Shown: in pieces, positions 1-64,000 of the stretch | Position numbering within the stretch: the first letter of the stretch is position 1 | Layout: each line of letters opens with the position of its first letter | Origin: Rhizophagus irregularis | Lineage: Eukaryota > Glomeromycota > Glomeromycetes > Glomerales > Glomeraceae | Assembly (NCBI RefSeq): GCF_026210795.1 | Contig: NC_089430.1 | Coordinates: 5,332,001-5,396,000 of the forward strand | Reading direction: 5' to 3' | DNA length: 64,000 bases | The notes under the pieces: generated by a model | What the model was told of the DNA's origin: nothing | Database searches by the model: none | Seen by the model: only the letters and a program-made list of their open reading frames with translations | Made by a program: the position numbers and the translations under genes

Positions 1-1616
1 TATTTAAAGCTTCATTCAATTCATCATTTGTAGGCTCTACCATCAAATCTTTATAAATTTTATCATTAATTTCATCTTGTGGAAAATAAAATTTTGCCCA
101 ATATTCTGATAAAATCTTAGGTTGGTTTGTTGATCCTGCAATATTTTGAAAATGATCATTTACAATATCTTTTATTTTTTCTTTATCAGTGATTAATTTA
201 TCTTCATTATTTTCTTTAATTAGAACTCTGTCTAATACAATGGATTTAATTTCACGTTCCATTACACTATTAATCATACGTTTTTGATTTTCTAATAAAT
301 CTTCACAGCGTTGGTCAATTGCTAGTTTAATTTTTTCTTCTTTGAATTGTAAAAGATCGTGATTATATAGGATTAAATAAATTTGATATAAATTTTTTAT
401 TTCTTCAAAAATTTCCTTGACACTTTTATCATCCTTAGGAATTTTATTCCAACAATAATCACTTTTTTCTCTTCCAATTTCCAATAATTTTTTTCTATAT
501 GTAATCCAATTTCTGATCACATGATTTCTTTTTCTTGAATCTTTAATTGAACGTCTGAAATTTATTAAAAATTTCATTACTTTATATGCATTAGATATTT
601 TCATTGGGTTGACTCGACTTTTAGTTAATTTGATTTTTTCTATTGGAATACAATTTTTACTAGCTTGAACAAGACCTTTTTTGATCTTATCCCATATATG
701 ATTAATATTATTTTTATCGTTAAAATTAAATTTTAAAATTTCTGAATTTGAAATGTATTTATTAAGATCATTCTGAAATAATTCCCACTGCTCTCCATCC
801 ATTTTATCATACTTATAAACTTCTTTAAATCCTTCCTTCCATTTGATATTAGCAATATTCCCAATCAAATCTTCTGACCATATTGAATACACTAACATTC
901 TATGATCAGTATTAATTGTTGTTGTATTAACAATTTTGCATTCTTGTATTTCTGAAAATAAATTTTCTGTTACCCAAATGTAATCTATTCTAGAAGAATT
1001 TTGATTTGTATTAAAAGGATAGAAAGTATTTAAGGAATGTTGTGATAAATTATCGAACATGATATAGAAAGGATCATAAAAATTTTGTTCATCTTCAATC
1101 CATTCAAAAAGTTTATGTTCTTTTTTCATTTTACGATTATTATTTTTATCATCCAGATATTTTTCATAATGAAGATTAAAATCACCAAGAAGAATAATTT
1201 CTGCATTTTGTGCTTTACTTTCTCTAACCAATTCTTTGATTTTATCAAAATAAATTTTAACTTCTTGATTAAAATTATCTAAAGTAACTCGTCCAGATTT
1301 TCCATAATAATTAATGATTCTCATTTTTTTATTTCCACTAAAAATAAAATTAACATATATAATTCTTCCTTTGAAGCTATTATAATTGACTATATGCCGT
1401 GCATAATTTTTCTTAATAATAAGACCTACGCCATTTCCCCTATAATTAGTTTCCTCATTTGCAAAATAAGTAACATAATTATTTCTATAAAAATTAAAAG
1501 AATGTTTTGCCATTTTGTTCGATATATTAGTTTCTGATAGACCCAAAATAGTTATATTATATTCACCTAATATATCAATTAAGAATTGTTTTTTAACATC
1601 AGTTATACCTTTAAGC
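1..1616 (-). pseudogene. LINE ORF2: APE-type endonuclease and start of RT region (runs off left edge)
   Basis: The minus strand stays open from about 1616 to the window edge, over 530 codons. Reading downstream it shows the apurinic-endonuclease fold motifs of non-LTR retrotransposons in order: LSETN (near 1535), LLGDFNLHY (near 1178), SSRIDYIWV (near 985) and TDHRML (near 905). A Lys-rich linker follows, with ..KEIFEEIKNLY.. and ..FQNIAGSTNQP.., typical of the stretch just before the reverse transcriptase; the RT itself lies outside the window. In LINEs this protein nicks target DNA and primes reverse transcription. The start is damaged: the upstream stretch ..RQRLNLSDIIKIA reaches a stop, and the endonuclease frame (LKGITDVKKQF..) resumes in another frame next to a TAG near 1619, so a small indel has separated the N-terminus. 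The partner ORF1 lies just upstream. The family is clear; whether the rest is intact cannot be seen. Confidence 0.85.
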
Positions 1617-1791
1617 TATTTTAATTATATCTGATAAATTGAGTCGTTGACGTGTTTTCGGATGATAAATTTGTTGATTATTTAAATTTGAACGTGATTT
1701 TTGATTAACAGGGGAAGGATTATTATAATGTTTTTCTTAAAAGAATGTGTTTTTTTATTGTTCATCATTAAAGATAATATTTAAAGGGTAT

Positions 1792-2917
1792 TTAATCCTC
1801 ATGGGATTCATTATTGTCAATAATTTTATCCCCTTGAAAATTATTAACGTCATTATTATTGTCAGAAGTAAAATATTCCATAATTTTTGAGATATTTTTA
1901 CTCATAGTTGATAAAGCATCACCGAATCTATTGATTTCGTTATTTTGTTTATTTAAACTATTTTCTATATCTGAAGATCCTGAGGCTTCAAGTTGTTCAT
2001 TATCAACTCTTGATCGTTTGTTATTCTCATTTTGTAAGGCGATTGTACTTCTATCTTGATTGACTTTAATATTTTTTCCTGAACTTGTTGTAGACTTGTT
2101 TTCTTTATATTTATAAAATTCAGATTTAATACGATAGTTTTCTTGTTGGATTTTTTTGAAATCATTAGCTAATTTATTCAAATTCTCATTAAGTTGTTTA
2201 ATTTGCGTGAAAATTCCTTGATCAAGTGACTTTTCATTAACGTTATTATTTCTATCACGTGAAATATTTTTATTCCAATATCTATTAATATTTCCATTAT
2301 TATATTTAGAATAATTATTTGAATTATTACTTTGCTGACGTTTTTCAAATGAATTTTGTTTTGTTACATTTGCATAACTGCCTTTTTTAAACTTCTTGTT
2401 ATTTTCTTGACGAAACTCCTTAAGCTTTTGCTTTCTATTCATTACACGTGGTTTAGCAGATGGTTCAATATCACACTTACTAATTAAATGATCAAAGGAA
2501 CCACATCTATGGCATGATTTTTCACCTGGAGTTCCCCAATGAAGCGTTCTATTACAAAAAATAATATTTCTTTCTGCTGCAATACCTATATCTTCATCAT
2601 TTTCATAATAAACTATTGCATAATTCAATGGTTTATTATTATTTGGATTACGTGGTATAAAAATATACTTAGGATTGTTAACTTCTAAAGCTTCATGTAT
2701 ATCATAAGCAGTTGAATTCCATGGTAATCCAGTTAATTTAACTGTATCTTGCGGAATAAATATTTCGTGATAGTATACTTTTAATGTGATAGTTATTGAT
2801 GATCACTTTCCAAATAAATGTACTTTTTCGCTTAATTTGGTATTTGTTGTGTGATCTTCAAGTATTTTTTCAGAAATTTGGAAGTGTGCAATGCGAACTT
2901 TAGAGTTCAAATTTATA
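1792..2917 (-). pseudogene. LINE ORF1 (nucleic-acid-binding, CCHC zinc knuckle), one premature stop
   Basis: The frame ends at 1792. It contains an RRM-like first part (..DTVKLTGLPWNSTAYDIHEAL.., ..NPKYIFIPRNP.., ..NYAIVYYENDEDI..), then a CCHC knuckle CHRCGSFDHLISKC (C-x2-C-x4-H-x4-C), an Asn/Lys-rich stretch, and a probable coiled coil (..QIKQLNENLNKLANDFKKIQQ). Such ORF1 proteins bind the LINE RNA and act as chaperones. The longest ATG-initiated part begins at 2628, but coherent coding continues upstream to about 2917 (LNSKVRIAHFQISEKIL..) with one in-frame TGA at 2803-2805. The copy is therefore probably dead or needs recoding. It lies directly upstream of ORF2 with about 170 bp between, the usual LINE order. 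Confidence 0.75.
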
Positions 2918-2966
2918 TATATATAAATATGAATATTGCATATTGCATATGCATATGCATATTCGC
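2910..2966. repeat. AT/GCATAT microsatellite
   Basis: A run of TA dinucleotides passes into repeats of GCATAT, which is self-complementary. It is low-complexity and has no coding meaning. The rest of 2967-3380 is AT-rich with homopolymers and shows no gene. Confidence 0.7.
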
Positions 2967-3692
2967 AATTTCAATAGTAATACATTATTTAATGCTAATA
3001 TTTCAAAAAATATTGCTATATGCAAATATTGCTTCTTTTGACATCATTAGAATAAAATCATAAATTGGGCACTTCTGTGATACTCTAATTGCTTGTTAAG
3101 TTTAATTATCAAATAATAAACTTTTGTAAAAAAAAAATTTTGTTGATCATCTTTTTTCTTTGATCATCGTCAAAGAGATAAATAAAAAAAAAATTTAAAA
3201 AAAATTAAAAAATGAAAAAACAATTAAATTTAATTAACATTTAATTAAATAATGAAGTTTTTACTAAAATTTATTAAATAAAAATAATATATTGTTTTAA
3301 TTATTTTATCCATTACAATATAATTTTTATATTAAAAAATTAAACCAATAATACTAGTGCGTTGATCATTTCAATGATCACATATGGGCCGATTTGTCTC
3401 TTATCACTAATTAATTTTTAGTGATAAATATGAATTATGATCAACATGCCGATCAAAATAACCTGAAAAAAGTGATAATAACAGATTATGCACAATGACA
3501 TACATGACGATTTCATATTTAAACCAATCGTTGGTATCTCGAAACTAGTTTCTCGCAACTTTGAAACCTGTCGGGAATTGGTCTGTAATTGGTTTTATTT
3601 GGAAAGAACTATTTTTTTTGGAAAACGGTAAGTAGTATATTAAAAATTTGTTATACTCACTTAACGAACCTTTTTGCTTTAAAACAATAAAA

Positions 3693-6316
3693 ATGGCTGG
3701 AACAACCGTACGCGTTCCCATTGCTGAAAGTAATTTTTTTTTCAATAATTTTTTTTAATGTAGGAACGTTCAATAACACCCTTTTATCAATAGCTACGTT
3801 TTCTAATCGTGTTTTCATACATGATTATCCAAGAAGTTCTAAAATTGAAGCACATTTTCAATCAAATGAACGATTATATATTTCATATTACAATATTATT
3901 TCTCTGGGAACCTATCCTTCCACACCGAAATTGACACAAAAATCTAAAAACAACGCGTCTCAATATCCAATACCTGACGATTATATAGTTGAAACAGAGT
4001 TTTCTGAAAGAAATCTTATATGCAAAACTAAATATATTTCAGTTTCAAAGGTATGCTATACAATTAATTGGAAGATCGGTCATGCAGAGTGGAGTGTTAG
4101 TAGTACCCAATCCTCAACAGCTGTTGTTAATACATTTTTACAGGTATTTAACTCATATTTATATTAGATAAATTTTAATAACATATAATTAATTTTAATA
4201 TTATATTTAATAGAAAATTAACTTAAAATCATCAACTAAATCATCTGGGCTTCGGTTATTTGGATTTGATATTGAGCCACTATATCATGCTCGTTTACAA
4301 ATTGGGTTTCGACCTGTTACTGCTGTTACAACAGAAGTTAATAACCGAAAATGACCACTTGAAGATATCACTTCCCGTTCACAGCAAAATAAAAGATTTA
4401 ACAGTTTCGGAAGGGATGTGCAAAAAGCAGTTGATGAATTGATTGTTAAACATAAGCTGACAAATTTATCTGGAGAGCCAATTTTATATTTACAGCATAT
4501 TGGATTCGATTGCAAAGAGAATCAAGTTTGCATCAACTTCAAAGATTCGAATTCTATGACAATTCAAACAAAACTTGATGCTATTGTACGTGTATGTGAT
4601 AAAGCACTTTTAAGTCATGATGGATACCGGCATTTAGCAGCAGTTGTGCCATCACTTTTTCGTGAGTATTTAGTTGCTGATCGCCAAAATAAGATAAATA
4701 AATTAATAAATACTCAGATACATGTGGAAATTTTTAATATAGAAGATATTGATCAATTTAATGGTGATAATAATTCTGATGAACGTGCAAGTGATACTTT
4801 AGTAAATAATAATGAAGTAGGAAATGGGGCTTATTGTTCACTTTCAACTTTACTTAAAATATTAATACCTGTTTGGAAAGGAAGAGAAAATCCTGTAATA
4901 ATTCCAGGAGATATTCTTCATATAAAACTTGGTGGAGATGGTCGTAATGTTGGGAGAAAACAAAATCATGTAATGGTTACTTTTTGTTTATTAAATGAAA
5001 AGGATGACGTACTTAAACCAAACCATCAATATAGGTATATTTTTTGTGTTGTTAAATTAATTTAATTGTAATTTTAATAAAAAATAAAATAAAATTCATT
5101 ACTGTTTTAGTATATGTCTTTACATAGGTAAAGAAAAATATGAGACATTGGATAAAGTTGGCAAAATATTTGCCTTACAGTTGGCTGATTTAAAGGAGAA
5201 TGGAATAATTGATGATGATGGCGTTCACTGGCCTGTTGAATTTTATTTTTCTGGTGATTGGAAGTTTACCTATATTATTTTAGGTCTAAATGCACCTAAT
5301 TCTGAATATTTTTGTCTATTCTGTGAATGTGATGCTAAATCCCGGCATAATATGGATCTTTTTTGGATGCCTACTGGAAATACTAAAGGTTAAAATTTTT
5401 TTCTAAATTGTTAATTGGTAAAAAATAATAATATGTAAGTAATCATTATAATTACATTAATTAGGGAAAAAAAGGGCATCTTTGTTTCCTGTGATTGATT
5501 TACTTAATTATATTCCTGACGAGCTTCATATCTTATTACGGATATCTGATATATTGATGGAATGTCTATTTAGAGATCTATTTAAGAAAAATGATTTTGA
5601 ACGAAATTTTAAAGAAAAAATTGAAAAAAAAATGAATGACATTAATATTCATTTTGAGTTTTATCGTAGTTCTGCTCGAGGTACTTGGAATTGGACATCT
5701 CTTATGGGACCAGAAAAAAAAAAATGCTACAATATTTTCCTGTAAGTGAATTTATACCTGGAGTATGTGGAGTGGATATTGAAAATTTGTGGCGTAAATT
5801 TTATCAGTTGTATGAGGTTTTAAGAAAACCATCTCACACTGAAGCAGAAATTTTAAAATTTGAGGAAGATGCAAAAAATTGGGTAAGGACTTTCTGTCGA
5901 CCTACTATAGGCCAAATGAATTCTGCAACAGCAATTCCGGGACTTTATAGGAAGGATGATGTCACACCTTACATGCATATGCTTACAATGCATGTCCCTT
6001 ATTTTATGCGTCGATTAAAAGAAAAAGGACTTTCGCTTAGATTATTTTCAACAAGTAGTGTTGAAAAAAAAAATCATGATCAGGTATGATATAAAATTTT
6101 GCATAAATATTTTCATTAACTTATTATTCATTTATTACTTATTAGGTTAGATTGTTTTTTGGAGGAACAACTATGGGAGGTGGTAAAAAAAAACTTCCTG
6201 TTGTTTATGATATACTAGTATTTGAAAATCGTCAAATCTTTTATTTGATTAATAATATTCCTAATGAAATAACATGTAGAAACATTAATATTTATAATGG
6301 TGAAAATACAATCTAA
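3693..6316 (+). pseudogene. Six-exon transposon-borne gene (candidate transposase), nonsense and frameshift
   Basis: Exons threaded by frame and GT-AG sites: 3693-3729, 3764-4143, 4214-5034, 5111-5388, 5465-6083, 6146-6316. The phases chain: AG|T between exons 3 and 4, G|GG between 4 and 5, phase 0 between 5 and 6. Intron 1 is only 34 nt and is the least certain. Distinctive segments are SGDWKFTYIILGLNAP followed by YFCLFCECDAKSR (a C-x2-C pair), then YIPDELHILLRISDILMECL, VTPYMHMLTMHVPYFMRRLK and SVEKKNHDQVRLFFGGTT. From memory, similar proteins occur in many copies in glomeromycotan and some cnidarian genomes without an assigned function. Two lesions are visible: an in-frame TGA at 4352-4354, and a one-base shift at an 11-A run near 5713-5723. 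Its position between terminal inverted repeats makes it the transposase candidate. Confidence 0.6.
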
Positions 6317-6403
6317 ATTATGTTTTACACACAAAACTACTAATTTATAAATTATTTATTTCTGGAATTCTGTTGAAATCCAAAAAAAATTCTATTAAAA
6401 TAT

Positions 6404-6951
6404 CTATAAATTATTTATTGATATCTTTTGATTTAATTCTTGAAGGGGGGAGCATGGTAAAATAAGTCTATATTGCGATTGATTATTTGTTTTAGTAATA
6501 GTAGGTATTGCAGAGTGAGCAGAAGTATGATTTTCATTTGTTACTTCATTTCTAATAAAGAAAAAAATCAAACTATTAATTCTTCAAAATTATAAAAGAT
6601 TTGTATGTGAAATTCCGAACCTTACCCATTAATAAACTCTCCTGAATCCGTTATAAATGTGCAGATAACTGTCCCACACTGAAAGATTCGGTTGTTTTCA
6701 ACCAATTCATTCTGTGCCCAACTAAAAGAAACTTCATAAATTTCCTCACTATTCACAAATAGTACATATCCCGTTGTTTTTGTTTTGGGATCTTGTCGGC
6801 AATTCCAGTATTCATAGTTTAAAATTTGCTTTAATCTACCTTCTCCCGCCTCACCTTTAAATGTACAACGATATTTTCGCAGTGCTGAATTATACCTAAA
6901 AGAAGGTTCATTTTGAAATAAATAAACAAATACATTCTCAGAAAAAGACAC
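6404..6951 (-). CDS. Small two-exon protein of unknown function inside the TIR element (5' end unclear)
   Basis: Exon 6626-6951 is open and Cys/Trp/Tyr-rich (..RKYRCTFKGEAGEGRLKQIL.., ..NYEYWNCRQDPKTKTTGYVL..). It ends at a GTAAGG donor. A 74-nt intron (6552-6625, ending TTATTAG) leads in phase to exon 6404-6551 (..NEVTNENHTSAHSAIPT.. to ..QELNQKISINNL, stop). No ATG lies near the start: a stop precedes a GTG at 6951, and TTTTTCTGAG just inside could be a splice acceptor, so an upstream exon is likely missing from this model. It converges on the larger gene of the same transposon and may be an accessory transposon protein. The function is unknown to me. Confidence 0.4.
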
Positions 6952-7090
6952 TTATTGAGAGTCGTTTGGATCCTACAGAATGTCTATTGAAACCAAGACA
7001 TTTTTTAATTAAGACTATAAACGCATCTTGGTAAGACACAAGCTGCTCAAAAGTGGGCTGGTGGAGTGAATGGAGATGAGGTATAGTTTT
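6947..7090 (+). pseudogene. Coding-like relic near the right end of the TIR element
   Basis: After a TTCTCAG acceptor-like site, the plus strand reads KKTLIESRLDPTECLLKPRH.. to ..LIKTINASW then stop. One frame over it continues as THLGKTQAAQKWAGGVNGDEV. The two halves look like one coding stretch broken by a small indel. I do not recognise the protein. It lies outside the minus-strand exon and inside the TIR. Confidence 0.3.
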
Positions 7091-7346
7091 ATTGTTTTTA
7101 TGCTTAGTTCTTCATGAGTTAAAAGTTGTTTTCGTGAAGAAAAGGTTTTTTGGCAAAGGTAACATTTAAAGGACATGTTGGATACAGTAAACGCGTGATT
7201 GTGCCACAGCGTGAATTTTATTTAGTTGTGATTGGTAAACAATAATAATGACAAATGTGATATGTATAATAGTTAAACTGGTAATGATCGACCATTGATC
7301 ATTTTCGCAGGTGATATAACTGAAGTGAGCCAAATCGGCCCATATG

Positions 7347-8661
7347 AAAACATTGAATAATAAAAAAGCTCCGAACGGTTCCAATTTTCAATTCTTTTTT
7401 AATTGGTCAGAATCGTTTTCACGTAATAACTTACCATCCAGTAATCGTAGAAAGACAATTAAGAGCTCATTAGAATCCTCTTATCGAGAGCTTTCAAATG
7501 ATGCTAAAATCATAATTTTAGCATCGATAGATGGCGAGTTATTTTGACGCATTATCAAAAAAAATAAAAATTGGAATCATTTGGTCAGGAGCTTTAAACA
7601 ATACGCAAAATAATATTATGTACTGATTATTGACATTTACTGAACATTATTCACTCAAGAATTGTTCATTGTATTGTTCAATGCTATATTATTTTTTGTA
7701 GAATTATTTTACTTTTTATTCAATACTTATCAATTTTTAAACTTCACAAAAAATTAAATACATATTTAATCAAAGGTCATCTGATTTAACTTTAAGAAAC
7801 TTTCAGTTAGTAAAGTTAATCCAAAATTAAATTTTTCATAAAATTTTATCCATTTAACTTTTATAAACCTAAATTAAATATGTGTTATATGTTCAGATAA
7901 TCCAAATTTATCAGAAAATAAAAAAATTTTTTTTATTATATTCAAAAACAAAGATAATAACCAATTCTTTTTTCAATCACTTTTCAATCACTTTTTTGTT
8001 AAAAAAAATTAATAAATATATAAAGTGGTTATTTTAAACAGTAAGTAAAAAAAAAATTATTTTTTATTTGTATTAACTTCAGTTCCCTACTTTTTTTTAT
8101 ATAAAATATTAAAAATATAAGCTATGATATAAGATTTTTGATTTTTTTTAAGTTAATAAGATTCTAAAATTTTTTTTTTAATAAGAAATGATAACTTTAT
8201 GTCAGTTTATGCAATTAACAAGTTCATTAATATCTTGACATTAATCAAATAATTTTAAACTCATTTAAAAGGTAAGAATGTACTTTATTTTAGCATTACT
8301 AGGCATGGTGATATCAACAATCAAAGATAAAAATTTAAAAAAAATATATTGAATGCATTTGCTCAGCAACCAGTGAATCAATTCATTTGTTTTTGGATTC
8401 ATTAGATAGGTCTTAATTTTCTCTTTTGGATGAATATAAATTCATCCATTTATCTTACATAGACATTAAGTTATTTGCAATTTTGTTCCAAGAATTTTAT
8501 TTTGATTATTTAAATTTTAATAATGGTGTATTAAAAAAAATATGATTAACAATTTTATTCATAGATTATTATTTTGTGCAACCAGTAATTTGGTAAAGTT
8601 TGTTTTTTAGAATCAAAAAGTGCTAATTCCAAAATTGGCATATATGAACAAATGATATGCT
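7347..8661. other. No gene seen; AT-rich intergenic sequence
   Basis: It holds A/T homopolymers and short stem-loops, for example GATGCTAAAATC..GATTTTAGCATC near 7500-7525. A 67-codon plus-strand frame at 7344-7547 has no recognisable motif and overlaps the TIR boundary, so I did not call it. The part before 8662 is probably the body of the Helitron-like element that ends there. Confidence 0.5.
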
Positions 8662-8688
8662 TGGGGGACGAAGTCCCCCAAATTCTAG
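8662..8688 (+). mobile_element. Helitron-type 3' terminus (hairpin then CTAG|T)
   Basis: A perfect stem TGGGGGAC-GAA-GTCCCCCA at 8662-8680 is followed four bases later by CTAG, with T next. A GC-rich hairpin about 5-12 bases before CTRR, followed by a host T, is the Helitron 3' signature. The 5' end (TC after a host A) cannot be fixed by eye, and no Rep/helicase gene is nearby, so it would be non-autonomous. Confidence 0.6.
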
Positions 8689-9129
8689 TTGTATTTAATT
8701 TTTTGATTGTTATTACTAAGAAATAAATAAAGTTAAAAAAATTAAAAACGTATAGATGACCATGCAGATCTTGTGATAATCAATTAAAAAAGTGTTAGAT
8801 GAAATTTTTTTTCAAAAATTTAAAATTTTTTCTTTTTATAAAAACATCATAAAATTTTTTTTACATTTTTTTCTATTTGTAAAATTAAATATTTGGATAT
8901 TACATAATTACAAATTAAAATTATAAGTGTATTTCTTTTAAAAAATACTGTGATATTTCATAAAAAATATTTTTTTTTACTATTTTTATTTTTAAACTAT
9001 TTGAATTTATAATTAATGAAAGAATTAATTTAAAATTCATGTTATTTCAAATTTTTGTCAACTCAGTTCTTAATTTTTATATTACATTTTTTTTTATATA
9101 AAATTTTTTTAAATTAAACTTCTTTTTCA

Positions 9130-10975
9130 AAACACACTATAATCTCCACTTTGGACAAATGAAATCAACTTTATTTATTAATTGAATGTTGTTCAGGCGG
9201 GTTAAAAGCACTTGAATATTAATTTTCATGAATGTAGATGTAGTGCTTAGAGAAGATTGCATTTTTCTTGATGATATTAACTCTCTTTTCTGTTTTTTTA
9301 ATTTAAAGCGTAATATCTCCACTTTGGACAAATGAAATCAACTTCATTTATTAATTGAATGTTGTTCAGGCGGGTTGATTCTACTTGAATATTAATTTTC
9401 ATGAACATAGATGTAGTGCTTAGAGAAGATTGCATTTTTCTTGATGATATTAACTCTCTTTTCTGTTTTTTTTTTTAATTTAGAGCGTAATATCTCCACT
9501 TTGGACAAATGAAATCAACTTTATTCATTAATTGAAAGTTGTTCAGGTGGGTTGATTCTGCTTGAATATTAATTTTCATGAATATAGGTGTAGTACTTAG
9601 AGAAGATTGCATTTTTTTTGATGATATTAACTCTCTTTTCTGTTTTTTTTTTAATTTAGAGCGTAATATCTCCATTTTGGACAAATGAAATCAACTTTAT
9701 TTATTAATTGAAAGTTGTTCAGTGGGTTGATTCTACTTGAATATTAATTTTCACGAACATAGGTGTAGTGCTTAGAGAAGATTGCATTTTTCTTGATGAT
9801 ATTAACTCTCTTTTCTGTTTTTTTTTAATTTTGAGTATAATATCTCCACTTTGGACAAATAAAATCGACTTCATTTATTAATTGAATGTTGTTCAGGTGG
9901 GTTGATTCTACTTGAATATTAATTTTCATGAATATAGGTGTAGTGCTTAGAAAAGATTGCATTTTTCTTGATGATATTAACTCTTTTTTCTGTTTTTTTA
10001 ATTTAGAGCGTAATATATCCACTTTGGACAAATGAGATCAACTTTATTTATTAATTGAAAGTTGTTCAAGTGGGTTGAAACCACTTGAAATTTAATTTTC
10101 ATGAATGTAGGTGTAGTACTTAAAGAAAATTGCATTTTTCTTAATGATATTAACTCTCTTTTCTGTTTTTTTTAATTTAGAGCGTAATATATCTACTTTG
10201 GACAAATGAAATCAACTTTATTTATTAATTGAAAGTTGTTCAGGTGGGTTGATTCTACTTGAATATTAATTTTCACGAACATAGGTGTAGTGCTTAGAGA
10301 AGATTGCATTTTTCTTGATGATATTAACTCTCTTTTCTGTTTTTTTTTAATTTTGAGTATAATATCTCCACTTTGGACAAATAAAATCGACTTCATTTAT
10401 TAATTGAATGTTGTTCAGGTGGGTTGATTCTACTTGAATATTAATTTTCATGAATATAGGTGTAGTGCTTAGAAAAGATTGCATTTTTCTTGATGATATT
10501 AACTCTTTTTTCTGTTTTTTTAATTTAGAGCGTAATATATCCACTTTGGACAAATGAGATCAACTTTATTTATTAATTGAAAGTTGTTCAAGTGGGTTGA
10601 TTCTACTTGAATATTAATTTTCATGAATGTAGGTGTAGTACTTAGAGAAAATTTCATTTTCTTGATGATATTAACTCTCTTTTCTGTTTTTTTTTAATTT
10701 AGAGCGTAATATCTCTACTTTGGACAAATGAAATCAACTTCATTTATTAATTAAAAATTGTTCGGGTGGGTTGAAACCACTTGAAATTTAATTTTCATGA
10801 ATGTAGGTGTAGTGCTTAAAGAAAATTGCATTTTTCTTAATGATATTAACTCTCTTTTCTGTTTTTTTTAATTTAGAGCGTAATATATCTACTTTGGACA
10901 AATGAAATCAACTTCATTTATTGATTGAAAGTTTGTTCAGGTGGGTTGATTCTACTTGAATATTAATTTTTATAA
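9130..10975. repeat. Satellite array, about 11 units of about 174 bp
   Basis: Units recur at roughly 9140, 9313, 9488, 9665, 9840, 10012, 10187, 10362, 10535, 10708 and 10882. Each carries a TCCACTTTGGACAAATG block, an ATTGAAAGTTGTTCAGGTGG block and a TTGCATTTTTCTTGATG block. Units differ by substitutions and by the length of a T run. About 345 bp starting near 9725 recurs essentially unchanged near 10247, an offset of 522 bp or three units, which shows a recent multi-unit duplication. Short minus-strand frames inside are repeat shadows. The array lies between two Helitron-like 3' ends. Confidence 0.9.
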
Positions 10976-11500
10976 GATTTCATTTTTTTGTAGCTGTATT
11001 AACTTTAAAACACTTATTACAACTTACATCATTATTTTAAATCATAAGAATTAATTTATGTCATTGGCTAATTATAATCACATTGATACTAAGGATTTTT
11101 TTTATTTTTATATTTGATTTAATAATTTAATAAAATATTATTAAAATCAAATTCATATAAATGCAACTAATATTAATAATTGTAATTTAAGAAGTAAATT
11201 CATTAACCAAATCATGTAAATTCTATGCTTAAATTATGTAATTTCTGTGATCAAATCAATATAAATTCAGCATAAATTATGGTTGATACATTTTGTAATA
11301 TGGAATTGTGGCATTTTCCGTATACCTATATAGATTAGAAATATTATTTTTAAGAAAAAATCATATAAAACCTTATTAAAAACATGATTTTTTATAGGGT
11401 CTAATTATAATAAAATTTTATTATTCAGTATTATTTTAGTGATTTTACATACAATTCAATTTATTTATATCAAAGAATTTTTTAATTATAATGTTATATT
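10976..11500. other. AT-rich sequence between satellite and Helitron end; no gene
   Basis: I see no coding stretch here. It is probably the 3' part of the element that terminates at 11537. Confidence 0.5.
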
Positions 11501-11537
11501 TGGGGGATGAAGTCCCCCGGCAAATCGCATATTCTAG
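11501..11537 (+). mobile_element. Second Helitron-type 3' terminus
   Basis: The stem TGGGGGAT-GAA-GTCCCCCG (11501-11519) differs from the 8662 hairpin by a T.G wobble and a changed outermost base. It is followed by GGCAAATCGCATATT and then CTAG|T ending at 11537. Together with the first terminus it defines a repeated family. If the 5' end lies between 8689 and 9130, this element carries the satellite array internally. Confidence 0.6.
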
Positions 11538-12639
11538 TTTTCAAAACCAACCTGTAATAAGCATACTTTACATTTTTTTTTTAATATCCTTCACAGAAGT
11601 TAAAGATTGAATTTAAATATTACCTAATGTATCGTGAAAAAAGTAGTATTTATGTAAAGTATACATGATATTTTATTATATTAAAAAGCCACAAAAATTT
11701 TAAAATGATAATTAATCTTATTTTTTTCAGATGATTCATTATACGATAAATTAGCTGAACAAATTTGGTCGCTATGGTGTAAAGACATTAAAATTCTTAT
11801 ATACACTTCATGATGACTAATGACTTCGGACTATGCGGAAATAAATTTAAAATTGTCCCGTTTGTGATGACGTTTTTATATCAATTATTGCAAGATGAGA
11901 ATAGTAAATTATAAAAAGATTCATATGTGAAATTCTGTCGCACAGAGCTACCAGCCCTGCCATGTGATCTTTTTAGCTGTCATGTGATTTTGAAGACCGA
12001 AATTCAAATCTGATTCGAAAAATTCCTATTACATAGCATAAATAAATCTACATACTTCAAAATGGTCATATAAATCCCAAAATCAAATTTATTATGCAAT
12101 GCAATCTACTGTACATACATAATATTTCGTGTAGTGTACAATATTTGCATCATTCGCATCAAGGTTTCAATACTAAAGTTACTTAATATCTACACTTCAA
12201 TTCAAGTCAATAAAATTATTTTAATTGACAAAAGTACAATTAGATATCAAGAAAAAAAATCTGCAAAAAAATTATGAATCTGTCTATGGTGATGATATTT
12301 ATTACATGTATTTTTAAGAGTAATAATATCAATATTTAAATAAAATGGGTACATAATTGTGTAACTTAACTTAATATGGCTGATAATAACTAAAAAAATT
12401 TAGTGATGTTTAGATTACCTCACCTGTATAAATAATTTGAATCGTATAACATAAAACGCGTGATGTGTCAGAAGAGGTGAATATTATGCTAATGAAAAAA
12501 GTTTAATGTTTCTTTCTAATCATATTTCATTTTCGGCCATTCTTATCTTCTTGAGATGATGCAATCAACCGCAGCAGATCGCATTGCTGAAGCTATCCTA
12601 TTTGCCTTTTTTTTTTATTTTTTCTTTAAATCCCTTTTC
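11538..12639. other. Intergenic; one short coding-like scrap
   Basis: After a TTTTTTCAG at about 11723-11731 the plus strand reads DSLYDKLAEQIWSLWCKDIKILIYTS and stops. This may be an exon fragment of a lost gene. Near 11915-11975 the string GATTCATATGTGAAATTCTGTCGCACAGA resembles a stretch at 22315-22340, so both are probably copies of a dispersed repeat. Nothing else was seen. Confidence 0.3.
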
Positions 12640-13030
12640 TTACTGGTTCTTATAGGCTAAATTTTTTTTTAAATATTTTTTTATTCTTTCAGTTTTTTTT
12701 TCAACCCGAAAAAAATTTTTTTATTTCTTACTTTCAATTTTTTTGTTTAATACCAAAAAGAATTTTTTTTAATTCTTTTTTATTTATTTTATTTTCAGTT
12801 TTTATTTCAATACTAAAAATAAACTTTTTTCAATTATTTTTTATTTTTTATTTTTTTTGGTTCAAACCAAAAATTATATTTTTTTTTAATCAATTTTTTC
12901 ATTTTCGGTTTTTTAGTTCAAATACCAAAAATAGAGATTTAATCATTTTTTTTTGTTTTTGGTTTTTTTTTTAGTTTAATAAATCAAATACCAAAAAAAA
13001 AAAATAATAATTTTGTTTAATTAATTATCT
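12640..13030. repeat. Degenerate T-rich repeat with recurring AATACCAAAAA
   Basis: Long T runs alternate with variants of TTTCAATACCAAAAA at intervals of about 50-70 bp. This looks like an old, diverged minisatellite with no coding content. Confidence 0.5.
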
Positions 13031-14469
13031 ATTTTGGTTTAGTTCAGTTTTTTGCTATTATTTTTTTTTTATTGTTCATTCTTTATTGTGATTTTTTTTG
13101 GTTGTCTCCATCATTTATAGTAAAATTCTTTTAATTATAAATCACAAATCGGATATGTATCCATTGTAGGGACTTACCCGCACCTTTACGTACATGATAT
13201 GTTTAAATCATTGTCACCGGTATGTGTGCAGAAAAAATTTTATTATTAGTAAATAAAATACATATTTCCCAAGTTCAAAAAACGAAAGTAAAATGAAAAA
13301 TTCAAGAAAGAAAGAATTTCTTAGTTATGAAAAATAAAAATATATACTAAAACTAATAAATAAAATAAAGAATCAATAAAATTAAAAATCTCCTTTTCCA
13401 AACTGAATTTACTGATCTAATAACCTCAAAAACGCATAGTAACAAAATTTCTAATATAAATTTGTTCTACTAAATTCTATAATACAGTTTCGCGTTGATG
13501 GAATGATGGTAGGGCGTAATCACATTGGTTACACATTTCCAACTAAGTTAAATACCCCTGTAAATTATAACCCCTGATGGTTCACCAATGGATTAAGGTT
13601 ACTTCGGACCTCAAAAGGTCGTTAAAGTGGTAGCTTAAGGTCAATTCCGGACTAGAATTTGGAATCGATTAAGGTTAATCGATTAAAATTATCAACCCAT
13701 AATTCTGGTCAAATTATCTAATGCGGCCCAAGAGCTGTGAATTTTTGGCCACGTGTTCTCCGAACTTGGACGAATTTGTATTAATTTTTTAATGATAATA
13801 ATAAATAAGACTTTCCTATAACTAAATGTATGATCAAAAACAATTTGGTGCAATCTGCGGTCAAAAAAAAAAAAAAATTTAATATTTTCCGGATCGCAGC
13901 AAATTAAAAACAAAAAATTTTGTACGGCCAAATTAAATATAATACTGCGCCTCAAAATTAATAATATCATTGGATAAAGTCAGCCTCTACACCATGATCT
14001 ACCATACTTTTTCAGTATATTACGTATTAATTTTTCTTAAAAATATAATGATAAGCTTTTGTTAACAGGAAATATTTGAAGTAAAGGTGCCAGAACAAAC
14101 ATAAAAAAGTTTATGTAAAAGAAAGAAAAAGGAAAAGGCCATGGGTATAAATTTTACAATCCTGTTGCAACACAACAGGTTTTACAACTTGGCATTTTAC
14201 TAAGTATAATAAAAAGGACATTATTTTTTTTCAAGTAATACAGAATCAAAATTGGACATTAATCGAATGTAGCATTTATTTTTTCTAAGGTTATATTATA
14301 GTTTAAAATACATTTATTACATAATTAGCTTTAACCTAAAATATCAACTTTTTAAAAAAAAATATTATAATATTTAATATAAACGAAATAATATTAATTT
14401 ATATTTTTTATTTCAATAATAGAAAATAAATTAAGTAATGAAAAAATTCAAAATCAATTTGTTAAAAAA
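13031..14469. other. Intergenic; relatively GC-balanced block at 13480-13760, no gene called
   Basis: The block at 13480-13760 is less AT-rich than its surroundings (for example GGTTACTTCGGACCTCAAAAGG) and may be a diverged repeat or retroelement piece. A 92-codon minus-strand frame at 13692-13970 has no motif and ends in low-complexity Phe/Ile runs. I see no convincing gene. Confidence 0.35.
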
Positions 14470-14850
14470 TCTAATTTCTTCATTCCTGAGAATGCAAAAT
14501 ACGATGGAAAAGATCAAGATGGTGGTAACTATATATCAACCTCGATATAATTTTTGATCTGAAGAATTCAACATGATTTATGATTTTAAATACGCAATCG
14601 TTAATACCAGATGATGCTGATAATGTTGATTTCAATAAGATCTTAAAAAGCGAATCAAATATACTTAATTTCCGAGGAGTTATCACCGACCATGTGGTAA
14701 CAAAAATTTTTTTTTTTAAGAAAAAAATAGGGAGGCTTTAATAACGGCCATTTAAAATTAAAAAAAGCAATTCTCTATAATTGGCTGGAAATATTAACGG
14801 TGGATATATTTTGGGAGTAAAAGCATTTGTCAAACTGAAAGGTAAATAAA
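14470..14850 (+). pseudogene. Decayed coding relic, unidentified
   Basis: Three consecutive stretches read as protein in shifted frames: SNFFIPENAKYDGKDQDGGN.., then LIPDDADNVDFNKILKSESN.. to FRGVITDHV, then LAGNINGGYILGVKAFVKLK. Stops and frame changes separate them. I do not recognise the parent protein. The Asp/Asn-rich style matches other genes here, so an old host or transposon gene is plausible. Confidence 0.35.
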
Positions 14851-15477
14851 CAATTCTTACAATGTGTGACCAAGTCAAATGAACTATATAAAATTTATCT
14901 TTATTTATTAGTGCGTATACATTTTTTTTTTATATTGCCCGGCTAGGCTAATAAATCTGAAAATTTTATTCTGCCATTATGATTTCAAATTGCACAAAAT
15001 AAATATATTGAATAAGATATTTCAATTTTTAAAATCCTTTCAAATTCTGTATTTTTCTAAATTTCAATATCAATTTATTTAACCAAATAATATAAAATAA
15101 ACAAATATATAATTTAAACATCTGATCAATAAAATTTAAAACCCTATTTCGTAATTCTCATTATCATAACTAAAAAAAAATTTTCCCTTCTATTTAGTGA
15201 AGTGAAACAAAAAGAAAATACTCTATTTTAAAACATTTTGACGTTAATGTTTAAGAAAAACCAACGTTAAACAGAGTTTTAAATTGTAATGATTTAATTA
15301 AAAAAAAAGTTTTCAAAAACCCATATAAATACTAATGACATAAATAGTATTTGTAATATTTATAACTAACAATTAAAATTAGTTTATAATATTTGTTCGA
15401 AACTTTTTCTGGGCTTATTAAATTCGATACTTTGAACCTAAAAAAAACAATATATTGAAAATGAATAATAAGCAAAA
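14851..15477. other. AT-rich 3' flank of kinase gene 1; nothing else seen
   Basis: No coding stretch or structured RNA is visible on either strand. Confidence 0.5.
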
Positions 15478-17464
15478 TCAATCATTAACCATATTAATAT
15501 CTAATTGAGAAATATCAATTTGTAAAGATTCTATTTAATAAGTAAAAATTTATTAGTTAATATCTTTTAAAACTAATTTACATTTTAAAAACGAAATTAT
15601 TAAACGATACCTGAAAATTTCTCACTAATTATATTATCATTTTGTTCATAATAATCGTCAGAATTTTTTGGTTCGGGAAGATTATTAAAATCAAGTAATC
15701 TACTTGTATAAATAGCTTCTGAATGTGTATTATATGATATTCCTAAATTATTTGAAGTTATACCGCTATTTGACGAATTATTGTTTATTTCATCTGCTTC
15801 CTTAATTTGTGCTTGTAATTCTATTGTTTGTTTATCATTTGGTTCATATTGCCATCTAAGTAAAATATTGTATATGTCTTCTGCTGTTGGTCGATTTAAC
15901 GGATTAGAGTCTAAGCATTTTTTAATTAAGTGCACAATTAATTGCGGCACTTTAATGTTAAACCTTGGTCTAATTCCTTTGCAAACTTTTATTGCTAAAT
16001 TATTATCATGGTTTAAATCATGATATGGGGGTAATCCAGAAATTACTTCATACATTACTATACCAAAACTATAAATATCGGCAGCTGTTGTATAATTTTG
16101 TCCTCTTAAAATTTCAGGAGCTATATAAGGTAAAACACCATATTTCTTATTTTTCGTATTTTCTGATGTATAACAATCTGCAGGCTTACATAATCCCATA
16201 TCAGTTATAGTAGTTTTATTTTTAAACTTTAATATATTTCCAATATGTAAATCTCGATGAATTAATTCCTTTTCATGAATACATTTAAGTCCAATAATAG
16301 TATAATGTAAATATTTAAACATTTCAATCCAATTAAGCTTATTATATTCTTTATCTAAATAATTTCGTAAACTTCCATCTTCTGCATATTCTAAGACCAT
16401 TATATAATTTTTCGTTTTTGGATCCTGAGTTATTCCATATAATCTGACAATTGCATTATTATCCATTTTCACTTTATTATGAAGCATGATCTATGATGTA
16501 AATGTAAAAATACAAAATATATTAGTAAAACCAACAATCTAGGTATTATGATCAAAAATATTATACTAAATTAATCAAATTATACCTCATTCATAAATCC
16601 TAATGTAACATTTTTTGAATTGTCTAAACTTTTCAGAGCTACAAACATATCTTTATTATATCTTTTCCAATTTTGGTTACTATTATCCCAACCAGCTAAA
16701 TAACCATCAATCCAATTTGCTCTATATACTTTACCAAACCCACCTTTTGCAGTATATATAATATCATAAAATCTATCATGAGGTATCCATTCTAAAGCAT
16801 TTGTAAATAGTTCAATATTATTATGTATTAATAGCTGACTGTCTTGAATAAATATATCAATATCATCATTACCACTGGTCCAATTTTCAAAATTTTGTTG
16901 AAAATGCATTGCATAACATGTATAATTACATTTTTTACATATAGTATTATTCATCAAAACCATCATGTAACTTTTTGTTTCTGGATCTTGAGTTATTCCA
17001 AAAGGTATATTAATCTACAAATACAAATATATTAGTAGAAATTAAAAATTTCAAAATTTAATTCATTATCATACCTCATCCATAAGTTTTATTCTAATAT
17101 TTTTTAAATTATTTAAACTTTTCAGAATTACATTTTTACTTCCATATCTTTTCCAATTTTTATTTTTATTATTCCAACAACTTATATTTCCATCAATCCA
17201 ATTTGCTTTATACACTTCACCAAATTCATCTTCTGCAATATATTTAATATAATACAATCTATTATAGGGTATCCATTCTAATGCTTCTTTTAAATCATTA
17301 TGAGATGATAGCTGAGTATCTTGAATAAATTTGTCAATATCATTATTACCACTAGTCCAATTTTTGAAATTTTGTTGAAAACGTATTACGTAACATATGC
17401 GATTACATTCTTCACATTTCTTGACATGTGATAAATTAGTTGTTTCCTTAATACCTAAATCCAT
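15478..17464 (-). CDS. Kinase gene 1: TKL-like protein kinase with two N-lobe modules
   Basis: Exons (minus): 17464-17075, 17014-16586, 16490-15611, 15530-15478; total 1752 nt, 583 aa, all joins in frame. Exon 1 starts MDLGIKETTN, then a Cys cluster C-x2-C-x3-C, WTSGNNDID and a degenerate N-lobe (AEDEFGEVYKANW, VILKSL). Exon 2 begins INIPFGITQDPETKSYMMVL, repeats the Cys cluster and WTSGN, and carries a canonical N-lobe (AKGGFGKVYRANW, VALKSL, EFMNEV or close variant). Exon 3 holds beta4-beta5 and the C-lobe: IHRDLHIGN catalytic loop, TDMGLCKP in place of DFG, APEILRGQNY, DIYSFGIVMYEV. Exon 4 supplies the tail ESLQIDISQLDINMVND. Expected activity is Ser/Thr or dual-specificity phosphorylation in cytosolic signalling; substrates are unknown. 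Compared with the usual single N-lobe member of the family, it has one extra N-lobe in front. Confidence 0.85.
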
Positions 17465-20454
17465 TGACTTTTTAAGTTATTAATAATAAAGTCAGGTTTA
17501 TAGGTCATCTAAAAAATATAAAAAAAGTGAATGAATTAAATTTTTTTTAAGCTTAAAAAATTTTAAGGAATTTTTTGGATGCACAATTGCACATTATGTG
17601 CAACAAAATCCTTTTTGTTTACGGGTGTCGATCAAATATTAGTATTCATTGTCTCACTATGTAGATCACGTAAAGATTCAAAAATCTTTTCTAAAAACCT
17701 ATGCAAAACTATAAACTGAAAAACTTGGAAAACTAATCACTCCCTCCTCAACCTTGAAGGATACATATAATGAAAAATCCCAGTGAACAATTAACTATGC
17801 ATTAATTTGGCCATGGGTCAACTGTATACCGGTCAATTTGTCCAATGGACAAGTTGACCTGCTTACATAATTAAGATCATCCACCGATTGCAAAAAAAGA
17901 ATTCTAAAACAATATAATAAAAATACACTAACAATACAATATATTATAACGATATTAAAAAAAACTATCTAATAAATCGATATAATATTAATAGTAAAGA
18001 TAATAAAAATAAAACTAACTAATTTTGAAATTATAGAGTGATTAGTAATTATTACCTAAGACAAATGATCAACCGATTTCGTAATACGATGATGCGATTG
18101 CACGGAATTTTTCGGATGTCGATCTAAAAGTTAATCGAGAACTTCTAAATAATGAACAAATTTTGAGTTCAAATTTGGGTAAAATAGGTTAAAACTATTA
18201 AATGGTTAAATTTGGATATCTTAAAATTACGTCTTTATTAAAAATTTTTTGCATCGTTTGACACACATATAAACTAGTGAAATAACAGATGACTTTCATA
18301 ATCACTTACAGTACAACTTTCTTAATATTTAACAAAGTTGAAAAACAAAGTTATATTTAAAAGGAATTTAAATAATAAAATAATAAAAAAAGCCTTTTCA
18401 TATTTAATCTGGCACGAACATCAAGATTAAGATCAATTTGATGGGTCGAAGACTATTTGATAAATAGATTCACGTTTCTATTATATATTTAAAAATTAGT
18501 ACATTTAAAAAATACCGCATGTGGCAAAATTGAAATTTTTCAAAAGATTTACAGTACGTAGAAGTCGTAGCATTAAGGTTTGTAATTTATTTTACATGAT
18601 GATATATACTTAAATTTACATACGTTAGATTATTTTAAGTTTATCAGAATATTTAGTAATCACATAAAGATGATTATAATGCTTTTCTTGCTTTTATTTT
18701 TTCCACCCTCTGTAAAGTTTAAAAAAGATAGTCTGATAGTCAATTTTTAGGAACAGGTAGAAATTATTTTTATATTTAAAATATGGATAATAAGAAACTT
18801 TGGTGATAAAACTTATTCATCATTGTCAATATATAATTTTATCAGGTTGAAATTGTGTTTTTTTCGAAGGGTTTTTTTAATACTTCACTTCGTTATTTTA
18901 TTCTATTAGTCTGAATAGTAATTTATAATTTAGAAATTTCTTAGCACATTTTTTTATCATCATACAACATTAAAAAAGAGTCTTTTTTCATTAGATGGCA
19001 AATTAATAAATTAAAAATTTAAACAAATAAAATAAAATATTAATTATTTATATATGTATTGCCTGTGATAAGAGTATTTCCGCTATTTAATTACTATTTC
19101 TACTACGAGTGCAACGTAAATTAGCGACTCAAAAAAGTGACTAACATAAATGGAAAACATAAGTACGAACCATATGATCCAGTTTTTTTATTAAGAATAT
19201 AAAAGAATTTTTTTAAATAAAAAAAAATGAAAAAGAAAAACGTAACCAAAAATTTAAAGGATAGAATGAAACAATGATTTTTTCTTAATACAAATCATTT
19301 ATACATAAGTGTAATATATATTGATAGTATATTATACACATTTGTTGTATAAGAATAATACTAGTATTTATATTAATGTTCCTAGGGTAAATTATTGTTG
19401 CTTTGTACTAAAAATCTTCTTTTTGTTCCTTTAGGAGCTGGATATTGTAAAAAAAAAAATGGGGTAACTCGATTGTCATAGAATTTTTTTTTTTTTCAGT
19501 TAGAAATTCTGATTTTCTGAAATTTAATTTTTTTTTATATTTATAAACCTATATAATTTATTTATACAATACTAATTTACCAATTGTTTAATTTTCATTT
19601 TACTATCTATCATGCATGAAAACGAATTAGTAATAAAAAATTAGGTTAATAAGATAATAGTTAAAAAGTCATGATTATAATTATAATAAATCACTATTTA
19701 TCGTTATAACTGGTAAGTTAACTTTGAAGTTCATTCATATAAAATTATTCCAACTATGGTTTAATATAACTGAACATTAATATATTTGTTCAGCTATTTA
19801 CAGTACTGCGTAATAAGTAAAAAAAATAAAAAAAAAATTGGGTTTAAACATTATATTTAAAGTACGTTAATATCAAGATTAATTTCTTTGGTGACTCATC
19901 TTTATAAACCGAAATTAGATAAAAATTTTATAATGCTGACTTATATTTGTAAACATATATTTGCTTATCATTATTACGAGATTTATTGGAACTCATACTA
20001 ATATCTAATTCAATTTCTTTTGTATAGTAATCTATAAATCATAAAAGAATCAATTAAAATTATGAAATGAATATGTTATTGTTATATGTAATTTTATTTA
20101 CCACTATTTCATTTTCTTCTTTTGATACTTTGATCTAAATAATGTGAATTTTAAAATAGTAGAAAGTATAATAAAAAAAATAATAATTTATTAAATTGAT
20201 TATCGTACCATTGTCATTACTGTTTTCAACTGAATCATATTCAAAATTTCTTTTATGTTTAAAATATGATTAATAATAAGTAATAACATAAACATAACAT
20301 GATTAAACAAAAACTGAATAATTATCAGTAGATATTAAATTATTTTCTGATAATAATAAAATGGATCTAAGGATTGTTTAAAAATAAATAATTTTCTTGC
20401 AACAAATAATACAATAAAAACTGTTACAGATAGATTGATTCCTTGAACTTTTTA
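17465..20454. other. About 3 kb AT-rich intergenic DNA, no gene seen
   Basis: It contains 5' flanking DNA of kinase gene 1, then AT-rich sequence with homopolymers. TTGCACAATTGCACATTATGTGCAA near 17583-17604 is a small palindromic cluster. I found no long frame, tRNA cloverleaf or paired terminal repeats. Confidence 0.5.
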
Positions 20455-21310
20455 AAGACTGCAGATTGAATCAGCGACTTAATGGTCTATTCTTAAAAAT
20501 GGCACCTAGACTATTTATTGTTGTAGGTCCAATATCTGATGATTCTACAATTTTATTTTGATTTAAACTCATATACTTGATAAAATTTATGATTATAATT
20601 AGCTATTGATCTTTTGCCGGATCGGAATGCCAACATCTCTTCATTAATTCAAAATATCCTTCAGATGCATTTGTAGCAATTGGTAGTCGTAAACCATCAC
20701 ATATTTTTATTATAAGTTATTACTTAAATAATGTATCAAATAACCCTAACTATTATAATCTTCATATCTTTAGTAATAGGATCGTGAGTAATTAGTAATT
20801 CCAAAATATTCACTAACGTCATTATTATTTATATTATTATTTGATAAAATTTGATAATATACCTTAAGCAATAAAAAAAATATTAATTTGTCATCGTCAC
20901 GTTGAATATTGCATGTACCGTACCTCGTTAAGTTAGTTCCTTGGATGTAATGTTTTTAGAATTGTTAAGTTTTTTGAGAGCAGTATAATTATTCTCACGA
21001 ACAATACTATTAGTATTTCTAAAGTGGTTCTTATCAATTGGACCATCAACTCATATAGCTTTATAAATTTTATTAAATCCTCCTTTGGCAATAAATTCTA
21101 TATTTTTAAATTGATCATAGGGAACAAACCCAACATCTCACGTCTTATACTTGTAACAAAATCAACTTGTGTACATCTAATCATGTTATCAATGACTTTA
21201 TTTCCACTTGAATTATCTCTGAATATCTCGACAAGTCTTATGATTTTCATTTATAGTTTTTCTTTCCTTACATTTTTTACATATTATTTTTTCTTTATTA
21301 AGAATAGTTA
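20455..21310 (-). pseudogene. Decayed TKL-like kinase gene
   Basis: Reading the minus strand: a Cys cluster (IICKKCKE..) near 21285; FVPYDQFKNIEFIAKGGFNK with KIYKA (N-lobe and glycine loop) near 21130-21060; ALKKLNNSKNIT (beta3 Lys) near 20970; then, after most of the C-lobe has been lost, LRLPIATNASEGYFELMKRC then WHSDPAKDQ (C-lobe alpha helices) near 20690-20610; and finally VESSDIGPTTINSLGAIFKN-RPLS, a family tail, near 20550-20470. Several in-frame stops and the missing catalytic loop make it non-functional. It belongs to the same broad kinase family but has a different tail class (SSDIGPTT) from genes 1, 3, 4 and 5. Confidence 0.7.
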
Positions 21311-22360
21311 GTGCTAGCCGACTTAAGGGTATATTGTTTGATACCGAAATCAATATTTGTAGGTTATTAATTGTTCTATTCAAAAAATTTATAATTTATT
21401 TGTAGAAGAAAACCTTCTAGTACATATATTTAGATAAAGAATTCCCCCTTCGAATTCTTCCTTATTGAAATTTCTAAATAATTATAGTACACAATTGATC
21501 TAGAAGTTCATCATGAAAAGATTTTGAATGAACTTTGATAAGAATTCCATGAAAGAATAAGAGAATTCTATAGATGACAGTGATCAAAGCATGTCACGGC
21601 TGTCACGTGGGATAGTTTACAATAATATTGTGCGTATATTCCGTTTTTTCCATTAAAACCAAATTATTGATGTTTGTGCAACAACCCTCGTAATAAGTTA
21701 AGTTTGACTATATTTTTCACTTAAGTATAAGTTCTTATATTAAACTTCAATAAAGATTTAAAAAGAGTAAATAAATTTCATAAAAAACAACCACATAATA
21801 TTAATGAACAAATTTTATTATAATATATTAAAATATTTCTTTTATTTGATTTTTTTTTCCCCACTTCTACAGCCGCAATTATAAAAATTAAATTATTAAT
21901 AAGTTAATTAAGTTCAATGAAAGTTGTTTAAAAATCAACTATTTGACTTAAATTTTTTTTTTTTATTAACGTTAATAATTTTAAATTTATCTTATTTTAA
22001 TTTGCGTAACAAGCTTAAAACACATTGGATTAGATAAAAAAAAAATTAACGAATGGCCAAGAATGAAACACGAATAAAAAGTCAAATTTAAACTTTTTTT
22101 CGTTAGTAATCTAAAGTAAGAGACTGAAAAATCCTTTGCGAAGAATATAGACTTCAAACTTTAAATTCTACTCTTAAAAATTCAATAAAGATTTCTATAT
22201 CTGAGTTTTCAACTAAAAGTCATGTTTGTATGTTGATGTAGATGATTATATCAATTTATACAGTTCGAAGGAATAAATAATGAAATTAATAAAAAAGGTG
22301 ATTAAAAGCTTATATGAGAAATTTCAATCGCACAGACATGCCATGTTGCAATATTGCATA
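21311..22360. other. AT-rich intergenic; no gene seen
   Basis: No coding stretch with recognisable motifs is visible on either strand. Confidence 0.5.
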
Positions 22361-22367
22361 ATTATAT

Positions 22368-22591
22368 AAGGACCCCGAGTTATACATAAAAAGGTAGGGT
22401 AAGGGTTTGCGTAGAATTGACAAAAATAATCATGTAGATCTTTCCTTTTATAGATAATTCCGGCCGGATTTTATTTCTTTTTTAGACACTGACTGGCATT
22501 ATTATAATTCCGGCCCTGAAAAAATGTGTAGGGCTAATAGTAATTTTTTTTTGGCTGCACCTTACCTCTATATATATAGCTCGGGGTCCTT
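22368..22591. mobile_element. 224-bp MITE with AAGGACCCCGAG inverted ends
   Basis: The left end AAGGACCCCGAG and right end CTCGGGGTCCTT are perfect complements; pairing continues imperfectly into TATA-rich sequence and GGTAGGGTAAG/CTTACCTC. ATTATAT flanks both sides (22361-22367 and 22592-22598), a 7-bp, possibly 8-bp, target duplication. That size suggests a hAT-type MITE. It has no coding capacity. Confidence 0.7.
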
Positions 22592-23030
22592 ATTATATAG
22601 TGATTTACAAATTTACGTTACTTTTTCTTTAAACTTAATATAATTTAATTCGATGGTAAAGAATATTAATTTTGATTTCGTGAAACGAAAATGAAATAGA
22701 AAATAGAAAATGTTCGATCATCAACTAATATATTAACGTAATTTGATAAAATTCAATGTCCAATAAGATATATTAATTATATAATCGAAATCAGATGAAA
22801 GAGTTTGAAATTCAGGATAAAACATTATCTAAATTCCCACTTACTTTAACAAGAGATAATAAAATTAAATTTGGTTATTACATTTAATAGAAAATATTTC
22901 ATAATTGTAGTAAAAATAATTGAGAAATTGTATTTTTTAATTTTCAATGAATCACTCATTTAGTGCAAAAAGTACTTTATTAGATTAATGTTTCGACTTT
23001 TTTCACTATGTAAGTCTGAGATGTATAGTG

Positions 23031-23155
23031 TTTCGATCCGGATAGAAACCGTTATCCGGATAAATTAAAAAAATTATCCGGTTTTTATCCGGATAATCCG
23101 GTTCGGATAAAAATCCGGATATATCCGGATAGAAACCGAAATCCGGATAAAAATT
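23031..23155. repeat. Left subterminal ATCCGGAT repeats of the hAT element
   Basis: Repeated palindromic cores TCCGGA occur within about 120 bp of the left TIR; the right end has an equivalent cluster at 26328-26430. Such clusters are where the BED zinc finger of hAT transposases usually binds. Confidence 0.8.
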
Positions 23156-23770
23156 ATACAATTTTTTTTTTGTAAATCAAGAAATTTATAGCATATATTA
23201 GATTTAATTCATAGCATAGATTTAATTAAATTCGTGGCATTTTGATTAATTTTGTGGCTTAAATGTGTGGCTTTGTTAATTAGTTTCGTGGCACCTATTT
23301 AAATAATTTCGTAGAATTTATTTAATTAATTTTGTGGCTTAAATTTATGGCTTTATTTAATTATTTTCGTGGCATTTGCTTAATTAATTTCGTAGTGTTT
23401 ATTAGTTTAATATCATAGTATTTTCTTAATTAATTTTGTAATTAACTTCATTTATGTCTTTGTTTAATTATTTTCGTGGAATTTGTTTAATTAATTTCGT
23501 ATTATTAATTTCATGGAATTTATTAAATTTGTAGCAATAAAATTTTGTAAAATTTTACAATATTAATCAGGTAAATTTATTATTTAGACCTATTGATTTA
23601 TGACAATTATTATTTGTTTATTAAAACTTTTACAAATAAAATCACAGTTAATTCAGTTCTAACTTCTAAGCCATAATAAAGATTAATAAATACTGTACAT
23701 TCCCTTGTTGAATTTTTCATAATTTCAATTAAAGTTTATTTTATTGAAAGCTAAAATAATTCACAAAATT

Positions 23771-26092
23771 ATGGAAAATAACAATGATCAAGATTACATT
23801 ATTACCTTAAGTGAAAATGAAGGTTCTAGTGATGAAATTGTTGAAATTACTCCAACACCACTAGCAAAGCAAAAAAGAGGACGTCCTGCAAAATTATCTA
23901 AAGCCCTTGGAAAACAAAAAATGACAAATACTACACTAGAATCAACAGATCGAGCACCAAATGATTCAAATCCCTTTAAACAAACTGCTGCAATAATTAA
24001 ACCACAAACAAAAGTAAGTTGGGTATGGGATTATTTTATTAAAAAACAAAATGATAAAGGAGAAATACGTGCATATTGTCAGTTTTTATTAGATGATGGA
24101 GAAAAATGCTCAAAAAATTACAAATATGATGGGTCTACAGGAAATCTCAGTTACCATCTTGTTAAACATGGAATTATACCACCTCTAGAAAGCGGCATTA
24201 TATCACCAATGCATACTCAATCTGCATCCAATAAAAATGGACAAAAAGAAAAAGAATTATCAACACTACGGTGGATTTTACTTACAACTCAACCATTATC
24301 AACCATAACTCAAAAGGCATATATTGAGCATATGTATATTATAGATCCACAATTTACAGTTCCTGGAGAAAAAAAATTAAGAATGATGATTGCTCGCAGT
24401 TATGGGTATAATAAAGAAAAATTGAAACTGCTTTTAAAAACTGCTCAATCAATATCTTTAACTACTGATTTGTGGTCTTCTCGTTCAAAACATGGATATT
24501 TAGGCTTAACAGCAACTTGGATCAATAAAAATTTTGAAATAATGGATGTTTTGCTTGAAATATCCTATTTTCCAACACCACATACTGCAAAAGCAATTAC
24601 TGAAGGTATTAAAAATGCTATGCAAAAGTGGGAAATTGAAAATCTTGTTGTATCAATAACAACAGACAATGGAGCAAATGTAGTAGCTGCTATTCGAGAT
24701 TTAACACCAATTAAAAGACTCTCATGTGCTGCTCATACTTTGCAGCTGGCAATTAGTAAAGGATTAAAAGTTGTAGAAAATTTGGTATCACGTACAAAAC
24801 AACTAATAAATTTTTTTTCTACTCAAAAACAAATTGAACGATTGATTAAAGTGCAAAAAGAGATTGGTTATGAAGAACCATTACATTTAATACAAGATAT
24901 ATCTACTAGGTAAATATTTTAATTCAATTTAATTATTTAATAAATTTTATCCTAATTTATATAATTATTGTTGTTTAATTACTTAAGGTGGAACTCTTCA
25001 TATTTGGCATGGGATCGGCTGATTTTTCTTCAATATGCTGTGCTTCAACTTAGTGTAAACTTGTCTTGTTCTCTTATATCTGAAGAAAAAACTGATGGAA
25101 TTAGATTAAAAAAAATTATGATAAAAGATAATGAATGGGAGTTATTAGATGAATTATGTAACATTTTGGCACCATTTGAGAAAGCTACACGAGATTTTTC
25201 TGGAAATACTTATGTTACATTAAGTCAAATGTTTCCTATTATTACAGATCTCACAAATTCTTTAAAACCATCTGATAATTCATATGAAGTATTAGAAGAT
25301 TCTGATGATAATACTATTAATTCTGATATAGTAGAAGAAGAAAGTTCACAAATTGAAGTAGATTATAGTAATATTTCAGAAGTATTAAAAAATGTAAAAA
25401 ATAAAATTTATTTAGGTTTGAAACATTATTGGGCAATGCCAGATGAGTTTGGCATTATGGCAGCACTTTTGGATCCAAGGTATAAAGATCTTAATTTTAT
25501 AACTGATGAAGAAACAAAAGTAAAAATTCATTCAAGTTTACAAATACAATATGATCAATTAAAGAGAGAAATGCAGCAACAAACTAGTACTCCACCATCA
25601 CCCACAATTTCAACAATTTCAACTACCTCAACAAGTTCAACTCCTAGCATGAGATCTTTACATGAGCATCAAGAAAGACGTCAACAAAAAGTAAAAAAAG
25701 TGTTTCAAACAAAAGAAAGTTCTACTTCATCATCAGCAATAGCTGATGAAATTACTACTTATTTTCTTTTACCAGTTGCTAGGGAAAATAAAAACCCATT
25801 AGATTGGTGGAAATCAAAACAGGAAATTTTTCCAGTTCTTTCTATTATTGCACGAAAATATTTAGGAATTCCTGCTACTTCTGTAGCTTCTGAACGACTT
25901 TTCTCAGATGCAGGAAACCACATTACAGCAAAAAGAAGCTTATTGGATCCTGCTTTATTAGGTAAAATGGTATTTTTAAAACGTAACATGAAAACTATGG
26001 ATCATATTAATATATTTCCACCAGATTTGGATGTGGAAAATAATGATTATGTGGAAGATGAACACGAATTGGAAGAATTATTAGATGAATGA
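23771..26092 (+). CDS. hAT family transposase (BED zinc finger, DDE, hATC dimerisation)
   Basis: CDS 23771-24909 plus 24988-26092, joined across a 78-nt GT-AG intron, restores ST-RWNSSYLAWDRL; 747 aa. Order: acidic N-terminus; a basic KRGRPAKLSK patch; BED finger near residues 85-135 (SWVWDYF, YCQF..EKC, NLSYHLVKH); first catalytic Asp in LTTDLWSSRSKHGYLGLTA; second in TTDNGANVVAAI; CAAHTLQLAI, part of the insertion domain; the RW signature; LDPRYKDL; and the C-terminal hATC region with DWWKSKQ, VASERLFSDAGN (catalytic Glu) and ITAKRSLL. The length is normal for hAT. I chose ATG 23771 because the frame upstream offers only a TTG. It cuts and pastes its own element via the flanking TIRs and acts in the nucleus. 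No stop or frameshift was seen. Confidence 0.93.
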
Positions 26093-26468
26093 TATTACAT
26101 TTTTCATTATTATTTTTATTAAATGTATTGAATTTTATTCTATTAAATATTTTTTATTAAATGTATTGAATTTTATTTTATTAAATAAAGAATTTTATTA
26201 TAAGAATATTTACATGTTTTTAATTATTAAATTATTCTATCATATACTTTGAAATAAAAATGAAAATTAAAAGAACTATTATTTAAGATATTTAATATTA
26301 AAAAATTTTTTTTTTTATATTTTTTATCCGGATACCGGATCTGACCCGGATATTTTTATCCGGATAATTATCCGGATAAAAACCGCGTTTATCCGGATAT
26401 CCGAAAAAAATAAATTATCCGGGTCCAACCGGTTGGACCCGGTCACGGATCGAAACACTAGAGATGTA

Positions 26469-28685
26469 TTTAAGCTTTTAAACTAGACTAAATAACGTTA
26501 TTTAAAGAGACATTAAATTGTAGTTTTTATTATCAAATAGGTCAAATAGTATAAAATACATAAATATTTATTTTCTTATCCCAAAAATAAAAGTATGAAT
26601 CCTTTTCAAATATTTTAGTTTGATATATACTAGTTGTTATCAGTACATAAAGCAACAGCTGATAAAATACAACGCAAATTATATTTTTCTTGAATGTAAA
26701 TTGTTCATCAAATTCATGGCTAAGCGCTTCTTATGACTTTTTAAAATCAATCAATCATAAATTTATTTTATTCCATAAAATTAATTTTCTAACAATTTGT
26801 TTTTATATCATAAAGAAGTTAAGTTTTCATGATGACTTATTTTTATTTGCTAATTTGATTTGTTTCCTTTAGGATAGGTATAATCATTTTTTAAAAATTG
26901 CTTCTTCAGCTTTCTTGATAATGTCCTTGGTCTTTTTCATTTCTTCCTTTAGAAACAGTATTAACTTGCCCAACCATTCTTATTTATTTATTTTGGAATA
27001 GTTTCTTTATAACATTTGGCAATCTCGTAGTAAGTTAGTCATTTTGCTAAAGCATGAAATGGAACAGACTTTATATCATCTCAGCTCTTTTATTTATTTT
27101 CTTCTTTTTGAAGCAGTTACTAGCTATATGATATTCCTTCATTTTTACTGATATAATTATTTTTTAGTTTAGTTTTTAATTTTAGAAATGGTTTCTCAGT
27201 TTCTCTAATTTTTGTTTGAATGGAATGATCATTATTTGAAAATTATCATTGTCATCAATAAAATCTAGCAGATTTACTGTGGTACAGACCATGTTTTTGG
27301 AATACAATGACATAATTATGACTTATGAGTAATCCACATCAATTAATATTACTATTCACCCAATTCACAATTTATCAAAATTTATCAACATATTCAAAAT
27401 AAAATTTAATAAAAGAGTATGTATACACACTCTGTACTCTTTATTCAAAATTATTCTAGTATCTTCAAAATGTCTGTCTACTGAAAATATTGTAAGGAAA
27501 ATTAAAGAAATTGTTACTATTTTTTCTCTTCCTAAAATAAATTTCTATCACAGAAGCCTGTTTATTCTGAAGAAGGGATAAACTATATATATATCTTTCT
27601 TATGATTTAAAAAAGACTAGAAAGTTGTCTCTTACTAACTATCAACACTTATTTATTTTCAAAAAATTGTATACAACAAAATGTAATACTGATTTAATAA
27701 GCTTATACTTTATGATAATTTAGAAAACATTTCTAAAAAAAATAACTATTTTTTAAACCATATTGTATTCAATTATATATTTTTCTAAAAGAAAATAATA
27801 TGTTGCAGATTGTTAAAATTGTTAATGTATCTTTTGTTACTCCAACATGACACTGGTTATCAGACATGGAATTGCAAGCTTATGGTAAGTGCAAGAAGTA
27901 CAATGGCTATTCGATTTTTGGATTAAATTCATAGTAGCATACCAAATTTGGAGCAAGAAATGAAATTTTATATTCACAGGAATAAATCTTAACTTCCAGT
28001 AAAAATACCTAAAATAAAACACAAAGTAAGAAATAGTACAAGGAATAAAGTGAATTGTTATGTTAAGATTATTTATTTGAAAATTCAAATAATATAGATT
28101 TAAAATTAGGTTTAATGGTAACCTTGAATTGCATTGAATGATTGTTATGATAGACTAATTAGAGAAACTGAAGATGATTTTTCTGTAAAAGAATATGAAT
28201 TATTATGAAAGACATGGTATCATTGAAATTATTAGTAGTTAGAAGTCTGTAATCAGACTTAACCAAAGATGAAGATATGGCTACCAAGAAATGTAAAATG
28301 ATATTTTACTTAATTTTTTTATTGAATATTATTACTTTAATGATTCAATTGATTCATCAATTACAAAATAATCTAAGCATACACTCATTAAAATTTAATG
28401 CTTACTAATTTCTTTTAAAAAAAAAAATACTATTTCAAAATATATTAATATTAAGGTTAATGTTAAACAGAATTTTAAATTGGAATGGCTTATATATAAA
28501 AAGTTCTTGGAAATGATAATATCAACATATGATAATATTATTATTAACAGCAATAATAACTATTTAGTTACATTATAACTATTCTGTACTTATTAAATTT
28601 TGACATTTTGGACCTACAAAAAAAATAGTATATTAAATAAATAATATTATTGATTATTAATTATATAAATTAAAAAACTTACATT
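26469..28685. other. AT-rich intergenic between hAT element and kinase gene 3
   Basis: 26870-27100 has a slightly coding-like minus-strand texture (..KDIIKKAEEAI..) without a recognisable family. A minus-strand frame at 27837-28088 is Phe/Tyr/Ile-rich with no motif. No gene is supported. Confidence 0.4.
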
Positions 28686-29295
28686 TTAATTATTATTCAA
28701 TTGAGATATATCAATTTGTAAAGATTCTATTTAATAAAAGGATTTATTAGTATATTTAAAACTGATTTGCATTTTTAAAATAACAAAATTATTAATAATA
28801 CCCGAAGATTCCTGACTTATTATATTATCACATTGTTCATCAGAATTTTTTATTTTGGGCCTACAAAAATAAAATAGTACATTAAATATAAATAATATTA
28901 TTAATAATTGATCATATAAATTAAAAAACTTACATTTTATTATTACTTAACTGATATATATCAATTTGTAGGGATTCTATTCGATAAAAGCAATTTTATT
29001 AGTATATTTAAGCATTTTTAAAATAACAAAATCATTAATTAATACCTGAAGATTCCTTGCTTATTATATTATCATATTGTTCATCAGAATTTTTTATTTT
29101 GGGCCTACAAAAAAAAACAGTATACTGAATATAAATAATATTATTAATCATTAATCATATAAATTAAAAAACTTACATTTTATTATTATTCAATTGAGAT
29201 ATATCAATTTGTAAAGATTCTATTTAATAAAAGGATTTATTAGTTTATTTAAAACTGACTTACATTTTAAAATAACAAAATTATTAATTAATACC
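28686..29295 (-). repeat. Triplicated two-exon C-terminal tail, about 245-bp period
   Basis: After the C-lobe exon, the segments ESLQIDISQLNNNKM and PKIKNSDEQYDNIISKESS alternate, each bounded by TAG acceptors and GT donors, with phases 1-2-1-2-1 preserved. The order is E-SLQ(29219-29177), PKI(29104-29046), SLQ(28976-28934), PKI(28860-28802), SLQ(28726-28686, stop). The tail normally appears once in genes 1 and 4. Confidence 0.8.
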
Positions 29296-32200
29296 TGAAA
29301 ATTCATTGCTTATTATATTATCATTTTGTTCATAATAATCATCAGAATTTTTTGGTTCAGGAAGATTATTGAAACTGAGCAATCTACTTGTATAAATAGC
29401 TTCTGAATGTGTTTGATATATTCCTAAACTAGTTGAAGATATATTTTTATTTGATGAATTGTTTATTTCATCCGCTTCTATAATTTGTGCTTGTAATTCT
29501 ATTGATTCATCATATTGCCATTTATGTAAATCATGTAAAATATCTTGTGCTTTTGGCCTATTTAATTGATTTGCATCTAAGCAATTTTTAATTAACTGGA
29601 TAATTAATTTTGGCACTTTAATATTAAACTTTGGTCTAAGTCCTTGACAAATTTTTATTGCCAAATTTTCGTCATGATTAATATCACAATATGGAGGTAA
29701 TCCAGAAATTAATTCGTACATAATTATACCAAAACTGTAAATATCCGCAGCTTTTGTATAATTCTGTCCTCGTAAAATTTCAGGAGCTATATAGGGCAAA
29801 ATACCATATATATTATTTTTTTGTATATCACAATTTGCAGGTTTACACAATCCCATATCAGTTATAGCAATTTTATATTTAAATTTTAATATATTGCTAA
29901 TATGTAAATCTCGATGAATTAATTCCTTTTCATGAATAAATTTAAGTCCAGATATAATATCAAATAAATAATTGATTATAATACTCCAATTAAATTTATC
30001 ATAATTTGTGTTCAAAAATTTTCGTAAACTTCCATCATTTGCATATTCCAAAACCATTACATAATTTTTTGTTTCTGGATTTTGAGTTATTCCATAAAGT
30101 TTTATAATCCTAAAATCACCATTTAATTTATGATGTAATATCACCTGCATAATAAAAGATAAAAAATTTAATATATTAAAAGGATAAATTGAAATTTTAT
30201 TGAATAAAAATTTATTTATACCTCATTCATAAATTCCAATGTAATTTTTTTTGAATCATTTAAACTTTTTAAAGCTACAAACATATTTTTATTATATCTT
30301 TTCCAAATTTTATTTTTATCATCCCACTTACTATCTAACCGTCCATCTATCCAATTTGCTTTATATACTTTGCCAAATCCACCACTTGCTATGAATTTGA
30401 TATTACAAAATTTACTATAAGGTATCCATTCTATCACATCTGTTATATTATTATGAGTTAATAACTGAGTATCTTGAATAAACTTATCAATATTATTATT
30501 ACCACTGGTCCAGTTATTAAAATTTTGTTGAAAGTATATTGTATTACATATCTCATTGCATTTTTTACATATATTATTCAAAACCATCATGTAATTTTTT
30601 GTTTCTGGATCCTGAGTTATTCCAAAAACTTTTTTAATCTGCAAATATAAATATGTTAACAAAAATTAAAAATTACAAAATATATTAAATGATAGATTAT
30701 ACCTCATTCCTGAATTCCTCTGCAATATTTTTTGAATCATTTAAACTTTTTAGAATTACAAACATATTATTTGCTCTTTTCCAATTTTGATTTGTATTAT
30801 TCCAATAACTTATATATCCATCAATCCAGATAGCTTCATATTCTTTGCTAAACCCTGCAATATATTCAATATTACAAAGCCTATCATAAGGTATCCATTC
30901 TATTACTTCTGTTGTATTATTATGAGCTGATAACTGAGAATCTTGGATAAATTTATTAATGTCATTATCACTGGTCCAATTTTCAAAATTACGTTGAAAA
31001 TATATTGAATTACACATATTATTGCATTTTTCACATATATCATCCAAAACTATCATATAACTTTTTGTTTCTTGATTTTGAGTTATTCCATAAAATACAT
31101 GATTCATTTTAACCTACAATATAATAATATATTAAAAAATTAAAATATTTGTAATTTTAATAATAACAAACTTACTATACCTTATTTATAAATTCTAATG
31201 TAAGATTATTTGGAGTATTTAAGTCCTTCAAATTCACAAACATATTAAAACCTTCTCTTATCCAATTTTGCTCATTATCATTCCAATAACTTATTTTTCC
31301 ATCAATCCAATTTGCTCTATACACTTTGCCAAACTCATCATCTGCAATATATTTAATATTATATAATCTATTATAAGGTATCCAATCTAACACTTCCTTT
31401 ATATCTTTATGAGCTGATAGTTGAGTATCTTGAATAATTTTATTTATATCTTTATTACCACTAGTCCAATCCATGAATTTCCGTTGAAAGTAAATGGTAT
31501 TACATATTTTGTTGCATTTTTCACATTTATCATCCAGAACTATCATATAATTCTTTGTTTCCAGATCCTGAGTTATTCCATATAATTCATGATTTATTTT
31601 AATCTAAAGTTAAATTATGTATTAGAAAAACAAAATTTTATAATTTTGGTGAGTAACAAATTTATTATACCTTATTTATAAATTCTAATATAAGATTATT
31701 TGGAGTAGTATTCAAGCTCTTCAAATTCACGAACATATTACAACCTTCTCTTTTCCAATTTTGCTCATCATCATCCCAATAATTCATTTTTCCATCAATC
31801 CAATTTGCTATATATATTTCTTTATCAATATATTTAATATTGTACAATCTATATAAGGTATCCATTCTAGTGTTTCTTTTATATCATAATGAGCTGATAT
31901 TTGAGTATTTTGAATCAACTTATCAATATCTTCATTACCACTAGTCCAGTCCATTAATTTTCGTTGAAAGTAAATGGCATTACATAACTTATTGCATTTT
32001 TTGCATATATTATTCAAAACCATCATGTAATTTTTTGTTTCTGGATCTTGAGTTATTCCAGAAGCTTTTTTGATCTACAAATATAAACATGTTAACAAGA
32101 ATTAAAAATCTCATAAATATATAAATAATTAGATACCTCATTGTTGAACTCCAATGCAACAATTTCTGAATTATCTAAACTTTTTAGAATTACAAGTGTA

Positions 32201-34984
32201 TTATGACCTACTCTTTGCCAATTTTTTTTATAGTTATTCCAATACTGTATACATCCATCAATCCAATTAGCTTTATATTCTTTGCCAAACCTTCCATTTA
32301 TAATATACTCAATATTATGAAGTCTATCATAAGGTATCCATTCTATTACTTCCGTTGTATTGTTATGAGCTAATAATTGGGTATCTTGGATAAATTTATC
32401 AATATATTTATTACCACTAGTCCAATCTATGAATTTCTGTTGAAAGTGAGTAGCATTACATATCTTACTGCATTTTTCACATATATCATCCAAAACTATC
32501 ATATAATTCTTTGTTTCTGAATCCTGAGTTATTCCATATAATTCATGATTCATTTTAAACTACAATGAAATGATAATATATTACTAGTAAAATAAAAATA
32601 TTTATCTGTTATAATTTTAATAAGTTATAAACTTACTATACCTTATTTATAAATTCTAATGTAAGATTGTTTGAATTGTTTGAAATATTTAAGTTCTTCA
32701 AATTTACAAACATGTTACAACCTTCTCTTTTCCAATTTTGTTCATCATTATCCCAATAGCTAATTTTTCCATCAATCCAATTTGCTATATATATTTCTTT
32801 ATCAATATATTTAATATTATGCAATCTATCATAAGATATCCATTCTAGTGCTTCTTTTGCATTATAATGAGCTGATATTTGAGTATCTTGAATAAATTTA
32901 TCAATATCTTCATTACCACTAGTCCAATCTATGAATTTCCGTTGAAAGTGAATAGCATTGCATATTTTACTGCATTTTCCACATATATTATCCAAAACTA
33001 TCATATAATTTTTTGTTTTTGGATCCTGAATTATTCCATAAAATTCATAATTTATTTTAATCTATAATGCAATTATATGTTAGAATAATAAAATATTTAT
33101 AATTATAATAAATAAACAACAAACTTACCTTATTTATAAATTCTAATATAAGATTATTTGGAATATTTAAGCTAATCAAATTTACGAACATGTCACAACC
33201 TTCTCTTTTCCAATTTTGTTTTTCATCATCCCAATAACTCATTTTTCCATCCATCCAATTTGCTCTACATACTTTACCAAACTTATTTTCCTCAATATAC
33301 TTAATATTGTACAATCTATTATAAGGTATCCATTCTAATGCTTTATCTGCATTATTATGAGCTAATAGTTGAGTATTTTGAATAATTTTATCAATATCTT
33401 CATTACCACTAGTCCAATCCATAAATTTCCGTTGAAAGTAAATGGTACTACATATTTTATTGCATTTTTCACATATATCATCCAGAACTATTATATAATT
33501 CTTTGTTTCTTGATCTTGAGTTATTCCATATAATTCATGATTAATTTTAATCTACAGTAAAATAACATATTAGTAAAAATTAAAATATTTACAATTTTGA
33601 TAAGTAATAAACTTGCTAATACCTTATTTATAAATTCTAATGTAAGATTATTTGGAGTGATTAAGCCATTCAAATTCACAAACATATTACAATCTTTTCT
33701 TTTCCAATTTTGTTTTTTATCTTCCCAATAACTCATTTTTCCATCAACCCAATTTGCTCTATACACTTTACCAAACTTATTTTCTTCAATATATTTAACA
33801 TTGTACAATCTATCATAAGGTATCCATTCTAGTGCTTCTTCTACATTATAATGAGTTGATATTTGAGTATCTTGAATAAATTTATCAATCTCTTCATTAC
33901 CACTAGTCCAATCTATAAATTTTCGTTGAAAGTAAATGGCATTACATATTTCATTGCATTTTTCACATATATTATTCAAAACTATCATGTAAATTTTTGC
34001 TTCTGGATCCTGAGTTATTCCATAAAATTCATGATTCATTTTAATCTACAATGATATAATAATATATTACTAGTAAAAATAAAATATTTAACTGTTATAA
34101 TTTTAATAAGTAATAAACCTACTATACCTTATTTATAAATTCTAATGTAAGATTATTTGGAGCATCTAAGCCCTTTAAATTCACAAACATATTAAGATTG
34201 TTTCTTTTCAAATTTTTATTTTTATTGTCCCAATAAATTATATTTCCATCAATCCAATTTGCTCTATACACTTTACCAAACTTATTTTCTTCAATACATT
34301 TAATATCGTATAATCTATCATAAGATATCCATTCTAGTGCTTCTTTTGCGTTATAATGAGCTGATAGTTGGGTATCTTGAATCAATTTATCAATATGTTC
34401 ATTACCACTAGTCCAATCTATGAATTTCAGCTGAAAGTAAATGGCACAGCATCTTTTATTGCAATTTTTACATATATTATTCAAAACCATCATGTAATTT
34501 TTTGTTTTTGGATCCTGAGTTATTCCAAAAGTTTTTTTGATCTACAAGTGTAATAGCACATATTACTAATTAATACTAAATGTTACAATTACATTGAATA
34601 ATAAAATAATTATACCTTATTTGCAAATTTTAATTTAACAGAGTTTGGATCATTCAATATTTCTAGAATAACGAACCTATTATGACCCACTCTTTTCCAA
34701 TTTTGTTTATACTCACTCCAATTCTGTATGCATCCATCAATCCAATTTGCTCTATACAGTTTACCAAATGACCTTCTACTCACAATATGCTCAATATTAT
34801 AAAGTCTATTGTAAGGTATCCATTCTATTACTCCTGCTGTATTATTATGAGCTGATAGTTGAGTATCTTGAATTAATTTATCAATATAATTATTACCACT
34901 GGTCCAATTTTTGAAATCTCGTTGAAAATGTTTTGCGTTACATATATAAAAGCATTGTTTACACATATCTTTTTTATTATCCAT
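28686..34984 (-). CDS. Kinase gene 3: ten tandem N-lobe modules, one C-lobe, triplicated tail (one frameshifted exon)
   Basis: Exons (minus): 34984-34616, 34541-34128, 34045-33623, 33551-33129, 33061-32642, 32559-32137, 32074-31671, 31603-31181, 31113-30703, 30638-30222 (ten N-lobe modules), 30144-29295 (C-lobe), then tail exons 29219-29177, 29104-29046, 28976-28934, 28860-28802, 28726-28686. All module exons are phase 0-0 and multiples of 3 except exon 7 (404 nt), which lacks one base near 31855. With that base the product would be 1740 aa; skipping exon 7 gives 1605 aa. Each module has C-x2-C-x3-C, WTSGN, IDK.IQ.(T/S)Q and an ALEWIPY/VIEWIPY start of the N-lobe. Only exon 10 has ASGGFGKVYKANW with VALKSL. 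The C-lobe shows HRDLHISN, TDMGLCKP, APEILRGQNY and the usual helices. It is a probable signalling kinase; the role of the upstream modules is unknown. Confidence 0.75.
30222..34984 (-). repeat. Tandem exon array: ten N-lobe modules, about 480-bp period
   Basis: Each unit is one exon of 369-423 nt plus an intron of about 60-85 nt. Internal units open just after AG with I/V/F-K-x-N-x-E then FYGITQDPETKNYMMVL-like sequence, immediately followed by a new Cys cluster. They end at EF-(I/M)N-(E/K) directly before GTAT or GTAA. Exons 5 and 7 share the same shortened loop (YIDKEIYIANW), so blocks larger than one module have been copied. Confidence 0.85.
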
Positions 34985-36496
34985 TGTTATTTATATACAA
35001 TTTAACAAAAGATTAATGGAATAATTTTGTAAAATCAAAAAAAAAACAAAAAACAAAAAATAATTTTGCGTGGAAAGAAAGAAATTTGAGGCTGTTTATA
35101 ACAACAATACTTTGTGCGTTAATCACTTTATCAAAATTTGTTTAGTTTCACGGTTTGTATAATTTAATATATAGCACAACCGAAAAAATAATACTTCTAA
35201 TACTGATAAAAACGTAAAATATAAATAAGAATAAACCAAAAATGTCAAGGGGACGTAAAACCTTGGTATTTATTCATTCATTAACATACTTAAATTATAT
35301 GTGATAAAATTTTACTCGGAACAACTTTTTTTAAAAATGGTGTAGTATAAGTAGTACGGCATTTATTTATTTATTTTATGTAAATCAGGAGAATACATTT
35401 TAGCGAAGTAGTACGGCGGTGATGGCGTACTGCGAAAATGTATGACATGTCAAATCACGTGATCAAATTTATTGATCATCTCAATTAATTTTGTTTTACG
35501 ATAGAAATTTTTATTTTAAACAAGTAAACATTTAACATAACGAAGAGCTTATGACTAATAATTAATAGTCAAAAATACAAATCACCAATTAAAATATATT
35601 ATTTTTATTAAATAAATTGTTTATTTCTTTCTTTGCAAAAATCTGTCTATGCGGTCAAGTAATCACCATTAAATCATTATCCAATACGTGTATCATAAAT
35701 GCTACAGCAGTCACAGTTTAAATTTAAAAAAGGCAATGCTTGATCTCAAATCTACTTTTTTTTTAAAAAAAAAAAATTTTTAAAAAAAATGAGTGCGTCA
35801 AGAAATTTCTATAGATGATATACTATACGTTACAATCGTTACATGCATTTTTAAATTACATATTATAACAAATAAATACTAATTGGATTAAATCAATTAA
35901 TTTTATTTTAATAGTAAAATTTGTAATTAACTTTAGTTCATCACGGATATATTTTAGAGCAGTTTTATTGGGTATTACTAAATAGTACATAGTTGATCGT
36001 TAAGAGCATATTTACTTTGAAGATGTTATTTATTCTTTTAGTAAACTGATAAAAGTCTTTATCATCAATATTAATTACGCTGAGTAAAATAATAAAGTAA
36101 AATTAGTAATTTATGAAAATGTAACTTATTGCATAAAAATAAACTATTTATCCAAATAACTTCGTTCAAAGATTTTATCATATGATTTATAGATTTACTA
36201 CTAAGTCTAATGAGATAAATATTAGTTATCCATAGGATAGGAGTGTTTTTATAAATTTCATGTCATAAGCTTATATATATTATTTACAATAGGGTTTTCA
36301 CCTTGTTGTTTTTGCTATTTTTATTTTCTTAGAAGAAAAGCATATAAAGATAGTAGGGGAATTGAATATAGAAAGAAACTTTTAATGAAATTAAGTATAC
36401 AACACCGTACAAAACTTTAGAAAATACATTATTCAATTAGAAATAACGTATTAGGAGATGCAGAAGTATTTAATCAAAAAACTGACGTAATAGATA
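34985..36496. other. 5' flank of kinase gene 3 and AT-rich intergenic DNA
   Basis: No gene seen. An A-rich run at 35034-35062 lies about 50 bp upstream of the start codon. A short GC-balanced patch (GTAGTACGGCGGTGATGGCG) sits near 35405-35425. Confidence 0.5.
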
Positions 36497-36505
36497 AATA
36501 TGTTA

Positions 36506-36949
36506 GCATGTCTGAAATGTGTGCCAGGTTGATGGCGCAGTGTGGCGCAGCGATTTTTCCAAAAAAAATAAATTGCAATTTTTTTTATTTAAAATAAAAC
36601 CTTTAAATTCCTGCATTAGGTGTATTTTTGTCCGCTCTGCAAATTTACTTAGAGCATATACGGGTGGTTTAGAAGGCCATTTTCGAGTTATTTAACAAAA
36701 ACTGTTCTTTCGACAAATCCAATTTTGGAAATGATCGGCAAAGACGATAAAATCGGTTGTTATATACTAAAGTCAAAATCTACTTCCAAAACCTCCTTCC
36801 ATTTATAAGTGAATTTTGTAAAACAGATGAAAATACATCTAATGTGTAAATTTGAAAGCTTTAAATTAAAAAGAAAATCTTTAACTTAAATCTTTTTGAA
36901 ATTACTGCGCCACACTGCGCCGTCAACCTGGCACACATTTTAGACGTGC
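36506..36949. mobile_element. 444-bp MULE-like MITE, about 45-bp TIRs, 9-bp TSD
   Basis: The ends GCATGTCTGAAATGTGTGCC.. and ..GGCACACATTTTAGACGTGC are inverted repeats extending through CAGGTTGAYGGCGCAGTGTG for about 45 bp with few mismatches. AATATGTTA is duplicated exactly at 36497-36505 and 36950-36958. A 9-bp TSD with long TIRs fits Mutator-like elements. It has no coding capacity. Confidence 0.8.
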
Positions 36950-36958
36950 AATATGTTA

Positions 36959-38759
36959 GAGAAATTAGAGACGTGAAGAAATAAAAGAAATAATGTATTC
37001 CTATAAAAACTTTTTATCCGGATAATTCCATTATTTCTCCGTGACTTTTGTAAAAATTCCGTGGAAATGATATATCCGTGTTAGAGAGATGAAAATTTCC
37101 ATGATTTAAGGTTATAAATACCATGAAAATGATACATAATACATTCACGGAAAAAACATGGAAATATCAACAATAGAGAAAAATAATTTTATAGTTGAAT
37201 TTGAATACATTAAGACAACGAAGAAAACTAAGCAACTACGTGCAGTATATATAATGAGTATTAAAGAAACAGCAATAAATATACCACTCTATAAAAAATT
37301 TTATCCGTTATTTCTGTAAAAACTCCGTAAAAATAAACCTTTCACGGATCCATTCACGGAAAATGTAAATAATTCGATAAATTCTGCGATATAAGATTAT
37401 TAATTCCGGAAATATGAGCCTTTATTTTACGGAAAAAAGATGGAATATAAAAAATGGATTGACTTTTTTACAGGGCCAGAAAAAGAAATAATATTTGAAG
37501 TAAATAATATTAATGATACATACAACAAGAGAATAAATACACGTAGTTTTATTAATTTTATTAATAATGCGAGATAAATGTACATACTATATACTATTAA
37601 AATGATTTATATAATCAGATAGTCATTTTTTGATGCAAGGAATAAATTAAATGTATGGATTTATCATTTATAGAAAAATGGATTGAGTATAACGAGGCTA
37701 TGGTTAATTGAAAATTTAGTATAAAGATAAAGAAGTAATCTAAAATAATATTTTGATTCTGGAGATAACAAATGTAATTAAATTTCTTTAACAAATATTG
37801 AATGCTTAAATGAAATAAACATATGATATGTGGAAATTATAGAAACTAGATGAAAATTTTATGCAAATAACAAAAGCGATATTTATGTAGTAGATATTTT
37901 GAAGTAATTTTCTATAGAAACACGTTACAAGAAATCAATTGGACGAAAACTTTTAATTTTATCGCTAACGTGTTAATTGAACTTAATTTTGAGTAATATC
38001 AACATTTTTTCTATGCATTTTTTCACGTATATAAAATATCATAAATATATAAATATACAGTTATGAGAAACGTGATATTATCGGGCTGAAACTATATTCT
38101 TTGGTAACCTCTACAGACCCATCAGGAAGCCACATCAATGGCACAGTTGTTACTATTTTTATCATTGTATAACATTTATCATGCACATGAAAAAATGAAA
38201 AAAACGCGCTTTGACAGTATAAACAAAAAAAAAATATTTTAAAGTATTTTTAACGAATATTCTTTTCTATTGAATAATGTACCAATCTTTGCTTCGTTAA
38301 TATTTTATTCTACCAATCTATTTCATTTACAAATTATATCTGAGAAAAATTCTTAATTATTTTTTATCATCAAATTAAATACAAAATTTATATAGAAAAT
38401 TTAATGCTTCATTTTTAATTATTTAGATCAGATTGTAATACATTAGAAAATTATATATCTCATATGGTGATTTAATTAGATTTAGTTTAATAAATTTTAA
38501 TCTGCATTTCCTTTTCTGACTTAGGTATTTCATAAAAAGTAAAAGACCAACTTCTGTATTACAGTAAAAGAAAGTAAAGTTTTATATTTATAAATTGTAT
38601 AGACCAAATGGATAAATTTTAAAAAATGATGCGATCGAACGGCTTTATTTTTACATAATTAAAAAATTTAAATGTGATTTAATATAAAAACTTTTGTTTA
38701 TCGAAAAATTAATGCAGGAAGGTTACGAGAATCTAAAGATTTATTTAAATATACTGTCA
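36959..38759. other. Intergenic; weak repeated CCGTGNNNNTT motifs at 37010-37440
   Basis: Strings such as TTATCCGGATAATTCC, TTCCGTGGAAATGA, TTTCACGGATCC and TTCACGGAAAA recur between 37010 and 37440 in both orientations. This looks like an old inverted-repeat element, but its ends are not definable. The remainder is AT-rich without genes. Confidence 0.35.
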
Positions 38760-38767
38760 CGTTAGAG

Positions 38768-39163
38768 TAGAGATGGTCAGTCAGTCCTGCGGTCTTTGAT
38801 CGGTCCTGATCGGTCTTTAGGAAATTTTTGGAAAAGTAATAAGGCTGTGCTTCCAATTTTTTGTAGCACAACAGAACTGATTAAAGACCAAAAAGTGGTA
38901 AATTTTGATCTCGATCTAATCACCCAATTTAGAGCTAGGCAGGTTTTTATTTTGCCAAAACCAGTATTTTTTGCTTTTTTCGGTCTTTTTCCAATTTCGC
39001 CTCTGCTGGTCTTAAAAAAAGAAGTATAAAGGCCAAATTTTGACATTTATTGGTCTTTAGCCATACTTGCTGCGCCTTAAAAATTCAAGGGTGCATTCCT
39101 TATAACTTTCCCAAAGACCGGGCAGGACCGTCCAGGACCGAAAGACTGACTGACCATCCTTAC
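38768..39163. mobile_element. 396-bp hAT-like MITE with 8-bp TSD
   Basis: The left end TAGAGATGGTCAGTCAGTC pairs with the right end GACTGACTGACCATCCTTAC; GGTCTTT/AAAGACC and GGTCCTG/CAGGACC continue the complementarity inside. CGTTAGAG is exactly duplicated at 38760-38767 and 39164-39171. The two overlapping small frames on opposite strands inside are not genes. It has a different TIR from the autonomous hAT at 23-26 kb, so it is not simply its deletion derivative. Confidence 0.8.
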
Positions 39164-39171
39164 CGTTAGAG

Positions 39172-40327
39172 TCACGTGATGGCGATCTAGCCTTATAGTG
39201 ATTATGATTCGCTGAATGTATTGAAAATATTATTTGTAATTTTTTCCGAATAATTTAGTGTAATATTTTTTATTATAAATTGAAACTACGATATTGAGTA
39301 CTATTGGTGATGGAATCCAGCTTATCGGTGCTGTTGTCGAAATTCGTAAAACTATAACTTTCTTATAAACTTACAAGAACTGGCGTAACAAATAACAATA
39401 CTAATACAAAATTCATAAAGTTATTAGAGTGCAGGATATGCAAAAAAGGTTAATATTTGGAATGTATTTATATGATACAATTTAATAGTATTTTAAATGC
39501 ATAGTTAAGATGATAATATTATGGATCGTTCAAAGTTAAAAATAAACTAAGTTAAAATGATTAAAAACTAAATGAACTAATTAAAAAGCTAAATAAACTA
39601 AGTTAAATTGAATTAACAAATTTAAATGAAATGAATAATGATGTTTGTACTTTATATTGTAAAATCATATGGTGCAAGTACATGTATAGCTTTCTCTCCT
39701 CGCCTTTGACAGCAACTTTGCTAGAAAAGAATCAATATTTCTGGTTAATTGTTATTATTATAACGAGAAATATATGGTTTTGCACTATTAATATGTCACC
39801 TAATAATTAAACTAATTATTATAAATTTGGAATTTTTTTTATGTATGAAATCTAAATCTGGGATATAATATTTCATAAATATTGTATTATATATAAATCA
39901 AGAATAATTTTTAAACATATGGCTATTAAGTTTAAAAGCCTAACTAATGAGCGTAATTCTCAACTGATTTAATTATAAAAAATACCATTTACTTTAACCG
40001 AAAAATTTGCTACATTATATCACTGGATTCGCAAATATTGCAAATCAAAAAATATTAACGCTTGGTCTAGCCAGACTATTAACAATATAAAAAATAAAAT
40101 ACATAGTACAACTAGGTATCATTGTAATAATGAAAAATAAATAAATAAATAAATAAAAATAAAATACTCTATTTAAGATGTAACGAAAATAAACCCTTGA
40201 ATAATAATGGTTATATTAAAAAGAAACTAAAATTTTTTCGATTATAAATTTAATTCAAAGCTTTCTCTTTACTTTCTTTACTTCTAAATTTACGATTTTT
40301 AATCTTATCTCTTAAGTCAAAAACACC
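39172..40327. other. AT-rich 3' flank of kinase gene 4; (AAAT)n run at 40135-40165
   Basis: No gene seen on either strand. Confidence 0.5.
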
Positions 40328-43300
40328 TTAATTAGTATTTAATTGTGGGAGATCAAATCGTAAAGATTCTATTTAGTAAATTAAAAAATTTGTTATTATC
40401 CTTTAAATTTTAATTTGCATTTTTAAAACAAATAATATATTATTAATTAATACCTGAAAATTCTATGCTTGTTATATTATCATTTTGTTTGAAATAATCA
40501 TCAGAATTTTTTGGTTCAGGAAGATTATTAAGATTAAGCAATCTACTTGTATAAACAGCTTTGGAATGTGTTTCATATGATAAACTAATAGCTGGTAAAG
40601 TATTATTGATTTCTTCTGCTTCTTTAATTTGCTTTCCTATTTCTGATTGATCACTAGAACACCAATCTTGTAAAATTTTAAAAATTTCATGTGCTTCTGG
40701 TCGATATAAAGGATTTGCATCTAAACACTTTTTAATTAATTGCACAATTAATTGGGGTACTTCAATACCACTAAAACATGGTCTAAGTCCTTGACAAATT
40801 TTTATTGCTAAATCATTATCATGGCTTAAATCATAATATGGAGGTAAACCAGAAACTATTTCATACATAATAATACCAAAACTAAAAATATCAGTTGCTT
40901 TGGTATAATTTCGTCCCCTTAAAAGTTCAGGAGCCATATATGGTAAAACGCCATATATTTCGTTCTCTGCATTTTCTGATACAATATAATTTGCAGGTTT
41001 ACATAATCCTATGTCAGTTATAGTAGTATCATCATATTTAAGTTTTAGTATGTTGCCAATATGTAAATCTCGATGGATTAATCCCTTTTCATGAATATTT
41101 TTGAGTCTACTTATAATATTATATATATAAACTACCTTTTTGTTCCAATTTAATTTACTATATTCTTTATCTAAATAATTTCGTAAGCTTCCATTTTCTG
41201 CATAATCTAAAACCATCATATAATTTTTTGTTTTAGGATCCTGAGTCATTCCATAAAGTTCAATGTTGAAGTTATTGTCTATTTTCTTTTTATTATGCAA
41301 AACAAACTATATGAAAATAAAAATACACATATATTAGTTAAATTAACAATATAAAGTATCTTAATTATAAATCAGTGTGATTAAAATATACCTCATTTAC
41401 AAATTCTGATGTAATGATTTCTGAATTGTTAAAGCTTTTCAAAATTACAAACATATTTTCATTATATCTTTGCCAACTTTTACTTTCATCATTCCATTTA
41501 TGTATTCGTCCATCAATCCAATTTGCTCTATACACTTTACTAAATCCACCTTTTGCAATATATTTTATATCATAAAATTTATTATAAGGTATCCATTCCA
41601 ACACTTTTTTATATACTCCTTCATAGTTATTACAACGCATCGATGATATTTGTGTATTTTGAATAATTTTATCAATATCTTTATTGCCACTTGTCCAATT
41701 TTCAAAATTTTGTTGAAAGTGTAATGCATCATACATACAATTACATTTTTTACATTTGTTATTAAAGACTATCATATAATTCTTTGTCTCTGGATTTTGA
41801 GTTATTCCATAAATTTCATAATCTATTTTAAACTAAAAAAATATATAATATATCAGTAAAATTAAAATCTTTTAAAATTTCATTAACAGTTAAGTAATTA
41901 TTCAATTATACCTTATTTATAAATTCTGATACAATAGATATTGAATTATTGAAGCTTTTTAGAATAACAACCACATTTTGATTCTTTCTACTCCAATTTC
42001 CATTTTCGTAATTCCAACTATGTATATTTCCGTCATACCAATTTGCTTTATATATTTTAATTTCTGAAATATATTCAATATTATAAAATTTATCATAAGG
42101 TATCCATTCCAATACTGCTTCTACATTATTATGAACTAATAGCTGAGTATCTTGAATAAATTTATCAATATCACTATTACCACTAGTCCAATTATCAAAA
42201 TTTTGTTGAAAGAGTATTGCATAACATACACAATTACATTTTTTACATTTATTATTTAAGACAATCATGTAATTCATAGTTTCTGGATCTTGAGTTATTC
42301 CATAAAACTTGTAACCTATTTTAACCTAAAAAAAATAGCATATTTGTATCAGTAAATTATAATCTTTTAAATTCCATTAAATCATGAGTTATTATACCTC
42401 ATTTATAAATTCTAATGTAATATGTTTTGGACTATTTAAATCATTCAGATACACAATCATATTTTGGTTTGTTCTCTTAATATCATTACTATTAACCCAA
42501 TAATTGATAATATGTCCATCATACCAATTAGCTTTATATACCATCTTGCCAAACATGCTTTCTGAAATATGTCTAATATTATAAAATCTATCAAAAGGTA
42601 TCCATTCTAATGCTTTACTTGCATAATTATGATCTGATAGCTGGGTTTCTTGAATAGCTTTATCAATATCATGATCACCACTAGTCCAATTTTCAAAATT
42701 ATTTTGAAAATATATTGCATTACATACATGATTACATTTTTTACATTTATCATTCAAAACCATCATATAATTTTTTGTTATTGGTTCTTGAGTTATTCCA
42801 TAAATTCTATTAACCTATAAATATAATTTATTAGTATAATTAAAATCATTTAATCTTTTAAAATTTACATTAAATAATAAATTAGGCACCTCATTCATAA
42901 TTTCTAATTTAATATGTTTCGACTTATTTAAGCTTTTTAGTATCACAATAAGTTTAGGATAATTTTTTCTTCTCCAATTCTGATTTACATAATCCCAATT
43001 CCATATATATCCATCAATCCAATTTGCTTTATATGTTTTGACAGAACTGCTTTCTAAAATGTGCTTAATATTATAAAATCTATCATTAGGTATCCATTCT
43101 AATGTTCCTTCCACATTATCATGAGCTGATAGCTGAGCATCTTGAATTAATTTATCAATATCATTATCTCCACTAGTCCAATTATCAAAATTTTGTTGAA
43201 AGTGCATTGCATTACATATGCTATTGCATTTTTTACATTTAGTATTCAAGACCATCATGTAATTCTTTGTTTCTGGATCCTGGGTTATTCCATAGACAAC

Positions 43301-44319
43301 ATAATCTATTTTAATCTAAAATATAAATATATTAGTAAAATCAAAAATTTCAAATTTTTATTATTACTGCATAATATACCTCATTCATAAATTCTAATGT
43401 AATATTTTTTGACTTATTTAAGTCTTTTAGTTCTACAATCATATTTTGATATTTTCTTTTCCAATTATGATTTTCACAATCCCAATACCATAAATATCCA
43501 TCATACCAATTTGCTTTATGTATTTCACCAAACCTACTTTCTAAAATATGCTTGACATTATAAAGTCTATTATAAGGTATCCATTCTAATATATCTAATA
43601 CTCCATATTTAGTATGATCTGATAACTGAATATCTTGAATAAAATTATCAATATAATTATCACCACTAGTCCAATTTTCAAAATTTCGTTGAAGATGTAT
43701 TGCGTTACATATAAAATTACACTTTTTACATTTATTATTTAAAACCATATAATATAAATTTTTTGTTTCAGGATCCTGAGTTATTCCATAAAATTCACTA
43801 TCTATTTTAACCTATAAATAATAATATATTAGTAAAAATAAAGATCTCAAAAAAAAAAAAAAAAAAAATTTAATAATAATAAATTATTAATTATACCTCA
43901 TTCATAAAATTTAATGTAAGATTTTTTGAATTATTTAAAGTTTCCAGATTTACAAACATATTTTGATAATTCCTTTTCCAACTTTCATTATGATGATCCC
44001 AGTATAGTATACGTCCATCAATCCAATTTGCTCTATAAATCTTACCAAACTTACCTTTCGCAATATATTTTATGTCATAAAATCTATTATAGGGTATAAA
44101 TTCTAACGCTTCTTCTGTATTATCATGAGCTGATAGTTGTGTATCTTGAATAAATTTATCAATATCATTGTCGCCACTAGTCCAATTTACAAAATTTCGT
44201 TGAAAGTGTATTGAATTACATGTATTATTACATTTTTCACACATCACATATAATTCATTAATATGTGATGATGATTCCTTAGTAGTTAGCTTATTAATAT
44301 CTTTGATAAAAGAATTCAT
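40328..44319 (-). CDS. Kinase gene 4: six N-lobe modules plus C-lobe, fully open (1148 aa)
   Basis: Exons (minus): 44319-43897, 43811-43380, 43315-42890, 42814-42398, 42325-41912, 41832-41392, 41306-40454, 40368-40328; total 3447 nt with every join in frame and no internal stop seen. Exon 1 starts MNSFIKDINKLTTKESSSH. Modules carry C-x2-C-x3-C, WTSG(N/D), ID..IQ and an N-lobe. Loop sequences are degenerate upstream (AKGKFGKIYRANW with VNLETL; ILESRFGEIHK; ILESSSVKTYK; ISESMFGKMVYK; ISEIKIYK) and near-canonical in the last (AKGGFSKVYRANW, VILKSF). The C-lobe exon has HRDLHIGN, TDIGLCKP, APELLRGRNY and DIFSFGIIMYEI. Tail: ESLRFDLPQLNTN. The last loop has Ser for the second-to-last Gly. It is the best evidence in the window that the multi-module form is a maintained protein. 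Predicted: cytosolic TKL-like kinase with repeated N-lobe beads. Confidence 0.82.
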
Positions 44320-46493
44320 TGAAACTTTATTTAAAATTAAAAAAATATATTCGGGTTAATATAATAACAGAAAAAAAATTAGAATAAAGACAATACTTAT
44401 TATTATTAGCTTAAATAAGTGTCATAAACAAACTCTGCTTAATTGCGTAAGAATGAACCAAAATAAATTGTAAATCCTTCTTTTTTTGGATAATTCCAGA
44501 CGGCAATACGTAATTCTGGCTGAACTAATAAACTAACAGTAAATGAGCGCCGATCCCTTGTTACTTATTTATTTGCGAGAACCTTGTTCAACAGATCACC
44601 TACACATGCAGATTTGTAACATGGAATTTAAAAATGCTTTGAAATTTTTTAGAAATAAAAAAATAAAGGTTGTAATTTATTCGGTTCGAATTTGGAAAAA
44701 ATAAGTTATACTACTCAAATGAATACGAATAACATTGGAATATTGATTCTTCTTGCATCACGATAATCCGATCAGTGTTAATTAGCGATAATGCGACTGC
44801 AGTTTTTTTATGGTATAAAGAATTTTTTTTAGTTTATCGTTTTTACATATATATCTGAAATTTTATTAATTCATTTGTTTTAACCAGGCTTTCCTTGGCC
44901 TACTTTTCAAATAAACTTATAAATAAAACATGAATTTATTAAAAAAAAATTTATTTTCTGAAGTTTAAATATTTATTTATTTGATTCCTATTTGAAAGTA
45001 TAAAAATTTATTTAAATATTATTTATGAAATTGATATACGAGATTTGATTAAATTGATATGTTACTCAGTTAAAAAAAATTATAGTATTTTAGGAGAAAG
45101 TATCATTCATATGCTTTTTTAGGAACATACAAACTAAATAAATGTCCCTTCCATAGACTTTATTTTATAATTGTATCCTGAATCCACATTAATATAAAAT
45201 CACTAAAAAATTACTCCGAAGAGACACTAGAATAAAAATATTTACAAGGCAGTTGAGCTAAATTATTCGAAATTTAAATAAAAGTTAATATTCATAATAA
45301 GTTCATCTATGAACAACCAAGCCAAGAAAATTAATTTTTATATTTGGATATCTTTCTCATCCAATAATTTTGAGACAAATTGTGTCTAATCTAAATATTG
45401 TAATTGTATAATAAATAAATCTCATTATGTATCCATCTTCGTGGCGCAACTTTATTGGTCGATTTGTACAAATCAGGAAACATTTGATATATCAAAAGTT
45501 ATTCACCAGTTGGTATAAACTGGCACATTCAAGTCGTATCTAATCAATGCAATACAAGTGACCAAAATTTTTATTTAAGACAATTTCCTTGATATTATCT
45601 TCGAGTTAAAATAAATCAAACAAGAATGTTACTATAAATATTGTCAAGTTTTAGATATTAACTTTATAGAGCCGGATTTAAAATCATTTAGTAGTAATTA
45701 AAAATTATTGTTTACATTTTAATTGTTAAAAAATATAATAAAGTATTAGAAAAAAAGAATAAAAGAAGAATGTCCTTCGAACTTTTATGATATAATATTA
45801 GTACAAAGACACTGATGGAAATTATCCTCTTCAAATTTACGTTAATGGTTCTTGCGTGTTGTGGCCCAGGAAGCGATTTAATCACCTTTTTTTACCATAG
45901 TTTATAAAGTATTTCCAACATAGGATCTTTAAGTAGTTTTAGATCACTCATTTTTTTTATTAAATATGAACCGCAGTAGAATCAGTGAAATAGGCTTAGA
46001 CTTTTTACATAACTCTCACTATAAGTAAACAATTATTTAAGAAATAAAAAAAGTATTTTTTTTTTATTTCTTTGAATTAAATAGTAATACTCTAAAAATA
46101 ACAAAAATAGTAATAATAATGATAAAAATTAAAATTCCGCGAAAAATGATGTAGCATGTACACCAGAATTAACGTAATGTTAATTTCTCCCGATTAAGAT
46201 TAGCAACATTCAACACTAAATATAAATTATTGTTTTTGTTTTTTTTAGGGACGCTCTAGGGATACCGGTTTCTTGTATAAATTTAAAGATAAATTATAAA
46301 GGAGATAAGTGTATGTTTGATTTTTTTATTTGACACTAAAGAAATGTTTCTGACATTTTCATTTCTTGTTGCTAGGTTCAAATCTGTAGATCAAAGTGAT
46401 GAAGTGATGAACTAATTTTTCGAGTATGGTAAACTAATAAATATATTGATATTTTTTTAGAAGCTGGTAAATTCTCAGATTTTAAACAATTAA
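44320..46493. other. 5' flank of kinase gene 4 and AT-rich intergenic DNA
   Basis: No gene, tRNA or paired terminal repeat was seen in about 2.2 kb. Confidence 0.5.
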
Positions 46494-46510
46494 TGTTATC
46501 ATTTCACATT

Positions 46511-46653
46511 TTTTATTTTTATTTTTATTTTTATTTTTATTTTTATTTAACAGTAATAGTTAGCGAATACAAATTTTATAAACATATCAAAAATGAAAAA
46601 GTAAAATAAAAAAATGAACTAAACTATCAGAAGAATCTACTTCGATGGTGGGA
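46511..46653 (-). mobile_element. Short 5'-truncated retroelement copy with (AAAAAT)n tail
   Basis: On the minus strand it runs from CCCACCATCGAAGTAGATTC to a tail of AAAAAT repeats. It is flanked by the 17-bp direct repeats TGTTATCATTTCACATT at 46494-46510 and 46654-46670. Its body matches the 3' part of the longer copy next to it. Target-primed insertion is indicated by the tail plus the TSD. Confidence 0.7.
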
Positions 46654-46670
46654 TGTTATCATTTCACATT

Positions 46671-47719
46671 TTTATTTTTATTTTTATTAATGGGTTCCAG
46701 TTAGAAACCTAACATGGACGCGATTATAAGTAGAAAATTACATATAAGTCAAAATTGACAAAAATACTAACTAAACTACACGCGAAAATAATCTACTCAA
46801 ACCGGTGGGCAATTAACAGGAAGAAGGTATATTGTGAGATACTAAAATTAGACCCCACGACACAAAAACCCAGATAACGCCACTGCCTCCCATACTCTCG
46901 CCTAGGTAAACCTAAGTTTTGGTAAGTTGAAGCCCGTACCCCGCAGATTATCAAACTGAACCGCCAGCCCCTGGTTGGAAAAATCCCCCCACACTGGTCG
47001 ATAAAAATAAATTCTCCAAGTGACTATATTACCAGAGTTAACAAACTACCTAAGAGTAAACTAAAGGGGAACTTTTTAGTATCATGTAATCCCCGAAAGG
47101 ACATCCACCTCATTTTGAACGATCCCTCCAATCTAAACTAAACCGCAGTAAAAACTCATGATAGTCCAAACATGTGCCACCTTGACCTCACCTGACCAAA
47201 AACTGATCACCAAGATCTGCACCCCCCTTAAATTACACCCAACTCTCTCAAAAGAAAAGATCTACAAACCACCTGATGTCGATCAATTTTGGGATACCCC
47301 CCTACCCCCAGAAAAACTCCAAAAAGCAGAAGGCAAAAAAGAAAGACGAGAAAAATTTACCAAAAAAATAAGAAAAATTCATAACCCTAGGAAAACCAAC
47401 CCAAAGGAGTAAAAACCTAGGTAAAGAGGGAAATTTCACCAAACTATCACCAGGAACAACCCCTTATTATTAAGAAAGCGAACTTTCACCACTGAGCGAA
47501 ATGGAAATTTCTTCCTTCCAGCTTGGAATCTTCAACCTTATAACCAAAGTCGTTCAAAACATATGAACAAGTGCCGCTGGACCCAATAGAGACAAGTAGC
47601 GGAAACCAAGTTGGTGTTTTAACCAGGTATTTAGGGCAACTTCTTTAAATACGAGTATTTTAAAATGAGTGAAATATTATTTCCATTAAGAAAAGTGAGA
47701 GAAAGGAGAGAGAGTTATC
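46671..47719 (-). mobile_element. About 1.05-kb retroelement copy with (AAAAAT)n tail; unusually GC-rich
   Basis: On the minus strand it begins at 47719 and ends in AAAAAT repeats at 46671. Both sides carry the same 17-bp TGTTATCATTTCACATT (46654-46670, 47720-47736). It is visibly richer in G and C than everything around it, suggesting a recent arrival or a different history. A plus-strand frame at 47158-47412 is antisense to the element and Lys/Pro-rich; I do not support it as a gene. No RT was seen, so this is a SINE-like or LINE 3' fragment. Confidence 0.65.
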
Positions 47720-47736
47720 TGTTATCATTTCACATT

Positions 47737-48130
47737 AACACCCAAGTAGGATTTTTAGACGATTTTTTACTCTAAAAGGCAAAAATTTTGGTTGATCATT
47801 TCATTTTGGTCAGATTTTCACCTAAATTTTCTATTCCGATTTTGAAATCATCCACATGCATAGTTGCCATGGATACAAAAAAAATTGCCTTTTTCGTAAA
47901 AAACTCTCAATTTAATCTTAAGTATTAGTACAAGTACTGTACATGTACAAGTACAAGAGCAAGAACATGAACATGTACATGTACATGTACAGAGAAAGTG
48001 AACATTCACTATGGAAACTTTTTGCGCAGAGTTTAACTGTGCTGCTCAAAAAGAATGTTAACTTGACAGATCATGAATAAATCAACATTTTTTAATAATA
48101 TGTTGATCATTTTGTTAAAATATAAAAAAA
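47737..48130. other. Intergenic with GTACAT/GTACAAGT microsatellite (about 47936-47992)
   Basis: A purine/pyrimidine-alternating ACATGTAC-type run, itself palindromic, precedes the 62-bp satellite. No gene. Confidence 0.6.
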
Positions 48131-49556
48131 ATTAATTTTTTTAAATTAAAAACGTCAAACTTGACGTTTTTGTAATTAAAAAATCAAAAAAAAAAATATT
48201 TTTTTTAATTAAAAACGTCAAACTTGACGTTGTTGTAATTAAAAAATCAAAAAAAAATATTTTTTTTAATTAAAAACGTCAAACTTTGACGTTTTTGTAA
48301 TTAAAAAATCAAAAAAAATTAATTTTTTTAATTAAAAACGTCAAACTTGACGTTTTTGTAATTAAAAAATCAAAAAAAATTAATTTTTTTAATTAAAAAC
48401 GTCAAACTTGACGTTTTTGTAATTAAAAAATCAAAAAAAAAATTATTTTTTTTAATTAAAAACGTCAAACTTTGACGTTTTTGTAATTAAAAATCAAAAA
48501 AAAATTATTTTTTTTAATTAAAAACGTCAAACTTTGACGTTTTTGTAATTAAAAAATCAAAAAAAAATTATTTTTTTTAATTAAAAACGTCAAACTTTGA
48601 CGTTTTTGTAATTAAAAAATCAAAAAAAAATTATTTTTTTTAATTAAAAACGTCAAACTTTGACGTTTTTGTAATTAAAAAATCAAAAAAAATTATTTTT
48701 TTTAATTAAAACGTCAAACTTGACGTTTTTGTAATTAAAAAATCAAAAAAAAATTATTTTTTTTAATTAAAAACGTCAAACTTGACGTTTTTGTAATTAA
48801 AAAATCAAAAAAAATTATTTTTTTTAATTAAAAACGTCAAACTTGACGTTTTTGTAATTAAAAAATCAAAAAAAAAATATATTTTTTAATTAAAAACGTC
48901 AAGCTTGACGTTTTTGTAATTAAAAAATCAAAAAAAAAATATTTTTTTTAATTAAAAACGTCAAACTTGACGTTTTTGTAATTAAAAAATCAAAAAAAAA
49001 ATAATTTTTTTAATTAAAAACGTCAAACTTGACGTTTTTGTAATTAAAAAAATCAAAAAAATTAATTTTTCTAATTAAAAACGTCAAAGACGTTTTTGTA
49101 GTTAAAAAATCAAAAAAAAATAATTTTTTTAATTAAAAACGTCAAACTTGACGTTTTTGTAATTAAAAAAATCAAAAAAATTAATTTTTCTAATTAAAAA
49201 CATCAAAGACGTTTTTGTAGTTAAAAAATCAAAAAAAAATAATTTTTTTAATTAAAAACGTCACTTGACATTTTTGTAGTTATAAAATCAAAAAAAATAA
49301 TTTTTCTAATTAAAAATGTCAAACTTGACGTTTTTGTAATTAAAAAATCAAAAAAAAATTATTTTTTTTAATTAAAAACGTCAAACTTGACGTTGTTGTA
49401 ATTAAAAAATCAAAAAAAAATTATTTTTTCTAATTAAAAACGTCAAACTTGACGTTTTTGTAATTAAAAAATCAAAAAAATTAATTTTTCTAATTAAAAA
49501 CGTCAAACTTGATGTTGTTGTAATTAAAAAATCAAAAAAATTAATTTTTCTAATTA
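48131..49556. repeat. Palindromic satellite, about 23 units of about 62 bp
   Basis: Each unit holds AAAACGTCAAACTTGACGTTTT (or CTTTGACG variants), a self-complementary core, then TGTAATTAAAAAATC, an A run and a T run that also pair (AATTAAAAAA/TTTTTTAATT). Every unit can form a long hairpin on either strand. Later units (49070-49320) show internal deletions. No coding content. Confidence 0.95.
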
Positions 49557-50040
49557 AAATAATCTTGATTAATAGTATTAAAATAAATATTTTTACGATA
49601 CAGTAAAATTACAGTTTTTCTGTATAAAACTCAAAATTGGTATTCTAAATCTAACTTTTAAGATTAATTAAAGTTGTAGACCTAATAAAGTTATACATAA
49701 TTACAAATTTACAGACTTATGTAATGAATGGATAAGTCTCACACCTTAATTTCGTGCTTAATTTTAACGATTTTAACAGTTTATCTATGTATGACTCAAA
49801 AACGGCATTCTAAATCTACTTTTTAAGATTAATTATATTTGTAGCCCTAATAAAGTTACATTTAATTGCAAATTTACAGACTTTACGTAATAAATGAATA
49901 AGTCTCCCGCCTTAATTTCGTGCTTAATTTTAATGATTTTAACAGTTTATCTATGTATAACTCAAAATTAGCATTCTAAATCAAACTTTTAAGATTAGTT
50001 AAATTTGTAGCCCCGATAAAATTACATATAATCCTTGCAT
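49557..50040. repeat. Three about 167-bp repeats; first unit is inverted at 54180-54300
   Basis: Starts of ACTCAAAATTGG-type blocks lie at about 49629, 49794 and 49962. Each is followed by CATTCTAAATCTAA, TTTTAAGATTA and a CTTAATTTCGTGCTTAATTT block. The first about 115 bp also occurs in reverse complement at 54180-54300, so the two may be ends of an outer element. Confidence 0.7.
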
Positions 50041-50104
50041 TTGGGATCTCTTTAATTAATAGCTCCAGAAATATTAAAAAAGTTCATAAAAGTCAAGAAA
50101 GTTT

Positions 50105-53100
50105 CTTTGCTGAAACCTATCGATTTTGAAAAATATGGTAGAAACATTTTTAAAATATGATCACCATATTGCATACGTATTTCTGTTAACTCTGTTGTAA
50201 CTCGATAACAGTAATATGTTAAGCATATGTCAAAAATATGAAATAAAAATATGTCTAGAATATGTTAAACATCAATCAAAAATATGATGAAAATATGTAA
50301 TAGGAATGTTTTTATTATATATCAAAAATATGTTGGAAATATGTAATAGGGATGTTTTCATTATATATCAAAAATATGTTGGAAATATTATAAATCAATT
50401 TATTAAAATAATCAAAAATTTAATTACATGTATACAATATCATATGGCACAAATGTTTCTCTCATCTATCAAAAAATTTAAAATACTATATAATTCTTAA
50501 TAATATTATTATCCATACCAATACCGCATTATAATAAAATATAACATCGATTTCCTTCATTATGCTCAGTATTATGTATTCCTACAATTGTGATAAAGAA
50601 TAAACGTGGAATGTGATCAACCAAGGTAATTGGAAAATTTTGAAACCACCGTAGTGATTCTTTAGCCTTCTATAAAATAAATATAAATAAAATGTTAATA
50701 TTATTTCATTAATAAAAAAATAGCTAAATAAATTAAGTTTTTAAAATCAAAACTTACCATCCAATCCACTCAAGAACCAGAATCCATTTCCTATAAAAAA
50801 GAGGAAAAGTTAAATATTATTTAAAAAAATTTAATTTTGAAATAATTTAATTTCAAAATTTTGAACTCACCATCCGATCAATTGGAAATCCATCCTATAA
50901 AAAAAAAAAGAAAAAAACAGTAATCACAATTTTTTATCATTTTCGAATTTATTTTCCCAAAAGTTTACCTTCATCTACTAATTTCGCACAATCCGAACAA
51001 TATAAAGACCAGTTATCATACTGGGAACTCTGATAATTGAGTCAAAGGAAAACATAAAATAAAAGAAGACGCTACTGTAATTAAACATCTTTCACAAGAG
51101 TTCTAAAGATAGGAGTCCTACTAAAGAAATAATTTTCAAAAATATTTTTGATACTCACTTGGGAATCTGGTGTCTACATCCGTCAGAGCTGATTTCCCTA
51201 CAAAAAAAGAAAAAATGTAAAAAAAAATTTTTTTCTTTAAAATTTTGAATTCCTATTTTCGAAACTTACAATCTTTGAGATTTCAGTTTTCCAAGTCGGA
51301 ACTGATTGAAAAAAAAAATGATAAAAAGTTTTTTTAAAAGTTTTGAGTTCAACTCGCCATTATCTAGAATTCCAGCTTTCAAGTCAGAGCTAATTTCCTA
51401 CAAAAATCAAACAAAAATAAGTTTTAAAAAAACTTTTCTTTAAAGTTTCAAATTTCTGTTTTTGAAACTTACCTATTCTACGCATCCAAACTTGTCTAAA
51501 AATATGAAAAAACAAGGCCAATTTCTTACTGAAATCCTAGTATCCAAGCCGTTTAAAAAAAAAAGCATTTTAAAAGACGAAATAGAGAAATTTTTTTAAA
51601 AAAACCAAAATCCATATCCAAAGAACTAAAAAGTCGCTTAAAAGAGAAAAGAAACAGAACATTAATAATTATTTCATTAAAGAGATAGGCCAGAAACATT
51701 CCTCTTACCAAAATCCTTGTCCAAAAATATTCAAAGAATACTGAAATTTACATCTGTCTAAAAAAAAAGAAAAAAGTGAGAAAAAGGGAAGTACATGAAA
51801 GAGAGATAGGGAAAAAATGAAAAGAGGGAAAGGGAAATTATAAAAGAGAGGGAAAGGGGGAAAATGAGAGAGGAAAGTTTACCAAAAAAAAGTTTATGCC
51901 GAAAAAAGTTTAACTTTTTTTTAAACTTTAACTTTAGACTTTTTTTAAAGTTATACTTTTTTTTAAAAAAAAGTGATATTGTTATATTGCTAATATTAAA
52001 TCACATGACGCGAATTTATTACAATAAGTTTGTATAACCGAAAATTTGAACTTTTTTTTCCCACTTAAAATACTTATTTATATAAACTTTTTTCCTTTTT
52101 TTTCACACTTTTTTTTCCAACTTTCTATAACCTAAAAATTTTTTCTTTCCTATAGAAATATTATTATTTTAGTAAAAGCTTTTTTTCAATGGAAGAACCA
52201 TTTATAAAGGAACCAGAAAGTATTATATAGTACATGAAAATTTTGGTTTTCTTTTTACTTTTATTTTTTTGATAAAGTATTACGTTTTACTACTAAAAAA
52301 AAAATATATAATAAATCTTTTATCAGAAAATGGCCCATATTTTATATTGTGAGTCAAAATAAAGTCATTCAAAGGATTTGTGGCTGATATTGTTATATTA
52401 TCATGTTTGGCTATGGGTAGCTTTTCTCTTTAGATGGATCTAGATGCGTAAAATTTGGTTGGTATATTGATCGTATCGGCTGTAATTTTCCCGGGATCAT
52501 CTGTACAAGTCACTGTTATGCAAATCAATTGATATCATGTGATTATAAACAAAAAAAGAAAGTATTTTTTTTTTATTTAATTTGATTGTTTACTAATTGC
52601 TCATTTATCTATTTTATTTTTTTAGGATACATTTTATTAGCGGTGCAAACATTCTGGATTTATTAGTATAAAGTATAAACAGACTTGTTAGAGGTCATAA
52701 GCTATCCCACCAGCTGGCAAAGTGTATGAAATTTCTTTTAATTCACAAAGAAAGCCTTGCTAAAGTCATCTTTAGTGTAGGTCTAGTAATACATTGCCTT
52801 AATTGAGCGTGGCTACGAAGTTTATGATTTTTAAATATATATTATATATCAATATTGATATCTTATGTTTGATTACACAATTTATTTACTATTTAAATTA
52901 AATACATTTTTGCTATATATCAATAAATTAACAATAACGAGTGTCCTTATTATATTATTATAATGCATTTTAATAAATTAGTGTTATGATAAATGGCAAA
53001 GCTAATCAAGATTTATTTTTTAGCATTAGGTAAATTGAACACAATTTGTATTTTCGTTAAAAGGATAAAATTATAAATTTTTATTTTTATTTTTTTAAAA

Positions 53101-53667
53101 AAAAATCATATTATTTAAAATTAAAAAAATTAAGGTTTCATATTGCCTTCATATAGCCAATATAAAGTAGTGATTTGGTAACTAAGACGAAAAAAATGCA
53201 CTAGCGATCAACCTTATAGTCACATGACAGTCACATGCTAGAAGCAGTTATTCATATAACAACAACATATTCAAAATATATTATTCATATATCAACAACA
53301 TATTCAAAATATATTGTTTGTATATCAACAACAGTATTCAAAATATGTTATTCATATATCAACAGCATACTTGAAATATATTAACAACATATTCAAAATA
53401 TTCATTATATCATTTGTTTAAGTACATGTTTTAACATACTTTGAAAATATTGTAAAATTATTTTATTCATATTACAAAAATATTTACTACACTATATTAG
53501 TTTAAGTTTAAATTTCAACATATATTAAAAATATTATAACATTATTTTATTAATATTACAAACATATTGCGTATATTAAAATATATAGAACATATATATA
53601 CCATCTGTTAGTAATATGTAGTGATTATGTCTGACATATTTTGTGAAAACCAGAGGTTTCTGCAAAG
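50105..53667. mobile_element. 3563-bp TIR element, copy A
   Basis: It begins CTTTGCTGAAACCTATCG and ends CCAGAGGTTTCTGCAAAG, imperfect TIRs of the form CTTTGCWGAAACCT. TTT flanks both sides (50102-50104, 53668-53670). Internal tandem ATATGTTGGAAATATG-type motifs near 50200-50400 and ATATTCAAAATATATT-type motifs near 53250-53420 are subterminal repeats, as in CACTA-like elements. It is the reverse complement of copy B at 59811-63377 and almost identical. No transposase gene is recognisable, so it is probably non-autonomous. Confidence 0.8.
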
Positions 53668-53796
53668 TTTGTGCTACGCAAAACAAATGTTTTACTTATA
53701 GATCGGCATAATGCATTTCTTCAATTTTAATATGAAAATCAAGTTTACACCACTTTTGATTATATGTTAACTACATGTTTTTACAATATAACATCC

Positions 53797-54175
53797 CATA
53801 ATTTTATCATGCAAGATACATTATGTTATATTCTTTTTATAAATCAATTTATTTTTACTGTTGCTATCATTTGCAACTTACCCAGGAATGAACGATTTAA
53901 ACCATCCAATATATTAACATTGGCATTAATCCCAGGACCAAATGATCCATCATTACATCGCATAAATTGCTCTGGTGCTATATTGGGAATTTTCTTATAA
54001 CAATAGTTTTAAATAATCTTAATTATAAGTAAAAAGTGTGTAAAATTACTGCGCCACAAAAATAATTAATTTTACTTATAATTAAGATTATTTAAAACTA
54101 TTGTTATAATAGTAAAAATAAATTGATTTATAAAAAGAATATAACCTAATGTATCTTGCATGATAAAATTATGAA
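53797..54175. repeat. Foldback structure, about 107-bp arms, left arm interrupted
   Basis: The right arm (about 54069-54175), reverse-complemented, matches 53797-53860 and then continues at 53997-54037. The intervening 53866-53996 is therefore an insertion into the left arm. The loop is about 32 bp and includes CTGCGCCAC. Confidence 0.75.
53866..53999 (+). pseudogene. Fragment of a Plavaka/Tnp2-like transposase
   Basis: The plus strand reads CNLPRNERFKPSNILTLALI then PGPNDPSLHRIN. NLPR..R(F/Y)KP.N(I/M)..LG(I/L).PGP.EP...(I/L)N is a strongly conserved block in fungal Plavaka and Tnp2-type (CACTA-superfamily) transposases, recognised from memory. Only about 40 codons remain and they sit inside one arm of a foldback repeat, so it is a relic. 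Confidence 0.65.
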
Positions 54176-54179
54176 ATGT

Positions 54180-54300
54180 ATTAATCTTAAAAAGTAGATT
54201 TAGAATGCTAATTTTGAGTTTTATATAGAAAAACTGTAATTTTACTGTGTCATAAAAATATTTATTTTTAATACTATTAATCAAAGATTATTTAAAACTG
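54180..54300 (-). repeat. Right inverted copy of the 49557-49690 repeat
   Basis: Reverse-complemented it matches the left copy over GATTAATAGTATTAAAA, TAAATATTTTTA, CAGTAAAATTACAGTTTTTCT and CATTCTAAATCTA with small differences. Together they enclose about 4.5 kb, including copy A and the foldback. Confidence 0.65.
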
Positions 54301-55277
54301 TTGTTGTGGCAATATTAATAAATTAATTTTTTTAAAAAATAAAATATTTGTTTATTATGGTATTAAAATATTTGAAAAATTATACCTGTTAGGATGTAAT
54401 GTTATATTATATATAAAATTAAATATTTTTTTTTATACATATATAAAAAATTTTAGAGCACATTATCTTACTATCTAGTGATCAGATTTTATTGATCTTT
54501 GACTTATTAGATTCATCTTATTAAGTCAAATCAAATGTTATAATTTTATAATTATTAGATTAATATTTATTATAAGATATCAATTGAAGTACTGTTAATT
54601 TTATCTTATAATCTAATGATCAGAAACTGATAATTTATAGCTCATTAGATTTATCTTGTTTAGACAAATCTAATGGTTATTAGATCATAAAAATTGGATT
54701 ATTATTGGCTGAGATATTACGGTTTGAAATTTTAATAGCAATTCAAGGGACATGCTTGCTGACCATAAAAAATTTAATAATAAATAACAGGTTTGCACAG
54801 TTTTTAATTGATTTAATAATTAAATGGTGCAAATCTGTTTTTTATTATCTAATCATTTAACAAGAAATGGTTCATGCCATTTCTTTATTAAACCATTAAA
54901 AAAATGGTGCATACCCATTATTTGTTATCAAATTACTAATTAAAAATAATGGGTTTACACCATATTTATTATCAAATTGCTAATAATTTAATAATGTAAT
55001 AATGTGAACTCTTAAAACTTCATAGATTATATAAATTAGTTCTAACCCTTACAATTTAAGGGATAGTTAAATAAATTATAATGTTTAAAAGCTCACTAAC
55101 TTGTACTTAATTACCCTAGTTATATATTAAGAACTTCTTAATAAACGTCAAATGTTAATTAGTTAATAGAATATCACAGTTGTAAAATACAGCTTTTAAA
55201 TTTGCGACAATAAATCCTTTTTGCATTAAGATCTAAATTATATTCACTCTACTATTAATTTTATTCTTTCATCACGC
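54301..55277. other. AT-rich; three consecutive small hairpins at 54770-54965
   Basis: AATAACAGGTTTGCACAG / TGGTGCAAATCTGTTTTTTATT, then AAGAAATGG..CCATTTCTT, then AATGGTGCATACCCATTATT / AATAATGGGTTTACACCATA form side-by-side stem-loops. No gene. Confidence 0.5.
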
Positions 55278-55280
55278 TCT

Positions 55281-55575
55281 CCCTATAAAAAAAGAAAATT
55301 CAGAATTTGTCCTGAAAAGTATGGAAAATGTCCGGAAATTTTCCATGCGTCCGGAAAACATTCGGAAACGGTCATGTTTTGGAACATTTTCCGGACGCTC
55401 GATTCTGGACAAATTCTGGACAAATTCTGGAGTGTCAAGAAAATGTCTGGAATTTGTGCGTCTGGAAAGTGTTCCAAAACATGACCGTTTCCGAATGTTT
55501 TCCGGACGCACGGAAAATTTCCGGACATTTTCCATACTTCTCAGGACAAATTCCGAATTTTCTTTTTTTATAGGG
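55281..55575. mobile_element. 295-bp long-TIR MITE with 3-bp TSD
   Basis: It starts CCCTATAAAAAAAG and ends CTTTTTTTATAGGG; the two halves are complementary over roughly 100 bp through GGAAAATGTCCGGAAATTTTCC, CCGGAAAACATTCGGAAACG and GGTCATGTTTTGGAACA. TCT flanks both sides (55278-55280, 55576-55578). The four overlapping small frames inside simply mirror the inverted repeat. The 3-bp TSD is compatible with Harbinger- or CACTA-type mobilisation. Confidence 0.85.
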
Positions 55576-55855
55576 TCTATGTATAAAAATTTAAAACTTT
55601 ATTTATTTTATCAATGAATATAAACATATATATAGTTAAATATGAAGTCATTACGACTTAAAATTCTACCTAACATATGTAGTTAAAAAAAAATTGCGAT
55701 TCAAATAATTACAGAAAAGCAAAAAAAAAAAAGTCAACGTTAAACAGAATTTTAAATTATAATGACAAATTTTTTTTGAATAAAAAAGAATAATTTTATA
55801 ATTAGTAAACTTGGTATAGCAGAAAAAAGCCAAATAAGGATATATAATCGTAATT

Positions 55856-55950
55856 TTATTCTATTCTAATTTTTTTTCTTTTACTCTCAGATTCGTCATT
55901 TTGACTTAAGAAACAATTTTTTCTTTTACTCTCTGATTCGCTGTTTTGAT
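55856..55950 (-). other. Terminal exon of kinase gene 5 with duplicated basic ESESKRKK motif
   Basis: After TTTTTTTTTCTTAG the frame (A|AT join) reads QNSESESKRKN, CFLS, QNDESESKRKKIRIE, stop. SKRK(N/K) occurs twice and resembles a short nuclear-localisation signal next to Ser/Glu (CK2-like) sites. Use of the exon depends on splicing at 56041; without it the frame stops after EEDSKY. Confidence 0.55.
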
Positions 55951-58900
55951 CTAAGAAAAAAAAAAATATTATATTAACTGTTAATTACGAATGAAAAAAC
56001 ATAAAGTTATTATAATTATTATGTAGAAATTAATATTTACTATCTTCTTCAATGTTCAATTGAGAAATATTGATTTGTGAAGATTCTATTTAATAAATTA
56101 AGACTTATTGTTAGTATTTTATGAACTAGATATTTTCAAAGTCATACATAAGTAAACTATTTACCGTTCTCATTAATATTCAATTGAGAAATATTAATTT
56201 GTAAAGATTCTATTTAATAAATTAAAGTTTATTATTAGTATTATATTGACTAAATATATTTAAAAAGCAGCAATTAATAAATATTTAATTAATACCTGAA
56301 AATTCCTTGCTTATTATATTATCGATTTGCTCATAATAATCAACAGAATTTTTAGGTTCAGGAAGATTATTGAAACTAAGCAATCTACTTGTATAAATAG
56401 CCCCTGAATGTGATTTATATGATATTCCCAAGCTAGTTGAAGGCTTAATATGAACTCGTGAATTGTTATTTATTTTTTCTGTTTCTTTGATTTGTTTCTG
56501 TAATTCAACTGTTTCATTATCACTTTCTTTATATTGCCATTTGCGTAAAATATTAATAACTTCTATTGCTGTTGGTCTATTTAGTTGATTTGCATCCAAA
56601 CACCTTTTAATTAACTGAACAATTAATTGGGGCACTTTAATATTAAATCTTGGTCTAAGTCCTTGACAAATTTTTATTGCTAAATAATTGTCATGGCTTA
56701 AATCATAATATGGAGGTAATCCAGAAATTAATTCATACATATTTATACCAAAACTGTAAATATCTGCAGCTTTTGTATAATTTTGTCCTCCTAAAATTTC
56801 AGGAGCTATATAAGGTAAAATACCATATATATTATTTTTTGATAAATTACAATTTGCAGGTTTACACAATCCCATATCGGTTATAGCAACATTATTTTCA
56901 TGTTTCAACATATTACCGATATGTAAATCTCGATGAATTAATTCCTTTTTATGAATAAAATTAAGCCCAGATACAATATCATCTAAATGTCTAAATATAC
57001 TTTTCCAATTTAATTCATAATATTTTATGTCCAAATATTTCCGTAAACTTCCATCATTTGCATATTTCAAAACCATTACATAATTTTCTGTTACTGGATC
57101 TTGAGTTATTCCATAAAATTTTGTAATTCTAAAATCATCATCTACTTTATGATGTAACATCATCTATATATAAAAGGTAAAAAAATAACTGATATTAAAA
57201 GTATAAATTGAAATTTTTTGAATAAAAATTTATTCATACCTCATTCATAAATTCTAATGTAATGTTTTTTGAATCATTTAAACTTTTCAAAGCTACATAC
57301 ATATTTTTATTATACCTTTTCCAAAGTTGATTTTTATCATCCCAATAACTTATATTTCCATTAATCCAATTTGCCTTATATACTTTACCAAATCCACCTC
57401 TTGCAATATATACAATATTACAAAATTTACTATAAGGTATCCATTCCAATGCATGTGATATTTCACTATTTTTATGAGCTAACAACTGAGTATCTTGAAT
57501 AAACTTATCAATATCCTTATTACCACTAGTCCAATATATAAATTTTCGTTGAAAGTATATTGAATTACATGCATAATTACATTTTTCACATATGTCATTC
57601 AAAACAACTATATAACTTTTTGTTTCTGGATCCTGAGTTATTCCATAAAATTCACGATTTATTTTAATCTATAATGTAATAATATATTAGAAAATTAAGA
57701 TTTTTATAATTTTGTTAAGTAATAGCTTATCAGTACTTTACCTTATTTGCAAATTCTAATGTAAAATTAATTGGATTATTTAAACTTTTCAAAATCACAA
57801 ACATATTAAGATTCCCTCTTTCCAATTTTTCATTTGTATCATTCCAACTAAATATTTTTCCATCAATCCAATTTGCTTTATACACTTTACCAAATTTATT
57901 TTCTTCAATATGTTTAATATTATACAAACTATCATAAGGTATCCATTCTAGTGCTACACTTATATCATAATGAGCTGACAGTTGTGTATCTTGAATAAGT
58001 TTATCAATATAATTATTGCCACTGGTCCAATTTTTGAAATTCCGTTGAAAGTATATTGAATTACAGGTATAATTGCATTTTTCACATATATCATCCAAAA
58101 CAATCATAAAGTTATTTGTTTTTGGATCTTGAGTTATCCCATATAATGTATGGTTAAATTTAATCTACAAATATATTAATATATTATTAGTAAAAAATAA
58201 TAGATTTTAAAATCTGTGCATAGTAATGAATCAATAAAGTAAATACCTCATTTATAAATTCTAATGTAAAATTAATTGGATTATTTAAACTTTTCAAAAT
58301 CACAAACATATTAAGATTCTTACTTTTCAATTTTTCATTTGTATCATTCAAACTACATATTTTTCCATCAATCCAATTTGCTCTATACACTTTACCAAAC
58401 TTATTTTCTTCAATATATTTAAAATTATAGACTCTATCATAAGGTATCCACTCTAGTGCTCCTTTTACATCTTTATGAGATGAAAGTTGAGTATCTTGAA
58501 TGAGTTTATCAATATCATCATTACCACTGGTCCAATCTACGAATTTCTGCCCAAAGTAAATGGCATTGCACAATTTATAGCATTTTTTACATTTATTATT
58601 CAAAACCATCATATAATCGTTTGTTTCTAGATCCTGAGTTATTCCATAAAATTCATTGTTTCTTTTGATCTACAATGTAATAATATGTTAAAAAAATAAA
58701 GTTTTTAAAATTTTGTTAAGTAATAAGCTTATCAGTATACCTTAATTGCAAATTCTAATGTAAGATTATTTGGATTATTTAAAATATTCAAATTCACAAA
58801 CATATTATGATTCTTTCTTTTCAATTTTTCATTTGTATCATTCGAACTACATATTTTTCCATCAATCCAATTTGCTCTATACACTTTACCAAACTTATTT

Positions 58901-59810
58901 TCTTCAATATATTTAAAATTATAGAGTCTATTATAAGGTATCCACTCTAGTGCTTCTTTTACACCTTTATGAGATGATAGTTGAGTATCTTGAATAAGTT
59001 TATCAATATCATCATTACCACTCGTCCAATCTATGAATTTATGTTGAAAATAAATTGCATTGCACAATTTATAGCACTTTTTACATTTATTATTCAAAAC
59101 TATCATATAATTTTTTGTTTCTAGATCCTGAGTTATTCCATAAAATTCATTATTTATTTTAATCTACAATGTAATAATATGTTAGAAAAAATAAAGTTTT
59201 AAAATTTTGTTAAGTAATAAGCTTATCAATATACCTTATTTGCAAATTCTAATGTAAGATTATATGGATTATTTAAACTATTCAAATTCACAAACATATT
59301 ATGATACTTTCTTTCCAATTTTTCATTTGTATCATTCCAATTACATATTTTTCCATCAATCCAATTTGCTCTATACATTTTACCAAGCTTGTTTTCTTCA
59401 ATATATTTAATATTGTACAATCTATCATAAGGTATCCATTCCAGTGCTTCCTTTGCATCACAATGAACTGATAATTGTGTATCTTGAATAAGTTTATTGA
59501 CATCATTATTACCACTGGTCCAATTTTCAAAATTATTTTGAAAGTGTATTACATTACATACATTATTACATTTTTCACATATATCTTTCAAAACGATCAA
59601 GTAATTCCCTGTTTCTGGATCTTGAGTTATTCCATAAAACTCATGGTCTTTTCTAATCTACAAATATGAAATATGCATAAATTATTATTAGTAAAGATAA
59701 TAAATTTCACATTCCGTGTATAGTAATGAATCAAATAAAATACCTTATTTATAAATCCAAATTTAACATTTTTTAAGTTATTTAAACTTTCCAGCTTTAC
59801 AACCATATTT

Positions 59811-62800
59811 CTTTGCAGAAACCTCTGGTTTTCACAAAATATGTCAGACATAATCACTACATATTACTAACAGATGGTATATATATGTTCTATATATTTT
59901 AATATACGCAATATGTTTGTAATATTAATAAAATAATGTTATAATATTTTTAATATATGTTGAAATTTAAACTTAAACTAATATAGTGTAGTAAATATTT
60001 TTGTAATATGAATAAAATAATTTTACAATATTTTCAAAGTATGTTAAAACATGTACTTAAACAAATGATATAATGAATATTTTGAATATGTTGTTAATAT
60101 ATTTCAAGTATGCTGTTGATATATGAATAACATATTTTGAATACTGTTGTTGATATACAAACAATATATTTTGAATATGTTGTTGATATATGAATAATAT
60201 ATTTTGAATATGTTGTTGTTATATGAATAACTGCTTCTAGCATGTGACTGTCATGTGACTATAAGGTTGATCGCTAGTGCATTTTTTTCGTCTTAGTTAC
60301 CAAATCACTACTTTATATTGGCTATATGAAGGCAATATGAAACCTTAATTTTTTTAATTTTAAATAATATGATTTTTTTTAAAAAAAATAAAAATAAAAA
60401 TTTATAATTTTATCCTTTTAACGAAAATACAAATTGTGTTCAATTTACCTAATGCTAAAAAATAAATCTTGATTAGCTTTGCCATTTATCATAACACTAA
60501 TTTATTAAAATGCATTATAATAATATAATAAGGACACTCGTTATTGTTAATTTATTGATATATAGCAAAAATGTATTTAATTTAAATAGTAAATAAATTG
60601 TGTAATCAAACATAAGATATCAATATTGATATATAATATATATTTAAAAATCATAAACTTCGTAGCCACGCTCAATTAAGGCAATGTATTACTAGACCTA
60701 CACTAAAGATGACTTTAGCAAGGCTTTCTTTGTGAATTAAAAGAAATTTCATACACTTTGCCAGCTGGTGGGATAGCTTATGACCTCTAACAAGTCTGTT
60801 TATACTTTATACTAATAAATCCAGAATGTTTGCACCGCTAATAAAATGTATCCTAAAAAAATAAAATAGATAAATGAGCAATTAGTAAACAATCAAATTA
60901 AATAAAAAAAAAATACTTTCTTTTTTTGTTTATAATCACATGATATCAATTGATTTGCATAACAGTGACTTGTACAGATGATCCCGGGAAAATTACAGCC
61001 GATACGATCAATATACCAACCAAATTTTACGCATCTAGATCCATCTAAAGAGAAAAGCTACCCATAGCCAAACATGATAATATAACAATATCAGCCACAA
61101 ATCCTTTGAATGACTTTATTTTGACTCACAATATAAAATATGGGCCATTTTCTGATAAAAGATTTATTATATATTTTTTTTTTAGTAGTAAAACGTAATA
61201 CTTTATCAAAAAAATAAAAGTAAAAAGAAAACCAAAATTTTCATGTACTATATAATACTTTCTGGTTCCTTTATAAATGGTTCTTCCATTGAAAAAAAAG
61301 CTTTTACTAAAATAATAATATTTCTATAGGAAAGAAAAAAATTTTTAGGTTATAGAAAGTTGGAAAAAAAGTGTGAAAAAAAAGGAAAAAAGTTTATATA
61401 AATAAGTATTTTAAGTGGGAAAAAAAAGTTCAAATTTTCGGTTATACAAACTTATTGTAATAAATTCGCGTCATGTGATTTAATATTAGCAATATAACAA
61501 TATCACTTTTTTTTAAAAAAAAGTATAACTTTAAAAAAAGTCTAAAGTTAAAGTTTAAAAAAAAGTTAAACTTTTTTCGGCATAAACTTTTTTTTGGTAA
61601 ACTTTCCTCTCTCATTTTCCCCCTTTCCCTCTCTTTTATAATTTCCCTTTCCCTCTTTTCATTTTTTCCCTATCTCTCTTTCATGTACTTCCCTTTTTCT
61701 CACTTTTTTCTTTTTTTTTAGACAGATGTAAATTTCAGTATTCTTTGAATATTTTTGGACAAGGATTTTGGTAAGAGGAATGTTTCTGGCCTATCTCTTT
61801 AATGAAATAATTATTAATGTTCTGTTTCTTTTCTCTTTTAAGCGACTTTTTAGTTCTTTGGATATGGATTTTGGTTTTTTTAAAAAAATTTCTCTATTTC
61901 GTCTTTTAAAATGCTTTTTTTTTTTAAACGGCTTGGATACTAGGATTTCAGTAAGAAATTGGCCTTGTTTTTTCATATTTTTAGACAAGTTTGGACGCGT
62001 AGAATAGGTAAGTTTCAAAAACAGAAATTTGAAACTTTAAAGAAAAGTTTTTTTAAAACTTATTTTTGTTTGATTTTTGTAGGAAATTAGCTCTGACTTG
62101 AAAGCTGGAATTCTAGATAATGGCGAGTTGAACTCAAAACTTTTAAAAAAACTTTTTATCATTTTTTTTTTCAATCAGTTCCGACTTGGAAAACTGAAAT
62201 CTCAAAGATTGTAAGTTTCGAAAATAGGAATTCAAAATTTTAAAGAAAAAAATTTTTTTTTACATTTTTTCTTTTTTTGTAGGGAAATCAGCTCTGACGG
62301 ATGTAGACACCAGATTCCCAAGTGAGTATCAAAAATATTTTTGAAAATTATTTCTTTAGTAGGACTCCTATCTTTAGAACTCTTGTGAAAGATGTTTAAT
62401 TACAGTAGCGTCTTCTTTTATTTTATGTTTTCCTTTGACTCAATTATCAGAGTTCCCAGTATGATAACTGGTCTTTATATTGTTCGGATTGTGCGAAATT
62501 AGTAGATGAAGGTAAACTTTTGGGAAAATAAATTCGAAAATGATAAAAAATTGTGATTACTGTTTTTTTCTTTTTTTTTTTTTATAGGATGGATTTCCAA
62601 TTGATCGGATGGTGAGTTCAAAATTTTGAAATTAAATTATTTCAAAATTAAATTTTTTTAAATAATATTTAACTTTTCCTCTTTTTTATAGGAAATGGAT
62701 TCTGGTTCTTGAGTGGATTGGATGGTAAGTTTTGATTTTAAAAACTTAATTTATTTAGCTATTTTTTTATTAATGAAATAATATTAACATTTTATTTATA

Positions 62801-63377
62801 TTTATTTTATAGAAGGCTAAAGAATCACTACGGTGGTTTCAAAATTTTCCAATTACCTTGGTTGATCACATTCCACGTTTATTCTTTATCACAATTGTAG
62901 GAATACATAATACTGAGCATAATGAAGGAAATCGATGTTATATTTTATTATAATGCGGTATTGGTATGGATAATAATATTATTAAGAATTATATAGTATT
63001 TTAAATTTTTTGATAGATGAGAGAAACATTTGTGCCATATGATATTGTATACATGTAATTAAATTTTTGATTATTTTAATAAATTGATTTATAATATTTC
63101 CAACATATTTTTGATATATAATGAAAACATCCCTATTACATATTTCCAACATATTTTTGATATATAATAAAAACATTCCTATTACATATTTTCATCATAT
63201 TTTTGATTGATGTTTAACATATTCTAGACATATTTTTATTTCATATTTTTGACATATGCTTAACATATTGCTGTTATCGAGTTACAACAGAGTTAACAGA
63301 AATACGTATGCAATATGGTGATCATATTTTAAAAATGTTTCTACCATATTTTTCAAAATCGATAGGTTTCAGCAAAG
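59811..63377. mobile_element. 3567-bp TIR element, copy B (inverted relative to copy A), inside kinase gene 5 exon 1
   Basis: Ends CTTTGCAGAAACCTCTGG and CGATAGGTTTCAGCAAAG; TTT flanks both sides (59808-59810, 63378-63380). It is near-identical to 50105-53667 in reverse orientation, including identical short frames at both ends. It lies inside the glycine-loop/beta3 region of the first N-lobe exon. The length differs from copy A by about 4 bp, mostly in homopolymer runs, so the transposition was recent. Confidence 0.88.
61728..62945 (+). other. Series of short splice-site-bounded segments in copy B (mirrored in copy A at 50525-51760, minus)
   Basis: Repeated T-rich tract + (T/A)AG, then 24-60 nt, then GT(A/G)AG: for example 62451-62511, 62588-62611, 62692-62724 and an end segment from 62813. 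Two upstream segments begin alike (GAAATTAGCTCTGACTTG, GGAAATCAGCTCTGACGG), suggesting duplicated micro-exons. Individual segments look peptide-like (SSQYDNWSLYCSDCAKLVDE; KAKESLRWFQNFPITLVDHI), but I could not chain them into one open frame. It may be a micro-exon gene, a decayed gene or a spliced non-coding transcript. Confidence 0.3.
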
Positions 63378-63675
63378 TTTGATGCCTTATCCAATCTCGT
63401 TTATATATACTCCAACGAAATATACATCCATCGATCCAATTTGCTTTATACACTTTACCAAACTTGTTTTCGTCAATATATTTAATATCATCCAGTCTAT
63501 GATAAGGTATCCACTCTAGTGCTACTTTTACATTTTTATGAGATAATAATTGAGTGGCTTGAATGAGTTTATCAATATCATTATTACCACTAGTCCAATC
63601 TATGAATTTATGTTGAAAATAAATTGCATTGCACAATTTATAGCACTTTGTACAATTATTATATATTTCGGCCAT

Positions 63676-64000
63676 TGACTTTATATGCAATATAAAGATT
63701 AATGAATAAATAATAAAGGCAGAATAAGATACTAGTGCAGAATCGAAAAAATGATTTTGTTCCGAGGCCGATAATATTTACTATATATGAAAAAAAATAA
63801 AAAGTTATAAAAAAAAATAAATGAAATTTAGATTGCTCTTATTTTAATATTTATAGGGAGTAAAATCATTACCTTTTTTTCATAGGTAACACGCACTTTA
63901 TTGATAATGCATATTGACAATGCATAAAATGAAATCATGCATGATCAATCACATGATATATCTTTCCGATCATCAACTTTTTATTTAAAAGTTTGTCAAT
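63676..64000. promoter_or_regulatory. 5' flank of kinase gene 5, promoter region presumed
   Basis: This is AT-rich sequence upstream of ATG 63675, with A runs at 63790-63825. ATGCATATTGACAATGCAT near 63906-63924 and GATCAATCACATGATATATC near 63940 are short palindromic strings. No TATA or initiator can be assigned with confidence. Confidence 0.2.

Follow-up and report, generated by a model that had tools for sequence, protein, structure and literature searches.

The window analysed here is a stretch of 64,000 nucleotides of Rhizophagus irregularis DNA (assembly GCF_026210795.1, contig NC_089430.1, positions 5,332,001 to 5,396,000 of the forward strand) with a G+C content of 24.5%. It harbours four protein kinase genes, A, B, C and D, all on the minus strand, in which 2, 10, 6 and 6 modules, respectively, each encoding a kinase N-lobe segment, precede one C-lobe per gene (Table 1). 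The C-lobes of all four genes contain HRD, the catalytic-loop Asn and DMG or DIG, with a catalytic loop of HRDLHIGN in genes A, C and D, and the modules of the window are 49-74% identical to module 3 of gene B (B3).

Table 1. Features of the four kinase genes in the window (positions in the window) and sizes of further module arrays in the genome
Feature	Position	Strand	Description
Gene A	15603..17464	minus	C-lobe frame open to 15603
Gene A modules	17075-17464, 16586-17014	minus	first module with ATG
Gene B, whole	28686-34984	minus	start codon to stop codon
Gene B module 1	34616..34984	minus	start codon at 34984; Cys cluster, WTSGN, beta1-alphaC
Gene B module 2 exon	34128..34541	minus	end of bead 1 (beta4-beta5), followed by the linker and beta1-alphaC of bead 2
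Gene B module 3 exon	33623..34045	minus	
Gene B module 4 exon	33129..33551	minus	
Gene B module 5 exon	32642..33061	minus	glycine loop deleted
Gene B module 6 exon	32137..32559	minus	
Gene B module 7	31671..32074	minus	frameshifted near 31850, apparent 1-nt deletion
Gene B module 8 exon	31181..31603	minus	
Gene B module 9 exon	30703..31113	minus	
Gene B module 10 exon	30222..30638	minus	C-lobe-proximal; only GGFG of gene B
Gene B C-lobe exon	29295..30144	minus	end of alphaC, beta4-beta5, HRDLHISN, DMG, APE
Gene B C-terminal tail	28686..29219	minus	five small predicted exons, stop at 28686
Gene B tail exons (predicted)	29177-29219, 29046-29104, 28934-28976, 28802-28860, 28686-28726	minus	
Gene C	40328..44319	minus	six modules, C-lobe and tail
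Gene C modules	43897-44319, 43380-43811, 42890-43315, 42398-42814, 41912-42325, 41392-41832	minus	first module with ATG
Gene C C-lobe	40454-41306	minus	
Gene C tail	40328-40368	minus	
Gene D	56288..63675	minus	split module 1, five further modules, C-lobe frame open to 56288
Gene D module 1	63.4-63.675 kb (5' half), 59.74-59.8 kb (3' half, from 59744)	minus	halves about 3.5 kb apart
Gene D further modules	59235-59657, 58741-59163, 58247-58669, 57742-58164, 57240-57668	minus	
Array L001			12 modules
Array L002			9 modules, one truncated
Array L003			13 modules
Array L004 with L029			21 modules
Array L005			at least 3 modules, sequence ends at edge
Array L008			7 modules

From start codon to stop codon, gene B occupies exactly the span that an earlier note had given for a kinase gene of ten N-lobe modules in front of one C-lobe exon. 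All ten modules were located there, with the qualifications that module 7 is not open to its end and that the distal modules, i.e. those other than the C-lobe-proximal one, have no glycine loop. The C-lobe frame of gene B matches Pfam families PF00069 (Pkinase, 5.3e-40) and PF07714 (PK_Tyr_Ser-Thr, 4.1e-38) and carries the HRD, the catalytic-loop Asn, a DFG-like motif (DMG) and the APE of the kinase superfamily. On the strength of PF07714, we assign the kinases of the window provisionally to the TKL group. In the tail of gene B, a pair of exons is repeated in tandem.

In module B7 an apparent 1-nt deletion, recognised by eye against the sister modules, is followed by a stop, and the remainder is open in another frame up to the donor; with exon 7 left out and the other exons joined as predicted, the product of gene B is open over 1605 residues. 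According to the cited text on the published R. irregularis assembly, which is Nanopore-based and comprises 32 scaffolds, its quality amounts to about Q36 (PMC10234402), and single-base indels like that of B7 may therefore be assembly errors. Such errors are also what could be said for an explanation of the whole arrangement as an artefact, in which one exon would have been stuttered in the long-read assembly. We regard this as next to impossible, given that modules differ by median dS values of 0.18-0.86 in the individual arrays (pairs with dS of 0.05-1.2) and by the identities to B3 mentioned above, and that 15 arrays are found at distant places of the genome.

Gene C, when joined as predicted, is open end to end with no exon left out and encodes 1148 residues, in which Pfam recognises one kinase domain at residues 794-1062 (positions 5-257 of the 258 of PF07714). 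What Pfam detects in this product is the last N-lobe and the C-lobe only. Searches with single module exons gave no kinase match in Pfam (4/4) and no match in NCBIfam (2/2), and a module profile found no match among PDB sequences at E values up to 1.

Genome-wide, DNA encoding WTSGN occurs at 1741 places (4 for a reversed-pattern control) and HRDLH-type C-lobes at 993 (control 0). Adjacent WTSGN pairs at a distance of 441-515 bases number at least 355 (85 + 222 + 48; controls 0), a lower bound because the exact motif was required and longer spacings were left uncounted. Pattern-based scans of viral and prokaryote contigs yielded no relative. We examined 15 arrays on several contigs, with up to 21 modules each; the longest lies at 1,368,134-1,379,014 of the same contig as the window. 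A first set of 12 loci consisted of the four window genes and L001-L008. For a second sample, which was not random, every fifth row was taken from the best 100 of 147 C-lobe rows by score, together with 5 kb of upstream sequence; 15 of the 20 genes had a single module and five were arrays of at least 5, 6, 8, 5 and 10 modules, as counted within the 5-kb limit. This bears out the statement of the earlier note that one N-terminal exon normally precedes the C-lobe in such kinases. Upstream of L013 (2.8 kb), a WTSGN fragment of 27 residues was seen and excluded from the module count.

In a tree of 86 modules, two subfamilies were separated with a support of 100, and arrays occur in both. Distal modules grouped mostly by array, often with moderate support, but the distal modules of B and D, two neighbouring genes, intermixed. 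The eight closest module pairs with both introns defined have introns that differ by only 0-4 bases in about 60-77, which indicates that exon and intron were duplicated as a unit. L004 also contains a recent copy some 4.3 kb distant, in which L004_10 is identical to L004_1 and L004_11 nearly identical to L004_2. The earlier note had counted four such genes in the window with 2, 10, 6 and 6 modules; these counts are right, module 1 of gene D being split, and understate a phenomenon that extends to several contigs and at least two deep subfamilies.

The repeating unit had been described as running from the Cys cluster to alphaC, which proved to be mis-phased. In the 12 loci, 75 of the 76 internal exons start with the beta4-beta5 motif GI[TS]Q..Y, as in the opening stretch IKINHELYGITQDLETKNYMIVL, and the C-lobe exon has the same beta4-beta5 at its own start (VILHHKLNGDFRIIKLYGITQNPETKNYVMVL). 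Internal exons therefore open with the beta4-beta5 of the preceding N-lobe, so that each bead is split by an intron in alphaC, beta1-alphaC is only its 5' part, and complete beads can be obtained only via serial splicing. To this, each unit contributes a linker (WTSGN, mostly a Cys cluster, and a helical-looking stretch) and a beta1-alphaC segment. The distance from the junction to GITQ was 16-19 residues in all ten C-lobe exons measured; in internal exons it was mostly 5 or 8 in the subfamily of the window and about 15-18 in the second subfamily, with few outliers, so that in the window's subfamily the internal exons have lost part of the alphaC end.

Under a strict rule, by which a phase-0 intron of 55-100 nt had to open with GTA or GTG directly behind a codon for E or K, 76 of 88 junctions of the 12 loci were accepted, with introns of 60-97 nt (median 73). 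A wider rule, which also admitted D and N at this position and lengths of 50-100 nt, accepted 30 of 37 junctions of the five second-sample arrays and L029; 12 and 7 junctions, respectively, are without the canonical form. In the window, 23 of 24 junctions consist of E or K, GT, 60-95 nt and AG in phase 0, and the missing one is that after the frameshifted module B7. As the junction finder was limited to codon boundaries and favoured E and K, phase 0 is here an assumption and not the outcome of a comparison with other phases. Of the 76 introns, 33 contain a branch-point-like CTAAY or CTGAY, against a mean of 7.7 and a maximum of 14 after shuffling. An avoidance of intron lengths divisible by three seemed to exist at first (8/77) and was dropped on replication (10/30). 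All 141 gap runs between neighbouring open module exons had lengths divisible by three, a count that covers modules detected as open frames, with the three broken modules of the set excluded. In single-module genes, the 13 introns found among 15 sampled genes measure 63-107 nt.

These features also bear on the idea that each module might be a small gene of its own. Most internal exons have Met codons in an NYMMVL stretch that could serve as translation starts, but the roughly 60-100 nt between modules leave scant room for a promoter and a polyA site, and where a first exon has its leader, an internal exon has the last part of the N-lobe before it. Separate genes are thus very improbable.

The glycine loop distinguishes proximal from distal N-lobes. 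In the first set, from which B_7 and D_1 were dropped as their loop is unreadable and whose 12 proximal modules include two single-module genes, the GG of the loop was found in 11/12 proximal and 0/74 distal modules, and its critical Gly in 11/12 and 3/74. Other positions were better retained in distal modules: the beta3 Lys was present in 12/12 proximal and 62/74 distal modules, the alphaC Glu in 12/12 and 46/74, the Trp of WTSGN in 11/12 and 67/74, and the three Cys in 9/12 and 56/74. In the second sample, drawn once this difference had been noticed, GGF was found in 5/5 proximal modules, in 1/29 distal modules and in 15/15 single-module genes. The exceptions are distal module L022_4, which retains GGF, and proximal module L005_3, which is without it. 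Modules within an array are kin, so Fisher values overstate their independence and the count by array serves as the basis: in 14 of 15 arrays GGF is present in the proximal module, and in 14 of 15 it is missing from every distal one. A glycine loop kept almost solely next to the C-lobe points to a chain of pseudo-N-lobes on one kinase, not to interchangeable N-lobes.

When distal beads were joined across the junction and compared with a profile of the 12 proximal N-lobes, 69 of 69 matched with a median coverage of 1.00, the 69 being those of the 74 distal modules with a parsable next exon, whereas none of 69 shuffled beads did. Since the modules are kin, these matches speak for the completeness of beta1-beta5 and not for independent homology. 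An AlphaFold model of the internal exon B3, obtained with 21 window modules, had a pLDDT of 51.8 and was too poor for use.

Combinatorial use of the modules had been proposed as the counterpart to end-to-end splicing. One chosen N-lobe exon, or a subset, would be joined to the C-lobe exon in a Dscam-like manner, giving many alternative kinases, and the equal phase of the exons together with lengths that are multiples of three would make each of them skippable in frame and allow broken modules such as B7 to be tolerated. As a source of alternative N-lobes we nevertheless consider this improbable. With GG in 0/74 and GGF in 1/29 distal modules, a swapped kinase would hardly hold ATP normally, and the beta4-beta5 carried over at the start of 75/76 internal exons would be useless under mutual exclusion; moreover, the array introns (60-97 nt) resemble those of the single-module genes (63-107 nt in 13 of 15). 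Thus, of the two modes put forward in the earlier note, end-to-end splicing agrees with the sequence, namely with phase-0 introns at one codon, the carry-over of beta4-beta5, gaps in threes and the 69/69 beads. Combinatorial choice of alternative N-lobes fits poorly with distal modules that have no glycine loop; of that proposal, in-frame skipping of distal modules may apply.

The modules were also compared with respect to selective constraint. For distal pairs, median dN/dS values were 0.38-0.78 across nine arrays (dS of 0.05-1.2 and more than 90 codons; modules with stops excluded). For the 22 closest non-overlapping pairs taken together, pN was 0.066 and pS 0.091 (Fisher p 7.5e-4), which corresponds to a pN/pS of about 0.72, and the intron difference was 0.073 in the 19 of these pairs with both introns defined; the two values together indicate that recent copies evolve nearly neutrally. 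Constraint on the young copies is real but weak. Strong positive selection had been hinted at by single pairs with dN > dS, and the pooled count lends it no support. The 615 counted differences in the 22 close pairs include no stop, modules with stops having been excluded previously, and the share of random substitutions that create stops is 6-8%. At least 4 of 123 modules are broken (B7, D1, L002_4 and L023_1); the module search relied on open frames, which badly broken modules could escape.

Weak constraint in young copies (pN/pS of about 0.72), some broken modules and the loss of catalytic residues are what would be expected if the distal modules were decaying remains, left behind by unequal crossing-over upstream of a functional single-module kinase and useless whether or not they are transcribed. 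However, arrays of 5-21 modules are still open with 141/141 gaps in threes, stops are missing among the 615 differences even though 6-8% of random substitutions would create them (again with stop-bearing modules excluded), and the dN/dS medians of older pairs are 0.38-0.78. Furthermore, Trp and the beta3 Lys are mostly kept while the glycine loop is gone, a pattern from which uniform decay would differ. We therefore judge decaying remains to be an unlikely explanation.

Taken together, the predicted gene structures suggest that each gene probably encodes one complete TKL-like kinase whose N-terminus is extended by a string of loop-less N-lobes. The transcript would be spliced through all modules; broken modules such as B7 would be skipped in frame, or that copy would be defective; and the product of gene C would comprise five pseudo-N-lobes and one kinase. 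It seems quite probable that the beaded chain is translated and, given translation, highly probable that the distal beads do not bind ATP. Loss or deletion of the ATP-holding loop, with core residues mostly kept, makes spare catalytic lobes unlikely, and phase-0 introns would permit in-frame skipping of distal modules.

A regulatory or recognition arm, though somewhat less likely than not, is conceivable as the role of the beads. As a non-catalytic arm, they might bind partners or kinases, or might act on the terminal kinase via N-lobe contacts, and the length and sequence of the array might be tuned by unequal crossing-over between units of equal phase. In one version the N-lobe surfaces would touch the terminal or other kinases, comparable to what the cited text describes for the pseudokinase domains of JAK (PMC8141879), and in another they would bind outside partners, comparable to the decoys that the cited part of the wheat literature proposes for tandem kinases (PMC10260399). 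The data favour neither of these two roles. Some support comes from the weak constraint for an arm that would be useless and merely tolerated.

More tentatively still, the N-lobe might be used as a stand-alone repeat domain, up to about 21 times. Many kinase genes, perhaps hundreds, would thereby possess an arm for recognition or scaffolding that recombines rapidly and has no catalytic role, with a sensor derived from the kinase's own N-lobe and possibly employed in partner or nonself recognition. The N-lobe is usually seen as half of one folding unit, and long open arrays would show that it can act as an autonomous repeat domain. If true, this would constitute a new class, a repeat receptor kinase whose sensor consists of N-lobe copies. 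The arrays would also tell what some of this arbuscular mycorrhizal fungus's very large kinase expansion is made of, and domain counts would overlook most of the modules. They lead one to expect long transcripts, binding of ATP confined to the last bead, and variation in array length from strain to strain.

With respect to known systems, the genes belong to a known kinase family; the proximal N-lobe is complete (Gly 11/12, Lys 12/12, Glu 12/12) and, in gene C, predicted to be joined to the C-lobe. Judged by predicted gene structure, however, the architecture falls outside the definitions of tandem kinases and of two-lobed pseudokinases. Dscam-like clusters possess runs of homologous exons before constant exons. 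The arrays share such exon runs, but here neighbouring exons supply the two parts of one bead on either side of the junction, and the distal ones are without catalytic residues, so that serial splicing fits and mutual exclusion does not; by sequence, a glycine loop found almost only in proximal modules is at odds with interchangeable exons.

For Rhizophagus, an expansion of TKL-like kinases with 2,533 kinase genes has been described in the cited sections (PMC10234402; also PMC6123716, PMC8647823). These expanded kinases are of the same gene family as ours, and single-module genes (15/20 sampled) are its ordinary form. What the cited sections of PMC10234402, PMC6123716 and PMC8647823 report is the expansion and tandem duplicate genes, not N-lobe exon repeats within a gene. 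The plant tandem kinase-pseudokinases (Yr15, PMC6170490; Lr9/WTK6, PMC10260399) are, as far as their cited descriptions go, similar to the arrays in having duplicated kinase pieces in one protein, of which one unit is thought to be active and another degenerate, and a decoy role has been proposed. By the same descriptions, whole domains are duplicated in plants and there are two of them, whereas the fungal arrays repeat nothing but the N-lobe, in up to 21 units on a single C-lobe. A tandem kinase is defined by at least two complete domains of kinase or pseudokinase type, which the four window genes, with one C-lobe each, do not have.

Distal beads have no C-lobe of their own, and hence neither HRD nor DFG, and GG is found in 0/74, which places them, with a fold deduced from the sequence, among non-catalytic pseudokinase units, but as N-lobes only and not as two-lobed pseudokinases. 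The JH2 domain of JAK is two-lobed. According to the cited text, JAK-type proteins (PMC8141879) resemble the arrays in that a non-catalytic unit of kinase fold lies N-terminal to an active kinase, on which it acts in JAK; JH2 occurs once and as a complete pseudokinase domain, whereas the arrays consist of repeated N-lobes. A literature search over titles and the starts of abstracts, with few subscription journals, yielded no description of repeated N-lobe exons. No kinase that combines more than one N-lobe with a single C-lobe is known to us. Fungal NLR proteins have a comparable layout, in which a signalling domain bears a long arm of recombining repeats (WD40, ankyrin, TPR); in the arrays, the repeated unit is one half of a kinase domain.

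The array of 21 N-lobe modules that is formed by loci L004 and L029, elsewhere in the genome, contains duplicated segments, module 1 of L004 being identical to module 10 and module 2 nearly identical to module 11, and this internal duplication is recent. The Cys cluster is absent from this array, and in most of its modules beta5 is followed almost directly by WTSGN or a variant of it.

Within the window, other sequence, about 3.5 kb long, separates the two halves of module 1 of the six-module kinase gene D. The stretches at 59.9-60.2 kb and 63.1-63.3 kb are connected by several inverted repeats, which are imperfect (71-82%) and are perhaps the worn ends of an inserted element. The C-terminal tail of the ten-module gene B consists of a tandem repeat (2.5 copies) of two small predicted exons of 43 and 59 nt, each with its own splice signals. 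One further N-lobe module is present as a relic.

Coordinates of the features described (window or local locus numbering)
Feature	Sequence	Position	Strand	Remark
Module relic	window	20931-21250	minus	broken over three frames
Gene B tail repeat	window	28686-29219	minus
Gene D, split module 1	window	59744-63675	minus
Duplicated segments	L004	3-869 and 4304-5206
Pseudokinase-like region (C-lobe and proximal module)	L005	267-1187

In another module array, L005, the C-lobe carries ISNMES where the DMG motif is expected and the proximal module, which adjoins the C-lobe exon, has lost GGF; the entire kinase looks like a pseudokinase. An array is also found in a more distant subfamily, at L009, where five modules, most of them with PSGN in place of WTSGN, precede one C-lobe with the motif HQDIHSEN.
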